From Rhodocollybia butyracea (taxonomy: Eukaryota; Basidiomycota; Agaricomycetes; Agaricales; Omphalotaceae), in the NCBI GenBank assembly GCA_015501585.1, contig JADNRY010000238.1:1-64000 (forward strand): a stretch of 64,000 nucleotides of DNA, read 5' to 3'. Shown here piece by piece: positions 1-64,000 of the stretch. The translations under genes and the position numbers were made by a program. Below the pieces are notes generated by a model, which ran no database searches, was not told where the DNA came from, and saw only the letters and a program-made list of their open reading frames with translations. Position 1 is the stretch's first letter; each line of letters opens with the position of its first letter.

Positions 1-216
1 GTTCAAACAATCAAGATAAAGGTATAAGACAATCCTTTTGAGTAGACTGGACAATCATTAAGATTGGTTCAAACAATCATTATAAAGGTATAAGACAATC
101 TCTTTGATTAAACTGGACAATCAGTAAGAATGGTTCAGACAATCAGTATGAGTGCAAGACAATCATTTAGATTGTGTTTTGGACAATCAAATCAATTGTT
201 TTTCCTTCCCGTAGTG
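1..216 (-). mobile_element. End of a CACTA-like DNA transposon with subterminal repeat array
   Basis: The stretch is built from degenerate copies of a roughly 25-bp motif containing GACAATCA, and stops sharply at 216 in CCTTCCCGTAGTG. Read on the minus strand it starts CACTACGGGAAGG, the same terminus as at 33388, 13018 and 43603. The subterminal motifs match the 33388 end in order almost base for base, so this is the same end type pointing the other way; the rest of the element lies off the window to the left. The flanking triplet is ACT. CACTA elements usually make 3-bp duplications; the partner flank is not visible here. Confidence 0.7.
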
Positions 217-997
217 ACTGAGAAGGGAGAGGAAGAGGATCTGAAGCGGGCGGGCATGCACAACTGCGGGGTTTGAGGGCGAGCAATGTTCCGACCACGC
301 AGCTGATGTCAACGGTGGGTCCCTTGCCGAACGGACATTGCGGTTAGTTAAAGCTGCAATGGAAAAGAGAGATATGGGGAACTTACTCAAAAATCTGGTC
401 GATGCATCACCCTATGGTGGCTCGGTATTAAAAGGAACAATTACGCTGGCCTAGGTACTTATGCCATGGATCGAGGGGATGACACCAAGCTGCGTTTGAG
501 GGCTGCGGTCCTGTACCGTCAACGCTTTATATGGATACGAATATTCCCTCCGTTTGGTTATCGCGTAGAAGCTTGAGCAGAAGTGACGGTGACGTTCCGA
601 GAAAGGTAGTCAGTGTAATAATATCCATGGCGTCTAAACGAAAACACTCAGTTGGGAACTACGTGTTTGTTGTAGGTAATTTTGACAAGAAGACGGCGCC
701 CAAGAGGACGTCAAAGAGAGCTGAGCATTATGGCAAAATTCCGGGCTGCAAAGTCGAAGTCGTGTGATGAGACAGAGGAGATGAGTTCTATCATAGCATT
801 AGACAACGTATTTCTCATATTAATACTTGCAGACGTACCTTTGATCAACGCCAATGCCGACAAATTCTTTGGTGCAAGTATCTCTAAACCTTGTACTTTT
901 TGGTTGGACATGTATGTGAAGCACCGCATGGACACTTGAATAATAGTAAATATCCAACTATAACTTTAACAAGAGGCTTCGTCCAGGAGCGGCGTGA
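217..997. other. No recognisable gene
   Basis: Only short overlapping open frames occur, none with a motif I recognise. The sequence is moderately GC-rich and lacks the repeats seen on either side. It may be old flank of the CACTA-like element. Confidence 0.4.
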
Positions 998-1530
998 TTA
1001 TAGACAAGAGGACATGATCGTAGTTGAAGAAGAGCCATAGTTACGTTGTGACGTGGCAACGTTGAAAATTGATGTGGCTGTGCTATTGCGCGGCCCGCGG
1101 CCCAGGAGCGTAGGGTCTAGTGGCTCTTCTTCAGATATTACAGTATATACGAAAGAATTCTCTGGGACCGTTGATAGATAAGAATTTACTGACAGTACCG
1201 CCTGTCGACGCGTCGATGCGTTGGTAATATTGAGCTGACTCCGCTGAGCGCTTGGCGAAAATAGAGTCACGTTTCTTCAAGTCGGTTTGTTTTTCGTTTC
1301 GTTTTCTCTTCCTCAGCCTGCCTTTCCGCCGTTTCAATGCTCAAGAATGTTTGGAATGAAGCACTGGTTATCAAAGCTAGGGCCATCCACAGAACCAAAA
1401 CATAACCGCAGAAAATTACCAAGTCTTCAAGTTGTAGTTCAAATCTTCGGAGACTCAACAGCCTGTTTCCTGCAATGTCTTCAACAACAGACAAGTTTTC
1501 AAGATGTATCAAGTTTCTTTGTTTCAGCAA
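998..1530 (-). pseudogene. Possible broken gene with one membrane segment
   Basis: I do not recognise this gene. Two minus-strand frames meet near 1267-1270. The upstream one (1267-1530, about 87 residues) has a hydrophobic run around residues 36-58 (FCGYVLVLWMALALITSASF) followed by a Lys/Glu-rich stretch (AERQAEEEKTKRKT). The downstream one (998-1270) is Ser/Thr/Asn-rich and includes EEEPLDPTLLGRGPRN. A single-base shift would join them. The 5' side runs into the minisatellite at 1557, so any original N-terminus is gone or remodelled. It could equally be chance open frames. Confidence 0.22.
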
Positions 1531-1556
1531 GATTTCTCAAGCGATGGACATACAAG

Positions 1557-2218
1557 CATTGTACACGCGTAGAGAGCTTGTATGAGCGTCGTGCACGCGT
1601 GTAGAGCTCGTACAAGCGTCGTACACGTGTACAGAGCTCGTGTAAGTGTCGTGCGCGCACACAAAGCTTGTACAGGCGTACAGAGGTTGAACAAGCGCCG
1701 TGCACGCGTGCAGAGCTTGTAAAAAGCTTGTATGAACATGCAGAGCAGGTGCACGCGTATAGAGCTTGAACAAGCGTCGTACACGTGTACAGCGCTCGTA
1801 AAAGCGTCGTGCACGCGTTCAGAGCTCGTACAGGCGTCTTACACGTGTACAGAGCTGGTACAAGCGTTGTACACGTGTACGGTGCTTGTACGAGCGTCGT
1901 GCACGCGTGTAGAGCTCGTACAAGCGTCGTACGCGTGTACAGCACTTGTAAAAGCGTCGTGCACGCGTGTAGAGCCTGTACAAGCATCTTGCACGCGTTC
2001 AGAGCTGGTACAAGCGTTGTACACGCATGCAGAGCTCATACAAGCATTGTACACGCGTACAGAGCTTGTACAAGTGTTGTGTGCACGCACAAAGCTTGTA
2101 CATGCTTTGTATGCGTGCACGACGCTTGTACAAGCTCTGCACGTGTGCACATCGCCTGTACATGCTCTGTATGGATGTACAATGCCTATACAAGCATGGT
2201 ATGCCTTGACAGTGTTTA
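1557..2218. repeat. 30-bp minisatellite, about 22 copies
   Basis: The unit is 30 bp and is dominated by palindromes: GTACACGTGTAC, GAGCTC and variants such as GCACGCGTGT. Copies differ by scattered transitions and the right end decays gradually to about 2350. Because the period is divisible by three and the unit lacks stops in several frames, long open frames arise on both strands (for example minus 1499-1987 and plus 1732-2598), each giving a 10-residue peptide repeat. I treat those frames as by-products of the repeat. Confidence 0.9.
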
Positions 2219-2729
2219 CAAAGAGCTATACAAACAATACCCACATACTTATTACAAGCTTCTATTACATGCTGTACAATTTATGGGATACTGTGCAAGC
2301 ACTAGCCTGTATACTAAATGTTTGTCCAGTACTTGTATTTGCACATTGTACAAGCACTGAAAATGCACACAGTTCCAGTGCTTTCTACAGTCCTACTTCT
2401 TCAGAGTCATCCCTCCTTCCAGACCCCAATACATCCAAAGCTACAGCTGTAATCAAAGGCTTTGTTGTTGATAGACTAGGAAACACATTTTACTACTACA
2501 TAGAAAGGAATCAGACTGGCTATCATCTCCAGGATATGGCACTTTGGCACCCAAAAACCAGGAACATTCCTGGTTTTTTTTTGGTAATGATGGAATAAAA
2601 ATTCAGTCACATCACAGCCCCTGAATTTCTACTCAGAGCCCTCTTAAAGCTCCCATTAGTTTACAACAGTTATGTTATGCTAATGGGCCTTTGAATTATC
2701 CATGTTTGTTGAATTAGTTATAAGTTGGG

Positions 2730-2964
2730 GCCTTATACTCAGGTTAACTCAAGCTAACTCAGTCACAGTTAACTCAAGTCAACCTGAAGTTGAGGCTTGA
2801 ATAGGCTTTATACTCATGCCAACTCAGGTTAACTCAAGTCAACCTGAAGTTGGCATATGTACTCAAGTTAACTCAAGTCTCAGGTTAGCTCAAGTCAACC
2901 TGAAGTCAGGATAAATACTCAAGTCAACTCAAGTCAACTCAAGGATTTTAGACTTTTCCTGATG
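2730..2964 (+). mobile_element. Right end of a CATCAGG-family DNA element
   Basis: From about 2730 the sequence is a subterminal array of AACTCAAGTCAACCTGAAGT-like motifs. It ends at 2964 in CTTTTCCTGATG, the same terminus as the elements at 3937-4309 and 24945-28228. The next base resumes Copia integrase coding on the minus strand, so this element inserted into the Copia. The left terminus was not found downstream of position 1; it is off-window or lost. Confidence 0.65.
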
Positions 2965-3936
2965 GAGTATGCCATTCTCCGCCCAGTACTTGTCTATGGC
3001 CCCATTGTTCAACTCTCTGCCGCCATCTATGTGTATTGTCCTCAGTTTCTTCCCCGTCTGCTTCTCCGCCATTGTGCAGTACTCGTGTAAGCATTTCACG
3101 CCCATCTCTTTGCATTTATTATTCAGGTAGAACAGTACTCGGAAGGAGGATTTTCCGTCTGTGCAGAGTAAGAGGTAGCTGCAAACTCCACGTGTCTGCA
3201 TTCTCGCAGGTCTGAATAGGTCTACATGCACACACTGGAGTACTTCACTCTCATGCATGAGTATGGTTGTCTCTTTGCTGTTCCATATAAGCAATCCTCG
3301 CACATACCAGTTGCCTCGCTTTTGGTGATATTCAGTCCATTGACGAGGTTCCGGTTGGCCACACGTAGTATCCATTGGATCAGTGCTACGTGCCCTAGTC
3401 TCCTGTGCCAGGTGAGTATATTGGTTGGCCTATCTCTCTTGCACAAGCAATTGACATCTGTTTTCCCTGACTCCAGTATCTCCACCTCATACATCTTTGC
3501 TTTGCCATACCATGTATCACTCCCTCCCCTGTGGGGGACTTCACAATCATTGCGCCGTCTCCCCAGGTGCCTCTCATTCTTTTACAATCGAGGGTTGACA
3601 GTGATATGAGGTTGTGGGCAAACAATGGCGTGTGCTTTGCGCCCTGGAGCTTCACTATTCTTTCGTCTCCATCTACACGCATGACAAATTGTACCGTCCC
3701 TACTCCAAGTATCTGGAATTTCCCCGTGTCGCCAGATATGGCACTATTACCACCTTGGCCATGTACCTCAGTATATTCGATGAAGTCTGATTTATGCACC
3801 CAACAGTGCTCTGATGTGCCCGAGTCAAGAAAAGTCTGAGTTACGGGAGCAGGAGGCAAGTATAGGGATGTTGTTCCCTTGCATATGGCACAGTCTTTGA
3901 GGTCAACAGTCGCATAGCTAAGTACGTCTTTATCTA
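2965..3936 (-). pseudogene. Ty1/Copia pol fragment: protease, GAG-pre-integrase, integrase N-part
   Basis: Reading leftward from 3936, the protease active-site loop FLDSGTSEHCWV comes first, then a pre-integrase zinc-binding segment (WHRRLGHVALIQW with a later CEDC), then the integrase core with HVDLFRP (first Asp) and IHIDGGRE (second Asp). The frame stops being coding at 2964, just before the segment that should carry the catalytic Glu, because another element is inserted there; reverse transcriptase and RNase H are absent from the window. Frames shift around 3395-3494 and 3222-3375, so the copy is decayed. It continues gag to the right across the MITE at 3937-4309. Copia polyproteins copy and integrate the retrotransposon. 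Family call is firm; function is lost. Confidence 0.85.
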
Positions 3937-4309
3937 CATCAGGAAAAGCCGTTTTTGCCTAGGTGACCCCAGAGTGGCCTAAAGCAAACTAGGTGACCTA
4001 TGAATCCTATGGCATCCTAGGAATTTGGGCTCGTCCCTTGCCAATCAAGGCTCTTGAGGATTCCCTAGGGTATCCTAGGCAAACCCAGGGCAAGCCTAGG
4101 TTTGCCCAGGTTTGCCCAGGTGTTCCCCAGGTGTTCCCCAGGAGCACCTGGGCAAACCTGGGCAAACCTAGGCTTGCCTAGGGAATCCTCAAGAGCCTTG
4201 ACTGGCAAGGGATGAGCCCAAATTCATAGGATGCCATAGGATTCATAGGTCACCTAGTTTGCTTTAGGCCACTCTGGGGTCACCTAGGCAAAAACGGCTT
4301 TTCCTGATG
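3937..4309. mobile_element. Palindromic MITE, copy 1 (373 bp, TSD TA)
   Basis: The element is an almost perfect inverted repeat with arms of about 185 bp, starting CATCAGGAAAAGCCG and ending CGGCTTTTCCTGATG. It is flanked by TA on both sides (3935-3936 and 4310-4311). Removing element plus one TA joins the Copia gag-pol frame on the minus strand without a stop. No coding capacity. Three other copies lie at 35916, 42395 and 58793. Confidence 0.93.
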
Positions 4310-5268
4310 TACATCCTGGCTTTCCTCCTTTCGCTGACCTGTAGCCTTCAGAATGGGATGATATGGCTCAAGGAGTCCATGGCATTTACTGACAGGACAT
4401 AATAGGTTGCCATGGGCATGCTAGCATTGGGTTTGGTGTCCTCTGTTGTAACAACTTTTACACTTGGCCCCATTTTTCCTCTGTTCGCTTGTCCCTGTTT
4501 TGGCTTGTCCCTCCATGCCACCACCCTTTGCCCAGCATTTCCTAGCCATGTGGCAAGTGAATGCAGGTCTGTCTCTGGTGCGCTGTTGGTACGGGCCTTG
4601 ACTTTCTTGTTCTCTTGTTCCTCTGCCAGTCTATCCTCTTCCTTCTGGAGCCAGAGGGTACAAAGGTACATGAATGCATCTGCGCTTGATGTTCCTGAGA
4701 CTGTGCACATGTCTCGCTTCCAATTGCTGGGCATGGATGAGATGAGGATGAGACAGAACTGTGGGTCAGGGATACTTCCTCCGAGGTCATGTACCTTTTT
4801 CAGGAGGTTTTGCATTTTCTTTTTGTGGTCCTCCATGGTCTGTTTGGACAGGTTGAATCTCTGGGAGCGAAGCGCAGTATCAGCAAGGTGAATGTGCTGC
4901 TCATCTTTCTTTTTGAATTGTTTAATGAGATTTTTCCAGATTTCAGATGCTCTCTTTGTCTTGTCGATTCCCAGTCCTGTAGGGTCAACCGCGTTTCATA
5001 CAATGGCTCCGGCAACTAGCCTATCACGGGCTTCCCACTCCTCATATTGTGGGACTGGACTGAACAGTGGTGTCTGCTGTGATATGTAGATTGGGCCCAG
5101 GTAGGTAACCATAGGGGTTGGTCTAGTGATAGTCCCATCGAGGTAGCCTGCCAAGCCTTTCGATTGAATAGCAAATAAGATTTCCCTTTTAAAAGGTCTC
5201 CAGTTTTCTTTGCCAACAAGCTGTTTCTCATCTGGGAGTCTCGGTATATTCAGTAGATTTCCTGACAT
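4310..5268 (-). pseudogene. Ty1/Copia Gag (UBN2-type)
   Basis: Starts at the ATG at 5268 (MSGNLLNIPRL...). The N-terminal part has the Copia Gag pattern of a conserved Trp (ENWRPFKREI) followed by a helical region (ASEIWKNLIKQFKKKDEQHI, DLGGSIPDPQF) typical of UBN2/DUF4219 Gag domains. A frame change near 5000 splits it into 4996-5268 and 4348-4836. Gag forms the virus-like particle that packages the element RNA in the cytoplasm. The 3' part runs toward the MITE at 4309, and beyond it the protease frame follows. The LTR boundary lies about 30 bp upstream at 5299. Confidence 0.8.
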
Positions 5269-5405
5269 TTTTTGTGGTGGGTAATATACTTTTGATAATG
5301 TGTTTTCTCAATATTTGCTTTGTTAGAGCACAAGTCTCATAATCTGTTAAAGTACTTAAGATCAACTCACTTGTGTAGAAAGCAACTATATTATATACCT
5401 GTAAA

Positions 5406-8400
5406 TGGCGGTGGGCATTCATTATGAAAAAACCGGCGGGCGCTTAGGATTTTCCCACCGCTAAACCACGTTCTCACTACAGCTCTTGCTGTCCTAAAGT
5501 TAATCTCGCAGTCCCTTCGCGAGAATATTCTGTAAGGTATATCTAAAATCATAATAAATATGTATCGCTCTTTATTTCAAGCAGAAATCTTTAGTAAACT
5601 GGTTTTGACAAATACGTCGATTTGAATGCAAGCAAAACTGTGTCTAATTATGTACCGAATTTTTTCGGAGAAGAATCAGCTTGAAATAAGGAATCATCAA
5701 GATGTTCGTCAACTTTTTGCCTACTTACTTCTGTGATGAACATGATATACAGCTGAATTAAGAAACCGAAAATTTGACAAAGCAAGATGAGCGTGATTAC
5801 TTATTCCCACGCTAGGCTGTTGCCTTTCACCAACTACGATGCATCGATTCGCGTCGCTGGACCGCGTTCTAGCTTACTATCTTGCTCTTATACCCTTTAT
5901 TACGCCCTATACCATGCCTGCCCGGAAATCTGCAGCCAAAATTGCTCAACTGAAGGCTCTACATGCTTCTAGATCTAAAAATGAACCTGACGAAAATACA
6001 ACTCCTCCCGTTCTTTTTGAAGCCACTAGTCCGTCCGCATCGACGCGTTCTAAGACAAAGAAAAGGGCCGATATTGGATTGCTGAAATCTGTGCTTGACG
6101 AGAAGGTTCTAGAGATAGCTGAACTGAAGGAAAAGGTCTCAAAGGCAGTATTGGATACACAGACCCGGGAATCAAAAATACTCTCACTTTCTGAACGAAA
6201 TCTCACTCTTCTGGCTTCACTGGATGATCTGAAGGCCGAAAACTCCACTCTTGTATCCGATATAGCCCGCCATTGCTTTGCCCATGGTAGAACTTTGAAG
6301 GAATTACACAGTTGTAAAGTCGAGTCAAAGAAGGAGAAGATTGCACTTCAAAGAAAAGCCAGAAGGGAAAGGAAGAAGTACGAGAAGGAAATACTGGGAT
6401 TGCATGTCATTATTGATCTTGCTGAGCCCAAAAACACCCAGCTCCAACTCAAAGTAGTTGAACTCAAGGAATCACTTTCTTCCTCGACCGCTCTTACCTC
6501 CACTCTTTGTCAACAAGTTTCTTCCCTTCAAAAAGAAATCTATGCTCTTCGGAAACAGGTACAACGTGCAAAAAGCTCTCTTGCATCCACTCGTATGAAG
6601 TTAGAGACAGTCGCTGTATGGAAACCTACCAACAAAGGCATCTTTACAGCCTCTGCCGTAAACTCTATCGTCAGCTTAAATGCACGGGATGCCGGAATGT
6701 CGATCTTGCAATTCGATCTTGTGGCGAGGCATTTGGTATTCTTGTCAAGCGAGTAATGAGTTGTCATACTGGGGCAAGATGTGTCAAGGAAGGTGGCATC
6801 TATGGACTGATACAGCTTGGAAGAGAGATCACAAACACCTTGGCTTTTGGAGAAGGCAGTGATGGGACAAACAGTTAGTGGTATTACTCAAGAGTCTCGC
6901 TCTATAACTCTCTCTGCACCCACCTATGAACTGGGTTGATGATTCGGATCCTTCAACTTGGAAGACAGCGACGCGATTCGCTGAAGTTGCCCCTGCTCTT
7001 GATCATACTGCTCAACGACAATTTGAGGGATCAATTGAGCTAGGCATGAAGATCGCAAATGCGTACTCTGAAAGTCCACTGGCAAAACGTGATGGCCAGA
7101 CCATGGAACCTGACGATTACTTTCAGAAACAGGTCTATCAGCACAAGGACCATGCTGCTGACGGCAAGAAGACTTTCGACTTACGAAGGAGAAGAAGGAT
7201 CATATCTTGAACCGCGACCTTGCAATGGAGAAGATGAAATTAATGTCTGCCACTGATATCATGAGTGAGGTGATAAAAATTACTGACGCCGACATTGTCA
7301 AAGCTGCTGGGAAACCGTTCAAGGCTATTGATGAACTGTAAGTACTTTAATTTTTATCTGGTTAGTTTTACATACTCACTCTGAGTAGCTCTGAATCTCA
7401 GCGCAGCCAAATCTCGCTCGATCTCCTGGAACAGCACATTGGAAAGGAAGTGTTTGAATTACTCCCAGATAATGAAGCAAGTCTTCTCTGTCTTTTTCTT
7501 CTGCACACAAGTGTTTAAACTCCTTTTGCTATGGTGTTGTTGAGATGCAGGAAACATGGAAACGGGAAAAACTCGAAGGTCATGTGATTTGGCCAACAAA
7601 GCCACAGAGGTTGCAATACAGATAGCCAAGAATAATACCAACCCGAAGCCCTCGCAAAATGTGTCGCATCCTGTTCACGTGGCGGGGTTAAACTTACTGA
7701 ACTTGCTGGAGCACTCCTTCGTCATAAGAACCATGAGACCGGGTACCAGGATAAACATCGAATGTTTATGCAAGCTTGGAAGCAAGACATGTATGATATG
7801 CCTGCGTCCGAGGCATCTAAATGTTTCCCCGATGTTTCCAACACACGCTATAACTCTCATTCCTATGCCGCCGCAGAACTCATAGTCCTTTGTGATGACT
7901 ACCAGGATCTCATTGAGGAAATTTGCGACGGAAAGACCAAGATGGGTCCCAATCATCTTGAGAGAAATGCTCTCAAAGGCCTCCAGTGCATCAAAACACT
8001 CTGTGAGCTTGCTGCTATGGCCGTTGATGGTCTTGTGTTATCATGGCCATACATGGGTCTAATTCGATCTGCTCCTAATGGTCAAAAGTTTGTTGATGCT
8101 CTCAGCCCCAAAATGGTTGCACTTCACCAGCGGATTCCTGCTTTCTGTGAAAATCTCGCACTTCATCCAGAAAAACTCTTCGATCCAGAGACTCCACAGA
8201 GCGAATTGACTTTAGATGGAAAACCGTTCATTGATCAGACTATTGTTCCAACACTGAAGACACTATCATCGGAACTTCCCCATCTTAACCTCATGATCTC
8301 TGCAATGTTTCGTGGCGAGGCATATGGGTGGACACTTTTCACTCCCGAGTATGTTGATGATCCGACTGATCCTGTTTGCATTGCTTCACTTACTCCAGAA

Positions 8401-9615
8401 ATGCGTGCATGTCTCGGCCGTATTCCATGACAAACAATGCCAATGAAGGACCTCTAGGTTCAACCCGGGTATATCTTCACTCTAACCCCAGCAGCAACTC
8501 TTTCATGTTTGCAGCTCAGGCTCGTGCAACTCGTAATGGGACAGAGAAATTCATTGTAAAGCACACTACATTCGAGGACCAGCTTCACGTTATGCGACAA
8601 GCCCGGGAGCAGGATGCGAGTGGAGCTGTGAAGAAGTTTCAACATGAGTATCTCAAGGTACAAAAGAAGCGCGCAGAAGATGCTCAAGAAAAGCAAGCCA
8701 AACTGACACAGAAACAAGCCGATGAGACAGCTCGCTTAGATGCAATTGGACTTGTGTTGGACAGTGACCAGATTGTCAAAATGAATGTCAAGGAGCTCAT
8801 GGACCAGTTCCGCATCTACAAGAATGTTCGGAACGATCCAGTCCTTGCAAAAGTCACACAGAAGTCTGTTAGTCTCAAGCCAATTTTGCAGTCTGCTGTC
8901 CTTGCAGCTGCAACTCGAGTGTGAGTTCTTTTATTTCTCTTTTTATTTCTCTTCCGTTCGTTCTGGATTAATCTATGTTTAGATTAATCGCGGATCCTAC
9001 TGCTGGTTCACTGTCCAGCATCTCGACAAATGATGTGAATCAAGCCCCACGGGGGTCAATGGAAGCGATGATAGAAAGATTGCAAAATTCGATGGATAAT
9101 GACGTTGATATGGACAATATGGACAACATGGACTATGATATGGACTACAATATTGATGGAATGGAAATGGCCTAGCTGTATTCTAGTGCTAGCAGGAAAA
9201 TTCTGCTACATATATCACTTTACCATGCTCGTGCTCAACTCGTGCTTGATGCTTTGTATGCTTTCACCTAGATAGACCTCGCTATAGAATAAGCACAGTA
9301 TGATACTCGATTCATATTCCTTACCCGAACCTGTTTTGTGTTCATTTTCACGTTGTTATGGCCCTTGCAAGTGTTCAATCCCCTTGACCTACCAAAACAG
9401 CAGACATAGCAATGTATTGACACTAACTACTATTCTAAATTCACGAAACTGAATATCCAACTAGACAAATCATTTTCGAAAATATTGTCTACCAAGAGTT
9501 AAGTGATCTATGACCTTGTTCATGTGGTACAAGGGGGAACACGGGAAACCGCCATGTGGCTGGTTTCCCACGATTAGGCGCCCGCCGTTTTTCTCACAGG
9601 CCTTGCCCACCGCCA
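5406..9615 (+). mobile_element. 4.2-kb TIR transposon of an unnamed family
   Basis: The ends are TGGCGGTGGGCA at 5406 and TGCCCACCGCCA at 9615. A second inverted block, CGGCGGGCGC, follows about 25 bp inside each end. Both sides are flanked by CTGTAAA (5399-5405 and 9616-9622), which I read as a 7-bp target-site duplication. The host sequence is the Copia 5' LTR. The only gene inside is the plus-strand gene at 5914-9175, making that protein the candidate transposase. Confidence 0.8.
5914..9175 (+). pseudogene. Candidate transposase of the 4.2-kb TIR element; broken, multi-exon
   Basis: The start is the ATG at 5914 (MPARKSAAKIAQLKAL). Residues about 60-250 are strongly heptad-like and charged, a long coiled coil. 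Near 6657 a one-base deletion shifts the frame, and homologous text resumes as RKLYRQLKCTGC and later EGGIYGLIQLGREI and SDGTN. The centre (7762-8430) contains FPDVSNTRYNSHSYAAAELI, and 8410-8460 contains TNDANEGPLGS after another shift. Introns seem to lie at 7338-7401 and 8921-8982. The C-terminus is an Asp/Met-rich tail (DMDNMDNMDYDMDY). From memory this resembles a large, repeated mushroom protein family without a clear name. The conserved NTRY and NDANEG blocks may carry a DDE-type core, but I cannot prove that. Several frameshifts make this copy inactive. Confidence 0.72.
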
Positions 9616-9839
9616 CTGTAAAGGTAAGATCAACTGTACATATGTCAGTAAGCAGATAGATAAATATATGGAAATGATCTCACCTCAGTTGTGTAGAAAG
9701 CAACTGAGGGAGTGATATATGCTGTCTCTACATGAAATACCAGCTGTATAGTATAAAGTAAGCATGGCATATATGGAATAGTGATGGTCAAAGCTTTGTA
9801 TCTGAGTCCCGATATGTACATATGGAGTAGACTCCAACA

Positions 9840-11900
9840 ATACCATGCCAACTTGGAGACCACTACCACTCTACGCTTGCCGACAATTTGATGTATATGA
9901 GCTACATGCACACTGTCAGACCATCCCTTCCTCCAAAACCTGACCATGAAATGTGTCTGCGGTGGGACCCAGCACACCTATTTTCCAAATACCAAAAAAA
10001 CAAGGCAGTATGTGGCAAACAATTCGCAGAAAGGGCTACAGAACCAAATACACCAGCTAATATTATCCATCTCAAAGCTGTGCAAATGCACATCATGCTA
10101 TAAGAAGCCATCACTTCACAAATGCATCTTCTCAGTGTCATCGCTGCTCTCTGTGCTCTGAGCAGCAAAACGGAAGCTGGAGGCAGAGCGCTGGCAAAAG
10201 ACATCCAAGGCATCGAGATTGTTTGCGGAAAAAAGCAGGATGGTGGCTGGGTCCATTCAAGTGTCCCTGTGGGTGCCAAAGTGACTCTCAAAGGCTCAGC
10301 AAGGTACAACCTCATTGCATGCCTTTTTACCACGTCTTTGTGAATTCCATGTCATTCCTATTGCGGCTCCAGTCAGCGGACCCAATGCCTATTTACCTGC
10401 ATTGAGCAAAGCAGTAAAACCTAGCGAGGTGACGGGTGTAGTCAGCATTGGTCTACCTCCAGAAGCAATGAGCTACTGGTCTTAGATTGAGATAAATCAG
10501 GATGTGTATCCAAGGATGTATGGTATGCATCTTCATTTTATCATGAACGCAGTCAGTGTGGGTGTGCAGAAGAGGGCCAGAGCTTTGGTTAGTGGATTCC
10601 AGATCCCATCTCCACAGAGGAGCTGAGGGTGGTGAGCTTAATGCAGCATGTCACACGGCGATCCCCAACTCCCCAGAGGACTTAAGTCTACATTAAGGTA
10701 TATACAATAGAGATAAGTAGACCGTTTTCAAGACTCAATGAAGTAACAAGAATTACCACACAATTGCCATTTATAAGAGTACCTGGCAATGTGCAAGTCT
10801 GGGGATATTGCTGGTACATAGAGCAGTAGTCAAGTGCCACAGGTTAAATGCCCAGCACATGCTCAGCACTGTGGCCGTCCATACATGGCTTAGGGGTACC
10901 GTGGTATGGGTCTGTGACCATATCATGGAAGGAAAGGGAGTGACTGATACGGTACGGTCACACTTCATCTTTCATGCTTAGAATCTCTACCTTGATCTCT
11001 CCAGTTTGATTGGTCTGCTTGAGTTCAATTGAGATTTGGATTGCCACCCGGTTGAGTTCAGCACTGTCAGGTGAGAATATTCCTGCACCTGCTTCAGGTT
11101 CTCCATTACTGTTATTTTGACAGGATCCATTTGTGTATAATCTTATGGACCATGGTCTCACATTTTAAGAGATCTACAATGCGAAATTAGAGCTTAGGAG
11201 ATAAAGGGAGTGCCCTTGAGGTGATCCAAGCTACGGGTCTAACCCCTTGTGAGTCAAAGTATTAGTAGAAATAACTCACTCACCCAGAGCCCCAGAGATC
11301 CAATAATGCTTGACCTACATAGAAAATCATAACCGGAATTCTTTATTGACAGTGGGACTCACTGGTACATGAGAAGGTGAGTGCAGTGAGTACATCAATC
11401 TTCAAAGCGACAACAAAGTAAACACGATTTGGTAAGACACTTGAAGCATAGATACACACATAATAGTACGGCGCAATGCTACCCCGATCACACAGAAGTT
11501 CAGTCCATGCAAGAGAATCACTCAGGTCACTAGAGTCAAACGTGCATTCAGCAGAAGTTCTCATGCATGACTCCCGAAACTAGGCGAGGCAAATGGTTTA
11601 GCTTTATGCAGTAGCCTTCCAATAGTTTCGTTCAGTGTGTCCTGGTCGGGCGTGGCTTGAGCAATGTTCACGATGAAGAAGGTGTGTGATATAGTGGGAT
11701 GAAGGCCAAGTAGCAATGGACTAGAACCACAGTTGTATTCTCTTATCCCTTCACTGTATATACTTACATTACAGATCACTCTGTACACAAGAAACATTAT
11801 CACTTCAGTTTAATCTCTTTCACACATCTTTCCTCTTCATTCTTTACCTCTTTTTTCGATCCTTTCTTCCCACACCTCCGGACACGACCACACAACAACT
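9840..11900. other. Decayed intergenic sequence with one RNase H remnant
   Basis: Apart from the RNase H fragment at 10958-11161 nothing is firmly recognisable. A plus-strand frame at 10122-10343 begins with a signal-peptide-like MHLLSVIAALCALSS but has no supporting context. Purine/pyrimidine-rich text at 11820-11900 borders the CACTA-like region. Confidence 0.4.
10958..11161 (-). pseudogene. RNase H fragment of a retroelement
   Basis: The 67-residue frame has an RNase H1-like first strand and its continuation: IRLYTNGSCQNN, AGAGIFSPDS, then LKQTNQTGEI. In active RNase H enzymes the first motif is TDGS; here the metal-binding Asp is Asn. The QTNQTGE segment normally supplies the second acidic residue (Glu), which is kept. 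Downstream helices are not recognisable, and no reverse transcriptase is adjacent. It probably comes from a non-LTR element or a related mushroom retroelement. RNase H removes the RNA strand of the RNA-DNA hybrid during reverse transcription. Confidence 0.6.
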
Positions 11901-11913
11901 TCAGCAAACTGGG

Positions 11914-13018
11914 AATGGCTATCAGTGATTTTGGCACATCAAAAATCATTGGTAGCCATTATTACAAATTCAACCAGCTTTACTGGTCAATGTTTCACGC
12001 ATCAATGCACCTCACCAGCTCAAAATACATTTTTGCAGGACCCTCAGCATGCCCTCTGTCGATTCCACTCTTCAGTTTGGCCACAGGAAGGCTGTAACCG
12101 TTTTAGCGGTTCAGTTATTCTCGGTATATTTTGTTCCTTAATTTTGATTTCTTTTGAGTCTCGCAGGATTCTTGCTTCACTTGATCACTTGCCAACATGT
12201 ATCAATCCACCTTATCCACTCAAAATACATTTCTGGAGGACCCTTAGAATGTCCTCTTTCATTTTTGTATCTCAGTGTGAGCACAGATGGTCTGTAGCAG
12301 TCAGATGGGTTCAGTTTTATTTTGTTATACTCTGTATTCCCATTTTTTCATTCCAGTTTGATTTCTGTTCTCTGGCTCCATCATTTGAGACACTCCTTTT
12401 GTCCTCCTGAGCCCCTTCCCTTTAATGTACTTTGTTCCCCATTCACATGCTCTACAAACATGCCTGTTAAATAATGCTGCTCTAGTGGATTGTAAATATA
12501 CCAACCAATATTAGAGACTACAGTAATGGCCTCTAGGCTCTTAGATCCTATTTTCACTAAGGAATAGATAGATTACTGTTAGTCTAGCCTGACATCAGTC
12601 AAATGGTTTCTTCCAAAATGATGGTCTGGATCAACTGCTGCACTCCAAGTGATTGGCTCCAATAATAGGCACTCTAAATGACTGTCTTACTTTTGGACAC
12701 TTTGAATGATTGTCTTAATTTTGGGCACTCAAATGATTGTTTGCTCAAGACAATCATTTTGATTGTGCATAATAGTAGGCAATCCAAATGATTGTCTTAA
12801 ATTGGGCGCTCTAAATGATTGCTTGCTCAAGACAATCATTTTGATTGTCCTCAATAGTAGGCAATCCAAATGATTGTCTTAAATTGGGGGCATTCTAAAT
12901 GATTGTTTGCTCAAGACAATCAAAATGAGTGTTTGGCAAAAAAACATCAAAATGATTGTTTTTTCGAAAAAATGATTGTCTCAGACAATCAAATTCATTG
13001 TTTTTTCTTCCCGTAGTG
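11914..13018 (+). mobile_element. Right portion of a CACTA-like element
   Basis: The segment starts with an imperfect palindrome at 11914-11962 (ATGGCTATCAGTGATTTT and its inverse). Two diverged tandem copies of a roughly 240-bp block follow (about 11965-12200 and 12200-12420). The end is an array of AAATGATTGTCTTAA-type motifs (12640-13000) stopping at CCCGTAGTG at 13018. The same terminal array and palindrome occur at 41700-43603. No left end is seen, and no transposase frame is present. The end abuts the short Copia LTR at 13019 directly. Confidence 0.7.
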
Positions 13019-13089
13019 AGTTACACATCATTTGTATATATGTGTTTGTCCACAGCCTCGATTGAGCAGCCCAGGACAAATATCCAACA
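13019..13089 (-). repeat. 3' LTR of the gag-only element (71 bp)
   Basis: Identical over 71 bp to 14461-14531. On the minus strand it starts TGTTGGATATTTGTCC, directly after a purine-rich tract (GCAGAGGGGGAG) that fits a polypurine tract. Its 3' end touches the CACTA-like terminus at 13018, so a few terminal LTR bases may have been lost there. Confidence 0.75.
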
Positions 13090-13137
13090 CTCCCCCTCTG
13101 CGAAACAAAGAGAGCTCCCCCTAAGCTATATATATAA

Positions 13138-14235
13138 TCAAGCATGAAAATCAATATACTCCTCCTCTTCAAAGGGTGGACAAGTAGGATGAGCAGAAAA
13201 ACCATAAGTATCAATAGGAGCAATGAAATGTGAAGAGATGTTATTGGGAGGGTTGTGAGTGATGTGTGCAGTGTCATATGTGCGATTAAGACACCAGTGC
13301 TTGACTTCCTCTGGCATGTCCTTGACACAGTTAGAAGCCTTGTGCGACATACCTCCACAACGGTGACAGCCATCCATAGACATATCGCACCAGCGATTTC
13401 CGCGACTGTCTATAAATCCTTGTCCATCTTCATGGCCGCTTCCATTGGAAGCTCCCCCTCTTCCTCCCCCTCTACCACTAAAACTTTCCCTAGTACCAGA
13501 TCCATTCCGACTTCCTCCTTTACTTCCCTTTCGGAAAGCTGTAGCATAAGCATGAGCAGCCTCTACATGGGAGGATGGTTCAGATAGGTTATTAATCCCA
13601 TCTAAAATTTCATCGGCTCTCTTCTCAGGGTCAAATGAAACCATAGCACTCTCAAGAACAGTGCGGCAGGTTTTAAGATTGGGCTCGCCAGTAGGTTGGG
13701 CGAGAAGAGATGTTTTCCAGGCCTCGAATGATGAATGAAGGTTCTGGAGCATGATATCCTTGTGATAACTATCAGAGATTGTTTCACCGGAAGGGAGTAG
13801 TGCCTGAAGACAAGCACGCATATCATCCAAAGCATCAAGATAGACTTTGGTTGGTTTAAGCGGATCATGCGTAATGCGGTGATAGGCAGCACGTGTAGCT
13901 GAACGTGAGGAAAATGATGATTTTTCAAAATAGGAGACAAGTGCACTCCAGATTTCGGAAGCATTTGTCTTATCCTTGTAGATGTTTCGGCAGTCTCGAT
14001 TAGTGAGGGATTTAATGATGGACGCAGCCTGTGAGTTGAGTCGATCCCATTCCTTGGCATCAGCAGCCTCTGATGGACGTGAAGTCAACCCTGTGGCGAT
14101 CTTGGCGCTCTGACCATCTGCACTAAGCACCATTTGCAGAACATCCTCTTTCCAGTTGCTCCAGTCATCAGCATTTGTAGTGGAAAGTAGGGGAATGTTC
14201 CTTCCAAGATTAAGAAGAGCTGAAAGTGTGGCCAT
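13138..14235 (-). CDS. Copia-type Gag, intact
   Basis: A 365-residue uninterrupted frame begins at ATG 14235 (MATLSALLNLGRNIP). The N-terminal half has the UBN2 pattern: NADDWSNWKEDVLQMV, then LTNRDCRNIYKD and ASEIWSALVSYFEK. A basic Gly/Arg/Ser-rich linker (RKGSKGGSRNGSG, GRGGGRGG) precedes a CCHC zinc knuckle, CHRCGGMSHKASNC. The C-terminus is acidic (PPFEEEEYIDFHA) and ends 50 bp before the 3' LTR. Gag should assemble particles and bind the element RNA. It is the only long, undamaged coding region among the retroelements of the window, consistent with a young or selected element. Length is normal for Gag alone. Confidence 0.88.
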   Translation of the reverse strand: MATLSALLNLGRNIPLLSTTNADDWSNWKEDVLQMVLSADGQSAKIATGLTSRPSEAADAKEWDRLNSQAASIIKSLTNRDCRNIYKDKTNASEIWSALVSYFEKSSFSSRSATRAAYHRITHDPLKPTKVYLDALDDMRACLQALLPSGETISDSYHKDIMLQNLHSSFEAWKTSLLAQPTGEPNLKTCRTVLESAMVSFDPEKRADEILDGINNLSEPSSHVEAAHAYATAFRKGSKGGSRNGSGTRESFSGRGGGRGGASNGSGHEDGQGFIDSRGNRWCDMSMDGCHRCGGMSHKASNCVKDMPEEVKHWCLNRTYDTAHITHNPPNNISSHFIAPIDTYGFSAHPTCPPFEEEEYIDFHA

Positions 14236-14460
14236 AGTGAATGAATATGAGTCGTTGAAAAGGGATTGGGGATGGGATGATGAAATGAGTGAGATTGAGT
14301 GATTGGGTGAAAAGTAAAGCTCCTAGATGATGAATAAAACTCCTAGATGTATAGTGTGGACACGGGGCCCATAACCTGTTGGTTAATGAAGACTCTTAGA
14401 CTCTGAGATGGCTCTGAGATGGCGGTTCAAGACTACTATTAGATCATTATCAAGGGTTGT

Positions 14461-14531
14461 AGTTACACATCATTTGTATATATGTGTTTGTCCACAGCCT
14501 CGATTGAGCAGCCCAGGACAAATATCCAACA
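14461..14531 (-). repeat. 5' LTR of the gag-only element (71 bp)
   Basis: Identical to 13019-13089. The flank beyond TGTTGG on the right is TCTATG. The matching duplication on the other side cannot be seen, because a CACTA-like end sits there. Confidence 0.75.
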
Positions 14532-14639
14532 TCTATGACCTTTCCCTCTTCTCTAATGCTTTCCTAAGCACTTCTGTGAAATTTGAGGCCAGTATATGGC
14601 GCTATTTGTGCTCACTGTTGATCACAACCATCTGAAGAA

Positions 14640-14933
14640 AGCAGTTGGCTCTCACTCCCAAATACTCAAGTCACATGCCCTTATGAGTTAACCACATGTC
14701 ATGTTGGACTTAAGCTGCCCTGGTTACCGCTTTAGCCAACCTGTCAAATTTGACAGCAACTCTGAGTTGCATCAAGTCAATCTCTGGTCAATCACAGCAA
14801 CTTCAGACAGAGTGATAGCATGAACCTTTGATTGAGTTGCGGGAGTAACTTACCAGCCGGGAGCCGCTTAAGTTGGCTTCTACACCTTAAGTGGCCTTTA
14901 GCCGCCTTAAGTTTAGGGGTACTTTTCCTGATG
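14640..14933 (+). mobile_element. Solitary right end of a CATCAGG-family element
   Basis: Scattered motifs such as ACTCAAGTCA, GCTTAAGTTGGC and CCTTAAGT lead into ACTTTTCCTGATG ending at 14933, followed by TA. The terminus equals those at 2964 and 28228. No matching CATCAGG start lies upstream in the window, so this is a truncated copy. Confidence 0.5.
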
Positions 14934-16187
14934 TACATCTAGATGATCCTGCGTAAAGGCTGCGTCTAGTGTTTGAGGGTGAGTTTCAACATAGCATATA
15001 TTGACAGTTCATTGATTGTATAGCAAGTGCATCTAGTTGACTCACATTACTGATTAGATATGACTCATAAGCGGTAATCTAGTTTCAACAAGTTCATCCT
15101 TACTCTAAAAATTCAAGGCAGCTGAGGCAAGAGCAAGAATTGAGGTGAATACAAAGGTCAAGGTGCTTACTTGTGATAGGCTTTGGTTTTGTGCTACTTA
15201 ACCTAGGTCCAAGAGGACCTGAACCAAACTAACAAATTCAAAGCAAATTCAAAACTGTGAGTCATTGGTGAGTCCTTGGTGAGTAATTGATAGTTAACTT
15301 TTTAGATTCACTTCAACTCCCTTAGTCTCCACTGAGAGGATCAGGTATTTGAATTTGTACTTTACTCATGATGTTTGTTGGGCCTGCTGAATTATGGAAA
15401 TTGAAAACCATGAAGTCGAGTATAGAATCATGGGCTGGCAGTAGTATAAGTTGCTTCAAGAGCCTGAGAAAACATTGGAATTGTCAAAGGGAGGACTTTG
15501 TGCCAAGGAGTTCCGCTAACTACTACTGTATGTCAATATGAGTTGTTTGTACTTGAACATTTCAACTGAGGCTTGTACTTACCACTGCTGTTGTCTTGCC
15601 ACTGTCCTTAGCGCTACTCTCAGTGAACCTGCACCGGCGTACTGTCACATTGCGAGTCAACTTGGGTGTTGGAACAACCTGTGCGGCAGATAAAAGTAAG
15701 AAAGAGCAAGACTGGCAGCGAGCCTAAGATGGCATAGGTGATCAAGGAGGTCCCCCGATAGTATATGGAGCTGCTGGTGCATAGACACCTGTGTCAAGGT
15801 CAGGTGGTGTCCTTCATCATATTGTGCTAGCGGACTTCTGGTTAATTGTGCTCGAGGCATTAGAGGTCTAGTGAGTTGTCATCCATCATTGCGAAGGGGG
15901 TTTATATCAAAAAGATCATAACAATGAGGATACCTACCAGACGCACCATGTTGATCAAACAATGGTTCGCTCTATAGAGGTCAAGAGATTTTGGAGCAGT
16001 GGCTTCTGTCAGAGACGTTTAAACTTGAATTGACAAAATCATAACAATGAGTTTACCAATTTTGCAAACAATGGTAAGCCTGGTCCCAGTCCCTTGTACC
16101 TGTGGACTTGTATTGAAAAAAACTTTTTGTAAGGTTTTTTGCTTATTGTTACAAACTAAGTATGTCGTTGCTCTCTTGCTCTCAATA
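14934..16187. other. No gene recognised; holds one dispersed repeat copy
   Basis: About 15585-15710 is similar, in inverted orientation, to about 54220-54345: both contain GGTGTTGGAACAACCTGTG and CAGATAAAAGTAAG. Otherwise I see only short frames. The left part borders a CATCAGG terminus and the right part borders the KDZ C-terminus, so some of this is probably the KDZ element's non-coding end. Confidence 0.45.
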
Positions 16188-16784
16188 ATTCTCTGAAATA
16201 GCCAGACTGTCCAAATGTTCCACGAGAAGGCCATCAGCTTCTTGCACGAATTCAACATCATAGTCAAAGCCCATATCCTCTGCAGCCTCAACTCCACCGC
16301 CGAGAACATGAACTACTTGATACATGCAAATATCCTCCTTGGATGGCCCCACTCTGGCAGGTTATCACCGTTGGGGACACCAACAATACTGTGCTCCCAT
16401 ACTACAAAAAGGTGACAAAGTTGATCTTTTCTCACTCGGAGCTGACACCTGGGGTTGACTCCTAAGTCTAGACAAACTGTTAGAATGAGAGAACTTAAGT
16501 AATGACATTGACTTGCCTTTGTCCATCAATGCATGGACAACTCGCCATTCCTCGTTGAACCACTCCTGCATGGTGTTGTGCTCCACCAGTATGCGGGCAC
16601 AGTCTTCATGACAGCGGTCACAATCTAATAGCGCACGGATACCCTTCCACACCATGTCATTGCTCAACCAAAGCGGAGGAACCGTCTCATCCTCCTCCTC
16701 ATATCCCAAAACAATGTCTAACCAGATATTGTCATTGCCTCTGTTAAGACCTTGCAAGACCGAAGGTATCTGATTGGTGTCTGA
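16188..16784 (-). pseudogene. KDZ transposase, C-terminal fragment
   Basis: This is the 3' end of the gene whose other parts lie at 29136-29637 and 30755-33241, separated by the Gypsy element. Typical KDZ C-terminal text is visible: DNIWLDIVLGYEEED, PPLWLSNDMVWKGIRALL, CDRCHEDCARILVEHN, MQEWFNEEW. A second block after about 16365 (GGVEAAEDMGFDYDVEF ... LDSLAISENY) ends in a stop near 16188. An intron or frame change lies near 16365-16480. KDZ (Kyakuja-Dileera-Zisupton) enzymes are DDE-type cut-and-paste transposases that are greatly expanded in mushrooms. The catalytic core is in the N-terminal piece. Confidence 0.85.
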
Positions 16785-17403
16785 AAGGTATAGATTGACA
16801 AAGTAGGTCTCAGACCAATATCGGAGATCGAAGATGAAGTGGGACGTGCGGTATAGCTATTAGCTAGACCCTCGTCACGCTGAATAGTCCCGAGATGAAG
16901 TTCAAGAGACAAATATAGAATTGCCGCTGTAACAGCCGACGAGTAAGAAGAAAGAAGGATAGACCAAGGCGGAACTTAGTCAGACAGAAGGTCTGGTTTA
17001 TCCAAGTTGATATTTAAACTGAGGACTACTGTACAAGGTTGTACTACTTATATACTAGGAGTCCGGGGCTTCCGGATCGGTAGAAGACAATAGTCAGAAA
17101 CGTATACGGAAGACCAAAGTAAGTAATACAATCATAAGACAATAATACTCAATAGTTTGGGAAGGGAATATAATTGAAAGATAATAAGAACCAATTAGAA
17201 AGTAATCCGAAAGGTCCAATGGCAGTATGACATCGGACGAAGATAAGAGATAAGATAGGAAGATAACAAAAAGAGATAAGATAACGGAAATAGATGGAAT
17301 GGAATCAGAATGATGCCGGGATGATAGTAGAGGTGATCCGACGATGATAGTAGAGGTGATCCGACGATGATCTGAGAGATGCTGATGTGGCATGATTGTA
17401 ACA
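16785..17403 (-). repeat. Gypsy 3' LTR
   Basis: Aligns along its length with 28558-29135. It is longer because of two short internal duplications (AGAGATAAGATAAC near 17270-17285 and a GATCCGACGATGATAGTAGA block near 17320-17360). On the minus strand it begins TGTTACAATCATGCC at 17403. The outer end is only approximate, since the copies diverge after AAGGTATAG. Confidence 0.88.
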
Positions 17404-17420
17404 GTATCCCCCTCTTAGGC
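17404..17420 (-). other. Polypurine tract of the Gypsy element
   Basis: Minus-strand CCTAAGAGGGGGATAC lies directly before TGTTACAATC of the 3' LTR. That is the expected place for plus-strand DNA priming. Confidence 0.7.
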
Positions 17421-17581
17421 TTGAGCCTTTGAAAGCCTCTAAGTCCAGAGCCGAAGTCGGACCGATAGAATGTCGGCGGAGAGTCAGGGTCACTGTGATG
17501 TGAGAAAGTCTAGAAGATTCTAAGATGTCACTGAGATCTCCGATACCGTTCCTGTGATCTTATAGAGTCAAAGCGCCTGGG

Positions 17582-17588
17582 TATATAA
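17582..17588 (+). promoter_or_regulatory. TATA box of the antisense ORF
   Basis: TATATAA occurs about 54 bp upstream of the plus-strand ATG at 17642 and about 180 bp inside from the 3' LTR. It points opposite to gag-pol transcription, so it supports a separate antisense transcript. Confidence 0.5.
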
Positions 17589-17641
17589 GGCCGTGCCAAA
17601 ATCCAAAATTTCCTAGGTACCCCCATCATTTTACTTTTATA

Positions 17642-18694
17642 ATGACATCTCGCGCCCCTTCACAATCATCCGATGACTCTGACGAGGAATTCCGGAAGGC
17701 CGAGGAAGCAGCAGCTGAGCAAAAGGCTTTACTCAAACAGAAGGCGGCCGAGTGGGCAGCAAAGAAGGAGAAGAAAAAACAGGAGGAGGCCGCGGCAGCA
17801 GCAGCAGTGGAAGCCGAGCGGCCTCCGTTTATTTGTTGAAGAGCAGCAGAGGGAGGTGGAGAGGGCAGCGGCCAAGCGGGCAGCAAGGGAAGCCAGCGAA
17901 AAGGCTGAGCGAGAGAGGAAGGCCAAGGAAAAGCAGACGGCTGAGACTCTCCACATGTATGAGATTGCCAAGTCCAAGGCAGCGGCGGCCGATGAAATGG
18001 CGAAGAAGGAGAGAAAGAAAAGGAGGGCGGCTGCCTTATGGTGCCAGCAGGAAGGGGAGAAGGAAAATGTCGCGGGGCTGAGTACCCCAAGTGGGTTGAA
18101 GAGGAAGAGAGCGGCGCCAAAGTCGGCCGTGAGGGTGAGTCCATTTGGGACTTGAATGTTTTTTCTTTTCTAATCCATTGTAGGTCCCGAGGATGATCCT
18201 CCATCCCCTGACAATGGGGATGACAAACCGGAGCTGAAGAAGCCGAAGAAGAGCAGGAAGAAGTGTGTTCAATGCGAGGCAGGAAGACCGAGGCCTGCTC
18301 CGAGTGCAACACTTCAAAGGTGAAGTGTTCGCTCATTGGCCGGGAAGGCCAAAGGAAGGTGGAGGAAGAGAACGAGGGTTTATTGGCAGAGGTGGCAGGA
18401 TTACGAGCAGAGGTTGCTCAGCTCTCAAGCACGTTGGAGACGCAGGTCAGAGGCCTGACGGCGGAACTGTCAGCCCTCCAACATTTCTTAGTTGGTACAT
18501 GCCGGGGCTTTCAGGAGGAGCCTCCTCCTGAAAGCCCGGCATGTCTGAGGGAAGGCCAACTCAGGCTCTGTCAAGGCCAAAGCCCAAGTCAAAGGGAAAA
18601 GGGAAGGAGAAGGAAATGGAAGAGAAGGATCCGGAGGAAGGAGGTGATGAAGATGGAGAGGGAGAGGAAGAGTAGAGAGAGAGCCGTTGGCTAA
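17642..18694 (+). pseudogene. Antisense ORF of the Gypsy element: coiled coil plus zinc-cluster-like motif
   Basis: The frame starts at ATG 17642 (MTSRAPSQSSDDSDEEF). It continues as a long Ala/Glu/Lys/Arg-rich helix (AAEWAAKKEKKKQEEAAAAA, AAAKRAAREASEKAERERK), with a shift near 17825. An intron with GTGAGT and TTGTAG ends is likely at 18135-18183. Exon 2 is basic (KPELKKPKKSRKK) and leads into CVQCEA and, after a shift near 18285, ACSECNTSKVKCS, a Cys arrangement like a fungal Zn2Cys6 cluster. A leucine-rich coiled coil (LLAEVAGLRAEVAQL) follows. It lies opposite to gag-pol between chromodomain and 3' LTR. A nuclear DNA- or RNA-binding accessory protein is my guess. Two frameshifts disable this copy. 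Confidence 0.6.
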
Positions 18695-18699
18695 AACCT

Positions 18700-19070
18700 C
18701 GGACCCTTCATAGTATTTTGGACTTTGTAGTTTCTTTTTTTTGTTTTTGTTTTATTGTATGGAAAGCTGTTGGCCCATAAGGGCATAAGAAATTCTTTGT
18801 GTATATAATATAGAAAAAGTTTTTGTTTTTTAAAATTGAGTGAAATGTAAGGATTAAAGTGAGTTTAAATGCGGCCAAAGCCGGAATCGGAAAAGTCGGA
18901 ATGACTTTGAAAAACAATGATAAGACAAGGGGTGATCACTCAATTTGCTATCACGGCAATCAAACCCCTCCGACATCCGTTGTCGGACGCTCAGAAAAGT
19001 GATGTGAAAATAAGAAAGTATAAGTATGCATGAAGGACTAAGTAGGTCCGGGTTTGTTTGGATACCAAAG
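18700..19070. other. Spacer between antisense ORF and chromodomain
   Basis: AT-rich, with T-runs (TTTCTTTTTTTTGTTTTTG near 18730) that could help end the antisense transcript. No coding signal seen. Confidence 0.35.
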
Positions 19071-19560
19071 GTGGAATGCTGGAACTAGTTCATTGGCATG
19101 TAGCTCATCAGCCGCAATCCAAGCGAGCTTGTTGTCGGTTCCTTCGTAACCAGCCCATCGGATGTAGTATCAAAGAGGACAGTGTTTGTATCTTCGGTTG
19201 ATCTTCGAGTCGAGGATTTCTGCCACATTGTATTCTTCTTCACCATCAACTTCAATTGGTGGGGGAGGTGGCTGAAACCAATTAAGAATCAAAGGTTCAA
19301 GTTGTGATACATGAAAAACTGGATGGATTCAGCGAAGGTAGTCCGGGAGTTGGAGCTTGTAGGAAAGGGAGCCGGAGTGCTCAAGGACCTTGAAAGGACC
19401 AAGATACTTTTCGGTGAACTTCTTGGTCGGCCGAGTAGTTCGAATGTGTTTTGCCAAAAACAAAGACCTCAGATCTGATCAGAAATTCAGGATGAGGAAT
19501 ATGTTTCTGATCGGCTTGTTCCTTGTAGCATTTTTGTGCATTAAGTATCTCATCTCAGAG
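19070..19560 (-). pseudogene. Gypsy integrase C-terminus with chromodomain
   Basis: In the frames downstream of the integrase core, minus-strand translation gives the chromodomain-like [26 protein letters not shown] and LAWIAADEL, close to the start of the last pol segment. Upstream of it lie remnants resembling the GPFEV-type integrase C-terminal region. Stops interrupt it (for example near 19170). In chromoviruses this domain binds modified histone tails and guides integration into heterochromatin. Its presence places the element in the chromovirus branch of Ty3/Gypsy. Confidence 0.75.
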
Positions 19561-20503
19561 GAAGGAATGAAGCTCATCTAGATTGACCACAAAATCTTGT
19601 GCAAGATCGGACTGAATGTCAATCTCGGGATGGATGGTGATGTTGGGATGATAGCCCTTGTTAGCGAGGGGGGGAGAAATGCCGGTTGAGGCATTCAGAG
19701 CATTGTTGTAAGTGAACTCGGCAATAGCCAAGAGTTTAGCCCAATCATCCTGCTGGTAGGAACAGTAGATCTGAATGTATTGCTCCAGAGTCTGATTGAC
19801 TTGTTCCGTCTGTCCATTGGCCTCCGGATGGTAACCCGAAGTGTAGTGAAGTATCATAGAGAGAGCTTCTCCAAGAGCTCGGAAGAATGCAGACACAAAT
19901 TTGGAACCTTGGTCCGATGTAACGTGTGAAGGAACTCCATGCTTAGAGAAAACATGCAAGATGAACAACTCGGCGAGTTGCTCAGAGGTGATAGTGTCGT
20001 AAGTAGGAATAAAAATGGCTTGCTTCGAAGCGCAATCCACAATAACCAAGATAGCGGTGTAGCCATCGGAGTCCAGAAGTTGTTCAATGAAATCCATAGA
20101 AATTGAATCCCAAGGTCGAGTTGGGACCGGGAGAGGTTTGAGTAGTCCATACGGCCGATCTCGGCGAGACTTATTTCGACCGCATACTGTGCAAGAAGAA
20201 ACATAGTCCCTGACAAAGGTCTGAATCTTGGGCCAAGTGTATTGGCGTCGGATAGCCTCTAGGGTCCGGTTTTGACCGAAATGACCAGAGAGAGGATGAT
20301 CATGAAAGTATTGTAAAACCTGAAGTCGCAGATTGGAATGGTCAGGAACAAATATCCGATCGTCTAATTGTAATAGACCATCAGAACCTAGTTTCCATTG
20401 GGACTCAGTCAGAGCTTTTGCAAGCCCAAGACCTTGTACTGACTGAGGATCAAGCGAAAGGGAAGACTGAATGGACTGGTGAAGTGACTTGATGTCCATA
20501 ACT
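19555..20503 (-). pseudogene. Gypsy integrase core
   Basis: A 314-residue open stretch carries the HHCC zinc-binding domain (HDHPLSGHFGQNRTLEAI, CTVCGRNKS) and the DDE core. The first Asp is in SISMDFIEQL, the second in VTSDQGSKFVSAFF, the Glu in EANGQTEQVNQT. All three catalytic residues are kept. Upstream the frame runs into the 573-bp foldback at 20504; without that insertion the minus-strand frame is continuous with the RNase H region. Integrase inserts the cDNA into chromosomes. Despite the intact core, the element as a whole is dead. Confidence 0.9.
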
Positions 20504-21076
20504 CACTGCCAGTACGTCAGTATATTACCTCCAAAAAAGAGATAGAAGTATAATATATTTTTCCCCTGAATTTTAACAAATTTTTCCATTGAAAAAGAGT
20601 GAATATTTATTAGTAATTTTTTGCCATCAATTCCTTTCATATTTCTTTAGACAAAGAAAATCTATTTCAATGGAAATATGTTAACTATTTCGGCTGCGAA
20701 AAGAAACGGGCATTGAGCGGCGGGCCGCCCGGGCCGGAAAAAGGGCTCTTTGGCCCGTTGCTTTTCGCGGCCGAAATAGTTAACATATTACAATTGAAAT
20801 ATATTTTCTATTGCCACTCATATTTCCAAGGAAATATCAAAGAGATTACAAAGGAAAAATATACCGAAAAATTACTAATAAATCAGACGAAATTGATGGC
20901 ATATTTAGCGCCCTATTTCGGGCGAAATAGCCGCCGAAAAAGTACTTATTTTCCCATGCCTATTTCCAGGGCAATATTCACTCTTTTTCACTGGAAAAAT
21001 TTGTTAAAATTCAGGGGAAAAATATATTATATTTCTATCCCTTTTTTGGAGGTAATATACTGAGGTACTGGCAGTG
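20504..21076. mobile_element. 573-bp foldback element with CACTG ends (TSD ACT)
   Basis: Ends are CACTGCCAGTAC and GTACTGGCAGTG, with inverted homology continuing through CAGTATATTACCTCC. Both flanks are ACT (20501-20503, 21077-21079). A smaller GC-rich hairpin (GCGAAAAGAAACGGGC ... GCCCGTTGCTTTTCGC) sits in the centre. Its excision restores the Gypsy pol frame. CACTG ends with a 3-bp duplication fit a non-autonomous CACTA-superfamily element. Confidence 0.85.
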
Positions 21077-23340
21077 ACTATGGAAGCTCGGAGAGCCGGT
21101 CCTTCAAGGAAGGTAGCTCAGAGCGACGCGGTCAATTGCTCATTAGTAAAGATAGGTCTGAAGTTGTGTGGATTAACTTGCGTGTTATCCCCCTCTTTTG
21201 GGTAGATGTCCCAACATCTAGTGATGGAGTCCAGTTTCTCACTGAGCTTTCCGGGCTGGAACCGAATGATCATGTTGAAAGTGTGAAGGTATTTGGACCA
21301 CCGAACCTGTCGCCAAGTTAGTACTTTAGTAGTAGAAAAATACTTGAGGTTCTTATGATCGGTAACAACATTGATTGGGTCTCCGGAGCCTTCGAGGTAG
21401 TGCCGCCAGGCTTTAAAAGCCTCGAAAATGGCTAAGAGCTCTTTGTCATGAGTATTGTAGTTGAGCTCGGTGGCCTGGAAGGTCCGAGAGAGGAAAGCGA
21501 TTGGATGGATTTCTCCATCTGAGAGTCAGATTGAGAGGATAGCCGCTAAGGCATAGTCGGAAGCATTGGTTTCCACAATAAGTGGACAATTTGGTTCCCA
21601 ATGTGTGAGAATGGGTGCATGTGTGAAGGCGTACTTGAGTTTTTTGAAGGAATCCTGACACGCCAAAGACCAGAGCCATGTGACGCCCTTCCGGGTAAGC
21701 CGAGTCATTGGTACAATGATGTCACTATAATTATAAATAAAATGTCGGTAGAAATTAGCGAAACCAAGAAAAGATTGGATGTCTTTGACTTTACGAGGAA
21801 CCGGCCAGTCAACAATAGCTTTAACCTTATCTTCGGCCATGGTCAATCCTGCCGGAGAGAGAATGTAACCAAGATATTCGACCGTATCAACTGACCAGAA
21901 ACACTTTGCAGGATTGAGAAAAAGGCCGTTAGCACGGAGCCGCCAAAGGACTTCGCGAACATGTTCCAAGTGCTGTTCTGGATTGTTGGAATAGATGAGG
22001 ATGTTGTCCAGGTAAACTATGATGCAGACATTGAGCATGTCCGAGAATATGTTGTTGATGAACCTTTGAAAAGCCGCGGGAGCATTAGTAAGACCAAAGG
22101 GCATAACTAACCATTCATAGGAACCCCATCAGGTCCAAAAGGTAGTTTTCCATTTGTCACCATTGGCAATTCGGATGAGATGATAGGTGTGGGCCAGGTC
22201 GAGTTTGGTGTAGATTTTAGCTCTTTTTGGAGCATCCAAAAGGTCCGAGATTAGAGGCAGCGGGTAGCAATCCTTCTTGGTAATCTTGTTTTATCCTCGG
22301 AAGTCCACACAAAGCCGAAGTTTACCATCCTTCTTTGGTACGAAGAGGACGGGAGCACCATGCGGAGAGGAAGAGGGTCAAATGACACCGGTAGCGAGTT
22401 GCTTATCCAAGAAATCGCAAAGAGCCTACTGCTCTGTCGGAGAGAGAGGGTAAAGGCGACCGAGCGGGGGCTCAGCACCTTCCACCAAACCAATTTTGAG
22501 GTCAAAAGAATGATGTTTGGGAAGAACCTCAGACGCAACTTCATCAAAAACGTCGGCAAAGTCAAGGTAGTCTGCAGGGATCAGAAGTGCCTCGGAAGAA
22601 GCACTCCTGGCCAAAGGACCAGATGCTGCATAGTGTGCCGACACTTTGGGGTCAATAACCCGGAGAAGAGTCGGTTCCCTACATGAATCTTGACAAGCCC
22701 TATGGAAGGCGGCGGCGCCGACTAATGCGATATCGACTTCAGGAGTCTCCAAACGCAAAGCCATTTGCGCAACCGAAGGGTAGGAATAGATTGGTTCGAA
22801 AGGAAACCTGTCCGATAGAGGACAAGGTTGGCGAGAGCAAGTTTGAGTCGGTGGGAAAGGTGCCGGCCGAATCGGGATAGTAGGTGATTCCGAGGAGGAA
22901 ACCGGTGCTTTCGGTCCTAATGCGGATCCGAAAAGCAAAGACGTCTGAGTGGAAACAGAGTGCTTGGTGTTACAGAAAGTAATGGTTCTGGTGACCCAGT
23001 CAATCAACGGATTGTAGCGGGACAAGAAACTGTATCCTAAAACAGCTTTACAAGATGAGTCCAGAGAAGTGACATAAAATGCCAGAGGTAGCAGCTCGCC
23101 GGACGGAAACCGAACTTCCAAAGTTGCAACTTTGGAAATTGGTTTCAGAGAAAGAGAACCATCGAAGAGTGGCAGATTGATCGGCGGTATTGAAGAGGTT
23201 GGAATAGAGTTTAAATTGACATAACGGGAATCAAGCAAACAATTGGTAGAACCCGAGTCTATGAGAGTAATAAACTTTAAAAGAGCAGAGGATTTGTCGG
23301 AATCCTTGGGAAGAGGGAATTCAGTAGATAAAGAAATCAC
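21077..23340 (-). pseudogene. Gypsy protease, reverse transcriptase and RNase H
   Basis: Protease: LIDSGSTNCLLD near the start of the 22426-23340 frame, with AVLGYSFLSRYNPLIDW downstream. Reverse transcriptase: [50 protein letters not shown], then YLDNILIYS, where the second catalytic Asp of the usual YxDD is Asn (codon 22003-22005). RNase H follows with LIVETNASDYALAAIL (normally TDAS). Stops are at 22378-22380, 22291-22293, 22129-22131 and 21526-21528. Three of the four are TGA where the family normally has Arg. The enzyme would copy RNA into cDNA; this copy cannot. Confidence 0.92.
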
Positions 23341-23449
23341 AAGTGATCGTTCATAATGGAAAGAGCGGACGCATTGAGATAAACTTCCCCAGAGGCACGA
23401 ACCTGATCAACGCAGCTCCCATTTTGTACCGGGGTCCAGGAGCTGCGGA

Positions 23450-24944
23450 CTATTTTTCCCAACCATTATCGGCCGGAGTAGTCGCAGATTCCTCGGTAGA
23501 AGTGGCGTGCATGCGAGAATCATCTGACCTCTTATCACAATTCTCCGCTTCATGCTTTCCTCCACAAATCATGCAGAGATTGCCCTTCTTGCGGTGTTCC
23601 ACTTTGGAAGGCTTGAGGCGACCATTGGCATAAGGTTTCAGTGCAGAGCTAGCTGAAGAAGCTGATTTGTTGAAACCGGAACCTGAAGGGCCCAATTTAT
23701 TGTTGTTGTTCTAAGGCTTTTTTGGTTGTTGTCTGGAGCTTTGGGAAGAGCTGTTAGGTTTGTTAAAACCGGAATTCTGTGAAGGATTATTTTGAGAGGA
23801 AGAGTTCAAAGAACCCTTTTTCGTCAGAGAGGAAGTTTTACTGCCGGAGCCACCTCCGGAAGACCTTGCGACCTCTCTTTTACGTTCCTCTTTGTGCCGC
23901 CAGTGCCGATTACCAATCTCAAGCACTTTGGCGCGGTATGCCGAAAGCGTTGCCAGTGTTGGACCATAAACCATTTCGTCCTTGATCCTAGTCACCAAAC
24001 CACGCTGATAAGCCCACTTAAGGGCGACGTCATCCCATCCTGTCATTGCTGCCAAGGTACTGAATCAGGTGTTGTATTTCCAAACCTGTTCATTCTCCTT
24101 CATCCAAATGTTACCAAGCTTGTCCTTGGCATCCCCCTGGGCATTGAAAAGACCGAAATGGTCTTGAAGTTCTTTTACAAGTGCTGAGAAGGAATTCATC
24201 CATGCTGGGGAGTTGGTTGGGTTCAGATCCAAGATGTCGGGTACAAACCATTCCCGAGCGGACCCGCCGAGAAAGGAGAGAGCATACATGACCTTTTCTG
24301 GTCAGTGAAGTAAGAAGGGTGATCAATAAAGACCAAGGAAAGGGAAACAAGAAACTCCTTGAGTTTCCGAGGTTCAGAGCCGTCAAACACGTCAGGCTCC
24401 TTGACTTTGGCTTTGGCTTCCAATGGTTTGGTAGACTTGCCACCGAGGAGGGTCAAAGCGTTTGCAATGGAATTGATAGATCCTCTGAATTTGTCCATCA
24501 GTTCCAATACTGCACCAGCATCGGGCTGGCCTTGAGCATTAAGAAATCTACCACCTCAGGGGGGCCGCTGGGGGACCACCACCACCATTACCTGGGGGAG
24601 GAGGCGGAGAAGGACCACCACCACCACCGTTATTGGGGTCATGCGGAGATCCAGGGGGTCCAGGAAGATCAGGAGGAGGAGCATCCCCATCACCATCATC
24701 AGGGTTGTTAGGAGGGTCATCGGGAGGATTGTTGGGAGGATTATTGTCTGGATTCTCACCTTCATCTGCAAATTCTCCTTCTCCTGTGTCCTCTGGTTGT
24801 TTGACAATCAGAGGCCGATTGTCACCCATAGTGTTACAAGATCGGTTCGAGAAGAGAGCTCCTTGGAGCTGTTCAGCAAAGGAAGGGGAAGGTGCCGAAG
24901 CAATCCTTCCGCAACAAGGAGTAAGGACTAGTGCAGTACCACTA
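23450..24944 (-). pseudogene. Gypsy Gag, main part with zinc knuckle
   Basis: Runs leftward from the 3.28-kb insertion. It begins with a Pro/Asn/Asp-rich low-complexity stretch (NNPPNNPPDDPPNNPDDGDG, GGGGPSPPPPPGNGGGG). The capsid region follows (EPDVFDGSEPRKLKEFL, LSFLGGSAREWF, NSFSALVKELQDHFG) and then the nucleocapsid knuckle CMICGGKHEAENC. Two TGA stops (24556-24558 and 24065-24067) and frameshifts break it. The layout (acidic or proline linker, capsid, knuckle, then protease in another frame) is that of agaric Gypsy elements. Confidence 0.87.
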
Positions 24945-27900
24945 CATCAGGAAAATACCCCCTTTACTCAAGGAGAGTTGAGCCAACCTGGATGACCCTT
25001 CAGCCAGCCTGAGGGCTGTATGGCCCCCAATGACCATTGGGGGCCATACAGCACTCAATGCAAGGTTGATCTATTTCAATCCACTGAAGCCAACTTCAAA
25101 CCAACTTCAAACCAGCTTCAAGCCAACTTGGGTAACTTGAGCAACTTCAAGGCAACTCAAGTCAGTCTCAAGTCAGCCTGAACTCAGCTAGAGTAGTCCC
25201 AAGTCAATCTCAAGCCACCTGTGAGTAGGCAACATATTACTTCAAGAACATTCAAGTCACAACAACTAAGTGTTCAAATGATGTAATTTGTATACAAACA
25301 AAGTACAAAATAAATGATAATAACATAAGATAATAGCAAAGTTTAGCGTGAGTACAGCAATAGTAAGGGGGTACCTAGTGGATCTAGACAAGCCCTATAA
25401 CAAAGAAATGGAATGAAAACTGAGGGGAATATGGCAAAAACAGGAAAAACCACCTAAATGAGACTGACCAGGGTGAGATGACCAAGATGGAAAGTGACCA
25501 AGAAGTGAGTGGAGGAGCATGGAGAGGGTCCTAAGTGAATGTGAATGGGCCCTACCTCGGAAAAATTGAGTGAAAATTGAAGGAGTTATGGCAAAAACAT
25601 TGAAAATCACCTATATGACTAGAGAGCGATGGAAAAGGTTGTGAATTGCTCTAGCGTGAGTACAGCGACAGTGAGGGGTACCTAGGGGATCTAAACGAGC
25701 CCTGGACGAAAGAAATTGAATGAGAAATGATGGAAATATGGCAAAAACAGCGAAAATCACCTAAGTGAGACTGACCAGGGGAGATGACCCAGATGGAAAG
25801 TGACCAGGAAGTGAGTGGAGGAGCATGGAGAGGGTCCTAAGCGAATGTGAACGGGCCCTACCTCGGAAAAATTGAGTGAAAATTGAAGGAGTTATGGCAA
25901 AAACATTGAAAATCACCTATATGACGAGAGAGAGATGGAAAAAGTTGGGAATTGCTCTAGCGTGAGTAGGGCGATAGTGAGGGGGTACCTAGGGGATCTA
26001 AACGAGCCCTGGACAAAAGAAATTGAATAAGAACTGATGGAATTATGGCAAAAACAGCGAAAATCACCTAAGTGAGACTGACCTGGGGACAGTAACCAAG
26101 ATGGGGAGCTATTCAAACAATATTGAAGCGGTGGGGAGAGGGTCCCTAGGGGATCTAAACGAGCTCTACATCAAAGAAATTGAGTGAAAACTGAAGGAGA
26201 TATGACAAGAACACCAAAACTCACCTAAGTGGGACAGACAGTATGGGGAGTTGCTGAGACAAGATTAAAGAGGCAGAGAGGAACAGTAAGAAGGAGTAAA
26301 AATGCAATGCTCTATCATGACCAGTTCCAAAGAACCTCGAGAAAGGTGGCAGCTGCCTGTAACTGTGCTATCTTAACCATGTCCAAGCTCGGCCTCTCGA
26401 GAAAGACAGTTACAGTGAGAAAACAAACAAAACAAATGGGTAATAAAGAAAGACTAATGGTGGATGGATTTGTTGGCAACACAGCAGGGAATCCCAGAGA
26501 CGATGGTGGAGGAGCGAGAACATGCAAGTTGAATGATTTGTCATAAGTTAACACATGACCATCAGACTTAGGCATTTTTTTTGTCTTCTTACTATATCTC
26601 CTGCAGTTTTCATGCAATTTCTTCAAAGTAGGGCTCACTCACATTGCCTAAAGACATTCTCTATGCTGCTTTGATCTCATATGATCAGTTCCCCATGTTG
26701 TTCAGCACTCCTCAGTTCATTCTCACTTAAGTGATTTTCGCTGTTTTTGCCATATTTCCATCAGTTTCCATTCGATTTCTTTCGTCCAGGGCTCGTTTAG
26801 ATCCCCTAGGTACCCCCTCACTATCGCCTTACTCACGCTAGAGCAATTCCCAACTTTTTCCATCTCTCTCTCGTCATATAGGTGATTTTCAATGTTTTTG
26901 CCATAACTCCTTCAATTTTCACTCAATTTTTCCGAGGTAGGGCCCGTTCACATTCGCTTAGGACCCTCTCCATGCTCCTCTACTCACTTCTTGGTCACTT
27001 TCCATCTTGGTCATCTCCCCCTGGTCAGTCTCACTTAGGTGATTTTCGCTGTTTTTGCCATATTTCCATCAGTTCTTATTCAATTTCTTTCGTCCAGGGC
27101 TCGTTTAGATCCCCTAGGTACCTCCTCACTATCTCCCCACTCACGCTAGAGCAATTCCCAACTTTTTCCATCTCTCTCTAGTCATATAGGTGATTTTCAA
27201 TGTTTTTGCCATAACTCCTTCAATTTTCACTCAATTTTTCCGAGGTAGGGCCCGTTCACATTCGCTTAGGACCCTCTCCATGCTCCTCCACTCACTTCTT
27301 GGTCACTTTCCATCTTGGTCATCTCCCCCTGGTCAGTCTCACTTAGGTGATTTTCGCTGTTTTTGCCATATTTCCATCAGTTCTTATTCAATTTCTTTCG
27401 TCCAGGGCTCGTTTAGATCCCCTAGGTACCTCCTCACTATCGCCCTACTCACGCTAGAGCAATTCCCAACTTTTTCCATCTCTCTCTCGTCATATAGGTG
27501 ATTTTCAATGTTTTTGCCATAACTCCTTCAATTTTCACTCAATTTTTCCAAGGTAGGCCCGTTCACATTCGCTTAGGACCCTCTCCATGCTCCTCCACTC
27601 ACTTCCTGGTCACTTTCCATCTGGGTCATCTCCCCCTGGTCAGTCTCACTTAGGTGATTTTTGATGTTTTTGCCATCTCTCCCTTAGTTTTCTCTCATTT
27701 TCAATGTAGGGCACATTCACAGTCTCTAGGGAGCCTCTCTATGTTCCTTTATTCACTTCCTGTCTTTGCACTTTCCTACCCTGGTCCCATCCCACACTAC
27801 CCCCAGTTGTATAGAATTTGTCTAGATACCTAATGACCACTGTCTACACAATTGATCTTTTTTAAACCTAAACCTCATTCAAGTTCAACTCAAATAGCAA

Positions 27901-28228
27901 CTTTGGGCATTACTACTCTACAGTTGAACTCAGTACATGCCTTATACCAGGTTAAGCTCAAGTTGACTTCAGTTAATCTCAAGTTAACCTCAAGTTGACA
28001 AATCTACTGAGGTTGACCCTGGTTGATCTCAAGCTAACATATCTACTCAAGTTGACCCAGGTTAGCCTCAAGTTGGCAAATCTACTCAAGTTGGCCCAGG
28101 TCAACCTCAAGTTGACAAATATACTCAAGTTGGCCCATGTCAACCTCAAGTTGACAAATATACTCAGGTTGGCCTCAAGTTGGCAAATATACTCAAGTTG
28201 GCTTGAGTCTATTAGCCTTTTCCTGATG
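24945..28228. mobile_element. 3.28-kb CATCAGG-family element with inverted 307-bp repeat arrays (TSD TA)
   Basis: Ends are CATCAGGAAAATACC and TAGCCTTTTCCTGATG, flanked by TA (24943-24944, 28229-28230). Both ends have subterminal arrays of CAACTTCAAACC / CTCAAGTTGAC-type motifs. The interior has about three tandem units of about 307 bp on the left (25320-26240) and three to four on the right (26690-27700) in opposite orientation, around a roughly 450-bp unique centre. The short frames inside are repeats of the unit; I see no transposase. It inserted in Gypsy gag, and excision rejoins the gag frame. Confidence 0.9.
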
Positions 28229-28492
28229 TAGCACTGGGAATCTGCTTAATGTCGTATTGGTCGACATTGATGTTACCTAGAACTGCCTCAGTAGACACAG
28301 AAGTGTTCGGAACAGCTGTTGCGGGACCGAATCCACCCGAGCCACGTCGGCGAGGGTTACCGGCCACAGAGATTGAATTGTTGGAGGCACAAATGACTGG
28401 GCATTGGCCACGAAAGGATTGGGAGTCTCGGTTGGTTGAATCTGAGTTTGAGAAACGTTCCGAGTTCTAGTGGGTTGTTTTCTTGGAGGCAT
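28229..28492 (-). pseudogene. Gypsy Gag N-terminus
   Basis: Starts at ATG 28492 (MPPRKQPTRTRNVSQ), about 65 bp after the 5' LTR. A one-base shift near 28380 moves the frame, after which text such as NPRRRGSGGFGPAT and INVDQYDIKQIPSA continues directly into the gag part beyond the 3.28-kb insertion. The leader between LTR and ATG is short and AT-rich. Confidence 0.7.
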
Positions 28493-28557
28493 TGTTTTTT
28501 TTTTTAAAAAAGCAATTTTGTCAGATACAGCGTTAACAAGTACAAGTTTAAATATAC

Positions 28558-29135
28558 AAGGTATAGATTGACAAAGTAGGTCTTGGACCAATATCGGAGA
28601 TCGAAGATGAAGTAGGACATGCAGTATAGCTATTAGCTAGACCCTCATCATGCCGAATAGTCCCAAGATGAAGTTCAAGAGACAAAGATAGAATCGGCTG
28701 CTGTAACGGCCGATGAGTAAGAAGAAAGAAGGATAGACCAAGGCAGAACTTAGTCGGACAGAAGGTCTGGTTTATCAAGTTGATATTCAAACTGAGGACT
28801 ACTGTACAAGGTTGTACTACTTATATACTAGGAGTCCAGGGCTTCCGGATCAGTAGAAGACAATAGTCGGAAACGTATACGGAAGACCGAAGTAAGTAAT
28901 ACAATCATAAGACAATAATACTCAATAGTTTGGGAAGGGAATATAATCGAAAGATAATAAGAACCAATTAGAAAGTAATCCAAAAGGTCCAATGGCAGTA
29001 CAACATCGGACGAAGATAAGAGATAAGATAGGAAGATAACGGAAATAGACGGAATGGAATCAGAATGATGCTGGGATGATAGTAGAGGTCATCCGGCAAT
29101 GATCCGAGAGATGCTGATGCGGCATGATTGTAACA
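28558..29135 (-). repeat. Gypsy 5' LTR
   Basis: Pairs with 16785-17403 and begins TGTTACAATCATGCC at 29135 on the minus strand, directly after KDZ coding sequence. Differences between the LTRs (substitutions, many C/T or G/A, and two indels) show an old insertion. Confidence 0.9.
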
Positions 29136-29637
29136 CCCTCCATCTCAATCTTCAGTGGAGCAACTGAGTTTCTGGGTGCCTTTTTCTGTTGGATAAGCCT
29201 TTGCATGTCTGCGAAAAGCTTATTATACTGATGTGCAAGGTTGGCAATAGCAGGATCCCTCCGTTTGACTGAATCTTGAGTGTGTTTGTTAATCCATTGT
29301 TCTACAGTAAATTTAAACGCAATGAGAGGCAAATTCATTCAATGATAGCACACCACTTCTTTGTTTTTGATAAAATTGTTCTAAACAATCCAGGTCAAAC
29401 TTATGTCCTCGTAGGTGTTCTCTGATACAAGTCTTGAGTGCACAAGCATTCATCTTTTTTGCAAGAAAAGGACTCTGGTAATCCCCATGGTACTCTCCTT
29501 CTTGGTTACCTTTGCCCTTGCTTTGGTCAGAACATTTAGGGCTGCTTCCAGCTCAAGTTCCACTGTTGCTATCTCCCAAAGCTCACACAAAACATTGATG
29601 ATCCTTCTCCTAAGTTCATCGACATGTGCTTGCGCTG
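29136..29637 (-). pseudogene. KDZ transposase, middle fragment
   Basis: Lies between the 1.1-kb foldback and the Gypsy 5' LTR. Visible text includes AHVDELRRRIINVLCELWEI and TVELELEAALNVLTKARAKV, then MNLPLIAFKFTVEQWINKHT, NLAHQYNKLFADMQRLIQQK and VAPLKIEMEG, where the LTR interrupts. This is the helical region after the KDZ catalytic core. It joins in frame to the N-terminal piece when the foldback is removed. Confidence 0.82.
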
Positions 29638-30746
29638 CACTTCAGGCAGCCCCCCATTGCCCCATATTAGGGTAAATACCCTATGTCAAGAATTACCCTA
29701 ATAAGGCCTAAATCTTGGAGTTGTACCACACCTTGGATGCATCCACCTATTGAAAATAGCTGTGGTACCATCCTCTGATGGGAGTACCCATGGTGGATGG
29801 TACCACCATGGGTGCTCCCCCATCTTTAAACCCTAAAAATGACTTGTGCGTAAGTCAGTGACCGTCACGGTCACATACTTAAGCATTAATTCAAGTCAGT
29901 ATAAACAAAATAACTATAATAAACACCTACAATCATTAGTAGTACATTAGACAATAAGTGTTTACACACTATAGTAGTCAATTGCTAGTGGCAGAAATGA
30001 TTTTGATTGTAGACAGCTCACGGCGACGCCTGGGCGCTTAAATTAATGATCTAATCGTCGCTGGATACCACTCATTTCATACAATTTTTTTTCAAGTTTA
30101 CTATTTAGATCAAGCAGTGGGTGCAACCATATGGTCTTGATCCACTGGTTCTATTGGTGGATGAACCCATTGTGGAGGCATCCATGTGGCCACTGTCAAG
30201 TGGTTGCATCCAAAGGTGGATAGATTGATTGTGGATGATGTTTTGGAATGCCTCCACAATGGATCCACGTTTGGATGCAACCACTTGACAGAGACCCCAT
30301 GGTTGCATTCACTGGTTGATTTAAATAGTAGAACTTGTAAAAAAATGGCATTAGGAGAGTTATATACAGCAACGAGTATGGCGCTAATTTAAGCGCCCAA
30401 ATATCGCCGTGAACTGTCTACAATCAAAACAATTTCTGCCACTAGTAATTGAGTACTATAGCTTGTAAATGGTTATGGTCTAACAATATTACTGATTATA
30501 AGTCTTTATTATATCTATTGTTTGTACTGATTTATATCAGTATAAGCTTAAAATTATGTGATGCTCACTGACTTAAAGTCATTCACTTTTGAGGGTGCCA
30601 TCCATCAGTGGATGGCACCACCACAATTTTCAATTGAGTGGATGCATCCAAGGTGTGGTACAATTCCAAGATTTAGGCCATATTAGGGCAATTCTTGACA
30701 CAGGGTATTTACCCTAATATGGGTGGTAGAGGGGCTGCCTGAAGTG
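29638..30746. mobile_element. 1.1-kb foldback element, 8-bp TSD TTGCGCTG
   Basis: Ends are CACTTCAGGCAGCCCC and GGGGCTGCCTGAAGTG, flanked by TTGCGCTG on both sides (29630-29637 and 30747-30754). Nearly the whole element is one long inverted repeat, for example GTGGATGCATCC against its inverse, and TAGTGGCAGAAATGATTTTG at 29990 against its inverse near 30440. No coding capacity. An 8-bp duplication fits hAT-type or KDZ-type mobilisation. Confidence 0.88.
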
Positions 30747-30754
30747 TTGCGCTG

Positions 30755-33241
30755 CATCCTGACTCTTGTGCAATTGTATTGCTTCCTTGACTGCGGACTT
30801 TCCTTGATTTTTTCTCTGGCCTGAGATAGAAGGGAATGTAAATGAATTGCAGTAGTAAGATTAAGATGAAAGACTTATGTGGCAATGGCTTTGTCTGGGC
30901 TTTTACCTGGGCCTCCCATTCGCAACAAAGCACATCTTCTGGAAAACCACATTCCAGAAGATCTTTTTCAGCTTCTATCAATTTTGCTTCACAAGTGCGC
31001 GTTTTCCAACAAAGCCAAGTACCTAACTTGAATAAGTTCTCTTCATTGTTGAACTCAAATTGGTTATCAAGGTTGTACATTCGGACATAGTACTATGGGG
31101 GATTAGTTGATTAGTTGAGTCAATTGAGGATAAAACAAAACTCACTCCTGCTACATGACCATAGGCAATCAAATGGCTGAGAGCATGCCAAAGACGTTCC
31201 GCCCCTTTGCTACTGCATAAGCCATACCCAAGACATTTGTGGGGGTGGTAAACTATCTGGCATGGCCATTGGTGTCCAAAAGCATGGAAAATTGAGACCA
31301 CAAAAGTCATATGATTCATGTAAGACTTGAGAAAGCCCCACTTGTCGCAGCTCCAATGCAACTGGCAGCCAATGTCGTATAGTAGGCTGACAAAAAAATC
31401 TGGCGGGAGGTGCTCAAACAACTTCCCTAGAAGTGCTAACACATAGTGCTGTCCTTCTACAGCAGTTGTCATTTTCACGCTGAACAAAGGACAATCATGT
31501 CGGCAGAGAAGTGTCATATTGGCGGTAATGTCAAAGAATTGGGTACTGCCCTTGATTTGCACTTCTTCCGCCGCAGTGAATCTCGCCAGACAACCATCAA
31601 GGACTGATTTTGGTACTCGCAGATGGCCCTTGAGATGGTCATCCGCCTCTTTGGAATCTTATTTGGCTCCTTTGGTCTTTTGCCATATGCAGTTATGCTG
31701 GCTTTGCTTTTTCGGGCAAACCATGTCTACATATTGTTTCCAGGCGTTTACCTCTTCTTAAGGTATAAAAAAAGTGTTGGGATGAACACAAGGGGGGTCA
31801 TGACCCCCTTTGGCGGAATGTTTCTGTGAAAAACATGTGTCTGCATTGACAACAATGTCTTTACTGATGATTGAGATCAGTTTGAATTGGGAGACAAGCA
31901 AGATATGTGACATCCTTACCAATATCCTCCAAAGCACAGCAACAACACATATGAAGATATTAACTGGAGTATACTGGGCATCTGAGGCGGAAGGATCCCA
32001 CTCCTCATTGTCGCTGGAGTTTTCCCGGTTCCTCTTTTGTGACTAGCTTTCCTCCACTTCCTCATCAACCACATCTTCTATAGTTACTTCTCTCCTCTTA
32101 GGCGTAGCAGTCTCAGTATCTGAGTCACTTTGTGGCTTGGCAGGCGCTGTAGGAGTCTTGTGGTCACAGTGAGCAGCTGGGCTTTGGTAGGTCCCGGTCA
32201 CAGATGAGTTGGGTACTAGGTTGGCAGGAACTTCATGGAGAATGTTGTCTATTCTAGTGGATGTCATGTCATTGAGGGACATGAACCACTGTAGTGCATT
32301 TGCAAAATGATGCCTTAGAGGATCATCACCAGGGAGATAATATCCTTGAGTGGCAAGGAAATCAGTCGCTGTGCCACACCAAGCTGTATAATTAGGCACA
32401 ATTTGAAGAAAGAACCGCCATATAAAATCCAGAACACGGATATCTACAGCGAGTGTCGGAAATATGGGAGAGCATGGGAAGAGTCCACTATGGACAAGTT
32501 GGACTGATGCTTTGGTACATTCTGAAGCCCAGAGCTCAATCTGTTTGAACTCTGAATTACAACTGTGAGTTTATTTTATCATGTTTGGGCAAAGAAATCT
32601 TACTTGAGAAACGATATACCCAGATGGAGAGTTTTTGTGTGCTTTGACAGCACTCACATTTCCGCATTTCTAGGTTAGTAGCGGCTTCATCCCGCAATGA
32701 GTGTGTTTGGCACTGTAGTTCAATGTATGTGGGGATGAGGAGAGGAATGATTTCGCTTGTCCAGCGCTCCCATTGCTTGAGCTGTTTCGCCCGATGTTTT
32801 GAAGGAGATCCAAGCTCACCTCCATCCCAAAATACCTGTTCTCTGAGCGCTGCCAAGGGTTCTATGCTTTCTACTCCAGTGCAAGAGATGTCATCTAGGC
32901 TCACTGGAGAGGGCTGGACCTTGGGTCAAGACAATGCTGTTGGGTAGTAGTACCAGGCCCTCATTGTGTGGTTTAGGGCGTCTTCTGCTAGTAGGTGTTT
33001 TGACTGGTGTAAGTTGGTATGCTGTGGCGGTTGGTGCAGGTAGGCGCATATAATCTTCCTTTAGATGAGGACAAAGTGACATGGTTAGCAATGGATGAGG
33101 GAATGTGGCAGACACAGCAAGTGGGCAAAGTTCCATTGTTCGCCTAACGCTACCCCGACCGCTTGCATCAACTATAGCTATAACTACATCTAATCTATCT
33201 ACAAAGTCATAATCTACAGAAAGTCCCAAAATGGACACCAA
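30755..33241 (-). pseudogene. KDZ transposase, N-terminal and catalytic part
   Basis: From right to left: an N-terminal region (32557-33241); PTLAVDIRVLDFIWRFFLQI and MPNYTAWCGTATDFL (32043-32450); then VVNADTCFSQKHSAKGG and HPNTFF near 31750-31860. The hallmark core (31023-31562) has CRHDCPLFSVKMTTAVEG, SLLYDIGCQLHWSC, FVVSIFHAFGHQWPCQ and GAERLWHALSHLIAYG. After it, YNLDNQFEFNNEENLFKLG and CEWEAQVKAQTKPLP follow (30850-31080). At least two introns or frame changes separate these blocks. The DIGCQ and GHQWPCQ motifs are diagnostic of KDZ DDE transposases. The gene continues at 29637 across the foldback and at 16784 across the Gypsy. Confidence 0.9.
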
Positions 33242-33387
33242 TACATTTCTATTCTATGTAGGTTCAAGCTGTACATATGGAACTCTATCTATCATCAAGA
33301 TCATCTACGCAATCTAGACCTGAAATATGCAAGAAATACAGCAAGTAATTATAACAATGAAAGATACATTAACGTCAATTTTTCTAT

Positions 33388-33930
33388 CACTACGGAAAGG
33401 AAAAACAATTAATTTGATTGTTCAAAACACAATCTAAATGATTGTCTTGCACTCATATTGATTGTCTCAACCATTCTTAATGATTGTCCAGTCTACTCAA
33501 AAGGATTGTCTGATACCTTCATATTGATTGTTTGAACCAGTCTTATTGATTGTCTGAACCAATCTCAATGATTGGCTAAATCACTCTTAAAACTTGTCTG
33601 AACTATTTTCAATGATTGTCCTAACCTTTCAATATGATAGTCTGAACCACTCTATATACCAGTTCTGAACAATCTATATGATTGTCAAAAACACTCCAAA
33701 TGATGGTATGAAACACTCAAATTGACTGTTCTGGACAGTCTAAATGATTGTTTTTGGAAATGGGTCACAGTGTCTTGAGACAATCATTTGGATTGTTCAG
33801 CAATCACTCTGAGTGCTTGATACAATCAATTGAACTGCCTTGGACACTCTATCTAAGTGTCTTGGGCAATCATTTCAAGCGTGTAGGATTCATTTGGAGT
33901 GTCTTACACCATCACTTTGATGGTTTTCAA
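33388..33930 (+). repeat. Left terminus and subterminal array of the CACTA-like element
   Basis: Begins CACTACGGAAAGG at 33388, followed by about twenty degenerate copies, roughly 25 bp each, of an ATGATTGTCTGAACCA motif, first direct and later inverted (GACAATCATTTGGATTG). The array matches 1-216 in order. In CACTA elements such arrays bind the element-encoded accessory protein. Confidence 0.75.
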
Positions 33931-35910
33931 GTTTCTGAAGGGACAATAAAAGTATATCTATTACAATACCTACTACTTATCTCCAAATCCCACTTAGATA
34001 ACAAGGCCAGAAGCAAGAGCAAAGGGTTCAATATTGACATACCAAATTGCTTACCAACACTGTAAACGCGTCATTGATGGTGCTGGAGCAACAATGAACA
34101 GAAGAACAATAGGAGAAATAGAATGACTTACTGGATACATGTAGCGAGTTCATCAAGTAGAGACCCGGCAAGAGCGCAGAAAGAATCTCTTCAATAGTCA
34201 GATAAATCAGTAATGAAAGGGTACACGTGAGGAGCAGGACTTACGATTGAAGTCACTGAACGGGTATGCACACATGTGTTTGCGAGCGGCGGGACTTATG
34301 ACTGAAAACACTGAATGGGAGCTCTCGCATGCATTGGTATCATACTTCCGTGTGCAGAGGCAACGGCAACAGCAATGCAGGCCTCGCCGCGCCGCCAACT
34401 ACCGTCACACAACGGCGAAACCTGACCCGCCGCTCAACCCCTAACTGATACTTTCAAAAATTGTACGAAAAAATGCAATAAAAAAACCTTTACTATCACC
34501 TACGTAACGGACAAACTGTGGTCCGTCGCTTAAGACCATCATATGCATGTGACCTTTGCCTCTGTACACAGAAATACGGCAAATCAGTAAAGAAACGATC
34601 CACGTGAGGGGCGGGAGACTTACAACTGAAGTCACTGAACGGATACGCTCACACGCGTTGGTGTACCTGCGTGGAGCTGATGAATGTTGATTGATGAGAG
34701 CCATCGCCAAAGTTGCAAGCGTTACGGCCTTTGGGGTTGCTGGCGTTGAAACAGAATGCACCTACGCCGCGCTGCCTTGACTTGCTGTGGACGAAGAGGT
34801 AGGGCATTGAGCTGAGGGACCAGGAGCAGCATTCGGGAGGAGAACAGTTGGTAGCCTGTTCATGCGGCCTTGCGATTGCGGCTGGCAAATGCAGCTGCCA
34901 GCGGAGCATGCCATTGGAACAAAAGGGTTGGGGGAGTGAGAGCCAGGAAAGGAAGAGGATTTAAGGTGAAGCGTACCTCGATATGCTCAGAACGACCGGT
35001 AGCCGTCGACCCCGATTCCACAAGGTTTTTGAGGCCTTCAAATCGGAGATTACGTTGCCCTGGTGCTCGTCCTAACAATGGCGTCAAGTCGTGTTCGATA
35101 GTCGCGGCCCCATGTCCAAGGAAGCTGAGCTTGATGTTAAAAAATACCTAGCAAACGCCCCGTCGTGAGCAATGGCTATGTTGGCGTTGAAAGTACCTAC
35201 CGAATATCGGTTATGGCTTACACTATCGAGAACAAGAAACTTGAGCAAAGGCAATCTTCAAGAAAATGTAGATCATTAGTATAATGATTTCCGAGCGGTA
35301 CGAGCGAAAAAGCCCACCTCCAAGCGACCTCCAAGCGACTCAACGAAATCGAAACCTTTGGCTCAGTATCAGAATTGCTTTGTGATACAAACTTGAAGCG
35401 GTGCGAGGGGGCAGAAAAGCTAAAGTAGAAGGTACCCATTCAGCGGTTGTGTTCACGGATATAAGAGAACAACCAGAAACCAATTGCGCATGGGTCAGTG
35501 GTGGTGGTGGTACTGCGCGAAGTTCAACTGACATGACGTGATCATGTGATCTGTCATTTCCGTTCCGTTTATTTCGATCATTCTATTCGTCCAATCCAGT
35601 GTCCTTCGAGTCCACCGACTTGAACAACGTTGCACCACCTTCAATAGTTGCGTATACCAGAATTCTCGAGAGCAAAGAAAACATTCACTCACAGGAAGTC
35701 TGGATTTGCTGATGAGCGCCCGGAGTCGAGGTAGCCGTATGAGCTGTATGACATTCTGTGATCCGAGATTTGTTAACAAAGTAATTTTTCTTCTACCAGC
35801 ACATTACCTGCAACTTGAGAATAAGTAGTTTTTCTTTTGCTACGTGTTGCAATCTCAATTGATATCAATACAAAGCAAACGCTATCACTCATATGCAGAG
35901 AGTCGACACC
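33931..35910. other. No gene recognised; contains a diverged direct duplication
   Basis: About 34195-34300 and 34575-34665 share GAAGTCACTGAACGG and CACGTGAGG-type segments in the same order, suggesting an old tandem duplication. Open frames at 34870-35151 (plus) and 35495-35779 (minus) are uncharacterised and lack motifs I know. Confidence 0.35.
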
Positions 35911-35915
35911 TGTAA

Positions 35916-36221
35916 CATCAGGAAAAGCTGTTTTGCTAGGTGACCCCAGAGTGGCCTAAAGCAAACTAGGTGACCTATGAATCCTATGGCATCCTAGGAA
36001 TTTGGGCTCGTCCCTTGCCAATCAAGGCTCTTGAGGATTCCCTAGGTATCCTAGGCAAACCCAGGGCAAGCCTAGGTCTGCCCAGGTTTGCCTAGAGAAT
36101 CCTCAAGAGCCTTGACTGGCAAGGGACGAGCCCAAAATCCTAGGATGTCATAGGATTCATAGGTCACCTAGTTTGCTTTAGGCCACTCTGGGTCACCTAG
36201 GCAAAAACAGCTTTCCTGATG
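35916..36221. mobile_element. Palindromic MITE, copy 2 (306 bp, TSD AA)
   Basis: Same termini as copy 1 (CATCAGGAAAAGC ... GCTTTCCTGATG), shorter because central arm sequence is lost. Flanked by AA at 35914-35915 and 36222-36223. Confidence 0.9.
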
Positions 36222-36419
36222 AATGCTAGAGTGACACAGTCACGTAGCGCAACACGGGAAATGTGAGAGAAGAGGTGTACTCGAGAGAACCGTTATAAAC
36301 CGGGGGGAATTTGATTCACGGGAACCTACTATCTACCTACAGCAAAGTACTCTACCTTATATACCTTTCTTGAGATATTACTATAAGTAGATATTACTAT
36401 ATAAATACGAAACAATAGT

Positions 36420-37158
36420 CTCGTGATACCATCCGTTTCCGGTGAAACCCATAAATGGGTAGTACCCCGTCAACGTCTGGGCTTTTCCATGGTCGATTTG
36501 GCAGAGTGTTGCTTTCCGTGCGCATCGGACTCTCAGTTACCGTGTGGGAAACTTCGTTTGAGCTATCGCTGCAGTGATATCAGTGCAATAGCTTGTAGTT
36601 TCTTGTAGTTTTCAAGTACGCAATGAACGATATTAAATAAACTCCAGCCTGAGAACCATAGAATGAATGCACTTCATAGCTGCTTCTGTGAGGCATTCAA
36701 GTTGAAATAAAGTAAAGCTACTGCAAGTCATACTGCAGTGGTGCAGACTCAAGAAAGACTCAAGCACTAAGGCAAGTTGAAGGCAAGTCCAGAGGCTACT
36801 GGTCCATCACAGACGCCGCAAGCAAGCATACCTGCAGAGGCTTGCTGCCTTTAAAGTTTAGATGGATCCCACTTGCTTGACTCAAGATACTGTTTAAAAG
36901 CATTTAATGGCCTGCTAGTTTAATATGTTTCATTGTAAGTAGCTAATAGCTATTTTATGTACTTGAAAACTACAAGAAACTACAAGCTATTGCACTGATA
37001 TCACTGCAGCGATAGCTCAAACGAAGTTTCCCACACGGTAACTGAGAGTCCGATGCGCACGGAAAGCAATGCCCGGCCAAATCGACTGTGGAAAAGCCCA
37101 GACGTTGACAGAGTACTACCCATTTATGGGTTTCACCGGAAACGGATGGTATCACGAG
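36420..37158. mobile_element. 739-bp element with about 195-bp terminal inverted repeats (TSD AGT)
   Basis: Left and right about 195 bp are near-identical in inverted orientation, beginning CTCGTGATACCATCC. Flanks are AGT (36417-36419 and 37159-37161). The matching 61-residue frames in both repeats (36423-36608 plus, 36970-37155 minus) are the same sequence seen twice, not genes. The centre (36620-36955) is unique and non-coding. Confidence 0.82.
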
Positions 37159-37260
37159 AGTAATGAAACAAGTAAGTAAAGAGCAAATTATCTACTAAAG
37201 TTTGATGAGTAAAGGAAAGTGTTAGACGCCTGCGTAACGAGTCACAACTCCGTTACAACA

Positions 37261-40200
37261 CCCTAATACTCAGAACCAAATTCTGCATGCTGTTGGACAA
37301 GAGATTCTTGATAGACTACCATCTTCTGGCTGTTCCCTTTGACATATGTCAAAAAACTTTCTTCAGCTCCTTCACCATGTCCTCCAGCGCCGCCAGTCCC
37401 GCGGACTTCGACTTTTAAATCTAATTATAACAACCCGTACTCTGACTCTGACTCACGACCTCTGGGAAGCCTGGCTGCACTAAACCCGACATATCCGCCA
37501 TATGTGCCGCCGGGTCCCCACCAACAGGATATTATCAATCTCCTCCTCCTCCTGCGCCATGTATAATAATTATGGTCTGCCTCCTGCGGGACCAGTCATG
37601 GTATCAGGTTCTGCTCCACCTGCCCGCATTGATGGTGATCCACCCAAGAAAAGTAGGTTCGGTGGAATGAGCAACACAGTAAGTATTAATAAAAACTTTT
37701 TTGGTTCTCAAATGAAAGAAATCTGAATGAACATTTTGAACAGCTGGCTATCGCTGTTGACCGCTGCTGTTGGAGGTCTTGGTTTCGGAGCTGGATCGGC
37801 TATTGGATCTGACGTTAACTTGTTAATATTTGTTCCGCATCGGTCTCCTCTTCACGCCGCATCACTATGCCGACAATTAAGGACTGCCAGACATTCCGTC
37901 TACCACCTCTCCTGCATTGTTCCAGCCGTCTAGGATTGTATTCAGGGGATGCGTTGCCTACTCTTGCATAGGCCCAAACCGCTAGGCCTATGAAAATCCA
38001 GTATTTCAGAATTGGTTGTTTATTATCTGACACAGACTGACAGGTTTTATCCCATCAATTGTTTGATCTTACTATTTATCCTTCATCAATTAATCCCACC
38101 TCTCTCTTCTTCCTTCTCCCAGTCGATGGCTTATATTGTGTGACTAAAATGTTGCCGGCGAGTGCAACAAGTGTTGAGCAGGTGTTAAGCTTGTTGTATT
38201 ATTCTTATCTATCTACTCTAGACTAGTCTCTAGCCCACATCTTAGATTTAATATCTTCAAACTGAGATATATCATTACCACCACATTGGACCAGACTGGA
38301 AGACCCCACCGTCCTCGCTAACACCAATATTTCTTACTTCAGTGGTGACCACTGCAGGGGAATCAGTTTTCCAAGGTCCTCTCCTATAAAGCTATGTGTT
38401 TCGTTACTTTCTAGTTCAGTTACTTTCATTTCAAACACATAAAAATGTCGCTCTATCCGCCGCCGGATGGAGTGTACAATGTACGCGTTCCTATGCTGAT
38501 GCCATGCAAACAACAGGTTAGGTCGCCAACTCACCGCATTACCCTCACTAGGTTGCTGAGTGGTGATTCCACACCTCTCACCTACCAGGCAGCCCCACTG
38601 TCTAGACAGCCACTGGGCAACTCTAACACCTGCTGTGCCTGTGGGATGCATCGCAAAACGCCACAACATGTGCTCTTGCAGTGCACAAAGCCTGTCAGGG
38701 TTCCAGCCCTACGACAGGACTTCCTCAACACAATTGCTCCTTACTTTCCCCTTCCCCAGGGTAGGGCATTCTCAGATTCAGATGCCCAATTACAACTATC
38801 TTCAAAGGTTTATCTTTCATTGGACTCAGGGGGCTCCTACGGCAAGTACATTCATGAGGTAAGTGTGTGTTGGATGTGGGGCGGCGCGGAAGGCACGGAG
38901 GGTGAGAAGACGGAGGACAGCGACCACGAGTAGATAGCTACCTACACACATTTTTTTGTATATTTTCCTCCGTGGTGCACTGCAGTCTACCTTCCTCTCA
39001 GCGGGTCGAGCTCGCTGCAGCATGGCCGTGTGGGGCCGGCTGTTCCCAAGTGGGACGGCGGAGCCAAGTATTTAAATCTATCTATCTTTCTATCACCTCA
39101 TCACAACAGCCCGCACATCGAAGATTACCTTAACCACATCATTCTTCATGCCTCTCACGCTCTCTCATGCCGGTGAGACAGACAAGGACCTTATGGTCAA
39201 GTATATCATCATGTATGCTTCGGCTCAGTCAAGAATATTATTAGAGACATGGACAAGTTCAACACCAACAAACCTCTCAGTTGGACAGAGGCAAGAAACA
39301 CTTTATACAACCTATACGGATCTATGAACGCACCAATACAGCATTCTGAGGAGCACTTGACTGAATTTTGTAAATTTCAATCAGCTAAGTCTTCATTTGC
39401 CTCACTAGCAGATATCAAAATGTACTACCAAGAATTTATAGCGCGGCTTGATTACTGACAAGCGTTACAATTACTTATTTGTTCTTGGTATTCCTCGCAC
39501 AATGAAACAAGATGAACTGTACTGCGGACAATCCCCCTGTGCTAGCAGACAGCCTTGATATGCTCCGTGCGAGATTTGATGAGAAATCGGTTATTTACGA
39601 CGAGTGGAAGCTTGGTTCTAGCAAACAAGCTAAGTCATATTTTGGTCACAGCGTGACTATACCAGAAAATTCTTTAGTGCACACTGCAGATAAATTTACA
39701 AGTGCTAACGTTCCTTGAGCCGTTCCCCAGTCTACCAGACTCTCATCGGACATGTCCACTACGGATGAGGTATCCCAGAGACTCAACACTCTCATGCTAT
39801 CTGCGACTACTTTGATGCAAAATAACACTGGTGCGCGCCGAATTGATTTTGATCCTGTTGTGTATTTTATATGCGGTAATTCTTGTGGTCCAGACGGAGT
39901 GCATGCTGTTCAACTTCTGACCTTTGATACTCAAGAATCTAGATACATTGTGTCTAGTGGTGAACTCCCCACCGTTCCTGGCGGATGGAACGGTGGGTTA
40001 GCTGCGTACCTTTGATATCTACAGACGTCCTCTGTCACTGCGGCACCTACCCGTAATGAGCCTCCTCACTTATGAACTACTCATTCACCAGTTTTGATGT
40101 ACAATAACTCCAAGGTACTTACAGCAACTAGACATGTGATTCCAAAGCCTGTTTCACAAATGGAGATTTCTAAGAATTTGAGCATGAACCGTTCCGAGCA

Positions 40201-41640
40201 AGCCAAGACCACTGGAACGACTCCACCACTTCGGAAAATTATTACTCCGGAACCTCAGCAACCGCACAAAGTGTCCCACCACAAGTTTCATATCACTGAC
40301 AAGTCTACTGTGTGAGTCCCAGGTGTTCCAAGAGCTTTGGAAAAATTCCTAGGAGGGTCTGGGGATGTTAAAACGATGGATATCGAGTCAACGATGCGTT
40401 CCACTAAGCCTGAAGAAGCGCCAGAATTAATTTGTGAGCCCCCATCTGGACTGGATAAGTACTTTGAATATCACTACATGTGAGCCCATTATTTGATATG
40501 CCGTTCCCGAGAGAGCCATGGACACCAGCTTGACGCCACCATCTCCATCTCAGAAAATTACTCCCCCAGCATTATAGCAACCCTGCATAGTGCATCAGCA
40601 ACAAGTTCAAGCTTCTAACAAGTCTACAGTGATCCTAGGGTGTCCCTACTACTGTCTCGGAAAATTTCCTAGGAGGTTCTAGGGATGTGCGGAAGACGGA
40701 TATTGAGTTGACATCGAGTTTTGAGCCAGCTAAGTGTTATTTTACTTTGGATGTGCAAAGGCTAGTTGACATCTCAGACATTGCCCGAGTTTAATCCCCA
40801 GCCACTGGCACCAAGACTTTTGGTGGAGGATATGCGCATCAAATCTGACGAGTACTGAAGCTATGATATCAGCTACATGCAATTCTGCTAATTTAATTCA
40901 TGATTCTACTGTGTTGTCTTCTCCAGATGCTATTTTCGAGTCTGAACCTCGTTCAAGTGCAACTGTGTGCATACCCCAAATGTGTTTGATTACTGCAACT
41001 TCCCTCTAGCACTTACTACTCTACCATTGTGTTTCGAGACGCTACACTTGTCCCTAATGTTGTAAAAATTGCTAAGTTGTTATGTGTGTGGTTTCTTTGG
41101 CTCAAATTCAGATTCTGATACCAGATGGGTACAAACTCGTCCACGGCCTCAACAACCACTGAGGATTATCGCTCCAGTGTACCACCAACCCAGCAAAGTG
41201 TCCCAGCGCAACTTACAGATTATTGACAGGTCTAGTATGATCCTAGCTGCCCCAAGAGCTCCAGAAATTTTGTACAAGGTGTTAGGAATGTTACAACAAA
41301 TCCACGAAGCAATCTGATTACCCTGAGTATCACTCCACTTCGCATGTGCAAAGAAAGCTCACACTAGTTTGATTTTACTTATAGGAGATATTCCACTCAC
41401 AGCCGCTTTGTTGCAGTCCATCAAGTTTAATTCCAAATCATTGAGACTCCGGCTGGAGAACGTGCATATCATTGGAGCAATCCCACCAAGGATGTCAGAC
41501 AGCTAAGTATTATTCTGTTAGCCCAATTCGTGATTTTGCACTGTCATCATTTATCGGAGCTGTTTTCAACCCTCAAGAGTGTTTGAGTGCAACCTTGGAA
41601 ATATCTGTCTATTGTGATTGCTGTTAAATCTCTCACCTAC
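37261..41640 (+). pseudogene. Heavily decayed Gypsy-type gag-pol remnants
   Basis: Short plus-strand frames resemble mushroom Gypsy Gag. A Pro/Ser-rich start (37375-37560) includes SDSDSRPLGSLAALNP. Capsid-like text appears at 39249-39500: NKPLSWTEARNTLYNLYGSM, MYYQEFIARLDY, and KRYNYLFVLGIPRTMKQD in a neighbouring frame. Downstream (39500-41640) repeated Ser/Pro/Thr linkers such as ITPEPQQPHKVSHHKFHI recur at about 40230, 40560 and 41180, hinting at tandem duplication of a linker. Stops and shifts are everywhere. The copy is interrupted by the LINE fragment. Protease and reverse transcriptase are not recognisable, so the superfamily call is tentative. Confidence 0.4.
38445..38933 (+). pseudogene. 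3' end of a LINE (non-LTR) element: CCHC tail
   Basis: A 162-residue frame contains TRLLSGDSTPL followed by CCACGMHRKTPQHVLLQC, the Cys-Cys-His-Cys pattern found at the C-terminus of many non-LTR reverse transcriptases. About 140 bp after the stop, the DNA runs into TTTAAATCTATCTATC, a simple repeat tail as many LINEs have. The reverse transcriptase and endonuclease are absent, so this is a 5'-truncated copy inserted into the Gypsy remnant. The flanking text returns to Gag-like sequence at about 39110. Confidence 0.5.
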
Positions 41641-41976
41641 GACCATCAGCGAGGACAGGACAGGTTGCCAGTGTCAACGCCACGATGTAGATGTGCACCT
41701 ACGTGCACCAGATCAAGTGTTGAATCATGAGACTCATTGGAAGCAGGAAGGAATAGTGATCAAGTGAAACAGAAATCAAGGAAATTAAAATTAAGGAACA
41801 ACTTATACCAAAAATAAACCGAACCCATAAAACAGTTACAGCCTTCCCATGGCTAAACCGAAGAGTGGGTTCAATAGAATACATGCTAAGGGTCCTGCAG
41901 AAATGTATTTTGGGTGGATCAGGTGCATTGATAGGTGGAGGAATGGCCAGTAAATAATAATGGCCATCAGTGATTT

Positions 41977-43097
41977 TAGGGTTTGAAGGTCTAATTCAAT
42001 GGACTGCAGAAAACTGATGAATTGCACTGAACTGAACCGCAAAATGAACTGATGATAGATGGACCGGTCCATGATTTAAACCTGGTCCAGTTCATGGTTC
42101 ATCAAAATCTCAGAAAAAAAGTGAACCACAAAGAATCAGTTTAAACCGGTCTAAACCGGTACAGCCACATAGCAAAAATAATTTAGATAAATGAGTATAT
42201 TTTCTCCAATTTTGATCAATAAAATTAATATTTTCTAATGGTCTCAAGCAATAAGCTTATACAAAACTGGAAAGACTACTCATAACCTATTGAACAGTAC
42301 CATGCAACAAGTCTGAGAGCCTGACATGATGCAATACACTATCCATGGTCTGTTTTAACAGATGACCAATGACTGCCAAACCTGGAAAGCATTTCATCAG
42401 GAAAAGCCGTTTTTGCCTAGGTGACCCCAGAATGGCCTAAAGCAAACTAGGTGACCTATGAATCCTATGGCATCCTAGGAATTTGGGCTCGTCCCTTGCC
42501 AGTCAAGGCTCTTGAGGATTCCCTAGGGTATCCTAGGCAAACCCAGGGCAAGCCTAGGTTTGCCCAGGTTTGCCCAGGTGTTCCCCAGGTGTTCCCCAGG
42601 AGCACCTGGGCAAACCTGGGCAAACCTAGGCTTGCCTAGGGAATCCTCAAGAGCCTTGACTGGCAAGGGACGAGCCCAAATTCCTAGGATGCCATAGGAT
42701 TCATAGGTCACCTAGTTTGCTTTAGGTCACTCTGGGTTCACCTAGGCAAAAACGGCTTTTCCTGATGTTCTGCATGGTAAAGAGCAGTGTAAGGCAGCCT
42801 AGAGCATATATTGAATGTTTTATATTGATTTATAGTAGTTTCTTACATGGTCTCACTTGTTACATATCTGAATATCTTTCATGCATGTGCAGTTTAAATC
42901 AGTTTAAACCGGTATGCACCAGTTTAAATTTGCACTGATTTAAACTGCATGAACCAGGATGAATTGGACCAGTGGACCAGTGCAATCAGTGCAGGTCCAT
43001 GGTTCATACAGATTTAGGTTTTTTATGGACTGGTCCAATTCATGATTCATTGAATTTTTGGTAAATAAACTGAATTGGATTGGACCTTCAAACCCTA
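41977..43097. mobile_element. hAT-type inverted-repeat element (TSD AGTGATTT) holding a MITE
   Basis: Ends TAGGGTTTGAAGGTC and GACCTTCAAACCCTA are flanked by the 8-bp AGTGATTT (41969-41976 and 43098-43105). Inverted homology is extensive (CATGAATTGGACCAG-like arms, AAACCGGTTTAAACC-like motifs). TAGGG ends and 8-bp duplications are typical of hAT. Without the nested MITE at 42395-42767 it is about 0.75 kb and non-coding. The empty target is seen at 11914-11962. Confidence 0.85.
42395..42767. mobile_element. Palindromic MITE, copy 3 (373 bp, TSD TT)
   Basis: Full-length copy with the same termini as copy 1, flanked by TT (42393-42394, 42768-42769). It is nested inside the hAT-type element, so it inserted later. 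Confidence 0.93.
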
Positions 43098-43239
43098 AGT
43101 GATTTTGATGGGCCAAATCACTGATGGCCATTTCTGGCTTGCTGAAAGTGATGTGTCTTCATGTCCAGAAGGCAACTAGATCCTATTTTCTCTGAGGATT
43201 AAATAAATTACCTTCACTCAGACATTAGTCAAAATAATT

Positions 43240-43603
43240 GTCTTAACTCTTGGCACTCTAAATGATTGTTTACTCAAAGGCAATCCAAATAATTGTCCTC
43301 AATAGGAGACAATCTCAGTGATTGTCTTGGGTTGGGCACCCTAAATGATTGTTTGCTCAAGACAATCATTTTGATTGTCCTTAATAGTAGGCAATCCAAA
43401 TGATTGTCTTAAATTGGGCACTCTAAATGATTGCTTACTCAAGACAATCATTTTGATTGTCCTCAATACTAGGCAATCCAAATGATTGTCCTAACTTGTG
43501 GGCATTCTAAATGAGTGTTTGGCAAAAAAACATCTAAATGATTGTTTTTTCAAAAAATGATTGCCTCAGACAATCAAATTCATTGTTTTTCCTTCCCGTA
43601 GTG
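43240..43603 (+). repeat. Right subterminal array and terminus of the CACTA-like element
   Basis: Repeats of AAATGATTGTCTTAAATTGGGC type alternate with their inverse and end CCTTCCCGTAGTG at 43603. The array matches 12640-13018 closely, marking both as the right end type. Confidence 0.75.
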
Positions 43604-44770
43604 TCTAGTATCTCCATATTGTAGCCATGCTTGTCTGAAGGAAACGGCTGATGAGTTGCTGTTGCATGACGATTCATCCTCTTGCCCAGAATAGCTAAAC
43701 GATGTGTCCTGGGCGTGAAGTGTTTTTTGGTGATCTTACCACCTTGTCAGCGAGAAGGCGGCATGAGGGGATCCAAAGAGACACTGGAACAAGAGCAAGA
43801 GCTTTTGGCGGGTGAGCTGCCCAGACTGAGGCGCGCACAAAGACGGCTCAAAGCGTTTTTGGAAGGCGTTGAAGGAGGTGAGGAAACTTGAATCTGAAGC
43901 TAAATTTGAAAATTGATACATTAAAGAAATAAAATAAAATGCTTACCTGACTGGATCGCAAATCCATGTCCATATTGTTGTCATCCTTGTGGCCAGCGAC
44001 AATGCCAGGGGCGTCATTGTCCTCATCCTCATTGTTGCCGCGACACTCTGCTTGATGGTGCTCATTGTCAGAGCCACTGCCTAAAGTTGCACAAGAGCAT
44101 AAGGTCTGGTAGTAGAAAAAAAAAGTTGCAATTACCTTCAAAGGTTTCCTGGAATAACAGAGCATCTGGGTACTTGTCAAGAGGACCATCCAGATCTTGG
44201 TCGTCCTGTTCCTCTTCGTCAAGAAGAGGAACTGGGCTATTGCATTGACTGTCAAGGTCATTGCTGCCATCAAGTCCTTCAAGGTCTTGGCCGGCAGTGT
44301 TGTCATTGTCATTGTCATTGTCCCCTTGGGCCTCTCGCATGGCCCTAGCACGTTCATGAATGGCTATGTAGGGAAGTTAGAAAAAAGTAAATAAAATACC
44401 AATAAAACATACCTGCGTCTCAGGCTTGTTGAGCCTTTTGCTGAGACTTTTGTTGGGCCTCCTTCTTTTGCAAAAGCGCCAAAGCCTCGAGGTCAACCTC
44501 CTTCTTCTTGGCAGGAGCGTTGGCACTGACTACTTGCGCTGCTGCTCGAGTCCTTGCTTTCGGTCCAGAATTGGCGGCGGCGGCAGCAGCAGAAGCTCGT
44601 GTCTTCTTGACAGCTAATAAAATTGAGGAAAAGAATATGTAAAAAAATTAGCCAACAGGAAAGAGCAATGATACTAAGACACTCACTTGGAGTAACGGTG
44701 GCAGTAGAAGCTAGGACAGGAACAATAAGCAGGTGAAATATACATACACTACAAGAAACTTACCAGGCAT
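43604..44770 (-). pseudogene. Truncated multi-exon gene of unknown function (possibly DUF6532-like)
   Basis: Starts at ATG 44770 (MPG), followed by at least three introns with GTAAGT/GTGAGT starts. The second and third exons are Ala/Lys-rich (RASAAAAAANSGPKARTRAA, DLEALALLQKKEAQQKSQ). Then come AIHERARAMREAQG, an Asp-rich acidic region (GDNDNDNDNT, LLDEEEQDDQDLDG), and near 43620-43750 a block KITKKHFTPRTHRLAILGKR with QPFPSDKHGYNMEIL. That last block reminds me of mushroom DUF6532 proteins; I am not sure. Two TGA stops (44420-44422 and 43747-43749) stand where Arg is likely. The gene is cut at 43603 by the CACTA-like end; the remainder may lie left of 33388. Confidence 0.5.
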
Positions 44771-46048
44771 TTTGGTTTGGTTTGAGGGACAAGGAGTGAG
44801 TGTAAAAAAGAGCGAGTGGAAGCAGAAAGGAAAAGAGAAAGACCAACAAACCCAGGGTTGCGGACACACCTTTTATATGCCACCTTTTGGCACCCTGATT
44901 GGTATCAGTATCATGCCTGAATCGAGTGGAACTGCTGCAATGGTATTAAAGAAGACTAAAACAAAATATAAAAAACGCATACTAAATCTGTCCAGCACTA
45001 TCCGTCAGATCCCAAAGTCAGGCCCTCTGGACAGGGCTGGACATAGCCATGAAACAAGAACAAAGAAAGATTAAACAAAGTGGGGCATAGTCGGAGCCCT
45101 GCAAAAAAACTAGCAAACATTATTTGGGTATTTGTGTGTAAGTATGCGAAAGGTGCTATAAAACAAACTAACAAAAACACTACTGCACCTAACTAGACTA
45201 TCAATATGTAAGGGAGCGAGGGCGGGTTGTCAGAGATTCCCCAAGGGAAAGTCTTGTAATATCGGATGTACGCGCGTGACTGCTCCAGGTTCAAGACTGT
45301 AGCGCTAATGTGGGTAACTAAGCTTAGACAACTCTTAGAACTAAGTCGAGAGAAGCCTAGTTGGGGTGTATGAGTGTACGAGGGAACCAGATGTGTATGT
45401 CCAAATCAATTAACCAAAACCAAAACCAATACAATGAAACTAAGATTCTCCTAGGCAAACTCTGGCTCTAGCTAGAATAGTAATCTCAAGGTTTGTCAAA
45501 AACCCTAGGCAAACTCTGGCACTAGCTGCTGTGACGCCATAAAGTCCTCGATCAAACTCTGGGCCAAGCTACGATATTGTGAGTGAACTTAATCACTATG
45601 AACTTGTACCACAATCTTAGTGGCTCATCTAACTTCATGAAGAAGTCAACTAAGGAACCCTCACTCTGGAGCTGAATAATCCCTTACTAGAAGCCATCCC
45701 TCTAAGGAAGCAACTAGATTTGAGTTGATCTGGAGTTCTAGGGAACTCTACACACTTAAATTTGATCAAGATATAAATGGGCTTGGCAAAGCACGTGAAG
45801 TTAGATTACTTTCTAAAGATCACCAAGTCAGGAGGCGTCACGCTACTGATCCCGTGGGGACGTTCTACGGAGCACTGGTCTTAGCAGTCAAGTCAAGGGC
45901 AAGAAACTTGTCTTTATTGAATAAATATGTCTGGCTTATATACTGAGTAGAGAGAGTTTAATACAAAAAATAGATGAAACAGATACGGAGAGAGACAGAA
46001 AGAGAGTGGAACAGAGGAATCTGGCTTGGAAAGGAAACTCTAGCCTAT
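44771..46048. other. No gene recognised
   Basis: Region upstream of the minus-strand gene. AGGCAAACTCTGGC occurs at about 45452 and 45510, with a third related copy (ATCAAACTCTGG) near 45550. It could be an old LTR, but no partner is visible. Confidence 0.35.
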
Positions 46049-46545
46049 ACATCCGGAAAAACACTTTTTTGCCAGGGAAGACCCAAACCTTCCTAAGGTG
46101 TCCCCAGGTGCCCCTGGTAGCCTAGGTGCTCTATGGTCTCTAGGCTTCCTAAAGATATGTGCCCAATCCTCAAGCTCCTCAATTTCCTGGGAAACCATGG
46201 AGACCCCAGGTGCAGTCAATGATCTCCTTTGCACCTCCTTCAGAATTCTTTCAGGGCAGTTTGTAGCTACCAACTGGTGCTCTCTGGTAGTACCAGCACC
46301 ATCCAATGGAGCCCAAGCTTCTCCTGGATAGCTCTTTGAAAATCTTTTGGGGGAATGTTCTAGCACTCTGTGAGCAACTGGTGTTTACCAGAGAGCTCAC
46401 TGGCTTTTCCCTCAGCTGTGTTAGCGGTGTCCTGGGGTATCCTGATATTGTCCTAGGGAATCCTAATGCTGTCCTAGGATATCCTAGCGCTGTCCTGGGA
46501 TATCCTAGTGCTGTCCTAGGATATCCTAGCGCTGTCCTGGGATAA
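46049..46545 (+). mobile_element. Left end of a CATCAGG-related element with a short tandem repeat
   Basis: Begins CATCCGGAAAAACACTTTT at 46049 after TA, differing from the CATCAGG family by one base near the tip, and continues with CCAGG/CCTAGG-rich text like the MITE arms. From about 46430 to 46545 a roughly 24-bp tandem repeat of CCTAGGATATCCTAGCGCTG follows. The right end was not found. Confidence 0.45.
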
Positions 46546-46801
46546 CACACAGGATATACCAGGGCGGAGCTCAGGCAGAACCACTGGGGTTTTATAAATT
46601 GACATTGGTTCTATGTACTCCAGTAGTAAATTCAATAGAAATGAGCAAAAAGCAAATATAAAAGGCAGATAATAAAGCGACGAGATGAGACAGAGAGATG
46701 AGGCAGACAGCAGATGAATGAACAGCAGGTACGAAAAGCGCAGACATCTCAGGCATCAACATCACCTACATTGTTTCCAGGCTGCGCCCTGGATCTCAAC
46801 A
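46546..46801 (-). repeat. Candidate LTR start with preceding polypurine tract
   Basis: On the minus strand a purine tract (CTGGGGGGAGAA) is followed at once by TGTTGAGATCCAGGGC. The downstream text has pyrimidine runs (CTCATCTCTCTGTCTCATC) and an AT-rich TTTTATATTTGC. This is the layout of a 3' LTR boundary, but I found no second copy in the window. Confidence 0.4.
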
Positions 46802-49581
46802 TTCTCCCCCCAGGGTCACCCTGGTAGTGCTGTCTGTCCTCGCTTTGGGTTTCACCCCTTTGCGCGCACCTCGCCCCCTCGGGCTCCCCTTCTTTCTTGC
46901 ACTCTTATCTGCAGCCACCTCATCGCCATCGTCATCAAGCTCTACAAACTGGGGCGGCACGTCCGAACCTGCTGCCTCCGCCTCCGCCTTACTCCCAGTA
47001 TCCAGCTTCCTGCTGTTGTCTCCAGCATCATCTGATGCCTCCATGTGCCGCTTGCTGACCTCTGCTCTGCTGCTGTTGAACGCCGCTTTGTAGGCGCTAA
47101 GTGGCTTCTTGTCGCTGGTTGACCCAGCGTAGGTCCGGCGGTCACGACTGCTGCTAGGCCCCTCGCCGCCACCATGGAGCCCTTCTTCAAACCTTTTGCC
47201 GTTGGATCCTTTGTCACTACTGGGCCCTTCGTCACTGTTGGCTCCTTCGTCGCTACTGGGTCCTTTGTCGCCGTTGGATCTTTCATTGCTGCTGGCCCGG
47301 TCACCGCTGCTGGGTCCTTCTTCGAGCTCCTCTCTGTCATTGCTGAGCCTTTCGTCGCTGCTGGATCCCTCATCAGCCCCCTCGCCACTGCATTCAGACT
47401 CTTTGCTCGACTCCTCGCCCCCATTGTCGCTGGAGGAGCCTGCATCAGACCCCTTGCCGCGCCCTTTTTTGCTGTTCGAAACCTTTCTGGCAGGCTTTTC
47501 CTTCTCCGCCTTCTTCTTCTGCTCTACATCCCGCTTTTCCTCCCCGCTTCTCTTCTCTGCCGCCTTCCCCTCCTCTTCCTTCTTCTTATTGCCCTCCCTC
47601 TTCTTCTTGATGATGCGCTCACCTTCTGCTTTCTTCGGCATCTTTGCTAGCTTCTTCTCCTCCACACCCTTCTTCTTCGCTACCTTCGCTGCCTTCTTTG
47701 GCTCCTCCTCTTTCTTCTTTGGCTCCTTCTTCTTTGCGCTGTTCTTCCTTGCGTTGTTCTTCTTTGCGTCCTCCCTCTCCTCCTCCTCCTGTGCAAAAGC
47801 AGACAAAGCCGCGTAGTCGAACGTTTGAGGAACAGCCGATCGCCGAGCACTTGTTCTAAGACGTCGTTAGACATGGCCTAGAGAAGGGCAACCAGCAGCT
47901 TACTTCATATTTTTGTAAGCCTGTTTCTCCAGAAAATCAAAGTAGGCTGGGGAGTGCGTGCGAATTCCCTCGAGGCTTGCCACTATAGAGCCGTAGCTAA
48001 AACAAGATTAGGACCAAGCGAGTTAGCAACGGCAATCTAGTGTTCACTGACTGTTCCGTAAGATTTTTGCTAGATAGGGATGTTGCACTTCATCCCACCT
48101 GCGTGCTCCGCGATACAGTGATATATCTGCAAGCGAGGGTTTGAGCAAGTTGAGAAGAACAAACTAGAACAAATACAGTAGCTGTCACCATAGCTATGAG
48201 ACGTGCTGGTACGCGTTTCAGCTCATGGAGCTCTGCAACGAGCAGTAGATCAGCCTTGCTCCGCCTATCATCAAGCAAGAACATGCGAAGGGTTTGTGGG
48301 ATGAGTGAAGAGTAGAAAGGTTGGCTGGTAATTTTCTTCTCCTAAACAAAACAAAAAAAGTGACAAAAAGTGAGAGAGGAGAGAAAAGACTTGCGTCGAC
48401 GTTCACATCACTATGGTGATATCTACCTTCCGCCATCAGCCAGACGACATGCTCGGCCTCCAAAAAAAATATCCTCAGCATAACTCAAAGAGACAGAAAG
48501 GATGAAGCCACTACACTTGGCCCTCCTTCAGCCACTGAGCCGAGCTCAAAGTACTGGTCGACCAGTATCCGGGCAGCCTGTGCAAGGGTGTAGCGTACAT
48601 CTGACTCTCCATACTTCATCTGAAAGAATATCAAGGAGAGGAGCCGAAGAGCGGAAGGAACTCACCCAGGCCAGCAGGTCCTCCACCTTCTGAGGATCCT
48701 TCTGAGTCTCGATGAGATCCTCCAGCACCGCATCATCACCGTTTTCTTTCTGGCGGACCAGCTCTTTCTCTAATATCTCCCATGCGAGCATCTTGTCGTC
48801 TGGAAACATATCCAACAGGCACTTGAGGCCTGTTTACTTATCTTAGCAAGTGCGGAGGAAGCAATGTCACTTTCTAGCACGTTCCCCCTCCCTGTAGACT
48901 CTCCATCCCGGTTCTTCTTCTTCCCCTTCTGTTTCGTTGCGTCCTCAACAACCACCTGAAAAAATAGAGGGCATGGACGTCAGCGGAAAGATGAGCAGGT
49001 TTTAGCTCACATAACCTGCTTCATCGTCTTCCATCGTAATGTCACTGTTGCCCTCGCCCTCGCTGCCACCTTTGTCTTGATCCTGCATCTCATCATCAGT
49101 CGCAGTACGCGGGCCATCTCTCCCGCTATCTTTTGGGCGAGGAAACGATGTTGAACAAAAATCATCAAAGAGTTGAAGCACAAAGTACCCACTGCTTCGC
49201 GAGCTGTTCTTGATTTGCCTAAGGTAAGCTTCCTCTTGTTCGTTTTAACCTGGGCCTAGCTGCGAAGCTGAGCATGCGTGCACAGATCCCTTGCGGCACA
49301 CCTACCAGGTTTTTTTGGCCCTGGATGGTTGTGAGGACGACAGAGCTAACTACCTGTTAAAGAAGCTCCAACAACTTACTTATGGACGCTGCGCCCTCTG
49401 CCGAGGCGTCAAACGTCCTGACGTAGGCCTGAAGGTTGCCAACGGGCTTGTCTCCCTGACGTTTGTCTTTTCCATTTGCATTTTTTCTTGAGCCTTGAGA
49501 GTGAGAGTTTGAAATTTTCAGCTTTTTCTGAGCAGGAGCAACAGCAGAGCTGCTTTCAGAATGACGTCTAGGTTGCGACAT
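46802..49581 (-). pseudogene. Multi-exon gene of unknown function with Lys/Glu- and Ser/Asp-rich C-terminus
   Basis: I do not recognise the family. Start ATG 49581 (MSQPRRHSESSSAVAPAQKK), then QAYVRTFDASAEGAAS, a first intron near 49300-49360, an acidic exon (DEMQDQDKGGSEGEGNSDIT) and VVVEDATKQKGKKKN. Next is MFPDDKMLAWEILEKELVRQ and, after an intron with GTGAGT, VRYTLAQAARILVDQYFELG, then LRIFFLEAEHVVWLMAEG and FLLDDRRSKADLLLVAELHE. The last exon (46802-47806) has Lys/Glu repeats, Ser/Asp-rich repeats (SSDEGANSDEGPSSDKGSNG) and a basic tail (RKKGSPRGRGARKG). A TGA at 48484-48486 and a shift near 48835 suggest decay. Ending right at a polypurine-like tract suggests a retroelement-associated ORF. 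Confidence 0.5.
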
Positions 49582-51730
49582 GAGAGAAGGGATGAAGATG
49601 CGAAACAATCACGTGACGGCGTTCAGCGCTACAAGTCGTCATAGCCTGCTAGATGTCTTATAGCTCACGAAGAAACGTCATTAAATTAGGTGCTGCTACT
49701 TTAAAAACGTTTAGACGCAACGACAAGTCTGGTGAACAGGAATGGACTGCTGTTTTCTTAAAAGAATTCACTATAAGCGTTTTTACTTAATAACTATCCA
49801 AGGGCCCGGTCCTCAGCGTTCTGAGGCGCCGTCAACAAAAGGGCTTTACAAATGAAGCTAGTGAGGCTCTGGATCATGACCAACTTCTTTACCTTGATGA
49901 GCTCCCTTACATTTGGTCGAGATGAAGCTGGCTTGGAAACGTGGTGAGCAGATCTCCAGCATCGAAAGACCAGACGGTGCTGCCCGATTCTTGGGAGCCT
50001 GCGGACTACATAAGCGGCTTTGGTCTCTGGCCCATTTCTCAAGCACACAGGCATCGACCAGACCGACAAGAGGTTTGGGCACGTCCTGGTTTCCAGAAAA
50101 CTTGTTCGATTGTGACAGCCAGGTTTGAACGTCATCCAGGCCCGCTGCAAGCCTCATTGCAACATCGCAAGCCAGCACGAGCGCTGGATGGCAGGGCAGA
50201 GTAGATCACCCGCAGCTACAGAGCCTTCTTCCTGTCTACATCGCAGCGGCGCTCGCCACATCTGCCGCCTGTCCAAAGACAATCAAGAGGAGAGCCTGCT
50301 GCACCTCCGTAAAGCTCTGCGGAAAGGGACAGCCAGGACGCTGTGCTGGAAACATCGCGCAAAACGCCTAACCGCAGGCGCCGGAGGAAAAGCTTGCATC
50401 TTCACTCGTCGTGGAGCTGCTTTTGATGGCTGGCCTCTCACGGCGGTTACTCCCTTGCAGTACGAGCGGTGGGCACGTTGCACTCAGCGCTGTTATAGGG
50501 ATGTTAGGAAAGAGCTGTTGAAGGACGTGGAGCTTCTGGTAGCCCGATCTAGAAATATAGAACAGAAAGTGGTGCAGCTACCGGAAATTATATCCTAGTT
50601 GTGACGCGCAGCGGGCTTTGTTAATCACGACATGGGCTACGAGGACAAGGTGATCAGCTGTTTGAACACAGCGGAGCGGTTGACCCACTCAACCTATCTG
50701 CATCCGAGAATTTCTGGAGAAGTGACGCGAACCGCTTGCTCTTCGCAACCTTCTTGGGCTAAAGGCTGGTAGAAGTGAGCCGTTGGTGAAGGGGAAGAGT
50801 ACTGTACAATGCAGCAGCTTGATATCTTTTCCTCCGTTTGACGGCCCTCATCCTGAAGTGTTTGCCATGCTACCTAGCCGGGCATTAGCTGAACCCTTGC
50901 TCTCCCCTGAGGGTACTGCCAGTTAGTTTTACTCTAAAACAAGCCATCAGGAAACGATGAACGAAATAAAGATCTAGAACTATTACCGCCAGGATCTTGG
51001 GCATGCATGATCTGGTCGCTTATTAGTGGCATCAATGGGGAAATGGCCAGCGTAGCTCCTGGAGTGAACACGGCAGGAAGTTGGTAAGCTAGAAGTTCGA
51101 CTCCGCCTATGAAAACGGTAATTAACCCGGTGTATAAATGTAGGGTAAGATTATGCACCGGTTGGCATGACCACAACGACGTCCCTTCTGCCCGTGTTCG
51201 AACTACACACGCTACTGCGTATACCGTTAGATAACCGCGCTGGCTCATGCTAAACAGCAAAGACTCACCCTCTCAGGCACAACCGAAAATCCTTGACGTC
51301 GAACACCTTCCTCATCGTATCCTTCAGGACCTCATCCCGCTCGAACACATTTTTGATGCGATCTATACATCTGTTCTTTTTCTTCCCCGACTCTGACCAA
51401 AGGGAAGGGAGGGTCTTGTAGGTGTCAAATGAGTGTTGGATTCTTCCAAAACCGCCAGATCGGGTATTTCTTTCCCACCTGATGTTGAACCGACATGCCA
51501 GCTAATCTTGTGATCCCTATTTGATACGGTCATCGGCTCCTATTGAATCCTATAGCACCAACTGCCGTGGCTGTGGTGTTCATGACCACAAGGCCTGCCC
51601 AGAGCGGCGCATGCGCTTTGGATTTTGCAGCACTTGAGGACCCTTGCCCTCCGCTGGGACTTCTTTTGAGACAATAGCAAACAATAATCATGGTGAAGAT
51701 ATGCTTTTTGATTCTTCAAATCAGAGCTTT
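49582..51730. other. Uncharacterised region with overlapping open frames
   Basis: The longest frame is plus 50125-50598 (157 residues; HLRKALRKGTARTLCWKH, YERWARCTQRCYRDVRKELL); a minus frame at 49858-50178 overlaps its start. Neither resembles a family I know, and either could be noise. The tract from 50600 to 51720 has nothing I can name. Confidence 0.3.
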
Positions 51731-52674
51731 CACACTAGCCAAAACAGGACAAAGTAGAGGTAGAGGTAGAGGTAGACCTAGAAGTAGAGCTTGTTTTAAA
51801 AGTGGAGCTCTATTTTTTGCCTGAAAGTAGATTTGATCGCAAAGTGGGGCACTACTTTTTCTTGAGCACGTGCCGCTCTTCCAGTATTCACCGGAGGCAT
51901 CGGTCGGCGCACGACGCATCCCTAGCAGCTAGCTGCCCTTTTTGGACATGGATACTTGCCCAATACTTTGAACAATGCAAACAATGGATTAATTTGTTCA
52001 TATAATAATTATTGTCAAAAGTACTTAAGCGATTACTTTCAATTTTGTATGTGTTTCTACCTGGTGACTCGAGCTACTGGTTATCGCCGAAAGCCCTCCA
52101 ATATTCCACCGAAATTCCAAATCCATAATGATGTAGAAGTAATGTAGAAGGGTTTGAACTTTGCACGGTTCAATATATACAATTTCCGTGTCTACTGCAT
52201 CGAATAGACAATGGAATATGTGACCACATTGAGCGAACAATGAATGGACACCAGATACTTAGTACATCGACAAATACTGTTAGTTCACTGGACAGTTGAA
52301 TCAAAGAGAATAACACACCTTAGAGCCCTGCCCAGTCCCCCCAACTTTTTCACCCAGTCAAGAAAGGCATCATGCAACAGTGGAGCCACAGTCAATATAA
52401 GTTGAACTTGATGGAGGACTAGGTACCGCCGTTGATGCGTGCAGATTATCTGAAAGCAATGTGCATCAACTTGAATGGCGGTACCAAGATCAAGTGACCA
52501 GCCGGCGCCGGGGTCCGGAATCGAGGTCATAAGTTAGAGCTCAGGTAGAGCTCTACATTTGGCTTAGCTCTACTTTCTTGAACAGCTGAAAAAGTAGATT
52601 TGGGGCACCTCTACCTTGCCCTCTACCTCTACCTCTACCTCTACTTTGCAGGTAGAGCTGTTTCTGCTACTGTG
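51731..52674. mobile_element. Inverted-repeat element with TAGAGG hexamer ends
   Basis: Left CACACTAGCCAAAACAGG and right end (inverse CACAGTAGCAGAAACAG) are similar in inverted orientation. Each is followed inward by a run of GTAGAGGTAGAGG hexamers and then AAAGTAGATTTG-type text. The interior (51900-52540) is unique. No target duplication is clear and no transposase is seen. Confidence 0.5.
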
Positions 52675-55600
52675 AATGTCCTCCTTCAAATGATGGTTCA
52701 ACTATTCCAAGGCCTTTGATCACCTCAAGAATATTTGTCAAAGGGAGTATCTTCGGAGTAAGGAGTCCCGCCCTTCGCCTCTTTCGGCTTCCGTTGTAGG
52801 TGGGACGTGTTTCGTCTGGGGTATGGTTTATCCTCCCGGAGGGGGGTATTATTTTCCTTGATTTCTATATTATTTATCTTACCTATTTCGTTTATCCGAG
52901 TGCCTATCTCTGACTTGGCAGTTTCGTGTATTGACTTATATACAGGTCATGTTGTCCTAATCCCTCAGTCGTTGTCTTGCACACTTCTGAGGGTACGTCT
53001 ACTTTATTTATATTTCTGTGATACTCATACTTACGCTTATGTACTTAGTTAAGCTTATACGCGTTTCACAGGTACTTACCGATCTCAAGATGAGTCGTTG
53101 TCTTGCACACTTCTGAGGTTAAGCTTATACGTGTTTCACAATATTGTGGTGCACCTTCCACAGAGTAGAGTTGTAGACTCCATTATTATACCCAATCAGG
53201 CTGGCATAGCATGAGCTATGCCTGACTGAGATTGCATTCCGCTGGTGAAAACACCTCCTGAGTCCTCACTTACCCTCCATGGTGTTGCGGATCCATCCAG
53301 TAACCAGTTTGGCTTGGATAATAGAAGTCCCGCCACCGTGTTTGACTTCGGGATAAGTATCATGTATGCGGGTAATGCTTGATCCCATCGTTTATTTTAT
53401 TCCTCGATCTTCTTTGGTCCATTATTTTCACATCTTATCTCTCATCCGAGCTTGCATATTTAACTTGTTACGAAGAAGCACCCCAGTTGTTGCACTCGAC
53501 GTGTTCCTGGGTGCATATTTATTCTTTTACTTTACCTACTATATCCAGTTGTTGTCATGGCTTTGGCAAGTGCGCCGTTTGTCTGGAATTATCTCGCTGT
53601 GAGAGGAGATGTTAGTGTGGTTAGGGCATTTCCGGATCTGGCGGTTGGTTCAAGTCGGTTTTTTCAGGTATTTGTTCACATGAAGTGCCCATTACTTATT
53701 TATATTCAACCCGGATTTTTTTTGTTGATTGATATTATCATATTTGGTTCTAGCGACTTGTCGGTCAGCGCAGTACATCATCGGGACCAAATACTAGACC
53801 TTGCGACTGGCTGGTTTTAGATTTTATCTAGGGATTATTGACTATGCTATTCTCCAGACCACCATCGTCCCCTTTGTTCTCCGGGTATCTTTCTGATGCC
53901 TGTGAAGTGCCAGGATGTGGTACTCCTAAAGGGCTTCATGAAATGAGCGAAGATCAAGAAGGAGAGAGTAGAGAAGAAAGGAGGGAAAGAGAGGGCAGGA
54001 AATAAAGAATGGAAATAGACAAAAAAGCAAAAGAAACCATTGTATCCGCATTGGCCGTATCCCTTGTCCCTACTGACTACTGTACCAATTTAGATATACT
54101 GAGTAGTTCTACAGGTACAGTCTTTATCAATATACAAGTTGTTGCACTCTATGTGTTCCTGGGATATTATACTGAGTAGGTCTACACATGGATGAACATC
54201 ATTTCTCATACTTGGAGGCTTACTTTTATCTGCAGCACAGGTTGTTCCAACACCTGAGTTGATTTGCAATGTGACAGTGTGACGCTGGTGCAGGTTCACT
54301 GAGAGCAGCTCTAAAGTCAGTGGCAAGACAGCAGTGGTAGTTGACAACTTGCTCTTCTCTGTTCAGTGTTATTACCCTTGAAATCAACTTGAAAATTCTT
54401 GATTTTTTCCTACTTTGTCTCACTTATTAAGTGATGTGAGAGCTAGGGCCAGAGCCGTTGGGCAGCCTAGGCTATTTGAGCTAGGTCTGGCCAGACTACT
54501 TATGTACTTAGAAGTTAGTGAAGCAAAATTTTCATGAAAAATTTGAGGGTCAGTATTAAGTAAGCTGCAGTAGGACTATAGGATACAATCAAATGTATGT
54601 GCTGATGCTGCCGAGCAGTGCTAGGACATAGGATGATTTATATGTATACTCAGAGAGACATGTCATCAAATTAGTGGAGCCTGGAAAGTTGTAGACAGGT
54701 GAAAAAGATACAAGTCCCTGAAGTCAACTGTCAAACTCAGTACATTGCCAGAAACTGCCCCCGCTGCAGGTGTAGCGTTTTAGTAGAACAATAAAGTCAC
54801 CTATTAAAGTGTATACCTGTGGGTGCAGGTAGAGACCCTGAAGTTACGAGAGGCTATGAGGACTATCCAAGTTGGCAGTTTACAATTTTCTGAGATGGTA
54901 TTGGCTGGGCTTGCTAGAGCTTACTTACTAGGTGAACTGAGGCATTAGGCTGCACTGTCTTGTAGGTGGGCAGCGCTAAAAGCGAGTTCCAGGTGTGCTG
55001 AACAATGAAACGATGAAATCAGTAATCAATTTCTATTGTTTTGTTGCAGGAAGACCTGAGAAAGTGAGCAGCTTACATCCTCAGATCAGCAAAGCGTGGG
55101 TGAACTGGAGCCGCTGTCAAGGCACCATACAGCCGGTTCCAGCGCCCCCCAGCACTGTACGGTGTCAGAAAGTGGCTTTCCGTTCATACATTTTGCTGAT
55201 CAGCGGCAGCCTCTAGATATAAAGAAAGCGGCTGGTCCATAGCCAGTAGATTGTTGACACTTGCAAGTTTAACATCAACTCCCAAAGCAAAGCTATGGTA
55301 CAACTTGGTTGAAGCCTTTGACCAAGTTGTAATTGGGTGAGCAAAGCGAAACCCATTGATGGAGGTGCCGCTGTGAACAAGCACAGCCTCAATCTACAGA
55401 GGCTGGAATGCTTTGACCGGCCAAAGCTAGTATGCGCAGCGCCCGAGCCGCCTGCTGACATGGATGTACTTCGCTCACCCACTCTGCATTACCTGGAGCC
55501 ATAGGCTTGTAATGCAAAATTCATATTCTAACTTGACTCAGACCGCTTAACAGAAGGAAGTGACAATGACTCATTTGTCCTGTAGTCGGGGATTGCTGCG

Positions 55601-56869
55601 CAGCAGCGTTAAGGATGAGACTCTGCACCACCGCTGTGCCGCTTTTCCCAGCATTCAAGAATGCGCGGCGTTTCGCCTTTCTTTCGCCACCCTCAAATTC
55701 GAGCGATGATATGAGCCCTTTGTTTCTCTCGAGCTCTTCTCATAAAGAAGAATTCTCCCAGCGGAGAGCAGAATATCGGCTTCGTTCTGCGTTTTCCATC
55801 TGGGGTGCTCTGGGTTGCCGTACGTATGAGGACCTGTGATGGAGGGGGACAGAATCGGACAAGAGGACGGGCTGGAGACAGCAGAAGCCATGAAAGACAT
55901 TTAAGCTTGGGACATTTTCTTCGATTGCTCAGACACGAGGTCATTTTCACCGGTGGAAATTAGGGGCTTGAAGCCATAGCTGGTCGGTTATAGGGATCTC
56001 CTCAAGCTACAGAATGATGAGCCGGCATCTGATATAAACAAACAAAATATAGAACATACGCAGCAAAATATAGAATACACCGCAGGATCATCGGAAGCCA
56101 ACAAGTCGCTATCAGCTACATTTCTTCTTCTCATATAAGAGATAAGAACATCGGCAGCTGAAAGAAAGTTGAAAGAAAGCTGACGCGGCGAACGGAGACG
56201 AGACGATGAATGTTCCGTTCATAAAGGCAGGCTCTGACTCTGAGGTGAGCGCTAAAATGCATGATCTGATGACTCAGAGGGGCGTGTTGCAGCTGCTACG
56301 GCGCATGCAGCTTCAAGTTACTTCAACCTCAACAAGTCTGTCAGCACGTTCCACGAGGACTTCCTCAATGTTCTCTTTGCTATGTGTGCCATATAAATCA
56401 GCGGAAAATTCGACTTCACTCGCGGGGGCCGTAGTGGCCGAACGACCCAGGTTCTCCCCTCGGCCTTCGTCACTCATGGAAACACCCCCATAGCTGAGGA
56501 CAAGGTGCGCTCCTCCATCGTGTTCTTCATGTTGTCCGGTTTAGCTAGGTGGTTTCAAAACGGCTACATGTCTGATAAAGAGTTCAACGTTCAAAGCGCG
56601 CGCATCGCCAGAGCAGCTTAAAGCATGGCTCGACTGCAGGTCAAAGCTGTGGCAGACAGGCATGGAGCTCTTGCAGCATGACGATGAGATGCAGCCAGCA
56701 CAAACGCTACCTCAGCTACTGCCGTATGTTCTAATCTATACCTAAAATTAAAATTGCAGTGCTCATGTTATGACTCGATCAATTGTCTCGTCCAAACCTT
56801 CACAGTACGTAACTCAGCAGTAAAAATGATAAGAGAAATTAATGAGATTATAGAGCAAGCCTTTCCGTT
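52675..56869. other. Repeat-derived DNA without a confident gene
   Basis: GTCGTTGTCTTGCACACTTC recurs at 52970 and 53095, and GTTAAGCTTATACG recurs at 53048 and 53116. GTTGTTGCACTC plus GTGTTCCTGGG recurs at 53485 and 54133. 54220-54345 is an inverted copy of 15585-15710. At 56206-56640 plus-strand frames (FHEDFLNVLFAMCAI, VFFMLSGLARWFQNGY) vaguely resemble a Gag capsid. I would not call any of these as genes. Confidence 0.4.
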
Positions 56870-56954
56870 TGTTGAAACCGCTAGGCAAAAAATATATACT
56901 CAAACAACTAGGCTCAAGTAAAGTTAGTAACTAGTTTGTAATACGAAACTCACA

Positions 56955-57272
56955 GAAGTTATTATTTGGAGATAGCTCGACAAATAATAATATGATTACC
57001 CTTGGAGATAGCTCAACAAGCAGTAATATGAACCAGAACTAGTACTCGGAGATGGCTCAACAAGTAGTAGTGAGTGTGGTGTCTAGTACTCGGAGATAGC
57101 TCAACAAGTAATAGGAAGTTGCAACTCGGAGATAGCTCAACAAGTGGCAATTAAAGAAGTATTCACTAGGAGATAGCTCAACAGGTGAATGTTAGTGGAT
57201 ACAACTTGGAGTTAGCTCAACAAGATGTATAAATGTGTATTGTAGCTTGGAGATAGCTCAACAAGATACAAT
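56955..57272 (-). repeat. Array of eight hairpins with a conserved loop and variable stems
   Basis: The 15-bp core GGAGATAGCTCAACA recurs eight times at 34-62 bp spacing (near 56968, 57003, 57048, 57091, 57127, 57168, 57207, 57248). Around each core the flanks are complementary to each other but unlike those of the other units, for example TTATTATTTG/CAAATAATAA, ATTGTAGCTTG/CAAGATACAAT, TTGCAACT/AGTGGCAA. The core itself can pair GAG with CTC. The stems therefore covary while the loop is fixed. Confidence 0.85.
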
Positions 57273-57370
57273 GAGTTGGTCTGGTGATTCAAACAAGTGA
57301 TAACAGCAAACAAGTGGGGGTTTGGATTTAAGAAAATAATACGTCTCCTATACATTGGTAAATCTAGCCT

Positions 57371-57380
57371 CCTTATATAC
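57371..57380 (-). promoter_or_regulatory. TATA box
   Basis: Minus-strand GTATATAAGG, about 100 bp before the hairpin array and after the 27-bp repeats. If used, the hairpins would lie in the 5' part of the transcript. Confidence 0.45.
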
Positions 57381-57404
57381 TGTTGAGTATGTATTATTTA
57401 GGAA

Positions 57405-57582
57405 ATGCTGCAGAATGACATCATAACTGTGGAGCACTGGAATGATGTCATAACTGCGGAGCACTGGAATGATATCATAACTGTGGAGCTGGAATGATGT
57501 CATAACTGCGGAGCAGTAAGATGACATCATAACTGTGGAGCATCAGAACTGCGGAGTAGTAGAATGATGTCATGGTGTAACA
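57405..57582. repeat. 27-bp direct repeats with TGATGTCA cores, about six copies
   Basis: Unit GAATGATGTCATAACTGCGG with variants ATGACATCAT and ATGATATCAT. The TGAYRTCA core resembles bZIP/ATF-type sites. Position upstream of the TATA box fits an LTR enhancer. Confidence 0.65.
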
Positions 57583-57796
57583 TGCAGTGACTGGTGTTCA
57601 ATCATTCTAGTGGAACCGAAGTTGATTAACAGTATGTTCATGTGTGCAACATTATGCCAAATAATGTAGAGAAAATGAGTAATGAACGTAAAATGTATAT
57701 GATAAGTAGAAATCTTAATGATAGTAGTAGTAGTTGGTTAATAATAATAGAAAAAGATGTGTATATGCTTATAGTTTGGGTATGGGTCATAACAGC

Positions 57797-58216
57797 TCAT
57801 CCAATGAACCGCCGTGTAGCCCGCTCATCATAATAGAGATGCGTTACGCCATTCTTCTTTATGTACTGCCAGGTTGATTCCGCGCCTTTGGTAGTGGCTG
57901 CAAACCTCACTGTAGGCGCCAAAATTGTAACATTGTAGAATGGCAAAAAAGCCTGATTGTCATTCCGAGCCACTACGAATATAATAAGTTGGAGATGAGA
58001 ATGAGTGATTAGAAGGGGGCCGTTAGATGAACTCTTCCACATTGGAGGGCTGAAGCCTGAGCTGTCCCACACAGCAACTGCTGCTATGACAGCACAGCAC
58101 TGAGGAATGACTCTGTCATAAGCATTACTGACATGAGTGGAAGCAAAAGTCTCACAAGACTCAAAGCAGCAAAAAGCTATGCATATTTGCGTCTCGTGGA
58201 TCAATAAATAAGGCAA
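57797..58216 (-). CDS. Uncharacterised 139-residue frame
   Basis: I do not recognise it. It begins MPYLLIHETQICIAFCCFES and ends WQYIKKNGVTHLYYDERATR. Possible intron signals occur inside, so the true product may differ. It lies downstream of the Plavaka C-terminus on the same strand and may belong to that element or to flank. Confidence 0.25.
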   Translation of the reverse strand: MPYLLIHETQICIAFCCFESCETFASTHVSNAYDRVIPQCCAVIAAVAVWDSSGFSPPMWKSSSNGPLLITHSHLQLIIFVVARNDNQAFLPFYNVTILAPTVRFAATTKGAESTWQYIKKNGVTHLYYDERATRRFIG

Positions 58217-58370
58217 GGTGGCTTTTGATCTGCATCTGCGTGAAATTTTGTAGCTGAGCTCACATCTGCTTTGAGTGGGTTTTGGTATGCACTAGTGCTT
58301 TACCACCCCCACACATTGTGTTAATCTCCTGGTTAATCTTCAGCTCATGAAATTTAAAACAGATTGATAA

Positions 58371-58792
58371 TTAATATATTGTCTGATACGTATATTTACT
58401 CTGAAAGTTATTCACAAAAAATGAGGGACATTCATCCAGAATATTGTCTGAAGTCCAACTTCTGCTCCACTCATTTGAGCTTGGGACCAACATACAGCTC
58501 TGCCTAATATCTGACAAAGAGATAATTCCACCTTGCGGAATGCCGTTCAAGGCTGAGGGTTTTACATGATACATCCCATTTTTACTATCAGGTCCACTTT
58601 TAAAGTGAGAAAACCATGTAATGTATGCAAGAGGGGTTCTGGGCCAGTTTGAGGGAGCAGGCTCTTCTAGTATTCCAAATCCTTGCCCGAGTCTTTTTAC
58701 TTTTTCAGGAAGCTGAAATATGACCCTAAGCCTGGCAACTCTATGACCTATTACTGCTGTAGATTCGGCTTCATTGTTGACTAACACTATCA
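58371..58792 (-). pseudogene. Plavaka transposase, C-terminal fragment
   Basis: Continues the gene from 59166 after the MITE. Text: NNEAESTAVIGHRVARLRVI, FQLPEKVKRLGQGFGILEEP, AYITWFSHFKSGPDSKNGMY, GIISLSDIRQSCMLVPS and a Trp/Asp/Asn-rich end (WTSDNILDECPSFFVNNFQS) with a stop at 58371. This is the usual C-terminal region of Plavaka proteins. Joining it to the upstream part across the MITE, keeping one CA/TG, gives an uninterrupted frame. Confidence 0.85.
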
Positions 58793-59165
58793 CATCAGGA
58801 AAAGCCGTTTTTGCCTAGGTGACCCCAGAGTGGCCTAAAGCAAACTAGGTGACCTATGAATCCTATGGCATCCTAAGAATTTGGGCTCGTCCCTTGCCAG
58901 TCAAGGCTCTTGAGGATTCCCTAGGCAAGCCTAGGTTTGCCCAGGTTTGCCCAGGTGCTCCTGGGAAACACCTGGGGAACACCTGGGCAAACCTGGGCAA
59001 ACCTAGGCTTGCCCTGGGTTTGCCTAGGATACCCTAGGGAATCCTCAAGAGCCTTGATTGGCAAGGGACGAGCCCAAATTCCTAGGATGCCATAGGATTC
59101 ATAGGTCACCTAGTTTGCTTTAGGCCATTCTGGGGTCACCTAGGCAAAAATGGCTTTTCCTGATG
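58793..59165. mobile_element. Palindromic MITE, copy 4 (373 bp, TSD CA)
   Basis: Same termini as the other copies, reversed central asymmetry relative to copies 1 and 3, flanked by CA (58791-58792, 59166-59167). It interrupts the Plavaka coding sequence near its 3' end. Confidence 0.93.
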
Positions 59166-61288
59166 CACTGTATCATATCTAGGTCCTGACTGAGAGGTTC
59201 TCAAGTTGGTGCCAGACGGGATGGCTTTTACTATTTCTTTTGGCACATCTGAGTCATCATTGAACAGATTAACTGGTGTAAATTTGAAATGGTGCCAAAC
59301 GTCAAGCAAAGTAAAAGGAAGACATCCATTTGCTATAGCTTCTTTTTTTGTAGCCTGTTCTTCTTTCGGAAGATGAGAGTTTATATAGAGCTTCAGTGCT
59401 GGTATAAAACCAGGCACATTATGAGAATTAACAATTGCGTTAAGACTTTTTCTTTTCTCATGCGGATGTTTAGCTATTCAGATGTTGGTCTGCAGCAGTT
59501 CGGACCCAGATTGGGTTTCAACTTTTCTAGCAGCATCAGCAGTGGGAGCTCTTTTAACCTGAGTCTGTCTCTTTTTGCCAAGTTTGGCAACATCAAGGAT
59601 AAGAGCAGTAGTATCCTCTTCCGACTTGTCTTCTTCAGTATCTTCATCATGTGCCATAGTAGTCGAATCAATCCAGTTTCTATAAAACTCATATGACATC
59701 CTTTTTTCTTGTCTTGAAAGCCATTGGGTCATCTGAGGGAAGTGATCATGTTTATTGGTTGCATCCCAGGCTTCTTTTGCCATATCTATGTGCAAACGCT
59801 CAAATGCTTCTGTGTTGTAGTTATCAGTTGTGCCAAGCCACTTGATGGAATCTACATAATGAACCAGAGAGTGAAATTTGGGAATGTTCAAGTGATCTCG
59901 AACACCTTCCGTGACAAAGTAGGCCTTGTTTTTGTGCCATGTTTGTAGCTCTGCATCCATATAGTCTAGAGTCTCCTGGTCATGTGAAGGGTACTGAGCA
60001 AGATGAATGAAATTCAACAAAGCTTTGCAAGCCGCGATGCCTTTTGCATCAACTTTTCCTGTTAGAGATGCGAGGAGAATATGTGCTATGTGCTTATGCT
60101 CAGTCTCAGTTATCTGGCTGAAATCTGCTATCCCTTTTTTGAAATGACGGACACCACATGTAGGCGGTAGCACTTGAAATCGCTCATCAAGTTCATTCAC
60201 ACCTACAATTTCTTGTACCCATTTATGCAGATGCACAAAGACTCCTTGGTAGCATTGGTGAAGAATATCAGGTGTAATGCACCAATGTATGTCTGTTAGA
60301 GGAAATCCTGCCCAAAAAGGTTCAAATCCCCCAGCAACATTGTGCTCCTTCATAGCAGATGTATGTGCATGACTTTTTGCCCTTGATACAGTAGCAGAAG
60401 ACTGATTAGCTACAGCGTCCTTATAAGCTTTATTGATTATTTTTTGAGTCCATGACTGTGTCCATAGATCTCCAGTTACTGCATGGGACAGCTCTTGTGC
60501 TTTTTTTTTGCACTTTGGACAGGTGCCATACTTGGTGCATGTTACAAGACACTGCTCAGGATAGTCTGCCACATATATAGAAAGCAGGGATAGACCATCC
60601 TCACATCACCATCACCTCCAACCATTTCTATTCCCCCTGTTTGCGGATTTCCAGCGGATTTTAATGGTGCCAATACATGAGCCATAGAACAATGAAAAAT
60701 CTCATACGCTCTTAATTTGGAATCTTTTTTTGTGATGCATTTTTTATCAGGCTTATCAACAGAGAGATAAGCAATAAGCACACATGCCCGAGCACTGGGC
60801 TTTCGCCTCAATGCCTTGGGCAAATTTCCAATGGTGAGATAGACAGGATATGCAGATTTGTTCCCTGAGAACCTGGTTAGGTTAGTTTTATCAGAGGCTA
60901 TAATCACAGGGCAGACTGTTCCTCCTTCTGGAATTGCATGCTAGTTTGAGATAAGTTCAAGTAGGATGTCCCATGCTAAGTTCAATTTATCTTAGTAGTA
61001 ATGCTGGCAGTACATACCTGTACTGCGTTCCAGAAACCTGCAGTCCACATTTCGGAGAAGATACGGTTATCTTCAGTCTTTGCTTCCCCTCCACGAAAAA
61101 GCTTTCCTGGCCTATACACCAAGTTTTCGGCAAAGGCGGGATCACCCCACAGTGCTTTGATGGCTTCTACAGGGTTCCGATGATGCACAGTAAACTGTTC
61201 ATCAGGTTTATCGCAGAATGAGAATTGCTTAGTGTACCAATTGCCGCATCTCTCAGGAATTTCATCAATGCACTTCAGCATACCTTTA
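59166..61288 (-). pseudogene. Plavaka transposase, central catalytic part
   Basis: From 61288 leftward: CIDEIPERCGNWYTKQFSF, NPVEAIKALWGDPAFAENLV and FSEMWTAGFWNAVQ; an intron at 60941-61017; then GGTVCPVIIASDKTNLTRFS, NKSAYPVYLTIGNLPKALRR and FHCSMAHVLAPLKSAG. A shift at about 60571-60582 (TATATA run) breaks the frame before DYPEQCLVTCTKYGTCPKC. The next block has WAGFPLTDIHWCITPDILHQ, GVRHFKKGIADFSQITETEH, IPKFHSLVHYVDSIKWLG and NYNTEAFERLHIDMAKEAWD. A TGA at 59478-59480 interrupts in frame, and coding continues in the same frame to the MITE (NSHNVPGFIPALKLYINSHL). These motifs are typical of Plavaka transposases, DDE enzymes widespread in mushrooms. Confidence 0.92.
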
Positions 61289-62551
61289 GAGTCAGTTCGG
61301 CCACTTCAGTTTTCAGGAATCAGAATCAGGATTCAGGAATCCTGAAACATTAATAAGTGGATCATGTCATAAGTTTTGTGCGAAATAACTTGCCGCGTAT
61401 ACGAGCCTACTTGCTCCTGCCTGTATCTTGTTGTTCTTGCTCACATTCCACGCGTTTTTACGCGTTTTCGATGAAAAACACGAAGCCTTAAGCTTAATAG
61501 GAATGATGAAACACTATAATCAAATCTCGTGATTTTTCTTGCGTGAATTAGCTCAAAATTATCGCGCGGTGCAGTGTGTTAATCGATAAACTATTCCCTC
61601 GATGCAACCATCAGATAGCCTTGTGCCAGAGCAAGCACAACTTATCCTTCTCTCCGCAGCTTTCGTTATGCACACAGTCACTGCTGCAGTGAACATCTAT
61701 GGTTCTTCTTACTACTGGAAACAGGACTATCACACTTCTTCTCTCTCAGGGCATGCTCGGGTTGAGGAACTGAAGGCAGGCCATCCAGACCGTATACACA
61801 CAGAGTTGGGGGTTCAACTCCATGTTTTTCTCGGCCTGGTGCATGAGTTAAAGCTCCTGGGCTTTGAAACATCAAGATATGGCATAACCGTTGATGAGCA
61901 ACTTGCCATTTTCTTGTACACCTGCGTGACTGGGTTGTCGATCCGGCATGTTGGCGAGAGGTTCCAGCACTCGAACGAGACTATCTCTCAGTATGTCCTT
62001 TGTTTATCTCTCTCTTTTTTTGTTATCTAATAATGCATAATAAAAGCTATTTCCGAGAAGTCTGTACAACATTCTCGTCTCCTGGATTCTATGATAAGAT
62101 GGTCCATCTTCCCACTCCCAATGATCCACCACACAGCTGCTTATTCAAAAGCTCAACAGCAGAGTTCATTACAGAAGCCTTGAACTTTTTTGTATCACCA
62201 GCAGCGGCTACGTGAGGCACCAAGTGGTCACAGAGCTCTTGACAGTCAGAAAGTAGCTAAATACTGTTGCCTTCAGCTGTATTTGGTGAAATAAAGACAT
62301 CGTTGGATGCACCTTTCGGGAGCAATTGATAGCAAGGTGCTTTACAGGCCGAAGGTTTTTTTTTCTCCATCGAAAACACATAAAAACACGTGGAATATGA
62401 ACGAGAACGACAAGAAAGGGCAGGAGCAGATAGGCGCGGATGCGCGGCAAGTTATTTCACACGACACTTATGACATGATCCGCTTATTAATGTTTCAGGA
62501 TTCCTGAATCCTGATTCTGATTCCTGAAAACTGAGGTGGCCGAACTGACTC
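61289..62551 (+). mobile_element. PIF/Harbinger element, internally deleted (TSD TTA)
   Basis: Ends GAGTCAGTTCGGCCAC and GTGGCCGAACTGACTC, with inverted homology running about 65 bp (CAGTTTTCAGGAATCAG and further). Flanks are TTA on both sides (61286-61288, 62552-62554), the normal PIF/Harbinger target. 1263 bp with one partial transposase frame. It inserted in the Plavaka gene; removal restores its frame. Confidence 0.92.
61602..62215 (+). pseudogene. Harbinger-type transposase N-terminus, truncated
   Basis: Frame starts at ATG 61602 (MQPSDSLVPEQAQLILLSAA). The diagnostic segment is ITVDEQLAIFLYTCVTGLSI followed by RHVGERFQHSNETIS, a helix-turn-helix-like region upstream of the catalytic domain in Harbinger nucleases. 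A 56-nt intron (61991-62046) precedes HYFREVCTTFSSPGFYD and LPTPNDPPHS; the frame then ends near 62215. A separate frame near 62320 gives GAIDSKV, like the first catalytic Asp block (GAIDGTH) of the family, but the rest of the nuclease is missing. Non-functional, but identifies the element. Confidence 0.75.
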
Positions 62552-63884
62552 TTAGAGTTTTTGTAGGTTAGGCCTAATTTTTGCTGTACCTGTCAGTGAA
62601 AGTTGAAAAGTCAGCCAGCTTGAATATTATAACTTCTCAACAACTACCAAGCAGTGGCAAGTCGGATGGCAAGTCACCGAAATTGAAGAACTGAGAGACT
62701 GAGTTACCTGAGGAACTTGAAGCAGACGATCAAGAGCCTTTTGAAAAATCTTTTCTGTGACTGCCCAGTGCACTATTTCCCAATCCAACCGGGAAGTAAA
62801 AGGTTTGTAGCACTCATGATCAGCTTGAACATCAGCTTGAACATGATCTTGAAGGCTAGTACTTTGTTGCTTCTTTGATTGCAAAATATTTTTCCACTGC
62901 TGATGAATGTTGTATTGCTGGCCAATCACCTTACCAGCAGTAGAATGCCACAGCCATTCCCTTGGCTTATCTTCATCATTATCAGCACTGCTGAGGGTGC
63001 GGCCCAAATTGTAACTTGGATGAGCTGCCAGAGAAGCCTCAGATTCTGAGGCATTGGCGTGAGAAGAGGCCTCTAGTAGTACTAGGTCTGAACCTGAAGA
63101 ATCAGAGGAGACTTCACCCATGTCCAAGTCAGAGTCAGACGAGACCTCTGCCATCTCCAAATCTGAAGAATAAGAGAAATCAGAGTGAGTGTCACTCTGA
63201 AGTGTTGAAATATCAAAGTTTGAACTGGCCGGTTTCAAGTGAGGTAGGAAGTCAAACCTGGCTTCCGCTTCCTCTGGCATTGACACATCTGGTTCTGTAA
63301 TGTAGGCCTCTTCCATTTCTTTTTCAGACAAGTCCTGAGCACACTCTGAGACTGTATTCATGATTCATTCAATTAGTTGCCAACCAGTACCACGAGAAGA
63401 TATTCAAATAAAGCTGGACATAACAGAGTCAGGAGACGATAGTAAAGTTGCACAATCGTCACTGTCAAGTTCATCATCCTCTTCCATGTCATCTCCTTCC
63501 AAGCAGGCTTCAATATCCCCACTCTCAGGCTGACCGTCATCAAGTCCATAGGCTTCGAGTTCAAAGTTGTAATCTTTGCCTTCAACATCTTCATATTTTT
63601 TTATTGTCAGCATGATCCAAATCCATTGCATTGGGAACTGCATCATGAAACAATGCCGGTTGTAAAGCCTGGGCTCGCTGCGCCGGGCCAGCTTGGCGAG
63701 AAACAGCCTGATGGGATACCATTACTCTGTTAACAGTTTCTGAGATCCTAGCCATATGGGACTCAGTTTGCCTCAAGTAATACTGTCGATGGGCAATATC
63801 CTTCACAGCCTTGATGTGTCTTTCTCGATTGCCAGGTCTGGTAAAGGCTTTGCCGCAGACGAGACATGCCCATGCTGAGTTCAT
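62552..63884 (-). pseudogene. Plavaka transposase, N-terminal part with C2H2 finger
   Basis: Start ATG 63884 (MNSAWACLVCGKAFTRPGNR). CLVC, twelve residues, then His and a second His in DIAHRQYYL form a C2H2-like finger at residues 7-32. The finger exon ends in DHADNKKI; a run of seven A (63596-63602) shifts the frame into KKYEDVEGKDYNFELEAYG and an acidic stretch. After another change near 63360-63400 come acidic Ser/Asp repeats (SDLEMAEVSSDSDLDMGE), then PREWLWHSTAGKVIGQQYN and LDWEIVHWAVTEKIFQKALD. An intron (62590-62707) is followed by a short exon ending YKNS, where the Harbinger element sits. The finger probably binds the element's ends. Confidence 0.85.
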
Positions 63885-64000
63885 GGTCAGAACGCTTGGA
63901 GGCCAAAGTTGGAGGGGTAAAAACGCCCAAACTGCACTGAGGAACAGTTATATAAGAGTGCCCAGCGAGAATATCAGATGACCATGATACTATCAAGTGA
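63885..64000. other. Upstream flank of the Plavaka gene
   Basis: No motif recognised; the TIR of the Plavaka element is not visible before the window ends. Confidence 0.3.

Follow-up and report, generated by a model that had tools for sequence, protein, structure and literature searches.

Dispersed packaging signals of RNA viruses present a conserved loop on variable stems, and to our knowledge the leaders of the retrotransposons Tf1 and Tj1 hold no iterated hairpin array. According to the papers cited, the 5' end of Tj1 and Tf1 RNA is complementary to the PBS (PMC4600332), psi sites consist of multiple stem-loops located in the 5' UTR (PMC5454406), and in an enterovirus many RNA sites per genome contact the coat protein (PMC7793301). 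Here we describe a hairpin array in a stretch of 64,000 nt from Rhodocollybia butyracea (the window) and compare it with these systems. As in Tf1/Tf2 and Tj1, the 5' region of the RNA is complementary to the PBS here too, and the element carries a Tf2-1-like SH3 domain and an integrase chromodomain; set against Tf1 and Tj1, its self-primer lies 500-700 nt from the PBS. Like the packaging and dimerisation regions of retroviruses and Ty1 (psi; TIPIRT in Ty1), the 5' leader has several stem-loops beside the PBS, as seen by prediction and covariation. The available portion of PMC5454406 does not describe the retroviral and Ty1 packaging regions as a single apex repeated in tandem, on stems that change and in a number that varies, and for the present element binding and packaging are putative. 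The packaging signals of RNA viruses are scattered over the genome, whereas the array described here runs head-to-tail in the leader. A literature search on hairpin arrays in LTR leaders showed nothing of the kind in the titles and abstract openings that it listed.

The eight-unit array sits inside the solo LTR of a chromodomain Ty3/gypsy (chromovirus) retrotransposon. The repeat at 56766-57794 is identified as a solo LTR because it has TGTTATGAC at its start and GTCATAACA at its end, with GCTCA on either side. The main features are as follows.

56766..57794, minus strand: solo LTR, 1,029 bp, matching the LTRs of the copy L021 (BLAST against fetched copies)
56761..56765, no strand: target-site duplication GCTCA, first side
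57795..57799, no strand: target-site duplication GCTCA, second side
57413..57542, minus strand: 27-bp tandem repeats in U3, upstream of the TATA box
57372..57379, minus strand: TATA box TATATAAG
57335..57346, minus strand: self-primer AGACGTATTATT, presumed RNA 5' end, complement of the PBS AATAATACGTCT in full copies
56766..57346, minus strand: leader part within the LTR, 581 nt, no sense ATG
56957..57273, minus strand: array of eight hairpin units

L021 is a complete copy with LTRs at 1385-2636 and 6859-8110 (1,252 bp, 100% identical) and the duplication ACAGG. The LTR pair of L022 (1,170 bp) is 99.8% identical, and its flanks show no perfect target duplication (CTTGA/CTTAC). The TG...CA LTR ends and 5-bp target duplication by which Ty3/gypsy LTRs are recognised are present both in L021 and in the window's solo LTR. 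With 1,934 exact matches (886 + 1,048) in the 95.6-Mb genome, against 3 for the reversed pattern, the 14-base core is a multicopy feature. The 27-bp repeats of U3 contain GTCATAAC, which is also present at the LTR tips, as well as a TGATGTCA-like palindrome that we take to be reminiscent of bZIP sites; the repeat tract is longer in L021 than in the window LTR.

The ORFs of L021 run opposite to the array as first written and one of them contains Retrotrans_gag (E 1.5e-6), which makes the window's minus strand the coding one. The internal regions of L021 (4.2 kb) and L022 (3.5 kb) hold gag-like ORFs and offer no space for pol, and both of these pol-less copies still carry the array. As the L022 ORF matched no Pfam family, any Gag would serve L022 in trans. 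RT matches lie ~4.74 kb past the LTR/PBS junction in four copies (C591, C1185, C1012 and C481). The C591 ORF (L039:203-3838, 1,211 aa) contains RT, RNase H, an integrase zinc domain, a Tf2-1-like SH3 and a chromodomain, which confirms the pol order RT - RNase H - integrase. Its integrase core (rve) scores 30.7 bits, slightly below the Pfam cut-off of 32.6, and the H2C2 zinc domain is well above; the chromodomain (PF00385, E 3.8e-12) occupies residues 1137-1185, at the C-terminus of the integrase. The element is a chromovirus. Database relatives of gag amount to one protein of Lentinula raphanica, with a local alignment covering 1% of the query, and among the 120 pol relatives listed L. edodes stands at 58%. 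An RT search also found sister families at 76-77% identity to the window family (C1149, C1038, C441 and C521).

Other elements are found nearby. An ORF with a Plavaka transposase domain (E 4.7e-29; presumably a basidiomycete-type DNA transposon) lies on the minus strand at window 59478-60572, and the decayed RT of a related chromovirus (54% identical, 3 stops) on the same strand at 21217-22344. A MITE-like element of ~0.3-0.4 kb has four copies in the window (3931-4310, 35915-36221, 42395-42768 and ~58793-59165) and further matches in L024, L030, L031, L034 and L036; its inverted ends span at least ~105 bp, where the query ended. L029 contains a long tandem array at 6362-9271 with a period of ~103 bp.

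The units of the array, numbered in the sense direction, are listed below.

57238..57273, minus strand: sense unit 1
57197..57232, minus strand: sense unit 2, core GAGCTAACTC
57158..57193, minus strand: sense unit 3
57117..57152, minus strand: sense unit 4
57081..57116, minus strand: sense unit 5
57037..57072, minus strand: sense unit 6
56993..57028, minus strand: sense unit 7, weak in the fixed register, needs a bulge
56957..56992, minus strand: sense unit 8, 8/8 arm pairs

An earlier, sequence-only reading had seen one core recurring eight times, and this is what we find: eight 15-bp cores at 56968-57263, five exact and three with one mismatch (allowing up to 3 mismatches the window holds 10 cores in all; shuffles mean 2.2, maximum 7). 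Its claim that the arms are complementary within a unit also stands. In a fixed register 52 of the 64 arm positions are Watson-Crick paired, against a mean of 32.5 and a maximum of 40 when arms were swapped between units (2000 swaps) and a mean of 20.1 and a maximum of 33 when right arms were shuffled (5000 shuffles). The figure of 8 to 11 pairs per unit proved too high, as the stems score 7, 7, 6, 7, 7, 7, 3 and 8 of 8, most of them having a single inner mismatch. The arms are not completely different between units either: sense units 5 and 6 are near copies, and duplication of units proceeds in 44-nt steps.

Over the eight window units 88.5% of the cells pair; sliding the partner by 1-3 columns lowers this to 34-49%. 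Double-sided cells number 13 (slid controls 1-5), in line with the compensatory change proposed for the stems. When the array is folded, the minus strand beats its own shuffles (z-score -3.9, plus strand -2.3), whereas the raw folding energy is lower for the plus strand (-80 against -70.9 kcal/mol). The apical 'loop' can pair internally (GAG/CUC); the apical motif reads UG-UU-GAG-CUAU-CUC-C. Between window positions 56700 and 57860, Rfam covariance models matched nothing at E values up to 1. A kissing contact between the apex UCUCC and a GGAGA at the start of the RNA was considered and rejected, because GTAGACG or TTAGACG stands at that place in most of the copies that were read.

Across the genome, arrays have 7-12 units (20 arrays, one a 2-unit fragment), and 12 further arrays have 8-10. 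The idea that genome copies of the core might have arms no better paired than controls is not borne out: 642 of 767 cells (83.7%) are paired over all 59 distinct units of the 20 arrays, and in the 50 of these units that were aligned 85.7% of 650 cells pair against 37-50% when slid. Core positions A6, G7, C8, A10 and T13 are identical in 59/59 distinct units, and variation is mainly in the bulge, the tetraloop and C15 to U (a G-U pair). The top G-C pair has P >=0.5 in 20 of the 26 units of the folded leaders of L021, L022 and L036 and P <0.5 in the other 6, two of them at 0.08.

Within the window family, just one of 29 distinct pair changes is double-sided, so the copies are too alike for a covariation test. 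Since, in addition, G-U results from 12 of the changes and A-C from almost as many (9), covariation alone does not set the strand. It is the comparisons of unit with unit and of family with family that carry the case. In sense units 5 and 6 an inner mismatch remains a mismatch through 15 differences, against 0 and 3 in the paired neighbours; only the U-A/U-G position adjoining the core varies more (16 vs 15). Chimeric units, with arms from two different units, were seen in L041, L045, L046, L027, L030, L034 and L036. They apparently arose via recombination through the core and are natural mispaired mutants. One with mismatched arms is common to L030 and L034, from which it follows that single bad units are tolerated.

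The window solo LTR itself has no PBS. In the window the first T of TATATAAG lies 33 nt ahead of AGACGTATTATT, and the spacing is 31-33 nt where both were found. The self-primer with its downstream neighbour occurs at 247 places genome-wide (reversed control 0), and its complement TAATAATACGTCTC stands right behind the 5' LTR of full copies. Allowing up to 2 mismatches, the LTR/PBS junction was found at 67 places (control 0), of which 50 are exact, 5 carry one mismatch and 12 carry two. Eleven of these last 12 are a single variant that is not a 5' junction; because nine of the 11 sit 2.9 or 7.2-7.5 kb downstream of another junction, ~56 5' junctions are counted. The variant junction, GTCATAAAATAATAATACATCTC, lies at its 11 places in the 3' internal region (for instance C472:43063-43085), and its letters fit the variant self-primer AGATGTATTATT of L030 and L045. 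A closer variant of the LTR-end/PBS junction is present in L022 (sense ~6273, ~600 bp ahead of the 3' LTR).

Self-primer and PBS form a 12-nt perfect complement, that is, the RNA 5' region is complementary to the PBS as in self-primed elements. In L036 a G to A change in the self-primer is accompanied by C to T in the PBS (AGACATATTATT with AATAATATGTCT), and C516 combines L036's PBS change with the common self-primer, giving a G-U pair. The letters differ yet match in the sister families: AGACTTCTTATT in C1038, C441 and C521, and again other letters in C567 (TAGTCCTAATATT) and C513 (AGTTTAAATAT). In the 5' stretches of C1060 and C507 no self-primer/PBS pair was found and in that of C1149 no clean pair; an LTR search in the first stretches of C1149 and C507 found none. 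Predicted folding places the self-primer on the PBS in six of seven leaders, with inner pairs at P 0.93-1.0. The longer stretch of C513 folded without this pairing, whereas its first 300 nt folded with it. On the Tf1/Tj1 model, the RNA would start at or near AGACGUAUUAUU and the element would be self-primed; the TATA spacing and the ATG-free stretch beginning at the self-primer agree with a transcript start there. The proposal that a minus-strand transcript carries a structured RNA array at its 5' end thus gains support, with a start site that is presumed from this model. What the sequence-only reading lacked is that the array lies in the RNA leader of a multicopy LTR retrotransposon, presumably self-primed.

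The array takes up 317 of the 581 nt from the self-primer to the LTR end. No sense ATG falls in these 581 nt, as compared with 10 on the antisense strand (mean of 1,000 shuffles 8.7, none at zero), and the U3 ahead holds 15. In L021 a scan of the 704 nt ahead of the gag start codon likewise found none. A 560-nt scan of 17 loci found 12 to be ATG-free, the others having 1 (L028 and L034), 4 (L036), 5 (L030) and 8 (L035, which is not a true leader start). Among sister leaders 9/12 are ATG-free, and C337, C432 and C750 have 1, 3 and 6, the C750 stretch extending beyond the LTR. A 5' leader that is scanned would be expected to be free of ATGs, and this feature sets the strand better than covariation does.

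It might be argued that the array acts at the DNA level, as repeated transcription-factor or insulator sites (the gypsy insulator is a series of repeated binding sites for a protein on DNA), with arms that are by-products or form cruciforms. The conserved 15-bp core, its many copies and the nearby promoter would suit such sites, and the G-U and A-C counts given above do not settle the strand. Nonetheless, a linear DNA site needs no unit-specific arms paired within the unit. The stretch comes after the TATA box and, in the manner of a scanned leader, lacks ATGs; of the two strands it is sense that reaches the better z-score, and U-G pairs occur in sense in the sister hairpins. We regard a DNA-level role as very improbable.

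Self-primer-to-junction distances in 15 copies are 500, 503, 573, 581, 615, 617 (three), 620, 660-665 (five) and 704 nt, taken from the copies that could be paired among the listed first places of both searches, with C516 (617 nt) left out. Many of them differ by 44-nt steps, the unit length. This variation in unit number and distance, the position of the array between self-primer and PBS, and a fold that closes the clasp with most hairpins inside would all agree with a purely architectural role, in which local hairpins compact a long leader and insulate it, helping the RNA 5' end to meet the PBS, with no dedicated protein. Such a role leaves the near-invariant apex on variable stems (59/59 distinct units) unexplained, and C513 and C567 manage with self-primer-to-PBS leaders of ~280 and ~340 nt that have no ladder of the window type. 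We consider it unlikely as the whole explanation, if clearly less so than sites on DNA.

Sister leaders bear hairpins topped by TG..CA (e.g. attactg AGCCTTTC cagtaat), which look akin to the window core (TGAGC...TCCA) and are taken by eye as homologous to it, mostly in ladders of 3-6 related hairpins. An initial hairpin count, in which overlaps were removed greedily, exceeded the largest shuffle in none of the leaders and was superseded by a TG..CA descriptor. This descriptor has sense/antisense matches of 7/8 in C1149 (one of the 7 off the ladder), 3/4 in C1038, 4/3 in C441 and 3/4 in C521, the antisense score being equal or higher in three of the four. The sense count was reached by 0, 6, 1 and 15 of 1,000 shuffles, respectively (means ~0.5), figures that are descriptive only because the descriptor was shaped on these same leaders. 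It found none in C567 (75% RT identity), one in C513 and 2-6 matches, some off the ladder, in eight further sister leaders; in the window it recovers 6/8 units and one match outside the array.

In an alignment of four sister leaders 158/164 cells pair (96.3%; slid 31-47%), the structure being drawn on C1038, to which C521 is almost the same sequence (two of the four rows). Both-sided change occurs in three of five sister hairpins, and one pair occurs as U-G, C-G and U-A, which again speaks for compensatory change; by eye, C432 has another C-G to U-A change. Out of 500 shuffles of this alignment, 24 have at least as many changed pairs and 263 at least as many pair types; kinship among the sequences inflates shuffle controls. 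The hairpins persist between families with diverged linkers.

These observations also bear on a mutational origin of the array, by tandem duplication and template switching in quasi-palindromes during reverse transcription and with no function. Duplication of units in 44-nt steps and their recombination via the core do occur, as such an artefact would have it. The sister changes, on the other hand, are single compensated pairs (U-G, C-G, U-A) and not whole-arm swaps, the inner mismatch of units 5 and 6 persists while highly variable next to its paired neighbours, and the hairpins survive where linkers have diverged. An artefact without function seems to us as improbable as the DNA-level role. 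A hairpin-copying mechanism or capture of the loop by new stems, put forward earlier, is superfluous, since tandem duplication, recombination through the core and ordinary substitution suffice. Hairpin copying was rejected: sister leaders show no whole-arm conversion.

Summarizing, we interpret the array, with a probability of roughly 0.6, as a tandemly expanded, structurally constrained RNA domain in the leader of a self-primed chromovirus, clasped by self-primer and PBS and likely a protein platform; the scaffold, DNA-site and mutational readings are rated lower. The array would form the body of the RNA leader, whose 5' end would fold back on the PBS ~500-700 nt downstream, with 7-12 tandem hairpins between the clasp strands that share one apical motif on individual stems. 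These hairpins may have been born by tandem duplication of a hairpin that the sisters carry in fewer, looser copies, and selection would keep the stems paired and the apex constant. That structure is constrained at the RNA level in the leader is highly probable, and we infer selection on RNA structure. A constant apex on changing stems suits a repeated protein site, and distinct stems would stop neighbouring units from cross-pairing. The array could thereby be a multivalent platform that shows the same apex many times to one protein, with the element's Gag and its CCHC knuckle as the best candidate, so that genomic RNA would be recognised and packaged with the primer complex already in place. 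A protein-binding platform is slightly favoured over its absence, and a role for Gag and packaging specifically is a tentative proposal that falls somewhat short of even odds; packaging and the identity of the binding protein are speculative. Slightly more doubtful still is the broader suggestion that a fungal chromovirus lineage evolved a repeat-array packaging and priming domain, with one apex head to tail on distinct stems, a self-primer:PBS clasp and a valency tuned by 44-nt gain and loss.

In our judgement the packaging signals of Ty3/gypsy elements, above all of self-primed ones, are poorly defined. The variation in unit number, the chimeric units and the sister families with the same plan constitute a ready mutational series. 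With this series one could ask what copy number of an RNA motif is required by a capsid protein, and by what means a self-primed RNA holds its 5' end on a distant PBS. The locus also illustrates that a striking array in raw sequence can be a multicopy LTR feature and not a host gene.
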